Source: Betaproteobacteria bacterium (lineage in GTDB: Bacteria; Pseudomonadota; Gammaproteobacteria; Burkholderiales; Burkholderiaceae_C). From it: 64,000 bases of DNA. The notes under the pieces are model-generated. The model was not told the DNA's origin and did not search any database. It worked only from the letters and a program-made list of their open reading frames with translations. This document shows, piece after piece, positions 1 through 64,000 of this stretch. The stretch is from contig JABCYW010000016.1 in assembly GCA_013289985.1 (NCBI GenBank), positions 1 through 64,000 on the forward strand. Direction: 5' to 3'. How positions within the stretch are numbered: the first letter of the stretch is position 1; each line of letters starts with the position of its first letter. The translations under genes and the position numbers were made by a program.

Positions 1-1249
1 ACTCGCCCGCGGGCCGAAGTCCCTGCTCGATGCCGGCCAGGCCCAGGCCCAGCGTGGCGGCCACGACCAGGTAGGGGTTGGCGTCGCCGCCGGGCAGGCG
101 ATTCTCGATGCGGCGGTTCTGCGCGCTCGCCCGGGGAATCCGGAACGCCACGCCGCGGTCGTCATGACCCCAGCTCGCCGACGACGGCGAGGCGTCGCTG
201 AGGCGGACGCGGTCGAACGACATGTCGTGCGGCGCGAAGAACGCCATCGCCGCGTCGGCGTGGCGCTGCAGGCCGCCGATGAAGGCGCCCAGCGTGTCGC
301 GGTCGGTGCCGTCGGGATGCGCAAACGCATTCGTGTGCGAGCCGGCGTGAGCCCCTTGGGGGCGGGGAGCGGAGCGAGCCGGGCTGTCATGAACGCTGAA
401 GTGCCAGTGCATGCCGGTGCCGGGCTGGTCGAGGAAGGGCTTGGGCGCGAAGGTGGCGAGGAAGCCGAACTGCGCGGCCACCTGGCGCGCAAGGCGCTTG
501 AAGCGAAACACGGCGTCGGCCTGCGCCAGCGGCTCGCCCGGCATGAAGTTCACCTCGTACTGCGAGTACGCGGCCTCGTGCGCGTGGCCGCACACGGGAA
601 TGCCCTGCAGGTGGCAGGCGGCGAACAGCGCGTCGAAGTACTCGGCGAAGTGGCCCGTGCGCTCCAGAGAGTAGGCCTCGCAGGCACGCTCGCGCGCGGG
701 CGCGCCGGGGCGGGACGCGGGCGCGTGCAGGCTCACCTGGCCCTCGTGCTCGCGGCGATCCACCAGGAACAGCTCCAGCTCGGGCGCCACGGTGGCGCAC
801 AGGCCGGCGCGGTCGAGGCGGGCCAGCACGCGGCGCAGCGCGGCGCGCGGCGACAGCTCGCTGGCGCAGATCGCGCGGCCGTAGCGTTCGGCGTGCAGCG
901 GCCCCGCGGGCTCGCAGATCACGGTGGCGGCGCCGGCGCGGCCCGGCTGCGCGCGCAGCGTGGCCAGGTCGGGCACCAGGTCGATGTCGAGGTAGGACGC
1001 CGGCAGCAGCGGGCCGAACGCGGCCTCGGGCTCGCCGCCGGTCAACGTCAGGCCGAACATCACGGACGGGAAGCGGCAGCCGGCCATGCCGACGAAATCG
1101 GCGGGGCCCACGGACTTGCCGCGCGCCACCGACGTGAAGTCGCTGACGGCGCATTCGATGGCCGTGACGGGCGCGCCGCCCGGCATCGCGGACAGCTGCG
1201 CGAGCGCGGCCTGGACGGCGGCGCGGTCTGGCGTGGAGAGGGCATTCAT
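1..1249 (-). CDS. Glutamine synthetase family protein (partial, C-terminus beyond window)
   Basis: ATP-dependent ligase of the GlnA/PuuA fold. It may be glutamine synthetase proper or a gamma-glutamylpolyamine synthetase; the sequence does not decide. The ATG at 1249 opens MNALSTPDRA, and the frame stays open to the window edge (about 416 residues). Family motifs are visible: a GTGMHWHFSVHD glutamate-site block near residue 280, ASWGHDDRGVAFRIP, and NRRIENRLPGGDANPYL towards the C-terminus. It is divergent from a MocR-type regulator whose gene starts only about 90 bp away, so that regulator probably controls it. Odd point: residues about 288-301 (RSAPRPQGAHAGSH) form a low-complexity insertion, where the DNA looks like a GC-rich repeat rather than conserved coding sequence. 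Confidence 0.85.
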   Translation of the reverse strand, partial: MNALSTPDRAAVQAALAQLSAMPGGAPVTAIECAVSDFTSVARGKSVGPADFVGMAGCRFPSVMFGLTLTGGEPEAAFGPLLPASYLDIDLVPDLATLRAQPGRAGAATVICEPAGPLHAERYGRAICASELSPRAALRRVLARLDRAGLCATVAPELELFLVDRREHEGQVSLHAPASRPGAPARERACEAYSLERTGHFAEYFDALFAACHLQGIPVCGHAHEAAYSQYEVNFMPGEPLAQADAVFRFKRLARQVAAQFGFLATFAPKPFLDQPGTGMHWHFSVHDSPARSAPRPQGAHAGSHTNAFAHPDGTDRDTLGAFIGGLQRHADAAMAFFAPHDMSFDRVRLSDASPSSASWGHDDRGVAFRIPRASAQNRRIENRLPGGDANPYLVVAATLGLGLAGIEQGLRPAGE

Positions 1250-1271
1250 GGGCGACAGCTTACGCAGCGAT

Positions 1272-1315
1272 TGGCCCACCGTGAAGGGCCATTTGGCGAC
1301 TGATCGACTGGGCCA
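1272..1315. promoter_or_regulatory. Three GGGCCA half-sites between the GS-family gene and the MocR regulator
   Basis: GGGCCA occurs inverted at 1272-1277 and direct at 1286-1291 and 1310-1315, each followed by an A/T-containing triplet. The 86-bp divergent spacer therefore carries three copies of one half-site. MocR/PdxR regulators commonly bind direct and inverted repeats next to their own gene, so this is the likely operator. That assignment is inference. Confidence 0.4.
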
Positions 1316-1335
1316 CTTCGCGCCGCAAGGGTACG

Positions 1336-2955
1336 ATGGCACCCACCATGACCTCGCCGACCTCCGCCGATGCCCTCGTCGACTGGCTGCAGCACGCCTG
1401 GGCGCATCCGTCCGCCGACGAGGCGCGCCTGCCCATCGGCGCGCGCCTGACGCGGCTGCTGCGCCGCGCGATCCTGGAGCGCGCGGTGCCGCCGGCGCAC
1501 CGGCTGCCGTCCACGCGCGCGCTCGCACAGGCGCTGCGCATCGCGCGCAACACGGCCGTGCCGGTCTACGAGCAACTGCGCGCCGAAGGCTTCGTGGTGG
1601 CCGGCCAGGGCTCGGGCACCTATGTCTGCCGCATCGCGCCCGACGCCTTGCCCGCGCCCGCCGCGGTCGAGCCGGTGGCGCGCACTCGTTCGACGCCGCT
1701 GGCGTTCTCGCGCCGCGGCCGCCGCTACCACAGCCATCCGTTGCACGAGTTCTGGACGCGCCAGCCCTTCTGTCCCGGCCAGTTCGACTTCGCGCTGTTC
1801 CCGCACCGGCTGTGGAACCGGCTGCAGCAACGCCAGCTGCGGCGCGCCGACCCGATCCAGCTGGAACAGGGCGAGCCCGGCGGCGCGCCCGAGCTGCGCC
1901 AGGCGATCGCCGAACACGTGCGCGTCACGCGCGGCGTGCACTGCGCGCCCGACCAGGTGATCATCACCGACGGCACCGGCGAATCGATCGACCTCGTCGC
2001 CCGTCTCATGTGCGACCCCGGCGACGAGGTGCTGCTGGAGGACCCGGGCTACTGGGCCGCCACGCAGGTGCTGTCCGACCACGGCCTGCGCCTGCACGCG
2101 GCCCCGGTCGACGCGCTGGGCCTGCCGGTGCCGGTGCTGCGTCCGGGCCAGCGCGCGCCGCGCCTCGCCTACCTCACGCCGTCCAACCAGTTCCCCACGG
2201 GCGGCGTGATGCCGCTCGCGCGCCGGCTCGAGTGGCTGCAGTTCGCGGCCCGCCACGACACGCTGCTGCTGGAGGACGACTATGACAGCGAGTACCGCTA
2301 CGAAGGCGCGCCGTTCCCGTCGCTGCAGGGCCAGGACGCGGCCGGCCGCGTGATCTACCTGGGCACCTTCAGCAAGACCGTGTACCCCGGCATCCGCGTG
2401 GCGTTCCTCGTGGTGCCTCAGGGCCTGCAGCGCGTGTTCGCCGACGCGTCGGCCGACTTCTACCGCGACGGCGACCAGATCGTGCAGCAGGTACTGGCCG
2501 ACTTCATGCGCGAGGGCCACTACGCGGCCCACGTGCGCACGCTGCGGCGCGAGTACGCGCTGCGCCGCGACGCGATGCTGCGCGCGTTGACGGGCGCGCT
2601 GCCCAGGGAATTCGCCGCGCGGCGCCTGAGCGTGGTCTCGGGCGCGCGCGGCGTGCACCTGACGCTCGCGCTGCCGGACGAGGTGGACGATCGCGCCGTG
2701 GCGCGCGCCGCGATCGCCGCGGGTGTCACCGCGATTCCGCTGTCGGTCTACGCCACGCGCGTGGCCTGGCGCGGCCTCGTGCTGTCGTTCGCCGCCACGC
2801 CCGCGGCGCAGATCGCGCCGCTGGTGGAGGCGCTCGCGCCGGTGTTGCGCAACGCGCTGGCGCTATCGCCGCTCGATTTGCGATCCGGAATATCCCAAGG
2901 TCAGGCACGCGATATCCCCACGAAAGCTCTTTCCAGCCGACGGGGCGCGGCCTAG
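1336..2955 (+). CDS. MocR/PdxR-type transcriptional regulator (GntR HTH plus aminotransferase domain)
   Basis: A 539-residue fusion regulator. Residues about 30-95 form a GntR winged helix (RLPSTRALAQALRIARNTA, then GFVVAGQGSGTYV). The rest is a fold-type-I aminotransferase-like domain with the PLP lysine at about K347 in GTFSKTVYPG and the upstream NQFPTGG and DDYDSEYRY blocks. Such proteins sense PLP plus an amine or amino acid and activate or repress adjacent genes. It is divergent from a glutamine-synthetase-family gene, which suggests control of amine or glutamate metabolism. The start may be the ATG at 1348 rather than 1336, because a TACGAT -10-like hexamer lies at 1332-1337 and would place transcription start downstream of the first ATG. 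The last 30 or so residues are poorly conserved in appearance. Confidence 0.85.
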   Translation: MAPTMTSPTSADALVDWLQHAWAHPSADEARLPIGARLTRLLRRAILERAVPPAHRLPSTRALAQALRIARNTAVPVYEQLRAEGFVVAGQGSGTYVCRIAPDALPAPAAVEPVARTRSTPLAFSRRGRRYHSHPLHEFWTRQPFCPGQFDFALFPHRLWNRLQQRQLRRADPIQLEQGEPGGAPELRQAIAEHVRVTRGVHCAPDQVIITDGTGESIDLVARLMCDPGDEVLLEDPGYWAATQVLSDHGLRLHAAPVDALGLPVPVLRPGQRAPRLAYLTPSNQFPTGGVMPLARRLEWLQFAARHDTLLLEDDYDSEYRYEGAPFPSLQGQDAAGRVIYLGTFSKTVYPGIRVAFLVVPQGLQRVFADASADFYRDGDQIVQQVLADFMREGHYAAHVRTLRREYALRRDAMLRALTGALPREFAARRLSVVSGARGVHLTLALPDEVDDRAVARAAIAAGVTAIPLSVYATRVAWRGLVLSFAATPAAQIAPLVEALAPVLRNALALSPLDLRSGISQGQARDIPTKALSSRRGAA

Positions 2956-2979
2956 AATTTTTGCCAGGAGGTAGTCCCC

Positions 2980-3017
2980 ATGCACAGGCGCGCGAAGCCG
3001 CCGGCGGACGTTCCGCA

Positions 3018-3021
<4 letters not shown>
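2980..3021 (+). CDS. Putative 13-residue leader peptide coupled to the diguanylate cyclase
   Basis: A short frame, MHRRAKPPADVPQ, starts with ATG 8 nt after a perfect AGGAGG (2966-2971), the strongest Shine-Dalgarno site I noticed in the window. Its TGA overlaps the ATG of the downstream cyclase as ATGA. The cyclase ATG at 3018 has no comparable ribosome site of its own. Translational coupling is therefore likely, with the peptide acting as a leader. Whether the peptide has any function is unknown. Confidence 0.5.
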
Positions 3022-4232
<1,211 letters not shown>

Positions 4233-4238
4233 GCGCCC

Positions 4239-6122
4239 TCAGATCCGCACGCGCGTCCCCAGCTCGATGACCGAGTTGTTGGGCAGGCGGAAGAACTCCA
4301 CCACGCTGCCGGCATTGCGCGTCATGGCCGCGAACAGGCGTTCGCGCCAGTGCGCCATGCCGTCGCCGCGCGTGGGCACCACCACCTCGCGGCTCAGGAA
4401 GTAGCTGGTGGTGAGCTCCTCCACCTCCAGGCCGTGCGGGCGGCACAGCGTGAGCGCCCGCGGGATGTCGGGCGTGTTCTTGAAGCCGTAGTTCACCGTG
4501 ACGCGCCAGAAGCCGCGCGCCAGCGGCTCCACCTGCACGCGCTCCGCGAACGGGATCCACGGCACCTCGTGGAACTTCACCGTGAGGATGACGTTGGTCT
4601 CGTGAAGCACCTGGTTGTGCTTCAGGTTGTGCAGCAGCGCCTGCGGCACGGTGCCGACGTTGGCCACCGTGAAGACGGCCGTGCGCGGCGTGCGCGCGAT
4701 GTCGTCCTCGGCCAGCGCGGTGATGAACGGGATGAGGTCCGGATCGTCGCGGCGGATGCTCTCCAGCAGCAGCTCGCGGCCGCGCTTCCAGGTGGACATC
4801 ACCGCGAACATCGCCAGCGCCAGCAGCAGCGGGAACCAGCCGCCGTGCAGGAACTTCAACGAACAGGCGGCCACCAGCAGGCCGTCGAGGAAGATGAAGA
4901 AGCCCGTGGCGCCGAGCGCGATCCACAGCGGGAAGCCCCAGCCGTAGCGCACCACGAAGTAGGTGAGCACCGTGTCGATGAGCATGGTGACCGTCACCGC
5001 GATGCCGTACGCCGAGGTCAGCGCCGACACGCTGCCGAAGCCCACCACGGCGCACACCACCGCCACCATCAGGGCCCAGTTCAGGCGCGGCAGGTAGATC
5101 TGCCCGGCCTCGCGCAGCGAGGTGTAGACGACCTCCATGCGCGGCAGGAAGCCTAGCTGGATCGCCTGCTTGGCCATGGAGAACGCGCCCGAGATCACGG
5201 CCTGCGACGCGATGACGGCGGCCATCGCGGCCAGCACCACCACCGGCGCCACCCAGGCCTGCGGGAACATCTTGAAGAACGGGTTGGCGATGGCGGCCGG
5301 ATCGTGGATCAGCAGCGCGCCCTGGCCCATGTAGTTGAGCGCCAGCGCCGGCAGCACCACGGTGCTCCAGGCCAGGCGGATGGGCGACTTGCCGAAGTGG
5401 CCCATGTCGGCGTAGAGCGCCTCGGCGCCCGTGAGCGCCAGCACGATGGCGCCGAGTGCGGCCAACACATGCCAGCCGCGGTCGATCAGGAACTCGACGG
5501 CGTAGATCGGGTTGAGCGCGTTGAGGATCTCGGGCGCCTGCGTGATGTGCAGCGCGCCGACGACGGCCAGGCCGCTGAACCAGACCAGGATGATCGGGCC
5601 GAACAGCTTGCCGAACGCGCCGGTGCCGAAGCGCTGGGCCGAGAACAGCAGCACCAGGATCACCACCGAGATCGGCACCACGTAGGCCTTGAGCGCCCGC
5701 GTGATGACCTCGATGCCCTCGACCGCGCCCATCACGGTGACGGCGGGCGTGATCACGCTGTCGCCGAAGAACAGCGTGGCGCCGAACATGCCCACCAGCA
5801 TGATCAGCGTGCGCCGGCGCGGCGTGCCGCCCGCGGCCTTGGCCGCCAGCGCGGTGAGCGCCATCGCGCCGCCTTCGCCGTTGTTGTCGGCACGCAGGAT
5901 CAGGATCACGTACTTGAGCGTGACCACCAGCATCAGGCCCCAGAAGATGGTGGAGACCGCGCCGATCAGGTGCCACGCGTCGAGCGGAACGCCCACGCCC
6001 GACACCGGCTGGAAGATCTCGTGCAGCGTGTAGAGCGGGCTCGTGCCGATGTCGCCGTAGACGACGCCCAGTGCGCCCAGCGTCATGGCCCCGAGGCCCG
6101 CGCCGTGTTCCTTGCTGCTCAT
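4239..6122 (-). CDS. kup: Kup-type potassium uptake permease
   Basis: Low-affinity K+/H+ symporter of the inner membrane, about 627 residues, as usual for the family. After the start MSSKEHGAG comes the Kup signature [18 protein letters not shown], then about twelve transmembrane helices and a cytosolic C-terminal domain ending [10 protein letters not shown]. The ATG at 6122 fits family length. An in-frame ATG at 6164 would add 14 residues and cannot be excluded. It is divergent from corA, so two cation transporters share a 160-bp intergenic region, in which I see no recognisable riboswitch. The stop lies 6 bp from the convergent cyclase stop. Confidence 0.93.
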
Positions 6123-6268
6123 GAAATCGGCTGGAGCCCGCCGCCGGATGCGTGCGCGGGTCATTTGTTGGTGGGGATCGCATTTTGACCCGGGGCCGCG
6201 TGACACCGCCACCCCGGCCGGCAAAAGCGTCGTTTCCGCGCCCGGGAGCGCCCGTCGCCCATCCCCGC

Positions 6269-6274
6269 TACAGT
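6269..6274 (+). promoter_or_regulatory. -10-like hexamer directly upstream of corA
   Basis: TACAGT lies 7 nt before the ATG at 6282, with no Shine-Dalgarno sequence between them. If it is used, the corA transcript would be leaderless or nearly so. No convincing -35 element is visible. Confidence 0.3.
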
Positions 6275-6281
6275 GCGGCCC

Positions 6282-7250
6282 ATGCTGATCAACTGCGTCG
6301 CCTACGAGAACGGGGCCAAGCTCGCCGACATCCCCATCGCGGAGATCAGCGACTACCTGGTGCGCGCCAACTGCTTCGTCTGGGTCGCCCTCAAGGACGC
6401 CACCGAGGACGAGCTCAAGACGATGCAGCAGGAGTTCGGCCTGCACGAGCTGGCCGTCGAGGACGCCCTGCACGGCCACCAGCGCCCCAAGGTCGAGGAA
6501 TACGGCGACACCCTGTTCGCCGTGGTGCACACCGTGGAGATGACGCCCACGGACGAGCTCAGGACCGGCGAGGTGGACATCTTCGTCGGCACGAACTTCG
6601 TGCTGTCCATCCGCAACCGCAGCGGGCAGAACCTGCTGCAGGTGCGCGAGCGATCGGAACGCGAGCCGCAACTCCTGCGCCATGGCCCGGCCTTCGTGTT
6701 CTACGCGCTGCTGGATGCGGTGGTCGACCGCTACTTCCCCATCATCGACCGGCTCGAGACCGAGCTGGAACAGGTGGAGGAACAGATCTTCGAGCCCGGC
6801 ACCTCGCAGGCCAACATCCGCCGCCTGTACGAGCTCAAGAGCGACATCGGCGTCGTGCGCCATGCCGTGGCGCCGCTGATCGACGCCGTGCACAAGCTGT
6901 TCAGCGGCCGCGTGCCGGCCGTCTGCGAGAACAACCGCGAATACTTCCGCGACGTCTTCGACCACCTGATGCGCATGAACGGCTCGCTGGACAACCTGCG
7001 CGACACCATCGGCACGGCCATCCAGGTGAACCTCGCGATGGTGGCCATCGAGGAATCGGTGGTCAACAAGCGCCTCGCCGCCTGGGCCGGCATCTTCGCG
7101 GTGGTGAGCGCGTTCGCGGGCATCTGGGGCATGAACTTCAAGAACATGCCGGAGCTGGAGTGGCACTACGGCTATCCGCTGGCCTTGGCCACGATCACGA
7201 TCGTCTGCGTGATCCTCTATCGGCAATTCAGAAAGTCGGGCTGGCTGTAG
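6282..7250 (+). CDS. corA: CorA family magnesium/cobalt transporter
   Basis: Homopentameric divalent-cation channel of the inner membrane. It starts [11 protein letters not shown]; a GTG three codons earlier (6273) is the alternative. The long soluble N-terminal domain is followed by two C-terminal membrane helices. The pore signature GMN appears in [13 protein letters not shown] at the end of the first helix, and the protein ends with a short basic tail (RQFRKSGWL). The total of 322 residues is normal for CorA. No Mg-sensing leader is visible, and the upstream -10-like hexamer suggests little or no 5-prime leader. Confidence 0.93.
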
Positions 7251-7271
7251 GTTGCCTGGCCTGCAAACGCG

Positions 7272-8603
7272 TCAAGCCGGCTGGGATTCAGTCGCCTCGC
7301 GCGACTCCAGCTCGATCTCCACGCGATCCCGCCCTTGCTGCTTCGCGCGGTACATCGCCTCGTCGGCGCGCTTGATCCCTTCGTTGAGATCCTCGCCGCG
7401 ACGCCACTCCGAAACGCCGAAGCTGCAGGTCACGCTCAGCCCGTCGGGCCACGCGGCGCACGCGATGCGTTCGCGCAGGCGCTCGGCGATGTCGCGGCCC
7501 TTGAGGCCCGGGGTGTCGCGGAAGACGAGCAGGAACTCCTCGCCGCCCCAGCGCGCGAACAGGTCGTCGCGCTGCACGGCCGAGCGCACGAGCTGGGACA
7601 GGCCGCGGATCACCTGGTCGCCGGTGTCATGGCCATGCGCGTCGTTGATGCGCTTGAAGTGGTCGATGTCGATGAACACGAGCGTCATCGGGAAGGTCTG
7701 GCCGTCGCCCAGCCGCACGAGGCGCGTCAGCTCGTCGGCCAGGCCCTTGCGGTTGAGGGCGCCGCTCAGCGGGTCGGTGCGCGCGATCTCGGCCAGGCTG
7801 CGGGTCTCGAGGCGCAGCGATTCGTTCAGGCGCTGCAGCGAGCTCTGGCTGGCGGCCGACAGCCGCAGTTCGTTGCGCTTGAGCAGGCCGTCGACCACGA
7901 GGTAGCAGAACACAGACAGCATCCACACCGCGATGATGCCCAGGCGGAACGTGGCGGTGGAGATCAGCTTGCCGGTGAGCTCGATGCGCTGGATGCGGAT
8001 CGTGTGCCGGCCCGGCTCCACCCTGGGGCCGGTGGAGAACGCGATCTGCGTGGCGTTGCGGAAGTCGGGCGCCTCCAGCTCGAGCGTCATCGGGTGTTCG
8101 TCGACCCACCACTGCGACACCGTGAAGCGGCTCAGCGGCACCTCGTAGCCCTGGGGGTAGGCCGAGGGTTCGTAGATCAGCTGGTCGACCTTCTGGGACT
8201 CGAGTTCCGCCGCCTTCGAATAGGCCGGATCGAAATTGCGCACGTAGATGCGCACGCGTTGCTGCGCCTCGGGGCCGGTGGCGCTGACCCACAGCTTCAT
8301 CGAGTCGTAGCGGCTCAGGTCGATGCCGCGCGGCGCCTTGGCGAACTCCAGCCGCAGCTCGCAGAACGCCCACTGGTAGCCGGCGCGCAGATCGCAATCC
8401 ATGCCCAGGCCGCCGTTGGCGCGAACCACGCTGGCCACGCTGTTGCCGCCGGGATTGGCGCGGTCGTCGAACGCGGCGGCGTTGTAGGGCGAACTCGCGT
8501 CGATGACCATCGTCGAGGTCATGCCGAACCGGTTCCACAGCAGCGCGATGCCGGTGAGGGCCAGCAGGACGATCAGCAGGCGACGGAGAACGCGAGCGTG
8601 CAT
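7272..8603 (-). CDS. Diguanylate cyclase with periplasmic carbohydrate-binding-like sensor
   Basis: A 443-residue protein. An N-terminal membrane helix (residues about 8-23) is followed by a roughly 200-residue periplasmic beta-rich region, a second helix (about 222-243), a coiled linker and a GGDEF domain. The active site reads GGEEF at residues 353-357. The position of the I-site arginine is occupied by Gln (QRDD), so the canonical RxxD feedback site is absent, unlike in the cyclase at 3018. The periplasmic part resembles a galactose-binding-like sensor, by inspection only. It is convergent with corA and probably monocistronic. The 185 bp separating it from the S49 peptidase gene hold no gene that I can see. 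Confidence 0.83.
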   Translation of the reverse strand: MHARVLRRLLIVLLALTGIALLWNRFGMTSTMVIDASSPYNAAAFDDRANPGGNSVASVVRANGGLGMDCDLRAGYQWAFCELRLEFAKAPRGIDLSRYDSMKLWVSATGPEAQQRVRIYVRNFDPAYSKAAELESQKVDQLIYEPSAYPQGYEVPLSRFTVSQWWVDEHPMTLELEAPDFRNATQIAFSTGPRVEPGRHTIRIQRIELTGKLISTATFRLGIIAVWMLSVFCYLVVDGLLKRNELRLSAASQSSLQRLNESLRLETRSLAEIARTDPLSGALNRKGLADELTRLVRLGDGQTFPMTLVFIDIDHFKRINDAHGHDTGDQVIRGLSQLVRSAVQRDDLFARWGGEEFLLVFRDTPGLKGRDIAERLRERIACAAWPDGLSVTCSFGVSEWRRGEDLNEGIKRADEAMYRAKQQGRDRVEIELESREATESQPA

Positions 8604-8788
8604 GGGAGAGGCGAGGCCGCCGGAGGACGGCGTTCAGACGGAAATCGGCGGGCGGCGGGGATTCTTGAGCGCCAGCAGCGCATCGTTACACGCGCATGCG
8701 CCGGACCGCGGCGCGCGCCCGCCCGAAACCTCGGGCAAGCGCGGATTTGTGGACAGACGCGGCCACCACGTGCGGCCGCCCCCGCCGC

Positions 8789-9832
8789 TCAGCGACGCAG
8801 CAGTGGCGCCTGCAGCTCGTGCACCGCACCGGCGCCGACGGAGGCGCCGAAGCGCTTGGCCAGGCGTTCGGCCACGTTCTCCTGCAGCGTGTAGTCGACC
8901 ACGTCCTCGGCCTTGACCACGTCGCGGGCCACCGAGTCGAGGCTGCCGAAGTGATCGGCCAGGCCCTGGTTGACGGCCTCCTCGCCGTTCCAGAACAGGC
9001 CCGAGAACGTGTCCGGCGTCTCGTGCAGCCGCGCGCCGCGGCCTTCCTTGACGACGGCGATGAACTGCTTGTGGATCTGGTCGATCATCGCCTGCGCCAG
9101 CGCGCGCTGCTCGGGCTTGAGCGGCGAGAACGGATCGAGCATGCCCTTGTTCGCGCCGGCCGTGATCAGGCGGCGCTCCACCCCCAGCTTCTCCATGGTG
9201 CCGGTGAAGCCGAAGCCGTCCATCAGCACGCCGATGGAGCCGACGATGCTGGCCTTGTCGACGAAGATCTCGTCGGCGCCCACGGCCATGTAGTACGCGC
9301 CGGACGCGCACACCTCTTCGCAGACCGCGTAGATCTTCTTGTGGTACTGCGTCTTCAGGCGCTTGATCTCGTCGTAGACGATGCCCGCCTGCACCGGGCT
9401 GCCGCCGGGCGAGTTGATGCGGATCACCACCGCGACGGCGTTCTTCTCCTCGAACGCGCTGCGCAGCGCCGAGACGATGTTCTCCGCGCTGGCGGTGCCC
9501 TCGGACGCGATCTCGCCGCGGACCTCCACCAGCGCCGTGTGCGGCCCGTTGGGCGTGGCGGCCTTGCCGCGCTGCGCGGAGACGATGCCCCACACCACGG
9601 CCAGCGCGAGCAGGAACCACGCGAGGCGCCCGGCCAGCCGCCAGCGGCGGTCGGTGCGGCGATCGCGCATCAGCTCGCCCGTGACCTGCGCCAGCACGTG
9701 CTCGAGCCGCGACAGATCGGCGTCGACGCTGACGTTGACGGGCGGCAACGGGGCGGGCGCCGGCGCAGGCACCGGGGCCGGGCCGTTCTCGGGCAGCGGC
9801 GGGGTCTGCGTGGGCTCGAAATCTTGCGTCAT
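8789..9832 (-). CDS. S49 family signal peptide peptidase-like protein (SppA/SohB-like)
   Basis: A 347-residue membrane-anchored serine protease that degrades residual signal peptides or membrane proteins. A Pro-rich cytosolic start and one membrane helix (residues about 65-85) precede the crotonase-like protease fold. Motifs are VVIRINSPGGSP, then the nucleophile serine in CASGAYYMAVGADEIF and the general-base lysine probably in ANKGMLDPFSP. Its start overlaps the Rieske gene stop (ATGA). It is the last gene of the rluC-phosphatase-Rieske-S49 run, an order common in Burkholderiales. Confidence 0.85.
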   Translation of the reverse strand: MTQDFEPTQTPPLPENGPAPVPAPAPAPLPPVNVSVDADLSRLEHVLAQVTGELMRDRRTDRRWRLAGRLAWFLLALAVVWGIVSAQRGKAATPNGPHTALVEVRGEIASEGTASAENIVSALRSAFEEKNAVAVVIRINSPGGSPVQAGIVYDEIKRLKTQYHKKIYAVCEEVCASGAYYMAVGADEIFVDKASIVGSIGVLMDGFGFTGTMEKLGVERRLITAGANKGMLDPFSPLKPEQRALAQAMIDQIHKQFIAVVKEGRGARLHETPDTFSGLFWNGEEAVNQGLADHFGSLDSVARDVVKAEDVVDYTLQENVAERLAKRFGASVGAGAVHELQAPLLRR

Positions 9833-10239
9833 GGCGTGCTATCCGGAGAAATGGCGTCGAACTCGACAGGGCGGATGTCCGCGGAAGGATACCAATACAC
9901 CTGGCCGGCGCGCTCGACGACGGCGATGCGCATCAGGCGCTGGCCCGCGCAGGGGCCCGCGATGCAGTGGCCGGTGGTGGGCTCGTAGACCGCGCCGTGC
10001 ATCGAGCAGACGATGAATCGGCGCTCGTCGTCGAGGAATTCGCCGGGGCGCCAGTCCATCTCGGTGGGCACGTGGGCGCAGCGGTTCATGTAGGCCACCA
10101 CGCGGCCCTCGAAGCGCAGCGCGAAGGCGCGCGCCGGGCGGCGCCACAGCAGCACGTCGAACACGTGGGCCGGGCCGGCCTCCGCCAGGTCGGCGCCGGC
10201 ACACAGGGGCAGCGCGCCGTCCGGCGCCGTCTCAGGCAT
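9829..10239 (-). CDS. Rieske [2Fe-2S] ferredoxin-like protein
   Basis: A small 136-residue soluble Rieske protein. Cluster ligands are C54 and H56 (RCAHVP) and C78 and H81 (VCSMHG), the CxH...CxxH arrangement. It has no membrane anchor or oxygenase domain, so it is a free electron carrier or a subunit of an unidentified system. Its start overlaps the phosphatase stop by 8 nt and its stop overlaps the S49 peptidase start by 4 nt, so translation is coupled. Its physiological partner is not evident from the neighbourhood. Confidence 0.85.
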   Translation of the reverse strand: MPETAPDGALPLCAGADLAEAGPAHVFDVLLWRRPARAFALRFEGRVVAYMNRCAHVPTEMDWRPGEFLDDERRFIVCSMHGAVYEPTTGHCIAGPCAGQRLMRIAVVERAGQVYWYPSADIRPVEFDAISPDSTP

Positions 10240-10906
10240 GGGCCTGCAGCCACGCGGCGAGCTCGGCCACGCTGTGCGCCACGAACAGCGGCGCGTGCGC
10301 GGCGAACTCCGACGCCTGGTGGGCTCCGTAGGCCACGGCGACGCTGGGCGCGCCGGCGTTGGCGGCCAGTTGCAGGTCGTGCGTGGTGTCGCCGATCATC
10401 AGCGTGCGATCCGGGACCGTGCCGAACTCGCGCATCAGCTCGAGAAGCATCTGCGGGTCGGGCTTGGAGCGCGTCTCGTCGGCCGTGCGCGTGCCGTCGA
10501 ACACGCCCCTCAGCTCCACCGAGTGCAGCGCCTCGTCGAGGCCCGCGCGGCTCTTGCCGGTGGCCACCGCCAGCCAGTGGTGGCGGGCCTTCAGCGCCTT
10601 CAGCAGCTCCAGCACGCCGGGGAACAGCGTCAGGTCGTGCTGGCGCGCCAGGTAGTGGAAGCGGTAGCGTTCCACCATCTGCGGGATCTGCTCGGGCGTG
10701 ATGTCGGGCACCGCGTGCTTCATCGCGCCGTGCAGGCTCAGGCCGATCACCCACGAGGCGCGCTCGTCGTCGGGCACCGGCAGCCCCAGGTCGCGGCAGG
10801 CGGCCTGGATGCTGTGCACGATCAGCGCGGTGGAGTCGAACAGCGTGCCGTCCCAGTCGAAGGCGACGAGGTCGAAGCGGCGCGGGCGGTCGGGGGAGGC
10901 TGTCAC
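10232..10906 (-). CDS. HAD family hydrolase, phosphoglycolate phosphatase-like
   Basis: Haloacid-dehalogenase phosphatase of about 224 residues. The nucleophile motif is FDWDGTLFDS (D17 and D19), followed by a helical cap, a lysine in ATGKSRAG and the final motif MIGDTTHDLQLAANAGA. The Gph-like length suggests a phosphoglycolate or nucleotide phosphatase, but the substrate is not determined. I chose the GTG at 10906 because it overlaps the rluC stop as GTGA. A longer reading would run inside rluC. Confidence 0.85.
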   Translation of the reverse strand: MTASPDRPRRFDLVAFDWDGTLFDSTALIVHSIQAACRDLGLPVPDDERASWVIGLSLHGAMKHAVPDITPEQIPQMVERYRFHYLARQHDLTLFPGVLELLKALKARHHWLAVATGKSRAGLDEALHSVELRGVFDGTRTADETRSKPDPQMLLELMREFGTVPDRTLMIGDTTHDLQLAANAGAPSVAVAYGAHQASEFAAHAPLFVAHSVAELAAWLQAHA

Positions 10907-12057
10907 GGGTTCTCCGTCTGGCGCGCGAGGCCGGCGACCAGCGCGGCGCATTCGGGCGGCAGCGGCGCCACGAGCTCGAGGCGTTCGCCGCTGGCGGGAT
11001 GGTCGAAGGCAAGCTGCCGGGCGTGCAGGAACATGCGCTCGAAGCGCACGCCCGGCACGGCCTCGCCGCGCGCGAAGCGGCGATTGAGCGCGAAGTCGCC
11101 GTACTTGTCGTCGCCCACGATCACGTGGCCGGAGTGCTGCAGGTGCACGCGGATCTGGTGCGTTCGGCCGGTCTTGATGGTGACGTCCAGCAAGGTGGTG
11201 TCCGCGAACTGCGTCGCGATGCGCACCAGCGAGATCGAGCGCTGGCCGTCCGGATGGTCGTCGGCCACCGGGTAGACGCGGCGCTCGCCGCCGCCGTCCT
11301 CGGTCTTGTGCAGGGCCACGTCGATCACCTTCAGCTTCGCGGGCCAGCGCCCCACCACCAGCGCGGCGTAGGTCTTGCCGGTCTCGCGGGCGCGGAACTG
11401 CTCCTGCAGGGCCAGCAGCGCGCTGCGCTTCTTGGCCAGCAGCAGGATGCCCGAGGTCTCGCGGTCGAGCCGGTGCACCAGTTCCAGGTACTTCTGCTGC
11501 GGCCGGGCCCGGCGCAGCTGCTCGATGACGCCGAAGCTCACGCCCGAGCCGCCGTGCACGGCGGTGCCGGACGGCTTGTCGATGGCGATCAGGTGCTCGT
11601 CCTCGAACAGGATCGGGAACTCGCGCGGCGGCGCGGCCTCGGCCGGCGTCGCGGGCGCGGCCATGCGCACGGGCGGCACGCGCACGAGGTCGCCGCCGGC
11701 CAGCTTGGTGTCGGCCGAGGCGCGACCCTTGTTCACGCGCACCTCGCCCGAACGGATGATGCGGTAGACGTGCGTCTTGGGCACGCCCCTGAGCTCGCGC
11801 AACAGGAAGTTGTCCAGGCGCTGGCCTTCGTATTCGGCGTCCACCGTGACGGTGCGGACGGCCGGCGCGGCCTCGACGGCAGGCGCCGGCGCGGGCGCGC
11901 GCGGGACGGGTCGGGCCGCGGTCGCCGCGGGTCGCGCACGCGGCTTGGCCGTCGCGGCCACGGGGGCCTTGCCGGGAGCGCCCGGCTTCGCCTTGGCGCC
12001 GCCCCGGGCCGGTGTTTGAGCCGGCTTGCGTTTCGCCTCTATAATTGGCCGGACCAC
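10903..12057 (-). CDS. rluC: 23S rRNA pseudouridine synthase RluC
   Basis: Pseudouridine synthase for 23S rRNA (positions 955/2504/2580 in E. coli numbering). An S4 RNA-binding domain (QRLDNFLLRELRGVPKTHVY...) precedes the RluA-type catalytic domain with the aspartate motif ELVHRLDRETSGILLLAKK. The N-terminal 80 or so residues are Ala/Pro/Lys-rich and low complexity. The frame is open back to 12330, but that part overlaps the rne promoter region. GTG 12057 is the most upstream plausible start that leaves it free; the exact start is uncertain. It heads the phosphatase-Rieske-S49 run and is divergent from rne, another RNA-processing gene. Confidence 0.85.
   Translation of the reverse strand: MVRPIIEAKRKPAQTPARGGAKAKPGAPGKAPVAATAKPRARPAATAARPVPRAPAPAPAVEAAPAVRTVTVDAEYEGQRLDNFLLRELRGVPKTHVYRIIRSGEVRVNKGRASADTKLAGGDLVRVPPVRMAAPATPAEAAPPREFPILFEDEHLIAIDKPSGTAVHGGSGVSFGVIEQLRRARPQQKYLELVHRLDRETSGILLLAKKRSALLALQEQFRARETGKTYAALVVGRWPAKLKVIDVALHKTEDGGGERRVYPVADDHPDGQRSISLVRIATQFADTTLLDVTIKTGRTHQIRVHLQHSGHVIVGDDKYGDFALNRRFARGEAVPGVRFERMFLHARQLAFDHPASGERLELVAPLPPECAALVAGLARQTENP
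12016..12045 (+). promoter_or_regulatory. Putative sigma-70 promoter of rne
   Basis: TTGAGC (12016-12021), an 18-nt spacer and a perfect TATAAT (12040-12045) lie on the plus strand, overlapping the first codons of divergent rluC. Transcription from here would give rne a 5-prime leader of nearly 790 nt. Confidence 0.5.
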
Positions 12058-12837
12058 GTTAGCGACATAAGTTCTTGATTTTCCAGAGTTTACCTGGGTA
12101 ATCCGCCAGACGGACCTCAAGTCGGCCCTTTGAAACTCGACAACAAAACCGCGACGACGTGGCGCCAAGTATCGAAAGAGACGCGGCAAACAAGGTGATG
12201 CAACGCGCTCGGCGCCTCGACAGGCCGGTGACCACGAAGTGGCCCGGCGGCCGGATGCAAAGACGCGGAAGAGCAACGACTCACGAACCGACCTGCATTT
12301 TTCCGCAGGCTGGAGATAAAGGTTTTCCAAGGTCGCCAGACGGAGTTCCCAACGGAAATCCAGCTGGCAGCCGGTGTCAGATCCCTTTCAATCGCAACGC
12401 ATGGCGTTCGTTTCCCACCCCCACCCGACCCCACCCCGCCACGCGGGCGAGCACGCACGGCCCTGGCCGGCGCCCGGCGCATATCCGCGCCGCGCCGCCG
12501 CCACCGCCCTGCGCTCCCCCCGCGCCCGGGGCCGCCTGGTGCGTGGACCTGCAGGAGCGGCCATGGCCGTGACCGCAGGTGGCCTTTCAGGAAACATCCG
12601 ACGTCCGGCACCGCGAGGCCAAAGCCTGACGCCATAGCGCCAACGCTGTTCCTGCCAACGTCCCGTCACCGGGGCCCGGCGAGCAGTCCAGGGCGGTTCC
12701 TTCCTTCGGTTCGCTTGTAGTTTCTCGTGCATCGTTAACGCGCTTCGCAGGCCCTGTCGACATCGGCCTGCAGGAAGCGCAGTGAGGCGAACGCCTCGCG
12801 TCGGCGCATCGCCGCGCGAAGCGAAGAAGGAGTGCAC
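12058..12837 (+). promoter_or_regulatory. Long structured leader region of rne
   Basis: This 780-bp region contains no convincing gene. The first part is relatively A-rich and the middle is very C-rich. Close to rne it is dense in hairpins: 12740-12780 (7 bp plus 7 bp with a 2-nt bulge), 12784-12797 (GAGGCG/CGCCTC) and 12802-12814 (CGGCG/CGCCG). The ribosome site AAGGAG follows at 12827-12832. E. coli rne is autoregulated through hairpins in a long 5-prime UTR, and a similar role is inferred here. A smaller stem, CCTGC/GCAGG, sits at 12292-12309. Confidence 0.5.
12740..12780 (+). promoter_or_regulatory. Strong bulged hairpin in the rne leader
   Basis: GCGCTTC and GCAGGCC (12740-12753) pair with GGCCTGC (12765-12771) and GAAGCGC (12774-12780). 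The loop is 11 nt, and an AG bulge interrupts the 3-prime arm. It lies 46 nt before the Shine-Dalgarno site and is followed by two smaller hairpins, an arrangement reminiscent of the RNase E-sensing hairpins of gammaproteobacterial rne. Confidence 0.5.
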
Positions 12838-15800
12838 GTGAAACGCATGCTCATCAATGCGACCCAGCCGGAAGAACGCCGGCTGGCCATCGTCGACGGC
12901 CAGAAACTTCTCGATTTCGAAAACGAGATCGAAGGGCGCGAACAGCGCAAGGGCAATATCTACAAGGCGGTCGTGACGCGCGTCGAGCCGTCGCTCGAGG
13001 CCTGTTTCGTCGACTACGGCGAGGACCGCCATGGTTTCCTGCCGTTCAAGGAAATCTCGCGCCAGTATTTCCGCGAAGGCACCGACGTCAAGTCGGCCCG
13101 CATCCAGGACGCGATCCGCGACGGCCAGGAACTCCTGGTGCAGGTCGAGAAGGAAGAACGCGGCAACAAGGGCGCGGCCCTGACCACGTTCGTGTCGCTG
13201 GCCGGCCGCTACCTCGTGCTGATGCCCAACAACCCGCGCGGCGGCGGCGTCAGCCGTCGCATCGAGGGCGAGGACCGCGAGGAGCTCAAGGAAAACCTCG
13301 ACCAGCTCGAGTACCCGAAGGGCATGAGCCTGATCGCGCGCACCGCCGGCATCGGCCGCAGCGCGCCCGAGCTCCAGTGGGACCTGAACTACATGCTCAA
13401 GCTGTGGGACGCCATCGACGGCGCCTCCAAGCAGGGCAAGGGCGCGTTCCTCATCTATCAGGAATCGTCGCTGGTCATCCGCGCCATCCGCGATTACTTC
13501 ACCGCCGACATCGGCGAGATCCTGATCGACACGGACGACATCTTCGAGCAGGCGCAGCAGTTCATGAACCACGTGATGCCGGAGACGGCCAATCGCGTGA
13601 AGCGCTACCGCGACGACGCGGCGCTGTTCAGCCGCTTCCAGATCGAGCACCAGATCGAGACCGCGTTCTCGCGCACGGTCAACCTGCCGGCCGGCGGCGC
13701 GATCGTCATCGACCACACGGAAGCGCTGGTCTCCATCGACGTCAACTCCGCGCGCGCCACGCGCGGCGGCGACATCGAGGAAACGGCCACCCGCACCAAC
13801 CTCGAAGCGGCCGACGAGATCGCGCGCCAGATGCGCCTGCGCGACCTGGGCGGCCTGATCGTGGTCGACTTCATCGACATGGAAGAGTCGAAGAACCGCC
13901 GCGAGGTGGAGCAACGCCTGCGCGACGCGCTGCGTTTCGACCGCGCCCGCGTGCAGTTCTCGTCCATCAGCAAGTTCGGCCTGCTCGAACTGAGCCGCCA
14001 GCGCCTGCGCCCGGCGCTGAGCGAAGGCAGCCACATCACCTGCCCGCGCTGCAACGGCACGGGCCACATCCGCGACACCGAATCGTCCGCCCTGCAGATC
14101 CTGCGCATCATCCAGGAAGAGTCGATGAAGGAGAACACGGCCGCCGTGCACGTGCAGGTGCCGGTGGAAGTGGTGTCGTTCCTGCTCAACGAGAAGCGCA
14201 GCGAGATCACCAAGATCGAGCTGAAGCAGCGCACCACCGTGCTGCTGGTGCCCAACAAGCACCTCGAGACGCCGAACTACAAGCTCGAGCGCCTGCGCCA
14301 TGACGACCCGCGCCTGGAAAACCTGCAGGCCAGCTACACGATGATCGAGGAGCCCCAGGACGAGGTCTCGATCACGCGCCGCGACAAGGCCAAGGCCAAG
14401 CAGGAACCGGTCATCAAGGGCGTGCTGCCCGACCAGCCGGCCCCGCCGGCACCGGCCCCCGCGCCGACGCCCGCCCCGGTTGCGCAGGCCGCGCAACCCG
14501 CACGCGCGCCGCGTCCCGCGGCCAAGCCCGCACCGGCGCCCGCCTCCGGTGGCTTCTTCGGCTGGATCAAGAACCTGTTCGGCGCGTCGCCCGCGCCTGC
14601 CCCGGTGGCCGCGCCCGCCCCGGCGACGGCCGCGCCGGCCGCCCGCACGGGCGAGTCGCGCGACGGCAATCGTGACGGCCGCGGCCGTGACGACAAGCGT
14701 CGTGGCGGTCGCAACGGCGAGCGTGGCGAACGCGGTGGCCGTGGCTCGGAAGCCCGTGGCGGCGAAGGCCGCGGCGGCGAGCGCAAGGCCGGAGAAGGTC
14801 GTCCGCCGCGCGACGAATCGCGCCGCGGTGAGCGCAGCGAGCGCAATCGCGAGACCGTGTCCGAGAACGCCGAGGCGCGTCCGGAAGGCCGCGGCGGTCG
14901 CCGTGGCGAACCGCGTGTCGACGGCGCACCGCGAGAAGGTGGCCGCGAAGGCGGCCGCCGCGAACGCGCCCCGCGCGAAGATCGTCCGGCCCAGGTCGAG
15001 GGCGCCGAAGGCATGACGGCCGAGGCCGCACCGCAACGCGAACGCGGCGAACGCGGCGGCCGCCGTCCGGCCCCCGCACCGGTGGCCGAAGCGCCCACCG
15101 GCTACGGCGAACTGGGCGAGCAAGGCGAGCTGATCGACACCCCGCCGGGCGCCGAGGTGGTGGCCGGCGCCGTGTCCGGCGACGGCACGCCCGCGGCCGA
15201 TGGCGAGCGCGACGGCCGTCGCCGCCGCCGTCGCCGTGGCGGCCGTGGCCGTGACGATGCGTCCGGCGAAGGCAGTGTCGAGGGCGAAGGCAACGACGCC
15301 GTCGCCGAGGGCGAAACGCCCGCGGAAGGCGCCGTGGCCGCGGAAGGCGAAGCACAGGCCGACGGCGAAGGCGAAGGCGGCAACCGCCGCCGTGGCCGCG
15401 GTCGCGACCGCAATCGTGGCCCGCGCCGCGAGGACGGCCAGGGCGACACCAGCGGCGAGACCGCCACCGAAGGCCTGGCCGGCAACGCCGCGCTGACCGA
15501 GGCGGCCGGCGTCGCCGAACCCGCACCGGCGCCGGTGCTGGCCGATGTCCCCGCGCCGCACGTGGCAGCCGCTCCGCTGGCTGAAGCCGCCGAGGCCGAC
15601 GAAACGCCGGCCCGCGTGGCCGTGCCGTTCGAATCGCGCGCCTTCACGGCGCCGGCTCCGACGCCCGCGCCTGTCGTGGCGGCGCCGGTCGCGCCCATCG
15701 CGCCGGTCGTGGTGCCGGTCGTGCCGAAGTTCGACCTGCCCATCGCCGACCTGAACACGCTCGCGGGTTCGGCCGGCCTCGAGTGGGTGCACTCCAACGC

Positions 15801-15969
15801 CGACAGCGTGCGCGCCGCCCAGGAGGCGATCGCCAACGCGCCCAAGGCCGCGCACGTGCCACGCGAACGCCCGCCGGTGGTCGTGGTCGACGAAGGCCCG
15901 CTGGTGCTGGTGGAGACCCGCAAGGATCTCAGCCAGATCAAGCTGCCGTTCGATACGCAGGCCTCCTGA
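12838..15969 (+). CDS. rne: Ribonuclease E
   Basis: Endoribonuclease and degradosome scaffold, 1043 residues. I chose GTG 12838 ([13 protein letters not shown], the family N-terminus), which follows AAGGAG at 12827-12832. The N-terminal half carries the S1 and 5-prime-sensor regions, metal-binding aspartates D301 (VSIDVN) and D344 (VVDFIDM), and the zinc-link cysteines C402 and C405 in CPRCNGTG, all close to E. coli numbering. The C-terminal half is disordered, Pro/Ala-rich then Arg/Gly/Glu-rich, suited to RNA and partner binding. An aromatic amphipathic patch, [12 protein letters not shown], at residues 571-582 probably binds membrane. The gene is likely autoregulated through its long leader. 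Confidence 0.95.
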
Positions 15970-15985
15970 TTGCCGCGGTGACGCC

Positions 15986-16507
15986 ATGACGAATCCGACC
16001 GCCCTCCCCGCTCGCCGCCCCGTGTTCCGGACGCTGTGCATCGTGGGGGCCGTCGGGCTCGCGCTGTCGCTGTCGGCCTGCAAGGACGTCGGCGCGGTGT
16101 CGCTGACGCCCGCGGGTGCGGCGCTGGTGGCCTCGGCGCCGGCCGTCTCGACGGCCCACGTGCCGGCGCCGCCCGTCATCGCCTCCGCGGCCGCGCCGGG
16201 CGACCTGGCGTCGGTCGATGCGCAACTGGAGAAGACGCTCGCCGGCGCGTCGGCCTGCACCGTCGACACCGAATGCCATTCGGTGGCCGTCGGCGCCAAG
16301 GCGTGCGGCGGCCCGACGGGCTACCGCGCGTACTCGAGCAAGACCGTCTCCGCCGCCAGCGTCGATGCGCTGGCGCAGCGCGAGCGCGACCTCGCGGGCC
16401 AGGCGGCGCGCGCGTCGCACCAGGTGTCCACCTGCTACATGCTCGCCGACCCCGGCGCGCATTGCCAGCAGAATAAGTGCGTCACCGGGCCGGCCGGGCC
16501 GGGCTGA
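15986..16507 (+). CDS. Small secreted lipoprotein of unknown function
   Basis: A 173-residue protein. A basic N-terminus and a hydrophobic stretch end in LSAC, so C32 is the likely lipidated cysteine. After a Pro/Ala linker comes a compact Cys-containing domain (residues about 84-168) with CTVDTECHSVAVGAKACGGP and a final CYMLADPGAHCQQNKC, giving about six cysteines likely to form disulfides in the periplasm. I recognise the domain style but not a function. It follows rne by 16 bp and is closed by an intrinsic terminator, so it may be co-transcribed with rne. Confidence 0.7.
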   Translation: MTNPTALPARRPVFRTLCIVGAVGLALSLSACKDVGAVSLTPAGAALVASAPAVSTAHVPAPPVIASAAAPGDLASVDAQLEKTLAGASACTVDTECHSVAVGAKACGGPTGYRAYSSKTVSAASVDALAQRERDLAGQAARASHQVSTCYMLADPGAHCQQNKCVTGPAGPG

Positions 16508-16527
16508 GCGACATCGCCCTCACGACG

Positions 16528-16558
16528 AGCCGCGCGCCTTCGGGCCCGCGGCTTTTTT
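16528..16558 (+). terminator. Intrinsic terminator after the rne-lipoprotein unit
   Basis: The stem AGCCGCG (16528-16534) / CGCGGCT (16547-16553) encloses a CTTCGG-containing loop. T53 closes the stem and begins a run of six T. It ends the rightward rne transcript just before the convergent nagZ stop. Confidence 0.8.
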
Positions 16559-16576
16559 CATGGCGGCGAGGCCCGT

Positions 16577-17761
16577 CTAGAGCCGGTCGAGGGCGCGCAG
16601 GTAGGCCGCGTCGCGCATCAGGTCGTCCCAGGCCAGCGGCTCGGTCTGCGGCAGCAGGTCCAGCCGGCGCCTTTCGGACGCGGCGTCCGGTGCCCAGGTG
16701 CCGTCGGCGCGCGCCTTGACGAGGCCGTCCAGCAGGTCGTCCAGCGGCTCGCCCTTGCCCACGCTCTGGTTGCACAGCAGTACCAGGTCGCAGCCGGCGT
16801 TCATCGCCAGCACGGCCGCCTCGGCATAGCCCAGCGTGCGGCCGCCCAGAGTGCGCGCGCCGGCCATGCTCAGGTCGTCGGAGAAGATCGCGCCGGTGAA
16901 GCCGAGCCGCGAGCGCAGGATGTCGTGCAGCCACGGCGCCGAGAAGCCCGCGGGCTTGTCGTCGACGTCGGGGTAGACGACGTGGGCCGGCATCACGCTG
17001 GCCAGCGAGGTGGACAGCCACTCGTAGGGCCGCGCGTCGTCCAGCAGGATCTCGGAGAGCGGGCGCGGGTCGACCGGAATGTCGACGTGGCTGTCGGCCG
17101 CGACGTGGCCGTGGCCGGGGAAGTGCTTGCCGCAGTTGGCCATGCCGGCCTGGCGCATGCCCAGCATCAGGCTCTTGGCCAGCAGCGTGACGATGCGGGC
17201 GTCGCGATGGAATGAGCGGTCGCCGATGACCGCGCTGTGGCCGAAGTGCAGATCGAGCACCGGCGCGAAGCTCAGGTCGACGCCGCAGGAACGCAGCTCG
17301 GTGGCCATCACGAAGCCGGCCGCGGTGGCCGAGTCGGTGGCGGCCATCGCGCCGTCGCCCGCGGGGCCGGCGCCGTCGTCCATCCAGCGCTTGCCGTAGA
17401 CATCCATGGCCGGCAGGTGCGTGAAGCCGTCGGTGCGGAAGCGCTGCACGCGCCCCCCCTCGTGGTCGACGCACACCAGCAGGTCGGGCCGGATCGCCTT
17501 CATCTCGGCCACCAGCTCGGTGACCTGCCGGCGGTTGACCCAGTTGCGCCCGAACAGGATCGCGCCGCCGGTCAGCGGATGCGCGAGGCGGCGCCGGTCG
17601 TCGGCGCTGAGCCTGGTGCCGGCCACGTCGAGGATCACCGGCGCATGGTCGTCGAAGCGAGCGTCGGGTACGAAGTCCAGCGGCTCGCTGAACTGGGCGA
17701 CGATGGCGGCCTCGCCGGAGGGCTTGGGGGTCTTGGCGTTCTTCTTGATCTTGCGGGCCAT
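16577..17761 (-). CDS. nagZ: Beta-N-acetylhexosaminidase NagZ (GH3)
   Basis: Cytoplasmic glycosidase that removes N-acetylglucosamine from anhydromuropeptides during cell-wall recycling. The catalytic and substrate-loop signature KHFPGHGHVAADSHVD is present, with CVDHEGGRVQRF near the N-terminus and the conserved GAIFSDDLSMAGA block holding the aspartate nucleophile. At 394 residues it is about 40 longer than typical, because of a Lys-rich N-terminal extension before HAPVILDVAGT. No better internal start is evident, and the present one sits 3 bp after the acpS stop, which fits operon spacing. Confidence 0.92.
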   Translation of the reverse strand: MARKIKKNAKTPKPSGEAAIVAQFSEPLDFVPDARFDDHAPVILDVAGTRLSADDRRRLAHPLTGGAILFGRNWVNRRQVTELVAEMKAIRPDLLVCVDHEGGRVQRFRTDGFTHLPAMDVYGKRWMDDGAGPAGDGAMAATDSATAAGFVMATELRSCGVDLSFAPVLDLHFGHSAVIGDRSFHRDARIVTLLAKSLMLGMRQAGMANCGKHFPGHGHVAADSHVDIPVDPRPLSEILLDDARPYEWLSTSLASVMPAHVVYPDVDDKPAGFSAPWLHDILRSRLGFTGAIFSDDLSMAGARTLGGRTLGYAEAAVLAMNAGCDLVLLCNQSVGKGEPLDDLLDGLVKARADGTWAPDAASERRRLDLLPQTEPLAWDDLMRDAAYLRALDRL

Positions 17762-17764
17762 GGG

Positions 17765-18165
17765 TCAGCTCCGGGTTGGCGTGGTCTCGACCACCACGAA
17801 GGAGGCCACATAGTCGGTCTCGTCGGTCACGGTGACGTGCGCGACGAGATTGCGCTCGGCGAACCACGCCGCCATCTCGCCGTGCAGGCGGATGAAGGGC
17901 TTGCCGGAGCGTTCGTTGAGGATCTCGCAGCTGCGCCAGGTCATGGGCATGTGCAGCCCCATGCCCACGGCCTTGGAGAACGCCTCCTTGGCCGAGAAGC
18001 GCGTGGCCAGGAAACGGATGCCGCGGCTCTCCACCTTGGCGCGCCGCGCGTGGAACACCTTCAGCTCGTCGGGGCCCAGCACTTTCTCGGCGAAGCGGTC
18101 GCCCTTGCGCTCCAGCGTGGCCGTGATGCGGCGCACGTCGCAGAGATCGGTGCCGATGCCGAAGA

Positions 18166-18169
<4 letters not shown>
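17765..18169 (-). CDS. acpS: Holo-[acyl-carrier-protein] synthase
   Basis: Transfers phosphopantetheine from CoA to acyl carrier protein. The 134-residue protein reads [15 protein letters not shown] at the start, with the metal-binding aspartate in GTDLCD and the later [15 protein letters not shown] signature. GTG 18169 overlaps the pdxJ stop (GTGA), giving translational coupling. The order pdxJ-acpS-nagZ is typical for Burkholderiales. Confidence 0.95.
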
Positions 18170-18963
<794 letters not shown>

Positions 18964-18980
18964 GAAGCGTTCTTTCGTGT

Positions 18981-19769
18981 TCAGCGCGTGCCGAGCAGTT
19001 GTCTTGCGTCTCTCATCACGTCGCGCGTGCGCAGCGCGGGCGAACCGAGATGATAGTGAACCAGCGGCCGCAGCACCGGCTTGAGGCGATCGAGGCGCGT
19101 CGCGCAGGCCACGTGCAGCGCGCCGAGGTTGTTGTCGCGCAGCGCGGCATCGATGGCCAGCAGGTCGGCGCCGGGCAGTCGGGCCGCAGCCAGCGACGGA
19201 TCGGCGTCGACCACGCCGCGGTCGCCCAGCCACTGGTAGTCGGCGTCGGGCGCCAGCGCCTGCTGGGTGGCGGTGACACGGTCGAGCTCGGGCAGCAGGC
19301 CGATGGCCTTGAGCAGCACCAGTTCGAACGCGCGCAGGCCGATCTGCTCGGCGAAGTCGTCGGACACCGCCAGGCTGCGCAGCGTGGCCGCGTAGGCGTC
19401 GAACAGCAGCGGGTGCGCGTCGCCGCGGGCGAGCAGCTTCATCAGCAGCTCGTTGAGGTAGAAGCCGGCGAACAGCCGCGCCGGCGGCAGCACCGGCGTC
19501 GCGTCGAGCCCGGCCCACTCGGCGGCGCGCAGCGTGACCACGTCGGCCTGCGCGTCCTCGGCCTGCTTGCCGATGGTGGCCGAGATGCGCTGGAACGGCA
19601 GCAGCACGCTGCGCAGCTGCGAGTACGGCCGCTTGGCGCCCTTGGCCGCCACCGTGACGCGGCCCCTGGAGCGCGTGAACAGGTCCAGGATCAGGCTGGT
19701 CTCGCTCCAGTCGTAGCGATGGAGCACGTAGGCGTCGAGCGGCGCCGTGACGCGGCGGGCGGTTGCCAC
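18981..19769 (-). CDS. recO: DNA repair protein RecO
   Basis: RecF-pathway mediator that loads RecA on SSB-coated gaps. The 262-residue protein has the N-terminal OB-fold ([20 protein letters not shown]) with [15 protein letters not shown], then a helical C-terminal domain. It has no zinc-finger cysteines, as is common in betaproteobacteria. It starts with GTG 4 bp after the era stop, consistent with the lepA-era operon. Confidence 0.92.
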
Positions 19770-19773
19770 CGGC

Positions 19774-20841
19774 CTACTCGTAGCCGTACGAGCGCAGATG
19801 TTCCTCGGAATCGGCCCAGCCCGAGCGCACCTTCACCCACACCTCGAGGAAGACCTTGGCCTCGAGCAGGCGCTCGAGCTCCTGGCGCGACTCCGACGCG
19901 ATGCGCTTGAGCTGCAGGCCCTTGGCGCCGATGACCATGCCCTTGTGCGCGTCGCGCTCCACGATGATGGTGGCGGCGATGCGGCGCATCGTGCCTTCCT
20001 CGACGAACTGGTCGATCACCACGGTCACGTTGTAGGGCAGCTCGTCGCCGGTCAGGCGGAACAGCTTCTCGCGGATCACCTCGCTGACCAGGAAGCGCTC
20101 GCTGCGGTCGGTGAGCATCTCGGCGTCGTAGAACCACGGCTGCTCGGGCAGGTAGGGCTTGAGCACGCCCAGCAGGCGCTCGATGTCGCTGGTGGAGTGC
20201 GAGGACATCGGGAAGAACTCGGCGAACGCGAACTTGTCCTGCATGGACTTCAGCCATGGCAGCAGGTCGCTGCGGCGCTGCACGGTGTCGAGCTTGTTCG
20301 GGATCAGGATCACCGGCTTGCCCTTGGGCATCAGCTGCAGCGCCTTGGCGTCGTCCGCGCCGAACTTGCCCGCCTCCACCATGAACAGCACGATGTCGAC
20401 GTCGGTCAGCACCGACACCACGGTCTTGTTCAGCGACTTGTTGAGCGCCGCGGAATGCTTCGTCTGGTAGCCGGGCGTGTCGACGAACACGAACTGGGCC
20501 GGGCCCTCGCTGCGCACGCCGGTGATGCGGTGGCGCGTGGTCTGCGCCTTGTTGGACGTGATGCTGATCTTCTGGCCCACCAGGGCGTTCAGCAGCGTGG
20601 ACTTGCCCACGTTGGGGCGGCCGACGATGGCCACGAGGCCGCAGCGCTTCTTCTCGCCGTGCTCGTCCACCGCGGCCGACAGCATCGCGGCGATCGCGGC
20701 CTCGCTGAGCGGGGTCTCGATCATCTCGTCGCCGTCGTCGGCGAAGTCTTCGGGGAGGTCGTCGGAATGACTGTCGCCTTGCGGCAGGTCGTCCTCCGGA
20801 AGCTCGTCGGACGAGTCGTGGGGAGGCTTGATTTCAGGCAC
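19774..20841 (-). CDS. era: GTPase Era, with acidic N-terminal extension
   Basis: GTPase that assists 30S maturation by binding the 16S rRNA 3-prime end. G motifs are GRPNVGKST (G1), DTPGYQ (G3) and NKLD (G4). A C-terminal KH domain contains [11 protein letters not shown]. The 355 residues exceed the usual roughly 300 because of an Asp/Glu/Ser-rich stretch of about 65 residues before [11 protein letters not shown]. The ATG at 20841 overlaps the rnc stop by 8 nt. An internal ATG at residue 40 would give a more normal protein, so the start is not settled. Confidence 0.93.
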
Positions 20842-21574
20842 CAGGGTTTCCTTTGCGGGTCGGCACGTCGAGTTCGCCGGCCTTGATTCGATCGAGCAGT
20901 TGCTGCGCGGAGGCCTGCTCGGCGGCGCGGCGCGAGCGCCCCGCGCCGGTGGCCCGCCACTTCAGCGCGGGGACGTCGCATTCGACCTCGAAGGTCTGGG
21001 CATGCGCCTGCCCGTGCGTGGCCGAGATGCGGTACGCCGGCACGGGCACGTGCCGCGCCTGCAGCCATTCCTGCAGCTCGGTCTTGGCGTCCTTGCGCCA
21101 GTTGTCGGTGGTGGTCGACATGATGGTCTCGCCGAACAGCCGGGCCACCAGCGCCTGCGCGGCGTCGAATCCGCCGTCGATGCTCACGGCGCCGATCAGC
21201 GCCTCCACCGCGTCGGCCAGGATGGACGGCCGGGCGGCGCCGCCTCCGCGCGCCTCGCCGTCGGACAACCGCAAGGCGTCGGGCAGGCCCAGCACCAGCG
21301 CCACGCGATGCAGGCTGTCCTCGCGCACGAGGTGGGCGCGCACGCGCGTGAGGTCGCCTTCGTCGGAGCCGGAGAAGCGGTCGAACAGCAGCCGCGAGAC
21401 GGCCAGGTTCAGCACGGCATCGCCCAGGAACTCGAGCCGCTCGTTGTGGTCGGCGCCGAAGCTGCGGTGCGTGAGGGCACGCTCGAACAGCGCACGCTCG
21501 GCGAAGCGGTGGCCGAGCCGCTGTTCGACCAGCGCCGCCCCGCGGGGCGGCGCAGACGGCGCGCTGCTGGCCAT
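20834..21574 (-). CDS. rnc: Ribonuclease III
   Basis: Double-strand-specific RNase for rRNA and mRNA processing. The 246-residue protein has the signature [15 protein letters not shown] in the catalytic domain, the second acidic site in [13 protein letters not shown], and a C-terminal double-stranded-RNA-binding domain ([12 protein letters not shown]..., ending [14 protein letters not shown]). It is tightly packed: the start lies 5 bp from the DUF4845 stop and the end overlaps era. Confidence 0.95.
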
Positions 21575-21579
21575 CGCGA

Positions 21580-21975
21580 TCAGGGCCCCTTGATGCCGCC
21601 GGACGTGGCCGAGCCGGAGTACTTCACGAGGATGAACACGGTCGGATCGTAGATCGGGATCTCGATGTTGTAGGCGAACGAGGTGCGCATGTTGCCGCTG
21701 TCGCCTAGCATCTGGATGTTGAGGTCCTTGCCACTGATCGTCTTGATGGAGTACTCGACCTCGATGGTCTTGTCGAACGCGCTGCGGACGTCGGTCGGGC
21801 TGGCCGGGTTGTTCGCCATGATGCGCGAGACCGCCTTGCGGATCGTCAGGTATTCGTTGACCGACGGAAACACGCGGGCGCCCATCAGCATGAAGAAGCC
21901 CACGATCACCGCGAGGACTATCAAGCTGATCAACGAGGCGCCGCGCTGGCGGGAGAGTCGACGGGACTGGATCAT
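21580..21975 (-). CDS. DUF4845 family membrane protein
   Basis: A 131-residue protein with one N-terminal membrane helix (residues about 14-32, SLISLIVLAVIVGFFMLMG) and a periplasmic domain ending FILVKYSGSATSGGIKGP. Genes of this family lie between lepB and rnc in many betaproteobacteria. The N-terminus resembles a prepilin-like anchor, but the function is not established. It belongs to the lepA-lepB-rnc-era operon. Confidence 0.85.
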   Translation of the reverse strand: MIQSRRLSRQRGASLISLIVLAVIVGFFMLMGARVFPSVNEYLTIRKAVSRIMANNPASPTDVRSAFDKTIEVEYSIKTISGKDLNIQMLGDSGNMRTSFAYNIEIPIYDPTVFILVKYSGSATSGGIKGP

Positions 21976-22023
21976 GGAGGGTGCCCTTGGTTCAACGCGC
22001 CGGCCGCTGGAGCCGGCGCCGGA

Positions 22024-22986
22024 TCAATGGAACGAGCCGATGCGACCGAGGTCGCCGAAATTCATCCAGACGAAGAAGGCGCGCCCGACGATGTTCTCGT
22101 CCGGCACGAATCCCCAGTAACGGGAATCCTGCGAATCGTCGCGATGGTCACCCATCATGAAGTACTGGTTGGCGGGAACCTTGCAGACCACGCCTTCGGC
22201 ACTGTACTGGCAGTTGTCCTTGAACGGGAAGCCATTGAACGGCGTGACGCCGGCCGGGCGATCCGGGTCGTTGAGGATGCGGTGCTTCACGCCCTTCAGG
22301 TCTTCCTCGAACGCGTGCTCGTAGACGTGGCGCTCGTCGACATAGTAGTCGGGCTGCGGCGTCTCGGGGATCAGTTCGCCGTTGATGCGCAACTGCTTGT
22401 TGAGGTAGGACACCTCGTCGCCGGGCAGGCCCACCACGCGCTTGATGTAGTCCACCTGCGGGTTCATCGGGTAGTGGAACACCATCACGTCGCCGCGCTG
22501 CGGATCGTGGTTCGGGATGATCTTCTTGTTGATCACCGGCAGGCGGATGCCGTAGTGGAACTTGTTGACCAGGATCAGGTCGCCCACCTGCAGCGTCGGG
22601 ATCATCGAGCCCGACGGGATCTTGAACGGCTCGAACAGGAAGCTGCGCAGGACGAAGACGACCGCGATCACCGGGAACAGGCCGGCGGTCCAGTCGAGCC
22701 ACCACGGCTGTTGCAGCAGGCGCGCCTTGACGTCGTCGACCTGGCCGTCCACCACGATGCCCTGGCGGGCGAGGTCGGCCCGGCGCGCGGCCTCCTGCGA
22801 CTCGAACTGCGCGGCGGCCCTCGCGCGCCGCGGCGCGAAGAACAGGCGCTCGGCGAGCCAGTACAGGAAGGTGACGAAGGTGAGGGTCAGCAGCAGCAAC
22901 GCGAAGTTGCCCGGCCACCAGTCCTTCAGCCAGCCGCCGAGATAGATCACCAAGGCGGCATACAGCGCGCCGGTCAATGCACTCAT
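22024..22986 (-). CDS. lepB: Signal peptidase I
   Basis: Inner-membrane peptidase that removes Sec and Tat signal peptides. Two N-terminal membrane helices are followed by a cytosolic basic region, a further helix and the periplasmic catalytic domain. The nucleophile is S127 in IPSGSMIPTL. The general-base lysine lies in QVDYIKRVVGLPGD, and the C-terminal box is MMGDHRDDSQDSRYWG. ATG 22986 gives 320 residues and sits 4 bp after the lepA stop; a start 10 codons earlier would overlap lepA. Confidence 0.95.
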   Translation of the reverse strand: MSALTGALYAALVIYLGGWLKDWWPGNFALLLLTLTFVTFLYWLAERLFFAPRRARAAAQFESQEAARRADLARQGIVVDGQVDDVKARLLQQPWWLDWTAGLFPVIAVVFVLRSFLFEPFKIPSGSMIPTLQVGDLILVNKFHYGIRLPVINKKIIPNHDPQRGDVMVFHYPMNPQVDYIKRVVGLPGDEVSYLNKQLRINGELIPETPQPDYYVDERHVYEHAFEEDLKGVKHRILNDPDRPAGVTPFNGFPFKDNCQYSAEGVVCKVPANQYFMMGDHRDDSQDSRYWGFVPDENIVGRAFFVWMNFGDLGRIGSFH

Positions 22987-22990
22987 CGAT

Positions 22991-24799
22991 TCAATCGTCC
23001 ACTTGGAGGATGGCAAGGAAAGCTTCCTGAGGCACTTCGACGGAGCCGATCTGCTTCATGCGCTTCTTGCCTGCCTTTTGTTTTTCGAGCAGCTTCTTCT
23101 TGCGGGAAACGTCCCCGCCATAGCATTTTGCCAGCACGTTCTTGCGCAGGGCCTTGATGTTCTCGCGCGAGATGATGTTGGCGCCGATCGCCGCCTGGAT
23201 CGCGACGTCGTATTGCTGGCGCGGAATCTGTTCGCGCATCTTCGCCGCGACCGCGCGGCCGCGGAACTGGCTCTGGGCGCGGTGGACGATGATGGAAAGC
23301 GCATCGATGCGATCGCCGTTGATCAGCAGGTCCACCTTCACGACGTCCGACGCCCGGTATTCCTTGAACTCGTAGTCCATCGACGCGTAGCCGCGCGAGA
23401 TGCTCTTCAGCTTGTCGAAGAAGTCCAGCACGATCTCCGCCAGCGGGATCTCGTACGTGAGCATCACCTGGCGGCCGTGGTACGCCATGTTGAGCTGCAC
23501 GCCGCGCTTCTGCACGGCCAGCGTCATCACGGTGCCGACGTAGTCCTGCGGCATGTACAGGTGGACGGTGACGATCGGCTCGCGGATCTCCTTGATCCGG
23601 CCGAGGTCGGGCATCTTGGACGGGTTCTCCACCGTCAGCACGGTGCCGTCGTTGAGTTCGACCTCGTAGACGACGCTGGGCGCGGTGGTGATCAGGTCCT
23701 GGTCGAACTCGCGCTCGAGGCGCTCCTGCACGATCTCCATGTGCAGCAGGCCCAGGAAGCCGCAGCGGAAGCCGAAGCCCAGCGCCTGGCTGACTTCCGG
23801 TTCGTAGTGCAGCGAGCTGTCGTTGAGCTTCAACTTCTCCAGCGCGTCGCGCAACTGGTCGTATTCGCTGGCCTCGGTGGGGTACAGCCCGGCGAAGACC
23901 TGCGGCTGGATTTCCTTGAAGCCGGGCAGCGGCTCGGTGGCCGGGCCGGCGTTGTTGGGCAGCTTCTTCTCGAGCGTGATCGTGTCGCCGACCTTGGCCG
24001 CCTGCAGTTCCTTGATGCCGCCGATGATGAAGCCCACCTCGCCGGCCTTGAGCAGCTCGCGCGGCAGCGAATTGGGCGTGAACACGCCCATCTGCTCGAT
24101 CGGATAGACGGCGTTGCTGGCCATCATGCGCATGCGCTCGTTCTTGCGCAGCACGCCGTCGACCACGCGCACCAGCATCACGACGCCGACATAGTTGTCG
24201 AACCAGCTGTCGATGATCATCGCGCGCGGCGGCGCGTCGGGGTCGCCCCTGGGCGACGGCATGCGCGCGATCACGGCCTCGAGGATCTCGTCGATGCCCA
24301 TGCCGGTCTTGGCCGAGCACGGGATCGCGTCGGTGGCGTCGATGCCGATGACGTCCTCGATCTCCTTCTTGGCGTTCTCGGGATCGGCATTGGGCAGATC
24401 CATCTTGTTCAGCACGGGCACCACCTCGACGCCCAGCTCGAGCGCCGTGTAGCAGTTGGCCACCGTCTGCGCCTCGACGCCCTGGCTGGCGTCCACCACC
24501 AGCAACGCGCCTTCACACGCCGACAGCGAGCGGCTGACCTCGTACGAGAAGTCGACATGCCCGGGCGTGTCGATCAGGTTCAGGTTGTAGGTCTTGCCGT
24601 CCTTGGCGGTGTATTCCAGCGCCGCGGTCTGCGCCTTGATCGTGATGCCTCGCTCGCGCTCGATGTCCATCGAATCGAGCACCTGCGCGTCCATCTCGCG
24701 ATCCGACAGTCCACCGCAACGCTGGATGATCCGGTCGGCCAGCGTGCTCTTGCCGTGGTCGATGTGGGCAATGATCGAGAAGTTTCTGATGTGATCCAT
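22991..24799 (-). CDS. lepA: Elongation factor 4 (LepA)
   Basis: Ribosome-associated GTPase acting on stalled or mistranslocated ribosomes. At 602 residues from ATG 24799 ([19 protein letters not shown]) it matches family length. G motifs are [17 protein letters not shown] and NKMDLP. The C-terminus contains the LepA-specific domain and ends with the Lys-rich [20 protein letters not shown] region. The frame extends upstream to 24865, but without family homology in appearance. Upstream lies a non-coding block with a candidate terminated RNA. Confidence 0.96.
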
Positions 24800-24918
24800 G
24801 AGGGTCGTTCGAACGGTCAGGCGCAAGTTGTTTGACGCGCTTGCCGTGTCGGCGCGGACTCGCAACGGGGGTTGGAGCGAGGGGCGCGGAAGAGACCGTG
24901 GCGCCCTGCGTCGAGACT

Positions 24919-24950
24919 AAAAAAAAGGCACGTCCAAAGAGAGACGCGCC
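24919..24950 (-). terminator. Intrinsic terminator upstream of lepA
   Basis: Reading the minus strand, GGCGCGTC (24950-24943) pairs with GACGTGCC (24934-24927) with one G-U pair and an 8-nt loop, followed by eight T (24926-24919). It lies 120 bp before the lepA start and would stop transcription entering from the tRNA side or from the promoter at about 25015. Confidence 0.75.
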
Positions 24951-24983
24951 TTCCAACAAAATCGTATGGCAACTGCTTGTTGG
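24919..24983 (-). ncRNA. Candidate 65-nt small RNA or terminated lepA leader
   Basis: On the minus strand a promoter-like pair (TTTCCA at 25017-25012, a 16-nt spacer, TACAAT at 24995-24990) points to a transcript start near 24983. The predicted RNA begins with CCAACAA, which pairs perfectly with TTGTTGG (24959-24953) across a 17-nt loop. It then runs directly into a terminator hairpin with an eight-U tail. The result is two stem-loops and no open frame. It could be a free small RNA or an attenuated leader of lepA. It belongs to no RNA family that I recognise. Confidence 0.4.
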
Positions 24984-24989
24984 GCTTTC

Positions 24990-25017
24990 ATTGTAGCCAA
25001 AAGCACCCCGGTGGAAA
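24990..25017 (-). promoter_or_regulatory. Putative promoter of the small RNA candidate
   Basis: TTTCCA, 16 nt, TACAAT on the minus strand. The -10 matches consensus at 5 of 6 positions and the -35 at 4 of 6, which is unusual in so GC-rich a region. Confidence 0.4.
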
Positions 25018-25069
25018 CCGCGTCTTTGCTGGGTTTTTGTGGCGTTGCACGTCTCCAACATGAAAATTC

Positions 25070-25111
25070 GTCCACAAGTTATGCACAGGGTTGCGTGCAT
25101 GAATTGTGGAC
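25070..25111. repeat. 42-nt near-perfect inverted repeat with embedded DnaA-box match
   Basis: GTCCACAA-GTT-ATGCAC (25070-25086) faces GTGCAT-GAA-TTGTGGAC (25095-25111) around an 8-nt centre. Sixteen of seventeen positions pair, including one G-T, with a single G-A mismatch. The left arm contains TTATGCACA (25079-25087), which matches the DnaA box TTATNCACA exactly; TTGTGGACAAG is a near match in reverse. It lies between the small RNA promoter and tRNA-Arg. It is either a protein-binding operator or a hairpin. Confidence 0.55.
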
Positions 25112-25422
25112 AAGTTGGAGGCCGGCAGAAGTCCCGGGGAACACCGCGCCAACCCAGCGATTTCAACGCCAATTGTACCGTTTCGATGACGTCGGCCGCG
25201 GACAAATGTTGGACAAGTGGGCACAGACTAACTTGTCGGCAATTTACCGGATGAGCACTTCGGCTCGGCAGGTTGTTCGCCTGGCGCACAAGGTTCCTGC
25301 CTGATGGAAAGACCCGTCGGCCCACTCGGCTGTCAGGTCATTTCGCCGCGTCGGCGGCCAGGGAACTTGTAACCGCGGGATCGAGTCCCAACGCCTGGAT
25401 GCCGATAACAAGGCAGCGTGGA
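25112..25422. other. Non-coding stretch between the palindrome and tRNA-Arg
   Basis: No credible gene is visible on either strand. A perfect 7-bp inverted repeat, GACAAGT (25212-25218) / ACTTGTC (25231-25237), lies inside it, and the motif TTGGACAAGTGGG echoes TGTGGACAAGTTGG at the right edge of the larger palindrome. No terminator or promoter was found with confidence. Confidence 0.5.
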
Positions 25423-25498
25423 TGGTGCGGCTGGCAGGAATCGAACCTGCGACCCTCTCCTTAGGAGGGAGATGCTCTATCCACTGAGCTACAGCCGC
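25423..25498 (-). tRNA. tRNA-Arg (anticodon CCT)
   Basis: On the minus strand the gene begins GCGGCTGTAGCTCAGTGGAT and folds as a complete cloverleaf. The acceptor GCGGCTG pairs with CAGCCGC, the D arm is GCTC/GAGC, and the anticodon stem TCTCC/GGAGA has loop CTCCTAA, giving anticodon CCT. The T arm is GCAGG-TTCGATT-CCTGC. Discriminator A and an encoded CCA end it at 25423. It reads the rare AGG codon. Confidence 0.96.
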
Positions 25499-25706
25499 AC
25501 AACGGCGCAGTGTATCAAGGACGCCGGGTCGGACCGGACGCGGATCATGAGGTCCATGGCTCGCCGAACCCTACGAAATTGCACAACTTTCAGGCATGTG
25601 AGGGCACGCTCTACAGGAGCGGCGGTTCTATACTCTCAGTCGTACGACGTCGCCAATGGTGACGATGCCGGTACGGCGTTCTCTCGGAATCGGGGCGAAG
25701 ACAGAC

Positions 25707-27143
25707 ATGGGTTCGAAATTCAAGGTTGCGGGGCTGCTGGCCCTCGGCGCTGTCGCCGGTGCATTGACCACGATGCAACTGCAGGCCACCGCGCGCAACT
25801 CGCTGGCCTCGCTGCCCCTGGAAGACATCCAGCGCCTGACCGACGTGTTCGAGCGCATCAAGGCCGACTACGTCGAGCCGGTGGACGAGAAGAAGCTGAT
25901 CTCCGACGCGATCACCGGCATGGTGGCGGGCCTCGATCCGCACTCGCAGTACTTCGACAAGAAGTCGTACAAGGAATTCCGCGAAGGCACCTCGGGCCGC
26001 TTCGTGGGCGTGGGCATCGAGATCGGCATGGAAGACGGCCTGGTCAAGATCGTCTCCCCCATCGAAGGCTCGCCGGCGTTCCGCGCCGGCCTGAAGCCCA
26101 ACGACCTGATCACCCGGATCGACGACACCCAGGTCAAGGGCCTCACCATGGACCAGGCCGTCAAGAAGATGCGCGGCGACCCGAATTCCAAGGTCGTGCT
26201 CACCATCTTCCGAAAGGACGAGGGCCGCAGCTTCCCGGTGACGATCACGCGCGAGGAAATCCACGTGCAGAGCGTCAAGGCCAAGGACATCGACGGCTAC
26301 GCCTGGGTACGCGTCAACCAGTTCCAGGATCGCACGGTGGAAGACTTCGCCGCCAAGGTGGAAGACCTCTACAAGAAGGATCCGAAGATCAAGGGCTTCG
26401 TGCTCGACCTGCGCAACGATCCGGGCGGCCTGCTCGAGGGCGCCGTGGGCATCGCCTCGGCCTTCCTGCCGAGCGACTCCGTGGTGGTCAAGACCAACGG
26501 CCAGATCAACGAATCGAAGCAGACCTTCAAGGCCACGCCCGACGACTACCTGCGCCGCGGCGGCAGCGACCCGCTGCGCCGCCTGCCGGCCTCGCTGAAG
26601 ACGGTGCCGCTGGTGGTGCTGATCAACGAAGGCTCGGCCTCGGCCAGCGAGATCGTGGCCGGCGCTCTGCAGGACTACCACCGCGGCACGCTCATGGGCG
26701 CGCAGTCGTTCGGCAAGGGCTCCGTGCAGACGGTGATGCCGCTGCCCGGCGACACCGCCGTCAAGATCACCACCGCGCGCTACTACACGCCCAGCGGCCG
26801 CTCCATCCAGGCCAAGGGCATCGTACCCGAGGTGTGGCTCGACGAGACCGCCGAGGGCAACGTCTACTCGGCCCTGCGCACGCGCGAGGCCGACCTCGAC
26901 AAGCACCTGATCAACGGCGACGAGAAGAAGGACGCCGAGCGCGAGAAGGAGCGCGACGAACAGCGCACCAAGCTCGAGGCCGAGCTGGCCAAGAACAACA
27001 ACAAGCCGCTGAAGCCGCTGCCCGAGTTCGGCTCTGCGGAAGACTTCCAGCTGAACCAGGCGCTCAACCGCCTGCGCGGCCAACCAGTGATGGTCAGCAA
27101 GACCGCCACCGAGCGCAAGCCCGAAGACACCTCGACGCAGTAA
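25707..27143 (+). CDS. Carboxy-terminal processing protease (S41A)
   Basis: Periplasmic C-terminal-processing serine protease of the CtpA type, 478 residues from ATG 25707 (MGSKFKVAGLLALG, signal peptide or anchor). It has an N-terminal helical region, a PDZ domain (GVGIEIGMEDGLVKIVSPI), then the catalytic core with the serine at S314 in GSASASEIVAGAL and the lysine at K337 in SFGKGSVQ. The C-terminus has a charged Lys/Glu helix. An in-frame start 17 codons earlier is possible but less like the family. moeB follows after about 150 bp that contain a GC-rich repeat. Confidence 0.92.
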   Translation: MGSKFKVAGLLALGAVAGALTTMQLQATARNSLASLPLEDIQRLTDVFERIKADYVEPVDEKKLISDAITGMVAGLDPHSQYFDKKSYKEFREGTSGRFVGVGIEIGMEDGLVKIVSPIEGSPAFRAGLKPNDLITRIDDTQVKGLTMDQAVKKMRGDPNSKVVLTIFRKDEGRSFPVTITREEIHVQSVKAKDIDGYAWVRVNQFQDRTVEDFAAKVEDLYKKDPKIKGFVLDLRNDPGGLLEGAVGIASAFLPSDSVVVKTNGQINESKQTFKATPDDYLRRGGSDPLRRLPASLKTVPLVVLINEGSASASEIVAGALQDYHRGTLMGAQSFGKGSVQTVMPLPGDTAVKITTARYYTPSGRSIQAKGIVPEVWLDETAEGNVYSALRTREADLDKHLINGDEKKDAEREKERDEQRTKLEAELAKNNNKPLKPLPEFGSAEDFQLNQALNRLRGQPVMVSKTATERKPEDTSTQ

Positions 27144-27162
27144 ATGGAGCCCCGCGGTCGCT

Positions 27163-27269
27163 AGCGCTTCCTGCCCCCGAGGGGCCGGCCGCGAGCGGCC
27201 CGGCGAAGCCGGTTCCGCCGCTCCCTTGAACCTCGCTTGACGCGTCCGAGCGGCAGCGCCGGAAGCGCT
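27163..27269. repeat. GC-rich palindromic (BIME/REP-like) element
   Basis: AGCGCTTCC (27163-27171) and GGAAGCGCT (27261-27269) are a perfect 9-bp inverted repeat bracketing CCCCGAGGGG, a GGCCGC/GCGGCC palindrome and GGCCCGGCGAAGCCGG. No T-tract follows, so it is not a standard terminator. Similar intergenic palindromes are common in Burkholderiales genomes. Confidence 0.5.
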
Positions 27270-27291
27270 TCACGCTGTCGCGACACGCACC

Positions 27292-28050
27292 ATGACCGAT
27301 GAAGAGTTGCTGCGCTGGTCGCGCCACATCCTGCTCGACGAGCTCGGCGTCGAGGGCCAGGAACGCATCCGCGCCGCCCGCGCACTGGTGATCGGCGCCG
27401 GCGGGCTGGGCTCGCCGGTGGCGCTGTACCTGGGCAGCGCCGGCATCGGGCGCCTCACGCTCGTCGACGACGACGCCGTGGATCTCACCAACCTGCAGCG
27501 CCAGATCGCGCATACCCATGACCGTATCGGCCAGCCCAAGGTGGCGTCGGCCCGCGCCGCCGTGCTGGCCATCGCGCCGGAACTCGACGTCGTCGCGCTC
27601 GAACGCCGGGTCGATGCCGATGCGCTCGCGGCGCTGGTGGCCGACGCCGGCGTCGTGCTCGATTGCAGCGACAACTTCGCCACCCGCCAGGCCGTCAACG
27701 GGGCCTGCGTGGCCGCGGCCGTGCCGCTGGTCGCGGGCGCGGCCATCGGGTTCGACGGCCAGCTTTCCACGTGGGATACCCGCCGCGCCGACGCGCCCTG
27801 CTATGCCTGCGTGTTCCCGCCCGCGTCCGCGCCGCCCGAGGTGCGCTGCGCCACGATGGGCGTGTTCGCGCCGCTGGTGGGCATCATCGGCGCGATGCAG
27901 GCCGCCGAGGCGCTGAAGCTGGTGGCCGGCATCGGCACGTCGCTGGCGGGCCGGCTGCAGATGCTCGATGCACGCTCGATGGAGTGGACGACGATCAGTG
28001 TGCCGCGCGATCCCGAGTGTCCCGTCTGTGCTTCGCGCCCGCGCGCCTGA
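27292..28050 (+). CDS. moeB: MoeB/ThiF-family sulfur-carrier adenylyltransferase
   Basis: E1-like enzyme that adenylates the C-terminus of MoaD or ThiS for sulfur transfer in molybdopterin or thiamin synthesis. The 252-residue protein has the nucleotide motif GAGGLGSP (residues 36-42), the acidic VDDDAVDLTNLQRQ block, zinc cysteines C170/C173 and C243/C246, and a candidate catalytic C186 in RCATMGVFAP. It lacks a rhodanese domain. The adjacent ctpA is a common neighbour in the order. moeB versus hesA/thiF naming is not resolved by sequence alone. Confidence 0.87.
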   Translation: MTDEELLRWSRHILLDELGVEGQERIRAARALVIGAGGLGSPVALYLGSAGIGRLTLVDDDAVDLTNLQRQIAHTHDRIGQPKVASARAAVLAIAPELDVVALERRVDADALAALVADAGVVLDCSDNFATRQAVNGACVAAAVPLVAGAAIGFDGQLSTWDTRRADAPCYACVFPPASAPPEVRCATMGVFAPLVGIIGAMQAAEALKLVAGIGTSLAGRLQMLDARSMEWTTISVPRDPECPVCASRPRA

Positions 28051-28084
28051 GTCCGCGCTGACGTCTCGCGCGCGAGCCCTGGGG

Positions 28085-28090
28085 TAAGCT
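28085..28090 (+). promoter_or_regulatory. -10-like hexamer directly upstream of the LOG-like gene
   Basis: TAAGCT lies 6 nt before the ATG at 28097, with no Shine-Dalgarno site in between. A transcript from it would be leaderless. Confidence 0.25.
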
Positions 28091-28096
28091 TCCTTC

Positions 28097-28966
28097 ATGA
28101 AGCATCGCCCATTGAAAGCACGCAATTTCCAGAGCGCCGGCCAGGACGCCGCCAAGGCCAAGCCGCCCTCGCTGTACGACGGCCCCGGCAGCGCCTACCA
28201 CCTCGCCTTCACCGACGTCGACTTCCTGTTGCAGGAGGAACTGCGCCCGGTGCGCGTGCAACTGGAGCTGATGAAGCCGGAGATGGTGCAGGCCAGGCAC
28301 GGCATCGAGTCCACCATCGTCCTCTTCGGCAGCGCCCGCATCAAGCCGCCCGAGGCCGCGCGGGAGCTGCTGGCGGCGGCACTGAGGGGCGGCGACGCGC
28401 TGGCCATCAAGCGCGCCGAGAGCGCCGTCGCGATGAGCCACCACTACGTCGAGGCACGCCGCTTCGCGGCCATGGTCACCACCGGCACGCGCCACCTGGC
28501 CACGCCCATCCACGTGGTCACCGGCGGCGGCCCCGGCATCATGGAGGCCGGCAACCGCGGCGCGTTCGAGTCGGGTGGCAAGAGCATCGGCCTGAACATC
28601 GTGCTGCCGCACGAACAGCAGCCCAACCCGTACATCACGCCGGAGCTGTGCTTCCAGTTCCACTACTTCGCGATGCGCAAGATGCACTTCCTGATGCGCG
28701 CCGTCGCGCTGGCGTGCTTCCCGGGCGGCTTCGGCACGCTCGACGAGCTGTTCGAGGTGATGACGCTGATCCAGACCGGCAAGTCGCGCCCGCGCCCCAT
28801 CCTGCTGTTCGGCGCCGCGTTCTGGAAGCGCCTGATCGACTTCGACCTGCTGATCGAGACCGGCATGATCTCGCCGGACGACGTGCACCTGTTCAAGTTC
28901 GTCGAGACGGCCGAGGAAGGCTGGGCGGCGCTCAAGGGCGCCTATGGCTTCGAAGGCATCGACTAA
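28097..28966 (+). CDS. LOG family protein (TIGR00730-type Rossmann-fold nucleotide hydrolase)
   Basis: A 289-residue protein with the two LOG signatures: GGGPGIMEAGNRGAFE and PGGFGTLDELFEVMT. The family cleaves nucleoside monophosphates (the cytokinin-releasing reaction is the best known) and was formerly mislabelled lysine decarboxylase. The N-terminal extension of about 90 residues, before STIVLFGSARI, marks the longer type. In bacteria the likely role is 5-prime-nucleotide hydrolysis or salvage; the substrate is not known here. Transcription may start at a -10-like hexamer right before the ATG. Confidence 0.82.
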   Translation: MKHRPLKARNFQSAGQDAAKAKPPSLYDGPGSAYHLAFTDVDFLLQEELRPVRVQLELMKPEMVQARHGIESTIVLFGSARIKPPEAARELLAAALRGGDALAIKRAESAVAMSHHYVEARRFAAMVTTGTRHLATPIHVVTGGGPGIMEAGNRGAFESGGKSIGLNIVLPHEQQPNPYITPELCFQFHYFAMRKMHFLMRAVALACFPGGFGTLDELFEVMTLIQTGKSRPRPILLFGAAFWKRLIDFDLLIETGMISPDDVHLFKFVETAEEGWAALKGAYGFEGID

Positions 28967-29047
28967 CGCGCTCGCCGACGAGCTTTGATCGGCCAAAGGG
29001 CCGCCAACTCGAATCATTCGCACCTCCGCCCCAGGGACAATGACGCC

Positions 29048-29959
29048 ATGACCAAAGTTTCACTCATCGGCGCGCCGACGGACATCGGCGCAGGCGCCCG
29101 CGGCGCCAGCATGGGCCCCGAGGCGATGCGCGTGGCGCAGATCGGACCGACGCTGGAGGCCCACGGCATCGAGGTGTTCGACCGCGGCAACCTGCTGGGT
29201 CCGGCCAACCCGTGGCAGCCGCCGGTGGAGGGCTTCCGGCACCTGGCCGAAGTGGCCGCCTGGAACAACGCCGTGCACGACGCCGTGCACACCGAGCTGG
29301 GCCTGGGCCACCTGCCCATCCTGCTGGGCGGCGACCACTGCCTGGGCATCGGCTCCATCAGCGCCGTGGCGCGCCACTGCCGCGAGACGGGCAAGAAGCT
29401 GCGCATCCTGTGGCTCGACGCGCACGCCGACTTCAACACCCACGTGCTCACGCCCAGCGGCAACATCCACGGCATGCCCGTGGCCTGCCTGTGCGGCCAC
29501 GGCCCGAAGGAGCTGATCGAGATCGGCGGCCAGGTGCCTGCGATCAACCCGAAGTGGATCCGCCAGATCGGCATCCGCAGCGTCGACGCGGGCGAGAAGA
29601 AGTTCGTGCACGAGATGGGCCTCGAGGTGTTCGACATGCGCTACATCGACGAGATGGGCATGCGCCACACCATGGAGCTGGCGCTCGCCACGCTCGACGA
29701 CAACACCCACCTGCACGTGAGCTTCGACGTCGACTTCCTCGACCCGCAGATCGCACCCGGCGTCGGCACCGTCATCCCCGGCGGCCCCACATACCGGGAG
29801 GCGCAGCTGTGCATGGAGATGATCGCCGACACGGGCCGCCTGGCCTCGCTCGACGTGATGGAGCTGAACCCGGCGCTGGACGTGCGCAACCAGACCGCCG
29901 TGCTGGCCGTCGACCTGATCGAGAGCCTGTTCGGCAAGAGCACCCTGATGCGCCGCTGA
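29048..29959 (+). CDS. rocF: Arginase
   Basis: Hydrolyses arginine to ornithine and urea. 303 residues from ATG 29048 (MTKVSLIGAPTDIGAG). The binuclear manganese ligands are all visible: H97 in GGDHCLGIGS, D124/H126/D128 in WLDAHADFNT, and the aspartates in SFDVDFLDP. The substrate-loop GNIHGMPVA is intact. An upstream in-frame extension to 28985 looks non-coding. An orphan family-5 binding protein follows 68 bp downstream on the same strand. Confidence 0.93.
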   Translation: MTKVSLIGAPTDIGAGARGASMGPEAMRVAQIGPTLEAHGIEVFDRGNLLGPANPWQPPVEGFRHLAEVAAWNNAVHDAVHTELGLGHLPILLGGDHCLGIGSISAVARHCRETGKKLRILWLDAHADFNTHVLTPSGNIHGMPVACLCGHGPKELIEIGGQVPAINPKWIRQIGIRSVDAGEKKFVHEMGLEVFDMRYIDEMGMRHTMELALATLDDNTHLHVSFDVDFLDPQIAPGVGTVIPGGPTYREAQLCMEMIADTGRLASLDVMELNPALDVRNQTAVLAVDLIESLFGKSTLMRR

Positions 29960-30027
29960 GCCGATTCCGTCACGAGCGCGGCCGCGCGGCGGGCGCATAC
30001 TCGTGGCAGATTTCGGAAAGGCTCGGG

Positions 30028-31623
30028 ATGGCGCTGCTGCGCAGGCTGGGAAGGGTCGTCGCGGGCGCGGCGCTCGCATTCGCGTCGTCGCTGGCCGCGG
30101 CCGCGCCGCTGCGCATCGCGACCGCGTTCGATCCGCAGACGATGGACCCGCACAGCCTCGCGCTGCAGTACCACACGCGGGTGGTCTTCCAGATCTACGA
30201 ATCGCTGGTCGGCCGCGACCAGAACTACGGCCTCGTGCCGGTGCTGGCCACGTCGTGGTCGCAGACCGATCCGCTCACCTGGCGCTTCAAGCTGCGCCCC
30301 GACGTGCACTTCCACGACGGGAGCCTGTTCACCGCCGAAGACGCGGTGTTCTCGTTCGAGCGCGCGCTGGCGCCGCCGTCGCAGCGCCAGTTCGTGCTCA
30401 AGGGCGTGAAGAGCGTGCGCATGGTGGATCCGCTCACCATCGACATCCAGCTCGCCGCCCCCGACGCCGTGCTGCCGCACAAGCTCGTGCTGGTGGCGAT
30501 GATGAGCAAGCGCTGGGCGCAGGCGCACCACGTGGAGCGCGCGCAGGACTTCAACGCGCGCCAGGAGACCTGGGCGGTGCGCAACGCCAACGGCACCGGC
30601 GCCTATCGCCTCGAACGCTACGAACCCGACGTGCGCACCACGCTGAAGGCATTCCCGCAGTGGTGGAACCGGAGCAACGCGGACAACGGCAACGTCGACG
30701 ACGTCAGCTTCGTCACCATCCGCTCCGATGCCACGCGGCTGGCGGCGCTGCATTCGCGCGAGATCGACGTGGTGCTGGATCCGCCGTACCAGGACGTGGA
30801 GCAGCTGCGCCACGACCCGGAACTGGCGGTCGCGCAGGTGGGCGACATCTCCACCGAATACCTGGCGCTGGACCAGGCCAGCGCCGCCCTGCCGGGCGTC
30901 GCGTCCGGCCCCGACGGCAAGCCGCGCAACCCGTTCCGCGACCTGCGCGTGCGGCGCGCCGTGTACCAGGCCATCAACATCGACCTGATCATCCAGAAGG
31001 TGCTCAAGGGCCTGGCCAGGCCCACGGCGGAACTGCTGGCGCCGGAGTTCGGCAAGCCCGACCCGGCCGACAGCCTGCGCCCGCGCTTCGACCCGGTGCG
31101 TGCGCGCGAGCTGTTGCGCGAGGCCGGCTACCCCGACGGCTTCGACCTGACGCTGGACTGCGTCAACGCCGCGCTGCGCGAGCACGTGTGCCAGGCGATC
31201 GCGGCCATGCTCACGCAGGTGGGCATCCGCACCATCCTGCACACGTCGCCCAGCACGCAGTTCTTCCCCATGATCACGCAAGGCAAGGTGAGCCTGGCGG
31301 AATTCGGCTTCACGGGCAGCACCGAGGACGCCTGGCAGGGATTGAACGGGCTGCTGCACACCTGGGATCGGGATGGCGGCGGCACCTTCAACGGCGGCCG
31401 CTACTCGAACGCCCGGCTGGACGCGCTGATCGACGCGGTGCGCACCGAGCCCGATCCCACCCGGCGCCGCACGCTCGTGGCGACCGCGCTGAAGCTGGCC
31501 GTCGACGATGTCGCCTACGTGCCGCTGTATCGGCGCACGCTCAACTGGGTGATGCAGAAAAAGGTGCACGTGGTCATGCTGCCCGACGACACGATTCCCG
31601 TCCGCTGGGTGTCGGTGCGCTGA
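30028..31623 (+). CDS. ABC transporter substrate-binding protein, family 5 (peptide/opine type)
   Basis: Secreted or periplasmic solute-binding protein, 531 residues with a clear signal peptide (MALLRRLGRVVAGAALAFAS then AAA-P). The mature start PLRIATAFDPQTMDPHSL, the DVHFHDGSLFTAEDAVFSFERA block, and the NATGAY-like NGTGAYRLERY are typical of DppA/OppA-like proteins. No permease or ATPase gene is nearby, so it is an orphan that must use a transporter encoded elsewhere or serve in sensing. A possible CATACT -10 lies at 29996-30001, and a GGAAAGG ribosome site precedes the ATG. The ligand is unknown. Confidence 0.88.
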   Translation: MALLRRLGRVVAGAALAFASSLAAAAPLRIATAFDPQTMDPHSLALQYHTRVVFQIYESLVGRDQNYGLVPVLATSWSQTDPLTWRFKLRPDVHFHDGSLFTAEDAVFSFERALAPPSQRQFVLKGVKSVRMVDPLTIDIQLAAPDAVLPHKLVLVAMMSKRWAQAHHVERAQDFNARQETWAVRNANGTGAYRLERYEPDVRTTLKAFPQWWNRSNADNGNVDDVSFVTIRSDATRLAALHSREIDVVLDPPYQDVEQLRHDPELAVAQVGDISTEYLALDQASAALPGVASGPDGKPRNPFRDLRVRRAVYQAINIDLIIQKVLKGLARPTAELLAPEFGKPDPADSLRPRFDPVRARELLREAGYPDGFDLTLDCVNAALREHVCQAIAAMLTQVGIRTILHTSPSTQFFPMITQGKVSLAEFGFTGSTEDAWQGLNGLLHTWDRDGGGTFNGGRYSNARLDALIDAVRTEPDPTRRRTLVATALKLAVDDVAYVPLYRRTLNWVMQKKVHVVMLPDDTIPVRWVSVR

Positions 31624-31772
31624 CTTGCACTCGCCTTGCCGCGTGCTTGCGCCGCGTCGACCGTGAGGAAGTTCCCGCACCCGCGTAACACCGTGTTCGA
31701 ATGCCCCGCCCGGGTATGCCGCCTGCCCATCCTTGCTGGACCGTGGGAAGTCCCTGCGCACCGGAAAGGCCC

Positions 31773-33469
<1,697 letters not shown>

Positions 33470-33473
<4 letters not shown>

Positions 33474-34348
33474 GCACGCTGGCGCGCGGGCACGCTTGCG
33501 CCGAGGCCATCGGCGGCCACGATCCAGCCCTCCAGCCCATCGACGCCCGACGGCATGCCATGGGCCGGCCGCGTGTCGGCCCAGGCCGCCAGCAGCAGGC
33601 ACAACGCGGCGTCCAGCTTGTCGCCCCGCGGATCGGCCACCAGCTCGTCGCGCTGCGCGTGCGTGAGCTTCAGCCGCAGGCCGCGCCAGCGCCCCTGCTC
33701 CAGCGCGTCGACGAGATCCTTGCGCGCGATGAGCCGGTCGGCGGTCTGCTGCGCCTTGGTGTCGCTCTTGTACGAGCGTCGCCCGATCAGCGCGCGGGCC
33801 ACCATGCCGGGGTAGCCCTCCAGCGCCACCCGCGCCGGGTCGCCGTCGGCCAGGCCGGGCAGGTGGACGCCGGCGGCGCGCAGCGCGGGCACGCCGGCGT
33901 GCAGCATGAAGGCGACCGGCGGGTTGACCCACTTCATCGACGGGCTGCTGCCGGCCGGGCCGTCGCAGGCGCGGTGCGCGAACTTGGAGCCTTCGGGCCG
34001 CGCGTCGCAGAAGGCGGCAAACGTGGCGGCGATCGCCGCGCGCGACAGGCCCGCGTAGTGCGTCATGCAGGCGGCCCAGTCGCCGGGCCACGCCAGCGCC
34101 TGCACGAGCTCGCGCGGCAGGCCGAACGGCAGGTCGAACGCGGCCAGCCAGGGCCCGGGCCGCTCCAGCGCCTGGGCGAAGTCGGCCAGCGACACGTTCT
34201 CCTCGAAACGCTCCAGCCGCACGAGGCCCGGCCGCTGCCAGCGGCCCCACGCCCAGACGATGGGCTTGCCGCGGCGCGGCGCGCTGGAGAAGTCGACGCC
34301 GGCCAGCGCGGCGGCGTCTTCGGGTTCGGCAAGGTTCATGACAGGCAT
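33470..34348 (-). CDS. DUF429 domain-containing protein
   Basis: A 292-residue soluble protein. The N-terminal [21 protein letters not shown] motif is the DUF429 signature (an RNase H-like fold with a conserved early aspartate). DLPFGLPRE and a C-terminal [16 protein letters not shown] aspartate motif follow. A nuclease-like or ATPase-like role is suggested by the fold only. The start is ATG 34348, or ATG 34339 three codons later. It overlaps the end of the convergent kinase gene by 4 bp. Confidence 0.75.
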
Positions 34349-34460
34349 TTTTGCTCACAAGCGCACATCGCCACCTCGGCATGAACGGCGTGTTGAGGTA
34401 GCCTCGGACGCGTCGCAGACCATCCCCGCCCGGCCCCTCCCCGGCGATCTCTCCCACACC

Positions 34461-36527
34461 ATGGTCGCCCCCGCGTCGACTCCGCCCACCGCTACCGCAA
34501 CGTCCGCCGTGAACGCGCGTCCCCACGCCACGGCTCGCGACTTCGACGACGACGACCACGCCCAGGGCGCGCCGCTGCTCGAGGCCCTGCTCGCCGACAC
34601 CGCGCGGCCGTCGCGCCTGGGCCTGCCCGCCGGCGCCGCCGCCGTGTTCGAGGTGGCCGGCGCCATCGTGCTCGCCACCATCGCGCTGGCGATCTCCGGC
34701 GCGCACCTGGGCGTCGCGCCGCCGTGGCTGCGCCTGTTCGACAACCTGTACTGGACGGTCGCCGACATCGGCGCGGCCTGGCTCACCTGGATCGGCGTGC
34801 GCGACGCGCGCCAGAAGGGCCTGCGCGCGGAAGTCGCGGCACGCCGCTGGTTCGCGCTCGGGTTCACGTCGTACGCCCTCGGCCAGCTGCTGTGGGACCT
34901 GCAGATCTTCCTGGCCTGGCAGCCGTTCCCGGCGCCGTCCGACCCGTTCTTCATGATGATGGCGCCCTGCTGCGCGCTGGGCATGATGGGCTACCTGCGC
35001 GGCCGCGTCAGCGAGTCGCAGCGCCTGGCCGCGGTGCTGGACACCCTGTCGCTGGCGATCGCCGTCGTCGCGCTGGCGCTGGTGGTCTACCTGCCCGAGC
35101 GCGGCGCCATGAGCACGCTCGCGCTCGGCGTGATGGTGGCCTACCCCACGCTGCTGCTGGCCGGCGCCTGCGTGGGCGTCATGCTGATCGCGCTGCTGCG
35201 CGTGGGCCGCGGCTGGAGCATCTGGGTGCTCACCGGCATGCTGGCCGCGCACGGCGGCCTGTGGATGGAATGGAACGCGCTGTCGCTCCGGCACGCGCTG
35301 GCCGACGGCGGCGTCGTGAACGCGTTGTTCCCGGTGTGCACGCTGCTGGGCGGCCTGGCCGTGACCTGCTGGCGCGTGGAGGCGGCGGTCAATCCGCGCA
35401 TCGACCGCTTCTACGAAGGCGCGCTGCGCGTGCTGCCGCTGGTCGTCGTGGTGGGCGTCACCTTCGCGGTGACCTTGCAGAATTCCGTCGCCGACCTGTC
35501 GCCGTCGGGCCGCATCACCTGCGAGGCCGCGGCGGTGGTCGTGATCCTGCTGGCCGCGGTGCGCCAGACGCTGCAACTGCGCGACCGCGACCAGCTCATC
35601 GAAGCCCAGCACCTGCTGCGCGACCGCGAGAACCAGCTGGGCGAGCTGAACCTGAACCTCGAGCAGCGCGTGCTGCATCGCACGCAGGAGGTCGAGCAGC
35701 GCAACGCGGAGCTGTCCACCGCGTTGCAGCAGCTGTCCATGGCCCAGCACGAGCTGGTGCGCGCCGGCAAGCTGGCGGGCCTGGGCTCGCTGGTCAAGGG
35801 CGTGGCCATCGAGATCTCGGCCGCGCTCTCCAACGCCGACATGGTGGCGATGACGCTGCCCGCGCAGGTGGAGTCGCTGGCGCGCCTGCATGCCACGCCG
35901 GGCGACGACGGGTCGCGCCTGCGCAGGCAGGTCGCCGGCCACGTCGGCGCGCTGGACGAAAGCCACAAGCAGCTGCGGCAGTCGCTGGAACAGGCGCGCA
36001 ACGTCATCGTCGGCCTGCAGCAGCTCGCCGTCGACCAGACGAGCGACCAGCGCCGCACCTTCGACCTGCTGGCGAGCGTGCGCGAGATCTGCGACCTGAC
36101 CCGCCTCGCCCACCGCCACGATCCGATCGAGATCATCGTCACCGGCGAGCCGGACCTGATCCTCGACAGCTACCCCGGCACCATCGGCCAGGTGCTCAAC
36201 CAACTGGTGGAGAACGCCATCGTGCACGGCTTCGTGCCCAGCGGCGAGGGCACGATCTCGGTTCGCGTTTGGCCGTCCGGCGATGACGCCGTGCGCATCA
36301 CCGTGAACGACGATGGCGTCGGCATTCCGCCGGCCGACCTGCCGCAGGTGTTCGCACCCTTCTTCACCACGCGGCTCGCGCAGGGCGGCAGCGGCCTGGG
36401 CCTGACGATCTCGCGCAACATGGTCAACGGCATCCTCGGCGGCCGCATCGAGATCGCCTCGCCGGCGGGCGCCGGCACCACTGCCACGATCACGCTGCCG
36501 CGGCAGGCGCCGCGCTCACAAGGCTGA
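34461..36527 (+). CDS. Membrane sensor kinase-like protein lacking the phospho-accepting histidine
   Basis: A 688-residue protein. About eight to ten hydrophobic segments (residues about 60-375) form a MASE-like sensor, followed by a coiled coil, a dimerisation region and an intact-looking HATPase_c domain (NQLVENAIVHGF, DDGVGIP, GGSGLGLTISRNM). In relatives the dimerisation helix reads GSLVAGVAHELN. Here it reads GSLVKGVAIEISAAL, so the histidine is replaced by I450. ATP binding is plausible but autophosphorylation at the usual site is not. No response regulator is adjacent; a GST gene follows after 15 bp. Confidence 0.8.
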   Translation: MVAPASTPPTATATSAVNARPHATARDFDDDDHAQGAPLLEALLADTARPSRLGLPAGAAAVFEVAGAIVLATIALAISGAHLGVAPPWLRLFDNLYWTVADIGAAWLTWIGVRDARQKGLRAEVAARRWFALGFTSYALGQLLWDLQIFLAWQPFPAPSDPFFMMMAPCCALGMMGYLRGRVSESQRLAAVLDTLSLAIAVVALALVVYLPERGAMSTLALGVMVAYPTLLLAGACVGVMLIALLRVGRGWSIWVLTGMLAAHGGLWMEWNALSLRHALADGGVVNALFPVCTLLGGLAVTCWRVEAAVNPRIDRFYEGALRVLPLVVVVGVTFAVTLQNSVADLSPSGRITCEAAAVVVILLAAVRQTLQLRDRDQLIEAQHLLRDRENQLGELNLNLEQRVLHRTQEVEQRNAELSTALQQLSMAQHELVRAGKLAGLGSLVKGVAIEISAALSNADMVAMTLPAQVESLARLHATPGDDGSRLRRQVAGHVGALDESHKQLRQSLEQARNVIVGLQQLAVDQTSDQRRTFDLLASVREICDLTRLAHRHDPIEIIVTGEPDLILDSYPGTIGQVLNQLVENAIVHGFVPSGEGTISVRVWPSGDDAVRITVNDDGVGIPPADLPQVFAPFFTTRLAQGGSGLGLTISRNMVNGILGGRIEIASPAGAGTTATITLPRQAPRSQG

Positions 36528-36542
36528 ACACGGGGAAACGAC

Positions 36543-37166
36543 ATGCTGAGGATCCTGGGCAAGCCCATCTCGATCAACGTGCGCAAGGTGCTTTGGCTGT
36601 GCGAGGAGCTCGCGTTGCCGTACGCGCTCGAGCCCTGGGGGGCGGGCTACCGCGACACGAACGCGCCGGAGTTCCTGGCGCTGAATCCCAACGCGATGGT
36701 GCCGGTGATCGTGGACGGCGACGCGGTGCTGTGGGAGTCGAACACCATCTGCCGCTACCTCGCCGGCAAGCACGGCCGCGACGACCTGCTGCCGCGCGAC
36801 CCGCTCGCCCGCGCCCGCGTGGAGCAATGGATGGACTGGCAGGGCGGCGACCTCAACAACGCATGGCGCTACGCGTTCATGGGACTCGTTCGCCAAAGCC
36901 CGGCGCACCAGGACGCCCAGGCCCTCGCCGCCAGCGCGGCAACGTGGAACCGGCACATGGCCATCCTCGAACGCCAGCTGGAACGGGCCGGCGACTTCGC
37001 CGCGGGCCGCGTTTTCACGCTGGCCGACATCGGGCTCGGGCTGTCGGTGAACCGCTGGTTCATGACGCCCATCGAGCGGCCTGAATTGCCGCATGTACGC
37101 GCCTACTACGACCGGCTCGCCACGCGCCCCGGCTTCCTGCAGCACGGGCGCAACGGCACGCCCTGA
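36543..37166 (+). CDS. Glutathione S-transferase family protein
   Basis: A 207-residue cytosolic GST. The N-terminal thioredoxin-like domain contains [27 protein letters not shown] (cis-proline) and the gamma-glutamyl-binding [11 protein letters not shown]. The helical C-terminal domain contains [15 protein letters not shown]. The substrate is unknown; conjugation or detoxification is the general role. It sits 15 bp after the histidine-less kinase and may be co-transcribed with it. Confidence 0.87.
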
Positions 37167-37303
37167 GCAAGCTTGCGGCAAACTGTCGGGCAATGGGCCG
37201 GCTTATCCGGCCATCGGGACGGCGGCTTCGCTTCTACAGTGCGGATGGCCTCCGGCGGAATTTCGGCGGAGCGTGCGCACGTCTTCCCGATCACGAAAGT
37301 CCC

Positions 37304-38890
37304 ATGCAGTCCGCCGTCCGTCCCCAGGAATCCCTCACGTTCAAGAACAAGATCGCCCTGCTCGCCGGCGTCGCCATCGCCGGCATCGCGCTGCTGACCA
37401 TCGGGGCGGCCTGGACGCTGCGCGACCAGGTCATCGAGGGCCGCAAGGCCGGCCTGGTGATGGCCGTGCAATCCCAGCGCAGCATCGCCGCGGCCTACCA
37501 GCAGAAGGCCGAGAAGGGCGAGATGACCGTGGAGGCGGCGCAGAAGGCCGCCGCCGACGCCCTGCGCGGCGCCCGCTTCGGCGGCCCCGACGGGAACGCG
37601 AACTACTTCTTCATCTGGCGCAACGACGGCGTGGGCGTGATGCATCCGTTCAAGCCGGAGTGGACCGGCCAGAACATGCTGGGCAAGATCATCGACCCGA
37701 GCGGCATCGACATCATCGCCGTGCTGCTCGACGGCGCGAGGAAGAGCGCCAACGGCAACGCGTTCGTCTCGATGAAGTTCCCGCGCCCCGGCAAGACCGA
37801 GCCCGTGGCCAAGCTGCAATACGTCGGCACGGTGCCGGCCTGGAACTGGGTGATCGGCTCGGGCCTGTACATGGACGACGTCGACGCCGAGGTGTGGGCG
37901 GTCCTGGCCAAGGGCCTGGCCGTCGCGGCCCTGATGCTGGCGGCCATCGCCGCCATCGCCATCTCGATCTACCGCAGCGTGCTGCGCCAGATCGGTGGCG
38001 AGCCGGCCGTGGCGCTGGCCGCCATGAACGACGTGGCGCGCGGCGACCTGTCGGTGCAGCTGCACCGTCCGACGCCGGGCAGCCTGATGGCCGGCCTCGC
38101 GACGATGATCGAATCGCTGCGCGGCACGGTCACGCAGATCCGCCGCTCCACCGACAGCATCGCCACCGCCTCGGGCGAGATCGCGATCGGCAACAACAGC
38201 CTGGCCAGCCGCACCGAGCAGACGGCGTCCGCGCTGCAGCAGGCGGCGGCGACCATGGAGCAGCTGACGCAGACGGTTCGCCAGACCTCGGAGTCGGCGT
38301 CGGAGGCCAACAAGCTCGCCATCACCGCGGCCAGCGGCGCCACCGACGGCGGCAGCGTCGTCTCGCGCGTCGTGACCACGATGGACGAGATCAACGCCAG
38401 CTCGCGCAGGATCACCGACATCATCGGCGTGATCGACGGCATCGCGTTCCAGACCAACATCCTGGCGCTGAACGCCGCGGTGGAAGCCGCGCGCGCCGGC
38501 GAGCAGGGCCGCGGCTTCGCGGTGGTGGCCAGCGAGGTGCGCTCGCTCGCGCAGCGCTCGGCCAACGCCGCGCGCGAGATCAAGACGCTCATCGGCGCGT
38601 CGGTGGATCGCGTCGAGGCGGGCGGCCAGCTGGTGGCCGAGGCCGGCGGCACGATGCAGGGCATCGTCGCCGGCGTGCACCGCGTCAGCGACATCATCCA
38701 GGAGATCACCCGCGCCAGCGCCGAGCAGGCGACGGGCATCGGCCAGGTCAACGTGAGCGTGTCGGAACTCGACCAGATGACGCAGCAGAACGCCGCGCTG
38801 GTGGAGGAATCGGCCGCCGCGGCCGAGAGCCTGAAGGAACAGGCGCGCGCGCTGGCCGGCATCGTGCAGGTGTTCAAGCTGGAACGCTGA
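37304..38890 (+). CDS. Methyl-accepting chemotaxis protein with single-Cache sensor
   Basis: Chemoreceptor of 528 residues. Membrane helix 1 (about residues 20-42) precedes a roughly 150-residue periplasmic sCache domain with the signature [20 protein letters not shown]. Then come helix 2 (about 205-228), HAMP, and the cytoplasmic hairpin with the tip [20 protein letters not shown] and [19 protein letters not shown]. There is no C-terminal CheR pentapeptide. sCache receptors usually bind carboxylic acids. Upstream, a weak GCAAACTG-N11-GCCGGCTT arrangement does not convincingly match a sigma-28 promoter. Confidence 0.92.
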
Positions 38891-38926
38891 GGGAGAATCG
38901 GCGCTCCCGTCCAGGAGTGCTGAGCA

Positions 38927-39970
38927 ATGGCCGTCCAACCCGTCCTCGTCGAACTCTGGCGCGGCGACATCGTCGAGTCCTTCCATCGGGGCGCGTTCGC
39001 GGTCGTCGATGCCGATGGCCACGTGCTGCGCCAGGGCGGCGACATCGATCGCCCGGTCTATGCGCGCTCCGCCGTCAAGGGCCTGCAGGCGCTGCCGCTG
39101 GTGGCCTCCGGCGCCGCCGAACGCTTCGGGCTCGCCGACGAGGAACTGGCGCTGGCCTGCGCCTCGCACGGCGGCCAGCCCGAGCACGTGGCCGCGGCCA
39201 CGAGCATGCTGGCCAAGGCCGGCCTCGACGCCTCGGTGCTCGAGTGCGGCACGCACTGGCCCTCCAACGAACTCGCCGCGCGCGCGCTCGCGGCCCGCGG
39301 CGAATCGCCCTGCCCGCTGCACAACAACTGTTCCGGCAAGCACTCGGGCTTCGCCTGCCTGGGCGCGCTGATGGCCGGCGACGCCGACAGGGCGCGCGGC
39401 CTGCTGCGCGGCTACGTCGAGCCCGATCACGTGGTCATGCGCGAGATCAGCGCGTCGCTGGAGTCGGCCACGGGCGTGCGCCTGGCCGGCGCGCCGCGCG
39501 CCACCGACGGCTGCTCCATCCCCACCTTCGGCATTCCCCTGCGCGCGCTCGCCCACGCATTCGCGCGCTTCGGCACGGGCGTGGGCCTCACGCCCGAACG
39601 CGCACGCGCCGCCGCCCGCCTGCGCGAGGCCGTGGCCGCCGCGCCGCTGATGGTGGCGGGCACCGGGCGGCTGGACACCCGGCTGATGACGCACTTCGGC
39701 AAGCGCGTGTTCTGCAAGGTGGGCGCCGAGGGCGTCTACTGCGCCGCGCTGCCCGAGCTGGGCCTCGGGCTCGCGCTGAAGATGGACGACGGCAACACGG
39801 CGCGCGCGGCCGAGGTGGCGGTGGTCGCGCTGATCGAATCGCTGCTGGCGCTGGACGACGCGGATCGCGCGGTCGTGGCGCCGTTGCGCGACGTCGAGCT
39901 GCGGAACTGGAACGGGCGGCTCGTGGGGCGGCTGGCCGCCGCGCCGGCGTTCGTTCAGAGCGGGCGCTGA
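38927..39970 (+). CDS. L-asparaginase II family protein (Rhizobium-type)
   Basis: A 347-residue asparaginase of the class typified by the thermolabile Rhizobium etli enzyme, unrelated to AnsA/AnsB. Visible motifs are RSAVKGLQALPLV (with the Ser-x-x-Lys pair), CASHGGQPEHV, CGTHWPSN, NNCSGKHSGF (zinc-ligand cysteine and active-site lysine) and a C-terminal KMDDGNTARAAEVA. It would hydrolyse asparagine to aspartate and ammonia in the cytosol. An AGGAG ribosome site precedes ATG 38927. It fits a region with other nitrogen-scavenging genes. Confidence 0.85.
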   Translation: MAVQPVLVELWRGDIVESFHRGAFAVVDADGHVLRQGGDIDRPVYARSAVKGLQALPLVASGAAERFGLADEELALACASHGGQPEHVAAATSMLAKAGLDASVLECGTHWPSNELAARALAARGESPCPLHNNCSGKHSGFACLGALMAGDADRARGLLRGYVEPDHVVMREISASLESATGVRLAGAPRATDGCSIPTFGIPLRALAHAFARFGTGVGLTPERARAAARLREAVAAAPLMVAGTGRLDTRLMTHFGKRVFCKVGAEGVYCAALPELGLGLALKMDDGNTARAAEVAVVALIESLLALDDADRAVVAPLRDVELRNWNGRLVGRLAAAPAFVQSGR

Positions 39971-40166
39971 TCGGCCGGCTTGCGGCGGTCTCGCCCTGGT
40001 GCTACTCGGCCTCGGCTGCGCCCGGTCGCCAGACAGGCAGATCGCCGTGCAGGTCAATCATCCTCGATCGTTCAAGCCAGCTCGCGCCGCGCACCACGCC
40101 GGCTCATCTCCTGAGCCGCGGGCCGCGTATCGTGTCGATGTCATCACGCAAGCCACTCCGATTCCC

Positions 40167-40580
40167 ATGACCGACGACTACACGCTGATCACCGACACCC
40201 CCACCATCGCCGACTACTGCCGCCTGCGCCAGCAGGCCGGCCTGAGCCCGAAGACACCCGAGGTCGCCGGCCGCGGACTGCCGAACACGATACACGCCGT
40301 GCAGGTGCACTGCGGTGACGACGTCGTCGGCATGGGGCGCGTGATCGGGGACGGCGGCGCGTTCTACCAGGTGACCGACATCGCCGTGCAACCCGCGCAC
40401 CAGGGCCGCGGATTGGGCAAGGCCATCATGGCGTCGCTGATGGCGCAGTTGCGGGCTTCCGCGCTGCCCGGCGCCTACGTGAGCCTGATCGCCGACGGCG
40501 AGGCGCATCGGCTATACGCTGGATTCGGCTTCGTCCCGACGGCGCCGAAGTCGATCGGGATGGCGCAGGTCCTGCGCTGA
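40167..40580 (+). CDS. GNAT family N-acetyltransferase
   Basis: A compact 137-residue GNAT protein. The acetyl-CoA pyrophosphate loop reads QPAHQGRGLGKAIM, preceded by the beta strand YQVTDIAV and followed by the LYAGFGFVPT motif. Substrate not determinable. The upstream part of the frame (39999-40166) is not like the family, and ATG 40167 gives a normal length. It is convergent with hutH, 22 bp apart, with no visible terminator. Confidence 0.83.
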   Translation: MTDDYTLITDTPTIADYCRLRQQAGLSPKTPEVAGRGLPNTIHAVQVHCGDDVVGMGRVIGDGGAFYQVTDIAVQPAHQGRGLGKAIMASLMAQLRASALPGAYVSLIADGEAHRLYAGFGFVPTAPKSIGMAQVLR

Positions 40581-40602
40581 AACGGACCGGAACCCAGCGC
40601 TT

Positions 40603-42150
40603 TCAGACCGCCTTCCAGAGCGTCGGCAGCCCGTCGATGTTGCGGAACACGGACGACAGCGCGCCCTGGGTGACCAGCGCCGTCGCGCGCTCGATGTCCG
40701 GCGCCAGGTAGCGGTCGGTGGGCATCGCGGCGCATTCGGCGCGCAGCAGCGCGTGCGCCTGCTCCAGCGGAACGGAGCTGCGCAGCGGCCGCAGGAATTC
40801 CACGCCCTGCGCGGAGGCGAGCCACTCGATGCCCAGGATCACCGACACGTTGGAGATCATCGCCTGCAGCCGGCGCGCCGCGAACGTGGCCATCGACACG
40901 TGGTCTTCCTGGTTGGCCGAGGTGGGCAGCGAGTCGACGCTGGCGGGATGCGCGAGCGACTTGTTCTCGCTGGCCAGCGACGCGGCGGTCACGTGGGCGA
41001 TCATGAAGCCCGAGTTCAGGCCCGCGTCGGCCGACAGGAACGGCGGCAGCTGCGACACGCCCGCGTCGATCAGCATCGCGATGCGGCGCTCGGCGATGGC
41101 GCCCACTTCGGCGATCGCGACGGCCATCGCGTCGGCCGCCAGCGCCACCGGCTCGGCGTGGAAGTTGCCGCCCGACACCAGCACGCCGTCCTCGGCGAAC
41201 ACGAGCGGGTTGTCGGTGACGGCGTTGGCCTCGCGCACGAGGATCAGCGCGGCGTGGCGCAGCTGGTCGAGGCAGGCGCCGACGACCTGCGGCTGGCAGC
41301 GCAGGCAGTACGGATCCTGCACGCGGTCGTCGCCTTCCACGTGCGACTGGCGGATCTCGCTGCCGGCCAGCAGCGCGCGGTAGTAGCGGGCGACGTCGAT
41401 CTGGCCGGGCTGGCCGCGCAGCGCGTGGATGCGCGGATCGAACGGGCCGTCGCTGCCGCGCGTGGCGTCCACCGTCAGCGCGCCGATGACCAGCGCCGAC
41501 TCCAGCACCGGCTCGAACGTGATCAGCGCGTGCAGCGCCAGCGCGGTGGAGGTCTGCGTGCCGTTGATCAGCGCCAGGCCTTCCTTGGCCTGCAGCGTCA
41601 GCGGCGCGATGCCGGCCTTCTCGAGCTCCGCGAGCGCGGGCCGGCGTTCGCCGTCGACCAGCATCTCGCCCTCGCCCATCAGCGCCAGCGTCATGTGCGA
41701 CAGCGGCGCCAGGTCGCCCGATGCGCCCACCGAGCCCTGCGACGGCACGTAAGGCACCAGGCCCGCGTTGTGCACGGCCAGGATCGTGTCGACCACCTCC
41801 TGGCGCACGCCCGAGTAGCCGCGCGCGAGCGACGCCGCCTTCAACGCCATCATGAGCCGCATCACGGCAGGCTGCAGCGGCGCGCCCACGCCAACCGAGT
41901 GCGAGCGGATCAGGTTGCGCTGCAGCGCCTCGAGCTCGCCCTGGCTGATGCGCTTGTTGGCCAGCTTGCCGAAGCCGGTGTTGACGCCGTAGACCGGCGC
42001 GTCGCCGGCCGCGGCGGCCTGCACGACCGCGGCGCTGGCCGCGATCGGCGCATGGGCGGAAGGATTCAGCGTCAGCGTGAGGCCGCCGGCGTGCAGCGCC
42101 TGCAGGTCTTCGAGCGTGAGCAGGCCGGGGTTCAGTTGCAAGGTCGTCAT
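40603..42150 (-). CDS. hutH: Histidine ammonia-lyase
   Basis: First step of histidine utilisation: deaminates histidine to trans-urocanate. 515 residues. The MIO prosthetic group would form from A143-S144-G145 in GSVGASGDLAPLSH, numbered as in the Pseudomonas enzyme. YGVNTGFG and the C-terminal SVDSLPTSANQEDHVSM block are intact. ATG 42150 (MTTLQLNPG) or 42156 (MSMTTLQ) are both possible. It lies downstream of hutU on the same strand, separated by 92 bp that contain a long inverted repeat, which may damp or modulate its expression. Confidence 0.96.
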   Translation of the reverse strand: MTTLQLNPGLLTLEDLQALHAGGLTLTLNPSAHAPIAASAAVVQAAAAGDAPVYGVNTGFGKLANKRISQGELEALQRNLIRSHSVGVGAPLQPAVMRLMMALKAASLARGYSGVRQEVVDTILAVHNAGLVPYVPSQGSVGASGDLAPLSHMTLALMGEGEMLVDGERRPALAELEKAGIAPLTLQAKEGLALINGTQTSTALALHALITFEPVLESALVIGALTVDATRGSDGPFDPRIHALRGQPGQIDVARYYRALLAGSEIRQSHVEGDDRVQDPYCLRCQPQVVGACLDQLRHAALILVREANAVTDNPLVFAEDGVLVSGGNFHAEPVALAADAMAVAIAEVGAIAERRIAMLIDAGVSQLPPFLSADAGLNSGFMIAHVTAASLASENKSLAHPASVDSLPTSANQEDHVSMATFAARRLQAMISNVSVILGIEWLASAQGVEFLRPLRSSVPLEQAHALLRAECAAMPTDRYLAPDIERATALVTQGALSSVFRNIDGLPTLWKAV

Positions 42151-42172
42151 GGACATCTCATTGTTTTCGACG

Positions 42173-42236
42173 GTGCCAGGTCTTGCCTGGCAACACGAGC
42201 ACCCTGTCCTGCCCGTTGCCTGGCAAGACCTGGCAC
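42173..42236. repeat. 22-bp inverted repeat between hutU and hutH
   Basis: Arms at 42173-42194 and 42215-42236 are complementary at 21 of 22 positions around a 20-nt centre. Each arm reads GTGCCAGGTCTTGCC on its own strand and contains a smaller TTGCC-N-GGCAA palindrome. GTGCCAGGTCTTGC is the style of REP sequences associated with RAYT transposases in proteobacteria. In the hutU-hutH transcript it would form a very stable hairpin. Confidence 0.8.
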
Positions 42237-42242
42237 CCGGGA

Positions 42243-43946
<1,704 letters not shown>

Positions 43947-44075
43947 GGCGCTTCTCCGGAAGAAGAGGCGCGCTTCGCATACCGCGAACAAGGTATGCCG
44001 GCGCACCAAACAGGTGTACTGAAACCCTCGAAAGGCGCCATTTCGCACAGCGGGGGCATCGTCGATACGGGTCGT

Positions 44076-44104
44076 ACTCTACTTGTCTAGACAACCTTGT
44101 GCAA
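44076..44104 (-). promoter_or_regulatory. Putative hutU promoter
   Basis: On the minus strand TTGCAC (44104-44099), a 17-nt spacer, then TAGAGT (44081-44076). The spacer contains the 12-bp HutC palindrome, so a bound repressor would block polymerase. The hexamers are only moderate consensus matches. Confidence 0.4.
44083..44094. promoter_or_regulatory. HutC operator palindrome
   Basis: TTGTCTAGACAA is a perfect 12-bp palindrome in the divergent region between hutU and hutC. GntR/HutC-family repressors bind such TTGT...ACAA dyads and release them in the presence of urocanate. One site placed here could control both arms of the locus and autoregulate hutC. Confidence 0.75.
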
Positions 44105-44117
44105 GTAGGATCGCAGC

Positions 44118-44945
44118 ATGCCGTCATCCGCCCGCTCACGCCTCCGATCGCCGCCCGCCCAGCCCACCACCCGTGCATCGCACGACGGGCTTTTCGCCGG
44201 CATGGGGAGCGCCTCCGTCAACGGCGCGGGGTTGCCGCGCTCCGCGCCGCAGCCGCCCTACGCCCGGGTCAAGCAGTACCTGAAGGACGCGCTGGAGGCC
44301 GGGCGCTGGGCGCCGGGCGCGCAGATGCCGTCGGAGGCCGAGCTGGTGGCGCAGTTCGGCGTCAGCCGCATGACCGTGCACCGCGCGTTGCGCGAGTTGC
44401 AGGACGCCGGGCTCATCACGCGCCTGCAGGGCGTGGGCACCTTCGCGGCGCAGTTGAACCGGGTGTCGTCCACGCTCACCATCAACGACATCCAGGAAGA
44501 GATCCACAAGCGCGGCCATCGCCACGACGCCAGCGTGCACCTGAAGCGCGCCGAGGCCGCGCCCGCCGCGCTCGCGCAGCGCCTGGGCCTGGCGCCCGGC
44601 GACACGGTGTTCCACACGCTCATCGTGCACCACGAGCACGGCGTGGCGCTGCAGTGCGAGGATCGCTACGTGAACCCGGCCTGCGCGCCCCACTACCTCG
44701 ACGTCGACTTCACGCAGGTCACGCCCACGCACTACCTGCTGGACGTCGCGCCGCTGTGGGAGGCGCACGTGGCCATCGAGTCCGCGCTGCCCACGGCACA
44801 GGAGGCCAAGCTGCTGGGCATCCAGCGCACCGACCCGTGCCTGATCGTGGTGCGCGGCACCGTCAGCCGCGGCGTGCCCGTCACGCTCGCGCGCCTGGTG
44901 CATCCCGGCTCGCGCTACACGCTCGAAAGCCAGTTCCGGCCGTGA
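44118..44945 (+). CDS. hutC: Histidine utilisation repressor HutC
   Basis: GntR-family repressor, 275 residues. The winged helix (about residues 45-110) contains MPSEAELVAQFGVSRMTVHRALRELQDAGLITR in consecutive conserved blocks, followed by a UTRA effector domain that would bind urocanate (VFHTLIVHHEHGVALQCEDRYV). An N-terminal tail of about 45 Ser/Ala/Pro/Arg residues is longer than usual. TAGGA precedes ATG 44118. It heads the hutC-hutD-hutI-hutG-hutF run and overlaps hutD by 4 nt. Confidence 0.93.
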   Translation: MPSSARSRLRSPPAQPTTRASHDGLFAGMGSASVNGAGLPRSAPQPPYARVKQYLKDALEAGRWAPGAQMPSEAELVAQFGVSRMTVHRALRELQDAGLITRLQGVGTFAAQLNRVSSTLTINDIQEEIHKRGHRHDASVHLKRAEAAPAALAQRLGLAPGDTVFHTLIVHHEHGVALQCEDRYVNPACAPHYLDVDFTQVTPTHYLLDVAPLWEAHVAIESALPTAQEAKLLGIQRTDPCLIVVRGTVSRGVPVTLARLVHPGSRYTLESQFRP

Positions 44946-45559
44946 TCCTGCGCCCCGCCGCCAACGCGGCGCCGCAGCCGTGGCGAAACGGCGGCGGCGT
45001 CACCCGGGAGCTGCTGTGCCTGCCGGCCGGCGCCGGCGACGACTGGACGCTGCGCATCAGCGTGGCCGACATCGAGGCCGACGGCCCGTTCTCGCCCTTC
45101 CCCGGCGTCACGCGCTGGTTCGCCGCCGTCTCGGGCGCCGGCGTGCGCCTCCACTTCCGCCATGCCGCGGCAGGCCTGCGCGATGTGCGCCCCGGCGACA
45201 CCCCGCTGCGCTTCGACGGCGCCGACGCGCCCGGCTGCACGCTGCTGGACGGCCCCACCCGCGATCTCAACGTGATGGTGCGCAGCCATCGCGCCGATGC
45301 GCTGGTCACGGCCGCCACGTTCAGCGATGCGGCGGAGCCCGGCCACGGCCCCGGCTTCGGCTTCTTCGCGCTGCAGGCGCTGGCGCTCCACGGCGCCGGT
45401 GCCGAGCCGGTGGCGCTGCCCGCGCTGTCGCTCGCCTGGTGCGAGTCGCCCTTCGACGCGTCGCGCGCATGGTCGGTGTCGCCGCCGCATGACAGCGGCG
45501 CCGCCCAGGAACACACTTTGCCGGGCTACTGGATCCGCCTGCTGCCCCCGAAGCGATGA
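44942..45559 (+). CDS. hutD: HutD family protein
   Basis: A 205-residue cupin-fold protein of the HutD family, which limits or fine-tunes histidine catabolism in Pseudomonas by an unresolved mechanism. Typical motifs are [32 protein letters not shown] and FPGVTRWF, then DLNVMVR. GTG 44942 overlaps the hutC stop (GTGA), and its own stop overlaps hutI (ATGA). Confidence 0.92.
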
Positions 45560-46836
45560 CCGCCCTGCTCGAATCCTTCACGCCGGGCCTGCCGGAGAAG
45601 GCGCTCACCGCCGCCGACGCGCCCGCGCGCCGCGTGTGGCGTCACGCGCGCGTGGCCACGCTCGCCGGCGCGAGCGGCTGGGGCCTGATCGAGCGCGGCG
45701 CGATCGTCACCGAGAACGCCCGCATCGCGTGGGTCGGCGACGAGGCCGACCTGCCCGCGCAGGGCAACGCCGCGGTCGAGGAGCTGGACCTCGACGGCGC
45801 GCTGCTCACGCCCGGTCTTGTCGACGCCCACACCCACCTCGTCTACGGCGGCCACCGCGCGCACGAGTTCGAGATGCGTCTGCAGGGCGCCAGCTACGAG
45901 GAGATCGCGCGCGCCGGCGGCGGCATCCGCTCCACCGTCGCGGCCACGCGCGCGGCCGGCGAAGACGCGTTGTTCGCCAGCGCGTCCGCGCGCCTGCGCA
46001 CGCTGCGCGAGGGCGGCGTCACCACGGTGGAGATCAAGTCGGGCTACGGCCTGTCGTTCGAGGACGAGGCGCGCTGCCTGCGCGTGGCGCGCCGCCTGGG
46101 CACGACGGGCGTCAGCGTGCGCACCACCAGCCTGGCCGCGCACGCGCTGCCGCCCGAGTTCGAGGGTCGCGCCGACGACTACATCGCGGCCGTGTGCGAA
46201 TGGCTCCCGCGCTGGCACGCGCAAGGACTGGTCGATGCGGTCGACGCGTTCTGCGAGCGCATCGCGTTCGGCACGGCGCAGGTGGAGCGCGTGTTCGCGG
46301 TCGCGAAGTCGCTGGGCCTGCCGGTGAAGCTGCACGCGGAACAGCTCAGCGATTCCGGCGGCACCGAACTCGCCGCGCGCTTCGATGCGCTGTCGTGCGA
46401 CCACCTCGAATACCTGTCGGACGCCGGCATCGCCGCGATGCGCGCGGCGGGCACGGTGGCGATGCTGCTGCCCGGCGCGTTCCACTTCCTGCGCGAGACG
46501 AAGCTGCCACCCGTCGCCGCGCTGCGCGAGGCGGGCGTGCCGATGGCCGTCTCCACCGACCACAACCCCGGCACCTCGCCAACGCTGTCGCTGCCGCTGA
46601 TGATCCACCTCGCCTGCGTCGATTTCCGCCTCACGCCCGAGGAGGCCGTGCGCGGCGCCACCGTGCACGCGGCCCGCGCGCTGGGCCTGGCCGACCGCGG
46701 CACGCTGGCGGCGGGCCGACGCGCCGACTTCGCGCTGTGGTCGCTGGAGCATCCGCGCGAGCTGGCCTACTGGTTCGGCCACCCGGCCTGCCGCGGCACC
46801 GTCGTCGGCGCCGCCCCCAAGGACCTCGCCCCATGA
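45556..46836 (+). CDS. hutI: Imidazolonepropionase
   Basis: Third step: opens 4-imidazolone-5-propionate to N-formimino-glutamate. 426 residues, amidohydrolase superfamily. Metal-site and substrate motifs are [39 protein letters not shown] (histidine), and [14 protein letters not shown] (aspartate). The gene overlaps both neighbours by 4 nt (ATGA at each end), so the translation of hutD, hutI and hutG is coupled. Confidence 0.95.
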
Positions 46837-47636
46837 TCGCCGACCATCCGTCGTTCCACCTCACCCCGGGCACCACGCCGCTGCTGGTGAGCCTGCCGCA
46901 CTGCGGCGAGGTGATCCCCGACGAGCTGCGTCCGCGCTACCAGGCGCGCGCGCTCGACGTCGAAGACACCGACCGGCACCTGCACCGTCTCTACGCATTC
47001 GCCCGCGAGCTGGGCGCCAGCGTGCTGCAGCCGCGCGCATCGCGCTTCGTCATCGACCTGAACCGGCCGTCCGACAACGCGCCGATGTATCCCGGCGCGA
47101 ACAACACCGAGCTGTGCCCCACGCGCTTCTTCACCGGCGACCCGATCTACGTCGATGGCGGCGCGCCGACCGAGGCCGAGATCCGCCAGCGCATCGCGCA
47201 GTGGTGGCAGCCGTACCACGGCGCGATCGCCGCCGAGCTCGCACGCCTGAAGGCCGAACACGGCCACGCCGTGATCTTCGACGGCCACAGCATCAAGAGC
47301 GAGCTGCCGTGGCTGTTCGAGGGCCGGCTGCCCGCGCTCAACCTCGGCACCGTCGACGGCAGCAGCTGCGCGCCCTCGCTGCGCGGGCAACTGGCGGACG
47401 TGCTCGCATCGCAGGACCGGTATTCGCACGTGGTCGACGGCCGCTTCAAGGGCGGCTACATCACGCGCCACTACGGCCGCCCCGACGATGGCATCCACGC
47501 GGTGCAGTTGGAGATGACCTGGGACTGCTACATGGACGAGACGCCGCCGTATGGGTACCGCCCCGACAAGGCCGCCCAGGTGCAGCCGCTGCTGCGCGAG
47601 CTGCTGCGCACGATGAGCGACTGGACGCCGCGATGA
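46833..47636 (+). CDS. hutG: N-formylglutamate deformylase
   Basis: Last step of the five-step pathway: hydrolyses N-formylglutamate to glutamate and formate. 267 residues. The N-formylglutamate amidohydrolase family motifs are [55 protein letters not shown] and a final [12 protein letters not shown]. It must be paired with hutF, which is the next gene. Confidence 0.94.
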
Positions 47637-49048
47637 CGACGACCCGGCGCCTGTGGGCCCCGGCGGCCTGGATCAACGGCGGCTGGCAACGGTCCGTCGT
47701 GCTGGAGATCGACGCGCAGGGCCACTGGTCGGGCATCGCCGCCGGCGTGCCCGCGCCCGAAGACGCCGAGCGCCTCGCCGGCCCGGTGCTGCCGGGCCTC
47801 GTCGATGCGCACAGCCACGCGTTCCAGCGCGCGTTCGCCGGACTCGCCGAACGCCGCGATGGCGCGGACGACGACTTCTGGAGCTGGCGCGACCGCATGT
47901 ACAAGGTCGCCAACGCCGTCACGCCCGAGAGCCTGCGCTCGATCGCCGCGCACCTGTACGTGGAGCTGCTGCGCGGCGGCTACACGCAGGTGTGCGAGTT
48001 CCACTACCTGCAGCACCAGGCCGGCGGCGCGCCCTACGCCGATCCGCTGGCGCTGTCCATGGCGCTGGCCGACGGCGCCGCCGACGCCGGCATCGGCCTC
48101 ACGCTGCTGCCCGTGCTGTACGAGCGCGCGGGCTTCGGCACGCCGACGCTGCGCCCCGACCAGCGCCGCTTCCACGCCGGCGCGCAGGACGTGTGGCGCC
48201 TCAGCCAGGATTTCACCGCCCGCGTGGCCGCGGCCGGCCGTGCCGGGGGGGTGCCGCTCAACGCCGGCCTCGCGATCCACTCGCTGCGCGCCGCTGCCGC
48301 CGGCTCGATCGCGCAGCTGCGCGAGCTGGCGCACGGCTTCGACGGCCCCATCCACGTGCACGTGTCCGAGCAGCGCGCCGAGCTGCGCGACTGCGTGGCG
48401 GCCACCGGCCAGACACCCGTCGCGTGGCTCGCGGCGCAAGGCTGGCTGGACGCGCGCTGGCAACTGGTGCACGCCACGCACGTGGACGCCGGCGAGATCG
48501 CCGCCACCGCCGCCAGCGGCGCGGGCGTCGTCATCTGCCCCGGCACCGAGGGCAACCTCGGCGATGGCTTCACCGACCTGCCGGCGTGGCTGGCGGCCGG
48601 CGTCGATCTCGCCATCGGCTCCGACAGCAACGTCACGCGCAGCTGGCGCGAGGAGCTGCGCTGGATGGAGTACGGCCAGCGCCTGCGGCTGGAGCGCCGC
48701 AACGTCTGCGCCCAGCCCGGGCATCCCACGCACCCGCAGCCCGACACCGCCGCGAGCCTGTTCGAGCGCGCCCGCGCGGGCGGGGGACGCGCGGCCGGGC
48801 ACGCGCGCTGGGGCCTCGAGGCCGGCGCCCGCGCCGACCTGCTGGTGATCGATCCCGACGACGCCAGCCTGCTGGGCCTGCCGGCGGCGCGCTGGCTGGA
48901 CGCGCTGGTCTTCTCCAGCCCCGGTCGCCCCTGGCGCGACGTGATGGTGGCGGGGCGCTGGGCGCTGCGCGGGCACCACCACGCGCAGGCGGAACGCATC
49001 TCGGCGGCCTTCGCGCGGGCGATGGCGCCGCTGTGGGCCGACGCCTGA
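47633..49048 (+). CDS. hutF: Formimidoylglutamate deiminase
   Basis: Fourth step: deaminates N-formimino-glutamate to N-formyl-glutamate and ammonia. 471 residues, amidohydrolase superfamily. GLVDAHSHAFQRAFAG carries the zinc histidines, IHVHVSEQ and VHATHVD add further ligands, and AIGSDSNVTRSWREELRWMEY holds the catalytic aspartate region. Its presence shows that the organism uses the five-step route rather than the one-step formiminoglutamase. It closes the plus-strand hut operon; no terminator is visible before the protease gene. Confidence 0.94.
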   Translation: MTTTRRLWAPAAWINGGWQRSVVLEIDAQGHWSGIAAGVPAPEDAERLAGPVLPGLVDAHSHAFQRAFAGLAERRDGADDDFWSWRDRMYKVANAVTPESLRSIAAHLYVELLRGGYTQVCEFHYLQHQAGGAPYADPLALSMALADGAADAGIGLTLLPVLYERAGFGTPTLRPDQRRFHAGAQDVWRLSQDFTARVAAAGRAGGVPLNAGLAIHSLRAAAAGSIAQLRELAHGFDGPIHVHVSEQRAELRDCVAATGQTPVAWLAAQGWLDARWQLVHATHVDAGEIAATAASGAGVVICPGTEGNLGDGFTDLPAWLAAGVDLAIGSDSNVTRSWREELRWMEYGQRLRLERRNVCAQPGHPTHPQPDTAASLFERARAGGGRAAGHARWGLEAGARADLLVIDPDDASLLGLPAARWLDALVFSSPGRPWRDVMVAGRWALRGHHHAQAERISAAFARAMAPLWADA

Positions 49049-49167
49049 TCCGCCGCTCGCGCCTGCGCTTCGTCACTTCGTCACACGCCCGTGGCCCCCG
49101 ATCGCGCGATGCACGACATTGACGTTGCGCCCATCCGCCTTCCTCCAACCAACCCGGACTCTTCCCG

Positions 49168-51030
49168 ATGATCACCAGAACCTTTGCCCTGTCGACGCTC
49201 GCCTGCGCCCTGCTGCTCTCGTTCGGTGCGCCGCGGCACGCCCACGCCGCGGGCGACAAGATCGTCATCGCCAAGCAGGCCGACCTGCCGCGCTTCAGCT
49301 ACAGGATCGCGGGCACGGCCACCCGGTTCGTCGAGGCCGAGCCCGCGGCGTTCAACGCGTTCGCGGCCCAGGTCGACAAGGACATCGAGGGCGTGCTCGC
49401 CAACTACCAGATCGACGACAAGTCCACGCTCATCCAGCTGCTCGGCGCCAAGGTGAGCTACCAGGAGCTTGCCGGCGACTACGCGGGCGGCCTCAAGACC
49501 GTCGACGAGCTGCGAGCGCTGCAGACCAAGCCCGCGGCCCAGGCGCTCACCGGCCTGCTCGCCCGTGCCCGCCTGCAGGCGGCCATCGACGCGGGCGGCG
49601 AGTCCGGCCCGGCGTTCGAGGCGGCGTTCAGGAAGCACTACGCCGAATCGATCGCGCCGCTGCCTTGGGCGGTGGTCAAGGACGGCGTCAAGGCCTCCTA
49701 CGGCTATTCGCGCATCGCGGGCCGCGCGGCCACGCTGGCCGACGTGACGACGGAGCTCGACCCGGCGGTCGCCAAGTCGGGCGCACTCGATTCCGGCGAA
49801 GCCTGGACGCTGCTCGGCACGCGCGTGGAGCTGAAATACGCCATGCCGCTGTACGGCGCGCGCGCCGACGTGCTGCACGAGTACATCGCGAAGAACGACA
49901 CGCCGGTGCCGGAGATCTGGTCGGCACGCGAGGTCACCCTCACGGCCGCCGACAAGCTCACGCCCGTGAACGTGGCGATCTGGGACTCGGGCATCGACGT
50001 GGCGCTGTTCCCCAGGCAGCTGTTCAACGATCCCAGGCCCACCGCCAGCGGCACGCACGGCCTCGCGTTCAACGACGACGGCACGCCGTCCACCCGCTGG
50101 ACGTACACGCTGACCGCCGTGCAGAAGGCCGCCTACCCGAGCTTCGAGCAGGAGATCCGCGGCCGCGTGGACCTGCAGAACGGCATCGACTCGCCCGACG
50201 CGCTCGCCGTGCAGAAGATCTACCGCACGATGTCGCCGGCCGAGATGCACGCCCGCCAGGAATCCGAGAAGGTGCTCGGCTTCTACGTGCACGGCACGCA
50301 CTGCGCCGGCATCGCCGTGCGTGGCAACCCGGCGGCGCGCCTCGTGGTGGCGCGCTTCGACGACCAGCTGCCCGACTTCCCGTTCCAGCCCACCGAGGCC
50401 TGGGTGAAGAAGATGGGCGCAGATTTCCAGCAGATGGGCGACTACTTCCGCACCCGCCACGTGCGCGTCGTCAACATGAGCTGGGGCGACGACGTGGCCG
50501 AATTCGAGACCTGGCTCTCGAAGACCGGCGGCGGCGCCGATCCGGCCGCCCGCAAGGCCAGGGCCGCCGCGCTGTTCGCGCTGTGGAAGGAAGCCATCGA
50601 GAAGGCCATCAAGTCGGCCCCCGACACCCTGTTCGTCACCGCCGCCGGCAACAGCGACAGCGACGCCGGCTTCCTGGAAGACGTGCCCGCCGCGCTGCAC
50701 CTGCCCAACCTGATCGCCGTGGGCGCCGTCAACAAGGCCGGCGACGAGACCTCGTTCACCAGCCACGGCGACACCGTGCTGGTGCACAGCGACGGCTACC
50801 TCGTCGACAGCGTCGTGCCCGGCGGCGCGCGCCTGCCGCTTTCCGGCACGTCGATGGCCTCGCCCAACGTCGTCAACCTGGCGGCCAAGCTGATCGCGCT
50901 CGACCCGACGCTGACGCCCGCGCAGACCATCGCGCTGATCCGCCAGGGCGCCACCGACACGCCCGACGGCCGCCGCCACCTGATGGACGAGCAGCGCTCC
51001 GTGGCCCTGCTCAAGGCCGGCCAGAAGTAA
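49168..51030 (+). CDS. Secreted S8 (subtilisin-like) serine protease
   Basis: A 620-residue exported protease with a signal peptide (MITRTFALSTLACALLLSFG, cut after AHA-A). Catalytic residues: D273 in VAIWDSGIDV, H375 in YVHGTHCAGIAV, oxyanion N495 in AAGNSDSD, and S562 in LSGTSMASPNVVN. About 270 residues precede the aspartate, and about 100 residues separate D from H with a large charged insertion, so this is not a compact subtilisin. The N-terminal part may be an inhibitory or chaperone segment. It has no C-terminal sorting domain and stands alone downstream of hut. Confidence 0.88.
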   Translation: MITRTFALSTLACALLLSFGAPRHAHAAGDKIVIAKQADLPRFSYRIAGTATRFVEAEPAAFNAFAAQVDKDIEGVLANYQIDDKSTLIQLLGAKVSYQELAGDYAGGLKTVDELRALQTKPAAQALTGLLARARLQAAIDAGGESGPAFEAAFRKHYAESIAPLPWAVVKDGVKASYGYSRIAGRAATLADVTTELDPAVAKSGALDSGEAWTLLGTRVELKYAMPLYGARADVLHEYIAKNDTPVPEIWSAREVTLTAADKLTPVNVAIWDSGIDVALFPRQLFNDPRPTASGTHGLAFNDDGTPSTRWTYTLTAVQKAAYPSFEQEIRGRVDLQNGIDSPDALAVQKIYRTMSPAEMHARQESEKVLGFYVHGTHCAGIAVRGNPAARLVVARFDDQLPDFPFQPTEAWVKKMGADFQQMGDYFRTRHVRVVNMSWGDDVAEFETWLSKTGGGADPAARKARAAALFALWKEAIEKAIKSAPDTLFVTAAGNSDSDAGFLEDVPAALHLPNLIAVGAVNKAGDETSFTSHGDTVLVHSDGYLVDSVVPGGARLPLSGTSMASPNVVNLAAKLIALDPTLTPAQTIALIRQGATDTPDGRRHLMDEQRSVALLKAGQK

Positions 51031-51201
51031 GGCGCCGGGCGGCGTTTCCCGCAGCTCGACCGTGGCCCGCCGGGAACCAACGGCCGTGCCCCGGGTCTGA
51101 TCCTTGCCGGGCCAGGTAAAGACGTGTTCACGTACTCGACTTGGCATCCGGGAAGCAGAAAATCGAACGGACGCATACACGCGCCCTGCAAGGAGCCTGA
51201 A

Positions 51202-51765
51202 ATGACCACCGCCGCCACCCAATCCACCCCGGCCACGACGCTTCGGCGCTCGTTGGCCATCGCCGTCGGCGCCCTGGCGCTGGCCTTCGGCGGCGTCGCG
51301 CAGGCGGCACCGGGCGGCTGGCACGGCGGAGGCGGCGGAGGCGGCTGGCATGGCGGCGGCGGCTGGCACGGCGGTGGGGGTTGGCATGGCGGCGGCCGCG
51401 TCTACTACAGCGGCTGGGGTTGGGATCCGTTCTGGGGTGTCGGCCTCGGGCTGGGCCTGGGCCTGGCGGCCACCGCGCCGTACTACTACGATCCGGCCCC
51501 GGGCGTCGTCTACGTCAGCCCGCCGGTGTACTACCCGCCGGCGCCGGTCTACGTGACGCCACCGACCGCCCCGGCGCCCGTCGCCCCCGCGGCCGCCGAC
51601 CCGATCTTCTATCCGCGCAACGGCCAGGGCGCGCAGCAGGTCGAGGCCGACCGCCAGGAATGCAACCGCTGGGCCACCACGCAGCCCCGGGCGATGTCCG
51701 ACGCCAGCATCTTCCAGCGCGCCACGCTCGCCTGCATGGACGGGCGCGGCTACACGGCGCGCTGA
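51202..51765 (+). CDS. Exported Gly/Trp/His-repeat protein of unknown function
   Basis: A 187-residue protein with a signal peptide (residues about 15-37, ending AQAA). It contains a glycine-rich stretch with about four copies of GGWHGGG, a short hydrophobic WGVGLGLGLGLAATAPYYY segment, a Pro/Tyr/Val-rich region, and a small C-terminal domain with EADRQECNRWA and ACMDGRGY (two cysteines). AGGAG at 51191-51195 precedes ATG 51202. Histidines in the repeats could bind metal. I do not recognise a function. It is convergent with the GGDEF-EAL gene, 6 bp away. Confidence 0.7.
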   Translation: MTTAATQSTPATTLRRSLAIAVGALALAFGGVAQAAPGGWHGGGGGGGWHGGGGWHGGGGWHGGGRVYYSGWGWDPFWGVGLGLGLGLAATAPYYYDPAPGVVYVSPPVYYPPAPVYVTPPTAPAPVAPAAADPIFYPRNGQGAQQVEADRQECNRWATTQPRAMSDASIFQRATLACMDGRGYTAR

Positions 51766-51771
51766 GAGCCG

Positions 51772-54315
51772 TCAGTCGGACGGCGGCGCGATAGCCCGCG
51801 CCGTCGCCGCGGCTTCCTTCAGCGTCTTCAACAGCGGCGGGAATTCGGCCGCCGGCACCGGCTGCGCCAGCAGGAAGCCCTGCATCTCGTCGCAGCCCTG
51901 GCGCACCAGCTGCAGCCGCTGCTCCAGCGTCTCCACGCCCTCGGCGATCACGCGCAGGCCCAGCTTGTGGGTCATCACGATGATGGTCTCGACGATGGCG
52001 GCGTCGTCCGAGTCGGTGGGGATGCCGCCGATGAACGAGCGGTCGATCTTCAGGCGGTCCAGCGGCAGCCGCTTCAGGTAGGCCAGGCTCGAGTAGCCGG
52101 TGCCGAAGTCGTCGATGGACAGCTGCACGCCCAGTTCGCGCAGCGACTGCAGCACGCTCCGCGCGTGCAGCGGATCGAGCATGACGCTGCTCTCGGTGAT
52201 CTCCAGCTCGAGGCAGCACGCCGCCAGCCCGCTCGTGGCCAGCGCGTGGCGCACCGCGCCGTCCAGGCCCGGACGCTGCAGCTGGCGCGCCGAGATGTTG
52301 ACGGCCACGCGCAGCGGCGACAGGTTGTCGGCCAGGCCGTCGCGCTGCCACTGCGCCACCTGGCGGCAGGCCTCGTTGAGCACCCACTCGCCGATGCCCA
52401 GCACCAGGCCCGTCTCCTCGGCCATGGGGATGAACGCGTTGGGCAGCACCAGGCCGCGCACCGGATGGCGCCAGCGGACCAGCGCCTCGACGGCGCAGAC
52501 CTCGCCGGTGGCCAGGTCCAGCTGCGGCTGGTAGTGCAGCTCCAGCTCCTGGCGTTCCACGGCGCGGCGCAGGTCGTTCTCCAGCCGCAGCCGGCCGTGC
52601 GCCTGGGCGTTCATCTCGGGGCTGAAGAAGCGGTAGGCGTTGCGGCCCTCGCCCTTGGCCTCGTACAGCGCGATGTCGGCGTACTTCAGCAGCAGCTCGC
52701 CGCTGCCGCCGTCGCGCGGGAACAGGCTCACGCCGAGGCTGGCGGTGACGTGCAGCTCCTGGCCCTCCAGCGTGAACGGCTCGCCGAGGGTGCGCATCAG
52801 CTTCTCGGCGATGCGGGCGGCGTCGGTGGCGCCGGCCACGTTGCACGCCACCACCTGGAACTCGTCGCCGCCCACGCGCGCGACGGTGTCGTTGTCGCGC
52901 AGCGTGGCGCGCAGGCGGCGCGCGATCTCCCGCAGCAGCTGGTCCCCGACGTCGTGGCCCAGCGAGTCGTTGACGATCTTGAAGCGATCGAGGTCGATGA
53001 ACAGCACCGCCACCTGCTGGTCGAGGCGCTGCGCCTGTCCCAGCGCCTGGCCCAGCCGGTCCATCAGCATCGCCCGGTTGGGCAGGCCGGTGAGCGAGTC
53101 GTGGTACGCGAGGTGCTCGATGCGCGCCTCCTGCGCCTTGCGCTCGGTGACGTCCTGGATCACGCCGGCGCGCCGCACGTGGTGGCCCGAGCCGTCGCGC
53201 ACGACGTAGACGCGCATGGCCACGTAGCGGGTCTCGTGGCCAGGCGGGCACACGCGGAAGTCGATCTCGAAGTCCACCGGATCCGGCGCCTCCATGCGCG
53301 CGCGGACGGCGGCGCGGTCGTCCTCGTGCACCTGCTCCAGCCAGGCGCGCGAGTCCGCGTAGACGGCCGCCACGGGCATGCAGAAGATGCGCTCGAACGC
53401 CGGGCTCACGTAGAGCGTGACGTGGCGCAGCGGGTCGCCCAGCCAGAACACGTCGCCGATGGATTCGGCCATCTGGCGGAAGCGCTCCTCGCTCTCGCGC
53501 AGCGCGCTGCGCTCGCGCTCCAGCTGCGCGCGGTACCACGCGTTCTCGATGGCCATCGGCAGCCGGTGCAGCAGGTCTTCCTGCTTGACGAGGTAGTCGG
53601 TGGCGCCCAGCTTGAGCGTCTGCGCGGCGCTGTTCTCGTCGCCGTGGCCTGCGATCACGATGATGGGCAGGCTCGAACCGCGCTCGTGGCGCAGCTCGCG
53701 CACCACGTCCAGCGCGTTCATGCCGGGCAGCTTGAAATCGAGCAGCAGCACGTCGGGGCCCGCCTCGACCGCCGGCGGAAGGCGCGCGAGCGCCTCCTGC
53801 GCGGTGTGCACGGCCTCCACCTGCACGTGCGGCGCGTAGCGGGCCAGGTGGCGCCGCAACAGGTCGACGTCGTTGGCGCTGGGCTCGGCGTACAGCACGC
53901 GAATGGGCGTGGAGCGCCGCGCCGAGGCCGCGCGGAACGAGTTCACGACGCCGGCCAGCGTGGCGGGCAGCCGGTCGATGTAGGCGCCGTCCTTGACGAT
54001 GTAGTCATCGGCGCCGCCGCGCAGCGCCGTCACCACCAGCGCCTCGTCGCCGGAGCCGGTGAGCATCGCCACCGCGATGGGCAGGCCGCGCGCGCGCACC
54101 TCGCCCAGCAGCTCGAGCCCGTTGCCGTCGGGCAGGCGAACGTCCACCAGCAGCACGTCGGGCAGGCCGCCCGAAAGCTCCTCGGCGGCCAGGCGCGCGC
54201 GAGCGTCGGCCAGCGTGTGCACGGTGGCCAGGATCACGTCGGGCGCGAGCCGGGCCAGGCGCCGGCAGGTCAGGTCGGCGTCCTGTTCGTTGTCTTCGAC
54301 GTACAGGACTTTCAT
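51772..54315 (-). CDS. Dual-receiver PAS-GGDEF-EAL protein
   Basis: An 847-residue cytosolic protein. Two tandem receivers come first: phospho-acceptor D58 in VLLVDVRLPDGNG, and the aspartate of VLLLDFKLPG in the second. A PAS/PAC domain, a GGDEF domain (GGDEF at residues 482-486, with RxxD I-site RDND upstream) and an EAL domain (EAL at 610-612, DDFGTGYSSL intact) follow. Both cyclase and phosphodiesterase sites look complete, so its net activity is not predictable. It is the last gene of a kinase, Rcp1-type receiver, effector run, 13 bp behind the receiver gene, and is probably its output. Confidence 0.88.
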   Translation of the reverse strand: MKVLYVEDNEQDADLTCRRLARLAPDVILATVHTLADARARLAAEELSGGLPDVLLVDVRLPDGNGLELLGEVRARGLPIAVAMLTGSGDEALVVTALRGGADDYIVKDGAYIDRLPATLAGVVNSFRAASARRSTPIRVLYAEPSANDVDLLRRHLARYAPHVQVEAVHTAQEALARLPPAVEAGPDVLLLDFKLPGMNALDVVRELRHERGSSLPIIVIAGHGDENSAAQTLKLGATDYLVKQEDLLHRLPMAIENAWYRAQLERERSALRESEERFRQMAESIGDVFWLGDPLRHVTLYVSPAFERIFCMPVAAVYADSRAWLEQVHEDDRAAVRARMEAPDPVDFEIDFRVCPPGHETRYVAMRVYVVRDGSGHHVRRAGVIQDVTERKAQEARIEHLAYHDSLTGLPNRAMLMDRLGQALGQAQRLDQQVAVLFIDLDRFKIVNDSLGHDVGDQLLREIARRLRATLRDNDTVARVGGDEFQVVACNVAGATDAARIAEKLMRTLGEPFTLEGQELHVTASLGVSLFPRDGGSGELLLKYADIALYEAKGEGRNAYRFFSPEMNAQAHGRLRLENDLRRAVERQELELHYQPQLDLATGEVCAVEALVRWRHPVRGLVLPNAFIPMAEETGLVLGIGEWVLNEACRQVAQWQRDGLADNLSPLRVAVNISARQLQRPGLDGAVRHALATSGLAACCLELEITESSVMLDPLHARSVLQSLRELGVQLSIDDFGTGYSSLAYLKRLPLDRLKIDRSFIGGIPTDSDDAAIVETIIVMTHKLGLRVIAEGVETLEQRLQLVRQGCDEMQGFLLAQPVPAAEFPPLLKTLKEAAATARAIAPPSD

Positions 54316-54328
54316 GGCGATCAGCGTC

Positions 54329-54751
54329 TCAGGCCGTCTGCTGGTTGAGGACGCACCAGTACAGATCGATCTGCGCCGCCACCTCGATGAACTTCTCGAA
54401 CTCCACCGGCTTGACGATGTAGGAGTTGACGCCCAGCGCATACGCCGCGGCGACGTCGGCGTCCTCGCGCGAAGTGGTGAGCACCACCACCGGGATGCGG
54501 CAGTACGCCGGATGCGCCTTCAGCTGGCGCAGCACCTCGAGGCCGCTGACGCGCGGCAGCTTCAGATCGAGCAGGATGACCACCGGCAGCGGGTGGCCCG
54601 ATTCCCAGCGTGCCATCCAGTCCAGCGCCTCCTCGCCGTCGCGCGCCACTTCCAGCACGTTGACGATGTGGCGCTTCGCGAACGCGCGCTGCGTCAGGTC
54701 GACATCCATCGGGTTGTCTTCGACGAGCAGGATGGGCCGGCGGTCTTCCAT
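54329..54751 (-). CDS. Single-domain response regulator (Rcp1-like)
   Basis: A 140-residue stand-alone receiver of the cyanobacterial Rcp1 type. It has the acidic pocket ILLVEDNPMD, phospho-acceptor D62 in VVILLDLKLPRVSG, the threonine in VVLTTSRE and the lysine in YIVKPVEF. It has no output domain. It sits between a PAS histidine kinase (92 bp upstream) and the GGDEF-EAL effector (13 bp downstream), so it probably shuttles phosphate or competes for it. A TATGCT hexamer 6 nt before its ATG may be its own -10. Confidence 0.88.
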   Translation of the reverse strand: MEDRRPILLVEDNPMDVDLTQRAFAKRHIVNVLEVARDGEEALDWMARWESGHPLPVVILLDLKLPRVSGLEVLRQLKAHPAYCRIPVVVLTTSREDADVAAAYALGVNSYIVKPVEFEKFIEVAAQIDLYWCVLNQQTA

Positions 54752-54843
54752 TCGCTCAGCATAGCGAAATGCACCCGCTTTTACACAGCATTTGCCCCGC
54801 CCCCATTCGAGGGGGGTGAACAGGCCCTGATCTGCGCATCAAG

Positions 54844-56760
54844 TCACATGTTCGGAGCTTGCTCGACGGCGGGCAGCTCGATGTAGAACGTCGCGCCCTG
54901 GCCCACGGCGCTTTCGGCCCAGACGCGCCCGTGCATGCGTTCGACCGCCTTGCGCACGATCGCCAGGCCCACGCCGGTGCCCGGGAATTCCTCGGCGCGG
55001 TGCAGGCGCTGGAAGATCTCGAAGATGCGGTCGTGGTACCGCATGTTGAACCCCGGCCCGTTGTCGCGGACCCAGAACAACGCGCGGCCGTTCGCGCGCC
55101 GCACCCCGACCTCGATCTCGCGCCGGGGGCGGCCGGCGGTGAACTTGAGCGCGTTGTCCAGCAGGTTGCGCAGCGCCAGCACCAGGCCCTCGCGCTCGCC
55201 CACCACGGCCAGGTCCGGCTCCACGGAGCGGGTCAGCGTCACCTCGCCGGCGGCGGCCTCGGCCGCCACGCCATCGACCACCGCCGCCACCACCGGCGCC
55301 GGCGCCACCGGCCCCAGCTCGGGCCGGCCACGCTCCACGCGCGAGTAGGCCAGCAGGTCGTCGATGAGGTCGCCCATGTGCGCGGTGGCCTTGCGGATCC
55401 TCGCCACGAAGAAGCGCCCCTCCTCGTCGAGCTCGCCGGCGTGGTCGGACTCCAGCAGCCGGCTGTAGCCGTCGATGCCGCGCAGCGGCGCCTTCAGGTC
55501 GTGCGACACCGAGTAGGTGAACGCCTCCATCTCGCGGTGCTTGGCCTCCAGCTCCGAGGTGCGATCGGCCACGCGATGCTCCAGCTCGATGTTGAGCGAG
55601 CGCGTCTCCTGCTCGGCGCGGCGCCGCTCGGTGACGTCGATCAGGAAGCCGTGCCACACGACGCCGCCGTCGGCCTCGCGCACCGGCATCGAGTGCGCCT
55701 CCAGGCAACGCTCGCCCCCGGGCGCGCGCGGCACGCGGAAGGTGGCCAGCCATGCGCTGCCCAGGTCGGCCGAGGCGCGCAGCGAGCCGGCCACGGCCTC
55801 GCGCTCGTCCGGGTGAACCAGCGCCAGCAGGTCGATGCCGCGCTCCACCAGCGTGGCCGCGTCCACGCCCAGCAGGTCGCGGATGGCCGGGCTCGCGAAC
55901 GTGAAGCGGCCGCGGCCCTGCGCGTCCTGGCAGTACGAATGCACCGCGCCGGGCGCCGTCGCGACGAGGCGCTCCAGCCGCTCCTGCGCGTCGCGGTGCG
56001 CGCGTTCCAGCGTGATGTCCTCGGCGAAGCCGGCCATGTAGCGCATCCGGCCGTCGGGGCCGAACAGCGGAAAGCCGCGGCCGCGGATCCACACGAGACG
56101 GCCGTCGGGACGGTTCACGCGGTACTCCGTCTGGTACATGCCGGCGGCGTCGGCGCGCAGGGCTGCCTCGGCCACGCGCTGCCTGTCGGCGGGGTCGACG
56201 CCGTCCAGCCAATGCGCCAGGTCGTCGTAGAGCGGCGCCGCCGGCCGGCCCCAGATGCGCTCGTAGGCCGAGTTCATGTACAGCAGTTTTCGCGCGCGCG
56301 GGTCGACGATCCATATCAGGTCCAGCGAATGGTCGCCGAACATGCGCAACAGCTGCTCGCTCTCCTGCAGCGAGCGCGCCGCGTTGCGCTCGTGGGTGTA
56401 GTCGGTGAAGGAGACGACCGCGCCACGCCCCCGGCCCGCGCCCACGTCGGCGATCGGCACGGCCCGCACGCGCAGCCAGCGCCGGCCGTGCGGGGTCTGC
56501 ACGACGACGATGCCCGAGGTCGTCTCGCCGTTGCCGTTGATCGCGCGCCAGACGGGTCGCGCCTGCTGCGGCATCGCCTGGCCGTGCTCGTCGGACTGCG
56601 CCCAGCCCAGGTCGTCGATGCGCGCGCCGAACGCGTGCTCGTCGATGCCCAGCACCGTGCGCGCGGCTCGGTTGGCGTCGACGATGCGCAGCTCGGCGTC
56701 GAACCAGAGCATGCCCGACTCGAGCGAATCGAAGATGCGGCGGCTGGTCTCGGACTCCAC
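54844..56760 (-). CDS. Multi-PAS histidine kinase (phytochrome-like core)
   Basis: A 638-residue soluble kinase: three PAS domains (residues about 8-125, 135-260 and 265-385), HisKA with H420 in YSVSHDLKAPLRGIDGYS, and HATPase_c (LRNLLDNALKFT, DNGPGFNM, GTGVGLAIVRKAV). The kinase core is of the kind paired with Rcp1-type receivers. It starts at GTG 56760, preceded by a strong GGAGGT (56772-56767 on the minus strand). It has no membrane segments, so the signal is cytosolic, perhaps redox or a small ligand. It is first in the three-gene signalling run. Confidence 0.88.
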   Translation of the reverse strand: MESETSRRIFDSLESGMLWFDAELRIVDANRAARTVLGIDEHAFGARIDDLGWAQSDEHGQAMPQQARPVWRAINGNGETTSGIVVVQTPHGRRWLRVRAVPIADVGAGRGRGAVVSFTDYTHERNAARSLQESEQLLRMFGDHSLDLIWIVDPRARKLLYMNSAYERIWGRPAAPLYDDLAHWLDGVDPADRQRVAEAALRADAAGMYQTEYRVNRPDGRLVWIRGRGFPLFGPDGRMRYMAGFAEDITLERAHRDAQERLERLVATAPGAVHSYCQDAQGRGRFTFASPAIRDLLGVDAATLVERGIDLLALVHPDEREAVAGSLRASADLGSAWLATFRVPRAPGGERCLEAHSMPVREADGGVVWHGFLIDVTERRRAEQETRSLNIELEHRVADRTSELEAKHREMEAFTYSVSHDLKAPLRGIDGYSRLLESDHAGELDEEGRFFVARIRKATAHMGDLIDDLLAYSRVERGRPELGPVAPAPVVAAVVDGVAAEAAAGEVTLTRSVEPDLAVVGEREGLVLALRNLLDNALKFTAGRPRREIEVGVRRANGRALFWVRDNGPGFNMRYHDRIFEIFQRLHRAEEFPGTGVGLAIVRKAVERMHGRVWAESAVGQGATFYIELPAVEQAPNM

Positions 56761-56766
56761 GCGGTT

Positions 56767-56772
56767 ACCTCC
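56767..56772 (-). promoter_or_regulatory. Strong Shine-Dalgarno that fixes the GTG start of the PAS kinase
   Basis: GGAGGT on the minus strand lies 6 nt before GTG 56760 and makes this non-ATG start convincing. Confidence 0.7.
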
Positions 56773-56807
56773 AGGTCGGCGGTCGAGTGGCGAACTCTAG
56801 GGCAAAG

Positions 56808-58463
56808 TCAGTCCGCCGCAAACAGATCGGATGCCAGCTGCGCCGCGCCCGACGGCGCATCCGGCACCCAGCGCAGCACCCGCGCGCCCGCCAGCGTGGC
56901 GCCGATCCGGTGGCGCCGGCTGGGACGGGCCTCGGCGAAGCCGATCTCGAACACCTGCTCGGGTGCCACGGCGTGCACGCCGCCGAAGCGCGAGCCGGCG
57001 TGGGCGCGCAGCCAGTCGTGCAGGCGCAGCAGCTCGTCGTCCGGCAGCGCGATGGGCAAGCGCGCCAGCGGCAGCAAGCGCAGGCCCTCGGCGCCGTCGG
57101 GCGCGGCGATGACCTCGCCGGTCAGCGACGCGGCCATCGCGGCGCGCTGCTCCTCCTCGGATCGCGGAACGCGGCTCCACAACGCGAAGCCGCAGTCGAC
57201 GAAGGCCAGCGCGAGCGCCGCCGCCGTGCCCGCGGCGAATGCATCGCCCGGCACGTACTGGAGCACGGCGCGGACGCGGCGCATCGGCGCCCGCACGGCC
57301 CAGGCCGCGCCCGAACGGGCGTGCCGCAGCACGAGACCGCTCCAGCCGGCATCGCGCGCGGCGTGCGCCGCCTGCGCGAGATCGGCGCCGGCCGCGCCCG
57401 GCGGCGCCAGGTGCGGCGTCGTGAAGACGGGCGGCAGCGCCCGCGTGGCGTCCGGTGGCGCCCAGCGTTCCAGGAGCCGGCCGCGGCGCGAGCGGGGCTC
57501 CTCCGGCGCGCCGTGCCAGTCGACCAGCGCCAGGTGCAGCGACGTGTCCGCCTCGCCGCTCTTGCGGGCCCGCAGGGGCGGCGCCACGGCGCGTCCGGCC
57601 TGCCAGGCCAGCAGCACCGCCTCGATGACGCCGTCCTCGGGCCATTGGTCGGGCAGCAGCCAGTCCGCGGGGACGGCGTCGTTGAGCAGCCGGCCGCTGC
57701 GCTGCCACACGGCCACCTCGTCGCCGCGCCGCGCCACGTGCACGCGCACGCCCGGCCAGCGCGGCTCGGCGTGCAGTTCGCCGGACCGCCAGGCGGCCAG
57801 CAGCTCGGCGTGCAGGCTGGCGTGCGCTTCGTCCAGCGGCGCGAAGCCGCGCGGGCGCGGCAGGCCGGGTGCCAGCGTGGCCTGCCGCAGCACCTCGCGC
57901 CGGCGATGCCACCACCAGGCGACGTCCTGCGGATCGGCGTCGAACGCCCGGGCCCAGGCGCGCTGCCATTGCCACGCATCCACGCTGGGTCGCGCCAGCC
58001 CGCACACGGCGCGCACGGCCCAGCGGCGGGCGATGGCGTCGTCGAGGCGGGCGATGGTCTCCGCGATCGCGCCCGCGCGCTCCGGCGCGGGCCGGGCCGC
58101 CGCCTCGGCCCAGTCCGCGAGCCAGTCGGCAAGCGCGGGCCGGCTCACGGGCGTCGGCGCGCCCTCGGGCCAGGGCAGCAGCAGCGCGATCGCCTCCGCG
58201 GCCTCCGCGGCGGCGTCGCGGCCCACGTCGAACAGCCAGGGCGCCGTGCCCCGCGTCGCCGCCAGCGCGCGGGCCGCCTCGGCGAGCGCGGCCTGGGTCA
58301 GCCGGGCAGGACGCGGCGACCGCGCGCCGGCCACCAGCCACTCGCCCGCGAGCGCGCCCGCGTGACGCCCCGCCGCGCGCAGGTGGCGCGCGAGCGCGTC
58401 CACGCGATCGGCGTCGCCGGGGCGCGATTCCAGCTCTTCGGTGAGGACGGCCAACGCACGCAT
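56808..58463 (-). CDS. Catalytically inactive ATP-dependent DNA ligase homologue
   Basis: A 551-residue protein that follows the architecture of the bacterial LigC/LigB-like ATP-dependent DNA ligases end to end. The N-terminus MRALAVLTEELESRPGDADR and the helical binding domain are there, as is the closing OB-fold, recognisable in RFGGVHAVAPEQVFEIGFAE. The nucleotidyltransferase motifs are ruined. Motif I, normally KWDG, is RWPG at 235-238. Motif III, normally DGEL, is EAVL (281-284). Motif IV, normally EGLMLK, is SGLVLR (375-380). Motif V, normally WxKxK, is WAVRAP (388-393). Self-adenylation is impossible by this scheme, yet the frame is intact. It lies 7 bp downstream of a small hydrolase gene. 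Confidence 0.72.
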   Translation of the reverse strand: MRALAVLTEELESRPGDADRVDALARHLRAAGRHAGALAGEWLVAGARSPRPARLTQAALAEAARALAATRGTAPWLFDVGRDAAAEAAEAIALLLPWPEGAPTPVSRPALADWLADWAEAAARPAPERAGAIAETIARLDDAIARRWAVRAVCGLARPSVDAWQWQRAWARAFDADPQDVAWWWHRRREVLRQATLAPGLPRPRGFAPLDEAHASLHAELLAAWRSGELHAEPRWPGVRVHVARRGDEVAVWQRSGRLLNDAVPADWLLPDQWPEDGVIEAVLLAWQAGRAVAPPLRARKSGEADTSLHLALVDWHGAPEEPRSRRGRLLERWAPPDATRALPPVFTTPHLAPPGAAGADLAQAAHAARDAGWSGLVLRHARSGAAWAVRAPMRRVRAVLQYVPGDAFAAGTAAALALAFVDCGFALWSRVPRSEEEQRAAMAASLTGEVIAAPDGAEGLRLLPLARLPIALPDDELLRLHDWLRAHAGSRFGGVHAVAPEQVFEIGFAEARPSRRHRIGATLAGARVLRWVPDAPSGAAQLASDLFAAD

Positions 58464-58470
58464 GCGTGCA

Positions 58471-59061
58471 TCATGCCGCCACCCGCCAGGGCCGCAGGTC
58501 GAGCCGGTTCAGCGCGCCGGCCGCCCACTCGCGCGCGAGCGGGAACGGGCCGAAGCCGGAGTCGACGTTGATGTGCCCGGCGTCGCCCAGGTTGACCCAG
58601 TTGCCGCCCCAGCGCGAGGCCCATTCGCGGGCCTGCGCGGCCGACATCCAGGGATCGGTGTCGCTGCCGACGACGCAGCTGGGCAGGCCGAGCCGGCCCT
58701 GCGGCAGCGCAGACGCCGCGTGGAAGCGGCCGGGATCCGCGGGCGCCACCAGCAGCAGCTGCGCCACGTCCAGGCCGGGCCGTCGCAGCACCGCGCGCAC
58801 GCTGGCCAGGCAGCCGAAGCTGTGGGCGGCGATCACGTGCGGGCCGGGGCCCAGCGCATCGAGGGTGTCCAGGAGGCGGTCGCTCCAGCGCTCGAGGTCG
58901 GGCGCGCTCCAGTCGTCCTGCTCGACCCGCACCGAGCCGGCCACCTGGCCGTGCAGCCAGGTCTGCCAGTGCCCCGGCCCGCTGCCGTGCAGGCCGGGCA
59001 CGATCACGAGTCGCGGGCGCGCCGCGGCGGCGCGATCGAAGGGCGTGTGCAGCGAATTCAT
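58471..59061 (-). CDS. RBBP9/YdeN-family alpha/beta hydrolase
   Basis: A 196-residue serine hydrolase. It has VIVPGLHGSGPGHWQ at the N-terminus, the nucleophile elbow AHSFGCL, the acid in VVGSDTDPWMS, and the histidine in GDAGHINVDSGFGPF, which is the classical YdeN/RBBP9 set. ATG 59061 (MNSLHTP) fits; an upstream frame to 59118 is probably not translated. It precedes the dead ligase homologue by 7 bp on the same strand and is likely co-transcribed with it. Substrate unknown. Confidence 0.85.
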   Translation of the reverse strand: MNSLHTPFDRAAAARPRLVIVPGLHGSGPGHWQTWLHGQVAGSVRVEQDDWSAPDLERWSDRLLDTLDALGPGPHVIAAHSFGCLASVRAVLRRPGLDVAQLLLVAPADPGRFHAASALPQGRLGLPSCVVGSDTDPWMSAAQAREWASRWGGNWVNLGDAGHINVDSGFGPFPLAREWAAGALNRLDLRPWRVAA

Positions 59062-59377
59062 GGCAGCCAGCGTAGGACGCGGCCCGGCCGTCGCCAACGA
59101 AGGAAATGCCATATCCATCGTCGCCGGCCAAGGCCGGGCAACTATTTCGCGAAAGACCCCTCAAGTTTCGCCCCGGCCTGTCGATTAGCCGAACAAGCGC
59201 GCTCCCCGCCTGGCACGAATCGCCATGGTTCGATCACTGGAAGAGACGGGAGGCACGCCTGCATTTCTTCACGTCGCCGCTCGCGCGCCTGTGCCAGGGA
59301 CTTTCGCGCGCCGTGGACCGTGGGCAATATGAACGTGCGCGTCGCGGCCTCGCGGCGCACGCGCGAAGGACCACGCC
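59062..59377. other. Divergent intergenic region holding a sigma-28 promoter
   Basis: A 316-bp gap between the leftward hydrolase gene and the rightward flagellin-like gene. No gene is visible. The plus strand holds a sigma-28 promoter at 59161-59187. The 180 bp or so downstream of it form the leader, with an AAGGA ribosome site at 59366-59370. Confidence 0.6.
59161..59187 (+). promoter_or_regulatory. Sigma-28 (FliA) flagellar promoter
   Basis: TCAAGTTT (59161-59168), an exact 11-nt spacer, then GTCGATTA (59180-59187). Against the TAAAGTTT-N11-GCCGATAA consensus the match is 7 of 8 in the -35 and 6 of 8 in the -10, with correct spacing. CTCAAG-type -35 boxes are usual for flagellar class 3 genes in beta-proteobacteria. 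It drives the flagellin-like orphan at 59378. Confidence 0.75.
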
Positions 59378-60202
59378 ATGTTGACGCCCAGTTCGCCCAT
59401 TCCAACGCCGTTCTCCAACGCGGCCACCAACACCGCCAAGCCGGCGGAGGTGGAGGCCACGGCGCGCACGGCGTTCCGCGAGCAGATGCGCCTGGCCAAC
59501 GATCACGAGACCCGCGTCGCCAACGACGCGGCCGCGCTGGCCGCGTCGCGCCAGCACGCGACGGAGGTGCCCGACCCGATGGACAGCCTGTCGACGGTGG
59601 CCGTCGCCGGCGCGATGAACAGCCTGCCCGCCGCGCTCAACATGCTGCGCAGCATCGCGATGGCCTCGGCCGCCGGCACCCTGTCGGAGGCCGATCGCCA
59701 GGCCCTGCAGTCGGAATACGCCCAGCTCACCGCCCAGGTGGCCAGCACCGTGGGCAGCGTCAGCGCCAGCCAGCAGGCGCAGACCTCCACGACGCACGAC
59801 GGCGAGCGCGAGGACAACGCCGGGAACAGCCGGCGCGAGGACGGCGACGACCATCGCACCACCCTCACCCAGACGATGGAGATGCCCAGGGAGACCGTGC
59901 AGTACCAGCCGGTCGAGCGCACGACCACCGTGCAACGGCAGGCGCTGGTGGAGGACGGCCACGGCCCGCGGAAGGATCCGCGGGTGGACTTCCGCACGCA
60001 CGAGCTGCACGTGGGCGCCGATTCGTACGAGCCGGTGTCGATGCGCCAGTCCATGGAACACCCGACGGCGCCCGAGACCTTGGCCCGCATCGAGACGCAC
60101 GCCGAGACGCAGCACAGCTTCGTGGCGCAGGCCGCGCAGATCACGCAGTTCGTGCAGGTCGCGCAGACCGAGCACATCCCGCCGGTCGTGGCGGTGGCTT
60201 AG
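59378..60202 (+). CDS. Flagellin-like orphan protein under sigma-28 control
   Basis: A 274-residue protein without a signal peptide or membrane segment. Residues about 84-125 ([20 protein letters not shown], then [16 protein letters not shown]) echo the flagellin D1 helix pattern seen in LRIRELAVQAANGTLSDADR-type sequences. The flanks are helical and polar, and the C-terminal half is Gln/Thr/Glu-rich with regular hydrophobic spacing. It lacks a flagellin C-terminal domain. With its flagellar promoter it is probably a motility or late-flagellar accessory protein. I do not recognise the family. Its stop overlaps the convergent ssuB stop by 4 bp. Confidence 0.7.
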
Positions 60203-60963
60203 GCGACGAGGCGCACGCCTTCGCGCGGCGGCTCGTCGAGCACCCGCGCCAGCACCCGGCCTTCCAGCTCCGCGAACGCCGGCGATCCGTGCGCGCGGGG
60301 CCGCGCGAGCGCCACGCGCTCGTCCAGCGTGACGCGGCCGCTCTCCACCAGCAGCACGCGGTCGGCCAGGGCCACGGCCTCCGCCACGTCGTGCGTGACG
60401 AGCACCGCGGTGAAACGCAGCTCGCGCCACACCGACTCGATCAGGCGCTGCATCTCGATGCGCGTGAGCGCATCCAGCGCGCCCAGCGGCTCGTCCAGCA
60501 GGAGCAGGCGCGGGCGATGGACCAGCGCGCGGGCGAGCGCCACCCGTTGGCGCTGGCCGCCGGACAGCACCGCGGGCCAGTCGCCGGCGCGGTCGGCCAG
60601 GCCCACCTGCGCGAGCGCGTCCCGCGCGCGCGCCGGCGCATCGCGATCGGCGAGGCCCAGCTGCACGTTCTGCAGCACGGTGCGCCAGGGCAGCAGGCGC
60701 GCCTCCTGGAACATGATGCGCACGTCGTCGGGCGTCGCATCCGCCAGCCTGAGCGCGCCCGCCGTGGGCGTCTCGAGTCCGGCCAGCAGGCGCAGCAAGG
60801 TGCTCTTGCCGCAGCCGCTGCGTCCGACGATGGCGATGAACTCGCCGGGATTCACGTCCAGCGTGATGTCGTGCAGCACCTCGCGTTCGCCGAAGCGCTT
60901 GCCCAGTCCTTCGACCTGCACGCCCAGGCCGGCGGCGGGCGGGGTGTTCCATTCGCGTTGCAT
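60199..60963 (-). CDS. ssuB: Aliphatic sulfonate ABC transporter ATP-binding protein
   Basis: ATPase subunit of the alkanesulfonate importer, 254 residues from ATG 60963 ([10 protein letters not shown]). Walker [11 protein letters not shown]-loop [10 protein letters not shown] (typical of the nitrate/sulfonate/taurine class), signature [15 protein letters not shown], Walker [13 protein letters not shown] and the switch VTHDVAEAV are all intact. A start five codons upstream is possible. It is the last gene of the ssu operon, just after the frameshifted permease gene. Confidence 0.92.
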
Positions 60964-60981
60964 GGCAGGATCCTCCAACTC

Positions 60982-61763
60982 TCAGGCCGGCACCGCGGCG
61001 TAGGCCGGGTTCCAGCGCAGGAAACGTCGCTCGAGGCCGCGCGCGACCAGGTCGGCAGCTTGCCCAGCAACGCGTAAAGCAGCACGCCCACCAGCACCAC
61101 GTCGGTCTGCAGGAATTCGCGCGCGTTCATGGTCATGTAGCCGATGCCCGACTGCGCGGAGATGGTCTCGGCCACGATCAGCAGCACCCACATCAGGCCC
61201 AGCGAGAAGCGCAGCCCCACGAGGATGGACGGCAGCGCGCCCGGCAGGATCACCTCGCGGTACAGCGGCCAGCCCTTCAGGCCGTAGCTGCGCGCCATCT
61301 CCACCAGGCCGGCGTCGACGGACTTGATGCCGTGGTAGGTATTGAGGTAGATCGGGAAGAACACGCCGATGGCCACCAGGAACAGCTTGGCCGACTCGTC
61401 GATGCCGAACCACAGGATGACCAGCGGGATCAGCGCCAGCGGCGGCACGTTGCGCACCATCTGCAGCGTGGTGTCCAGCAGCGTCTCGGCGGTGCTGAAC
61501 GTGCCGGTGAGCAGCCCCAGCGCCAGGCCCAGGCCACCGCCGATGGCCAGCCCCGCCACGGCGCGGCCGGTGCTGATGGCCACGTCGCGCAGCAGCTCGC
61601 CCGACTTCAGCAGGCTCCAGGCCGCCTGCGCCACGGCGAAGGGCTCCGGCAGGATGCGCGTGGACAGCCAGCCCGTGCGCGACGCGACCTCCCAGCCGGC
61701 GATGACCAGCAGCGGCACGATCCATGGGGCGACGCCGCGCAGGCGTCCGGCGTTCGAGGCCAT
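60982..61763 (-). pseudogene. ssuC: ssuC permease with a single-base frameshift near its end
   Basis: Permease subunit with about six membrane helices and the binding-protein-dependent transport motif EVILPGALPSILVGLR. It reads normally from ATG 61763 to VLLYALLGK, then shifts frame near 61056. The other frame resumes the expected C-terminus ADLVARGLERRFLRWNPAYA and stops at 60982. The interval is one base short of whole codons, consistent with loss of one G (minus strand) in GCTGGCC. Read as is, translation would run on for about 68 unrelated residues, to 60852 inside ssuB. It is either a true mutation or a sequencing error. Confidence 0.85.
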
Positions 61764-61765
61764 GG

Positions 61766-62953
61766 TCAGCTCGCGCTTCGGGCCAGGTCGACGCTCTTTG
61801 GCCGGATGTCGTTGGCGACGATCTCGCCGAACGGGCCCGTGAGCACGGGCTGCGATGCGAGCTTCTCGCGCGTTGCCAGCGGCAGCAGCGGGAACACCAG
61901 CTCGGCGAAGCGGTAGGCCTCCTCCAGGTGCGGATAGCCGGACAGGATGAAGTAGTCCATCCCGAGGTCGGCGTACTCCTGGATGCGGTCGGCCACCTGC
62001 CGCGGGCTGCCCACCAGCGCCGTGCCGGCGCCGCCGCGCACGAGGCCCACGCCGGCCCACAGGTTGGGCGACACCTCCAGCCCGGCGCGCGGGTTGGCCT
62101 TGTCGAACTTGCCGCCATGCAGCTCGGCCATGCGGCGCTGGCCGATGGAGTCCATCGAGGCGAACTTCTTCTGCGCCGCGGCGACGATGTCGTCGTCCAG
62201 GTGCGAGATCAGCTTGCCGGCGGCGGCCCAGGCCTCCTCCTCGGTCTCGCGCACGATCACGTGCAGGCGGATGCCGAATTCGAGCTTGCGGCCCAGCTTC
62301 TCCGCGCGGCCGCCCACGTCGCGCACCTTCTCGGCCACCGCGGCCGGCGGCTCGCCCCACGTGAGGTAGGTGTCGCACTGCGCGGCCGCGAGGTCGTGCG
62401 CGGGGCCCGACGAGCCGCCGAAGAACAGCGGCGGATACGGCTGCGTCACCGGCGGGTAGATCACCTTGGCGCCCTTGACCTTCAGGTGCTTGCCGTTGAA
62501 ATCGATGGCCTCATTCCTGTGGCTGGCCTCCAGCACCTCGCGCCAGATCGTGACGAACTCGGTGGAGACCGCGTAGCGTTCCTCGTGGCTCAGGTGGAGG
62601 CCGTCGCCCGCCAGCTCGTCGGGGTCACCGCCGGTGACCAGGTTCACCAGCACGCGGCCGCCCGAAAGGCGATCCAGCGTGGCGGCCATGCGCGCGGTCT
62701 GCACCGGCTGGATGATGCCCGGGCGCAGCGCCACCAGGAACTTCAGGCGCTTCGTGACGTCGACCAGGCTGGCCGCGACCATCCACGAGTCCTCGCACGA
62801 GCGGCCCGTTGGCAGCAGCACGCCCTCGTAGCCCAGCGTGTCGGCGGCGATGGCCACCTGCTTGAAGTAGTCGAGGTCGGTCTGGCGTGCGCCGTGCGAG
62901 GTGCCGAGGTAGCGCGAGTCGCCGTGGGTGGGGATGAACCAGAGGATCTTCAT
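61766..62953 (-). CDS. ssuD: FMNH2-dependent alkanesulfonate monooxygenase
   Basis: Releases sulfite from alkanesulfonates using FMNH2 and O2. At 395 residues it belongs to the bacterial luciferase-like TIM-barrel family. It starts [19 protein letters not shown], and it carries [33 protein letters not shown] and the C-terminal [20 protein letters not shown]. It needs a flavin reductase (SsuE), which is not in this window. The gene is packed 2 bp from both neighbours in the ssu operon. Confidence 0.95.
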
Positions 62954-62955
62954 GA

Positions 62956-63897
62956 TCAGGCTTTCAGTACCGCGTCGGCGACGCGGATCGGCTTGGGAAT
63001 GAGGCCGAGCTTCGAGAACGCATCGGCCACGCGCTGCTGGTCGGCGATGTCGGAATCCTTCAGCCGCGTGACCGGGCCCGAGGTGCGACGTTCGATGAAG
63101 CGGATCGTGGTGGACAGCGGCAGCCCGCTGGCCACCGACAGGAAGTGCGCGGTCTCGGTGCGATTGCCCTTGACCCAGGCGTCGGCCTCGCTCAGCGAGT
63201 CAAACAGGGCCTTGAGCGTGCGCGCGTCCCGCGTGAGCGCGCGCGAGGCGAGGTAGTAGCTGTTGTTGCTGGTGAGGCCGACGCCGGTGGAAAGGACGCG
63301 TGCGCGCCCGTCGATCTCGGCGGCCGCGTAGTACGGATCCCAGATGCCCCACGCATCGAGTGCGCCGCGCTCGAAGGCGGCGCGTCCGTCGGACGGCGTC
63401 AGGTAGACGGGCGTGATGTCCGACCACTGCAGGCCGCCCTTCTCCACGCCGCGCACCACCAGGAAGTGGGCGCTGGAGCCCTTCTGGAAGCCGATGCGCC
63501 TGCCCTTGAGGTCGGCCAGCGTGCGGACGGGAGAATCGACCGGCACCAGGATCGCCGAGCTGGCGGGCTTGGGCGGCTCGAGGCCGGCGTACCAGATGTC
63601 CTTGCCCGCGGCCTGCGCGAACACGGGCGGGGTATCGCCGGTGAAGCCGAAGTCCAGGCTGTCGACGGCCAGCGCCTCGAGGATCTGCGGGCCCGCGGGG
63701 AACTCCACCCACTTGAGCGGCGTGCCCGGCAGGCGCGCCTCGAGCAGCCTGCGCTCGCGCGCCACCATCAGGTTGACGGACGACTTCTGGTAGCCGATGC
63801 GCAGCTCCGGCGTGCCGGCGCGCACGGGCAGCGTCGCCGCGCCGGCCCCGGCGCCGACGAGCGCCAGCGCCTGGCGACGATTCAGGAACGCGTGCAT
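62956..63897 (-). CDS. ssuA: Aliphatic sulfonate-binding protein (copy 1)
   Basis: Periplasmic sulfonate-binding protein, 313 residues. The signal sequence [20 protein letters not shown] has an RR pair that may permit Tat export. The mature protein shows [42 protein letters not shown] and [11 protein letters not shown], all SsuA signatures. It ends [17 protein letters not shown], nearly the same as the end of the partial gene upstream, so two binding-protein genes lie in tandem. It is followed by ssuD after 2 bp. Confidence 0.92.
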
Positions 63898-63898
63898 G

Positions 63899-64000
63899 TC
63901 ACTTGCCCGCGACCGTCGCGGCGCCGGCCGCCTTGTCGACGTTCACGGGCAGCGCGTCGGCGATGCGCACGGGCCTGGGGATCAGCTTCAGGTCGTAGAA
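63899..64000 (-). CDS. Second sulfonate-binding-protein-like gene (C-terminal 33 residues only)
   Basis: The minus-strand frame enters from the window edge and ends at a TGA (63901-63899). The visible tail begins FYDLKLIPRPVRIADALPVN and ends in AGK. It parallels [17 protein letters not shown] at the end of ssuA, so a paralogous or duplicated binding protein lies immediately upstream in the same operon, 1 bp from the ssuA start codon. Confidence 0.75.
   Translation of the reverse strand, partial: FYDLKLIPRPVRIADALPVNVDKAAGAATVAGK

Follow-up and report, generated by a model that had tools for sequence, protein, structure and literature searches.

A full-length ATP-dependent DNA ligase homologue without catalytic residues, very probably retained as a pseudoenzyme in two Burkholderiales species

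Introduction

How does a gene for a DNA ligase homologue stay full-length once its catalytic residues are gone, and what might its product still do? This question is raised by one gene in the window, by which we mean the whole stretch of 64,000 nucleotides analysed here. DNA ligases are defined by one lysine-based chemistry, and a preserved natural descendant without the lysine separates a structural role from sealing. Four genomes of the genus were compared, namely the window genome (G000) and three congeners (G001, G002 and G003). The G000 assembly consists of 210 contigs, and absences reported for G000 refer to that assembly; the G001 assembly was rated 88% complete and 5% contaminated.

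Results

Homology to cluster-type ligases

The gene, hereafter the pseudo-ligase, is encoded on the minus strand at 56808..58463, with its ATG at 58463 and its stop codon ending at 56808. The initial annotation had given these coordinates and the 551 aa product correctly and had left the strand unstated. Three domains are arranged along the minus strand: an N-terminal, DNA-binding-type helical domain (about residues 1-200, 57864..58463), a degenerate nucleotidyltransferase domain (about residues 205-394, 57282..57851) and a C-terminal OB-type domain (about residues 395-551, 56811..57281). An orthologue was found in G001 (L031:7702-9369), which is 67% identical and shows the same losses, RWPG included.

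A ligase ancestry had been proposed from the sequence at the outset, and profile searches agreed with it. In the NCBIfam search the pseudo-ligase matched NF006701/PRK09247 (E 4.2e-34, 118 bits, cut-off 543) and TIGR04120 (E 4.9e-31, 108 bits, cut-off 400), each match being split into two stretches and the N-terminal one covering residues 1-290. Both significant matches lie far below the curated cut-offs, and no Pfam family was matched up to E 1. The G001 orthologue fell below the same TIGR04120 and PRK09247 cut-offs (108 and 114 bits), while a canonical congener ligase reached 679 and 738 bits. Hence, the pseudo-ligase does not belong to the TIGR04120/PRK09247 equivalog family. When a profile built from the two orthologues was compared by hhalign with one built from seven canonical ligases that belong to the same order, a probability of 99.9% and an E value of 2.3e-31 were obtained over 501 columns. 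A sequence search of solved structures returned one match, a DNA ligase, at E 0.23. AlphaFold2 runs with three-row alignments, on the whole pseudo-ligase and on the OB part separately, gave a mean pLDDT of 39 in both. Judged from the profile alignments, the pseudo-ligase is a real but remote ligase homologue that spans all three domains.

Loss of the catalytic residues

The canonical set for comparison consisted of 57 distinct ligases out of 84 listed loci, after exclusion of matches shorter than 480 aa, of repeated copies of one core and of loci lacking a strong ligase frame. In one step of the analysis, 18 loci of the genus were set aside by design. The motif I lysine is present in 57 of 57 canonical relatives and is lost in both pseudo-ligase orthologues, where RWPG (R235-W-P-G238, 57750..57761, minus strand) occupies the place of the canonical KWDG or KYDG (KxDG). 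Further along the same strand, the alignment to the canonical relatives places EAV (281-283, 57615..57623) at motif III for DGE, SGLVLR (375-380, 57324..57341) at motif IV for EGxMLK and AWAVR (387-391, 57291..57305) at motif V for WWKWK, so that the loss of catalytic motifs claimed in the initial annotation holds. In the motif VI region, RHRIGATLAGARVLRWVPDA (517-536, 56856..56915) stands for RHKSGxAxRFPRxLRxRxDK. The motifs are numbered I and III-VI by convention; the residues themselves come from the alignment.

The losses extend beyond the motifs. Of 142 columns conserved to at least 95% in the 57 canonical relatives, 55 are kept by the window protein and 52 by the G001 orthologue. When each column was counted over its lettered rows, with at least 30 such rows required because the C-terminus is truncated in four of the rows, 176 columns resulted; the window protein retains 75 of these and the G001 orthologue 70. 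By part, the window protein and the G001 orthologue keep 23 and 24 of 52 N-terminal columns, 20 and 19 of 62 nucleotidyltransferase columns, and 32 and 27 of 62 OB columns. The DNA-binding domain signature FRVGVS is altered to ARPSVD in the pseudo-ligase, and DNA binding may be weakened because of this change.

All eight lysines conserved in the canonical relatives are replaced in both orthologues. The window protein has a single lysine, at the non-conserved position 301, and the orthologue in G001, in which a lysine at a shifted position would have counted against the reading, has the same losses and zero lysines in 555 residues; the 57 canonical proteins contain a minimum of 13 and a median of 19. 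The window hydrolase is also free of lysine, and the residue is generally scarce at this locus. A low lysine count is thus unremarkable here; what matters is that no lysine is left to serve as the nucleophile. The retained overall ligase architecture could still suggest a working ligase whose nucleophile has moved elsewhere, but a lysine-free orthologue, a lysine 301 without conservation and the additional loss of the acidic residues of motifs I, III and IV make this hardly credible.

Purifying selection after the loss

The initial annotation had reasoned that a decaying gene would carry stops or frameshifts. Both orthologue frames are indeed open throughout, and their protein alignment is continuous with eight small gaps. 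However, the absence of stops says little, because the window GC is 70.9% and the antisense frame over the pseudo-ligase DNA is itself open for 594 codons; on account of that antisense frame, an open frame was rejected as proof of function.

Substitution patterns were more informative. The pairwise codon model (F3x4) gave an omega of 0.134 for the two orthologues (2dlnL 177 against omega 1), with 0.127 for the N-terminal part (residues 1-205), 0.184 for the nucleotidyltransferase part (residues 206-405) and 0.093 for the OB part (residues 406-551); the codon-model dS is high at 1.66, so the exact omega values are soft. Eight other genes of the two loci ranged from 0.051 to 0.144. By NG86, which ignores codon bias, the pseudo-ligase had a much less strict omega of 0.46 (bootstrap 0.37-0.58), and the same eight genes had 0.20 to 0.67. 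Among the six frames examined by NG86, the gene's own frame was lowest (0.46), followed by antisense +1 (0.58), and the other four exceeded 1.3. The dN/dS comparison that had been proposed as a check thus points to purifying selection by both methods, within the range of the neighbours.

Since the losses are common to both orthologues, constraint acted after catalysis had gone; the pseudo-ligase is under purifying selection after its catalytic loss. The same losses in two species also mean that neither a sequencing error nor a fresh pseudogene is being observed. A decaying gene that has yet to meet a stop codon, easy enough at 71% GC, would fit the open antisense frame, the very long stem in the ligase tree and the absence from G002 and G003 (see below). 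Against it, omega is well below 1 by two methods and in line with eight neighbouring genes, and the shared losses place the constraint afterwards, so we consider decay improbable. The fold might alternatively have been repurposed for a different, lysine-independent chemistry. New features common to both orthologues, namely tryptophan-rich stretches near 164-185 and the RWPGVRVHV segment, would be in keeping with such a change; however, constraint is weakest in the nucleotidyltransferase part (61% identity), and no new catalytic pattern was recognised in either orthologue, which leaves repurposing a slim chance. The best account of a full-length homologue with lost residues, purifying selection and the same losses in two species is a ligase descendant without catalytic residues that has been retained as a pseudoenzyme, as the initial annotation had suggested, and we regard this as very probable.

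Distribution of the lineage

Among 100 genomes (the own genome and its relatives), 30 matched the pseudo-ligase at E 0.001 or below, and this lineage was present only in G000 (1178 bits) and G001 (657 bits), the next match scoring 79 bits. In a draw of 399 genomes from the family, 95 matched the two-row profile at E 1e-15; two exceeded 1000 bits and the next scored 118. At the level of the order (399 genomes, E 1e-34) and of the class (369 genomes, E 1e-36), only G000 itself was recovered, with thresholds chosen to leave out canonical ligases, overlapping draws and at most three candidates scored per genome. Two short peptide patterns, suited to finding close relatives only, were run against the species genomes of GTDB and gave one record, JAEKKH010000158.1, a Burkholderiales MAG contig. 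The pseudo-ligase was not found in G002 or G003, and a plasmid search gave no match. Scans of viral contigs, made to deepen the alignment, returned the same two loci each time, L156 and L157. These IMG/VR loci (L156:1154-2752 and L157:1-1599) carry an identical (100%) ligase of the canonical type of this family, at or near the contig start.

In the ligase tree the stem of the pseudo-ligase measured about 10 changes per column and drew long-branch and composition warnings, and its placement failed. A two-gene tree joined G001 with G003 (92/94) and left G000 outside, and G000 and G001 were the closest pair in only one of seven genes. If the two-gene tree is right, the pseudo-ligase would already have been dead in the ancestor of the genus and would later have been lost in the G003 line.

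An exonuclease of the same locus

The gene had been described as standing apart from the nuclease usual for this ligase family. That description was not supported, as a TIGR04122 exonuclease occurs both in G000 and near the G001 orthologue. G000 has one TIGR04122 gene, Exo2, on contig C30 at 49397-50419 (L120:9398-10420), and the idea of a missing nuclease was rejected on this ground. Exo2 of G001 (L031:12315-13322) is 82-83% identical and lies about 3 kb upstream of the pseudo-ligase; G001 carries a separate Exo1 as well. A response-regulator gene follows Exo2 in G001, 107 bp past it in the direction of transcription. In G000, the extreme ends of two contigs carry the homologue of this regulator (C16, 71% identity) and Exo2 (C30), in matching orientation. 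A terminal overlap between C16 and C30 was looked for and not found. Because the regulator and Exo2 at the two contig ends match the synteny of G001, we infer that C16 and C30 abut, which would place Exo2 about 8 kb upstream of the pseudo-ligase in G000. In G003 the regulator and a DUF805-like gene are adjacent without Exo2. Exo2 and the pseudo-ligase are both present in G000 and G001, and neither was found in G002 and G003.

EEP, PLD, Exo and ligase genes are present together in 11 of 26 loci of other genera, each time (11/11) in the order EEP-PLD-Exo-Lig on one strand. The order is kept in G001, except that inserted genes separate Exo2 from the pseudo-ligase. This suggests that the original ligase of the EEP-PLD-Exo-Lig locus survives as the pseudo-ligase.

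Exo2 scores 408 and 414 bits, above the family cut-off of 325. Of 116 columns conserved among 59 other Exo proteins, the comparators left after two long-branch rows (L046 and L054) had been dropped, it retains 103. Among these are the HxHxDH motif and the His and Asp residues further on, which we take to be the metal ligands. Exo2 is therefore apparently active. Exo2 stands on a long tree stem (1.22 changes per column), which indicates that it has diverged in this lineage too. A viral contig scan for Exo2 gave no match. As an observation in its own right, Exo2 is a lone divergent TIGR04122 exonuclease without an active ligase alongside.

Other repair genes of the genus

Canonical Exo, Lig, Lhr and MPE matches were obtained in G001, G002 and G003; the Lhr match of G002 is split over two contigs, each part being under the cut-off. 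The 210-contig assembly of G000 gave no match at all to PF01068 and none to MPE, and neither a ligase nor an Lhr passed its cut-off, the best Lhr score being 268 of 850 bits. G000 does have a LigA-type match. Unlike G000, the three congeners have both canonical and further partial ATP-dependent ligase matches. G001 carries a canonical ligase as well, so the pseudo-ligase is not its sole ligase homologue. The canonical cluster of G001, a possible contaminant in view of the assembly rating, lies on contig C463. At the DNA level this cluster shares about 84% identity with G003, as other genes of G001 do, and its GC equals that of the pseudo-ligase contig.

The hydrolase and its neighbours

The gene upstream of the pseudo-ligase in the window (58471..59118, minus strand) is a PF06821 serine hydrolase (Pfam, E 6.7e-46), and the pseudo-ligase starts 7 bp after the hydrolase stop. 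Downstream lies a PAS histidine kinase (54844..56760, minus strand), identified by family search. Beyond it are two frames, named by reading, for a putative response regulator (54329-54751) and for a putative GGDEF/EAL protein (51772-54441). The pseudo-ligase thus occupies the slot between hydrolase and kinase, as it also does in G001. In G003 a gap of about 75 bp separates the end of the hydrolase from the histidine kinase; the flanking genes are the same, and no ligase lies between. Of the pairing proposed in the initial annotation, the identity of the hydrolase therefore stands and the pairing itself does not; as a necessary partner the hydrolase was rejected, given that G003 keeps hydrolase and kinase without the pseudo-ligase. 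From gene order, the PF06821 hydrolase is probably a bystander.

A retained pseudo-ligase might nevertheless do work unrelated to Exo2, for example as a DNA-binding, protein-binding or regulatory protein serving the hydrolase and kinase genes. The 7 bp spacing, the same slot in G000 and G001 and the other genes that separate the pseudo-ligase from Exo2 would all agree with such work. However, G003 lacks the pseudo-ligase and still has the hydrolase, the kinase, the response regulator and the EAL protein, and the gap to the hydrolase widens to about 190 bp in G001, so that tight coupling is not conserved. We hold a role unrelated to Exo2 to be rather unlikely.

On the other side of the hydrolase, the plus-strand gene at 59378-60202 is fast-evolving (60% identity to G001, NG86 omega 0.59), and its place is conserved in G000, G001 and G003. 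Frames at 60199-63897 would, by reading, encode a set of sulfonate-type transport and oxidoreductase proteins; two parts of it, 60199-60978 and 61766-62953, have homologues at the same place in G003, and no match to these was seen in the G001 stretch L031.

Discussion

For a protein of this kind, a structural or DNA-binding role is plausible. We propose that the ligase of an Exo/Lig/Lhr/MPE cluster would have lost nucleotidyl transfer before the two carrier species split, and would have been kept afterwards as a non-catalytic protein. Its N-terminal and OB-type domains may still recognise DNA ends or nicks, and the pseudo-ligase would then act as a structural partner of Exo2 that presents or limits the Exo2 substrate, with sealing left to the NAD+-dependent LigA. 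Counting against this proposal are the genes between Exo2 and the pseudo-ligase, the linkage in G000 through contig ends, the altered FRVGVS signature, the sample of four genomes, and the less strict NG86 omega together with a high dS. Taken as a whole, a retained, non-catalytic pseudo-ligase that recognises DNA ends or nicks as structural partner of Exo2 and leaves sealing to LigA has about an even chance of being correct. Exo2 as the candidate partner in place of the hydrolase falls somewhat short of an even chance. The more specific form, in which a ligase pseudoenzyme that is lysine-free in one species serves as non-catalytic subunit of a diverged MBL-fold Exo2 and both recognises and presents DNA, is offered as a tentative possibility. 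If true, it would describe a repair module whose ligase scaffold recognises and presents DNA without sealing.

What the bacterial Exo/Lig/Lhr/MPE cluster does biologically is not known (PMC10140301), so a lineage without ligation that keeps both nuclease and ligase scaffold would provide a natural experiment on it. Openly licensed papers on pseudo- or inactive ligases, judged by titles and abstract openings, deal mainly with mutants of ligase IV, with the enzymology of ligases and with ubiquitin ligases. No natural inactive DNA ligase was found in those titles and abstract openings, which is weak evidence of absence, and on the same basis structural roles have so far been separated from sealing with engineered ligase IV mutants.

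Compared with the TIGR04120 'cisplatin damage response ATP-dependent DNA ligase'/PRK09247 (LigB in PMC10140301), the pseudo-ligase is alike in domain order, in length and in its similarity over 501 columns, and the usual EEP-PLD-Exo-Lig order is recognisable around it. It differs in the loss of the catalytic lysines and acidic residues, in its score (108 versus 400 bits) and in the other genes between it and Exo2.

A second parallel is the pair CPSF-73 and CPSF-100, of the MBL-type nuclease fold class. CPSF-100 is a dead homologue that has been kept beside the active CPSF-73 (PMC10211241), much as the pseudo-ligase would have been beside Exo2. There, however, the dead partner is a nuclease homologue in a shown complex, whereas the pseudo-ligase descends from a ligase and its complex with Exo2 is a proposed one.

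The closest functional precedent is ligase IV. As reported, catalytically inactive ligase IV still promotes repair (PMC9638927, PMC3694833), and DNA-end binding by ligase IV builds a synaptic complex (PMC10858965). Like the human K273A and yeast Dnl4-K466A forms (PMC9638927, PMC3694833), the pseudo-ligase is a ligase homologue, predicted to be adenylation-dead, for which a structural role in repair is possible. Those proteins are engineered eukaryotic point mutants, whereas the loss described here is natural, complete and found in two species.
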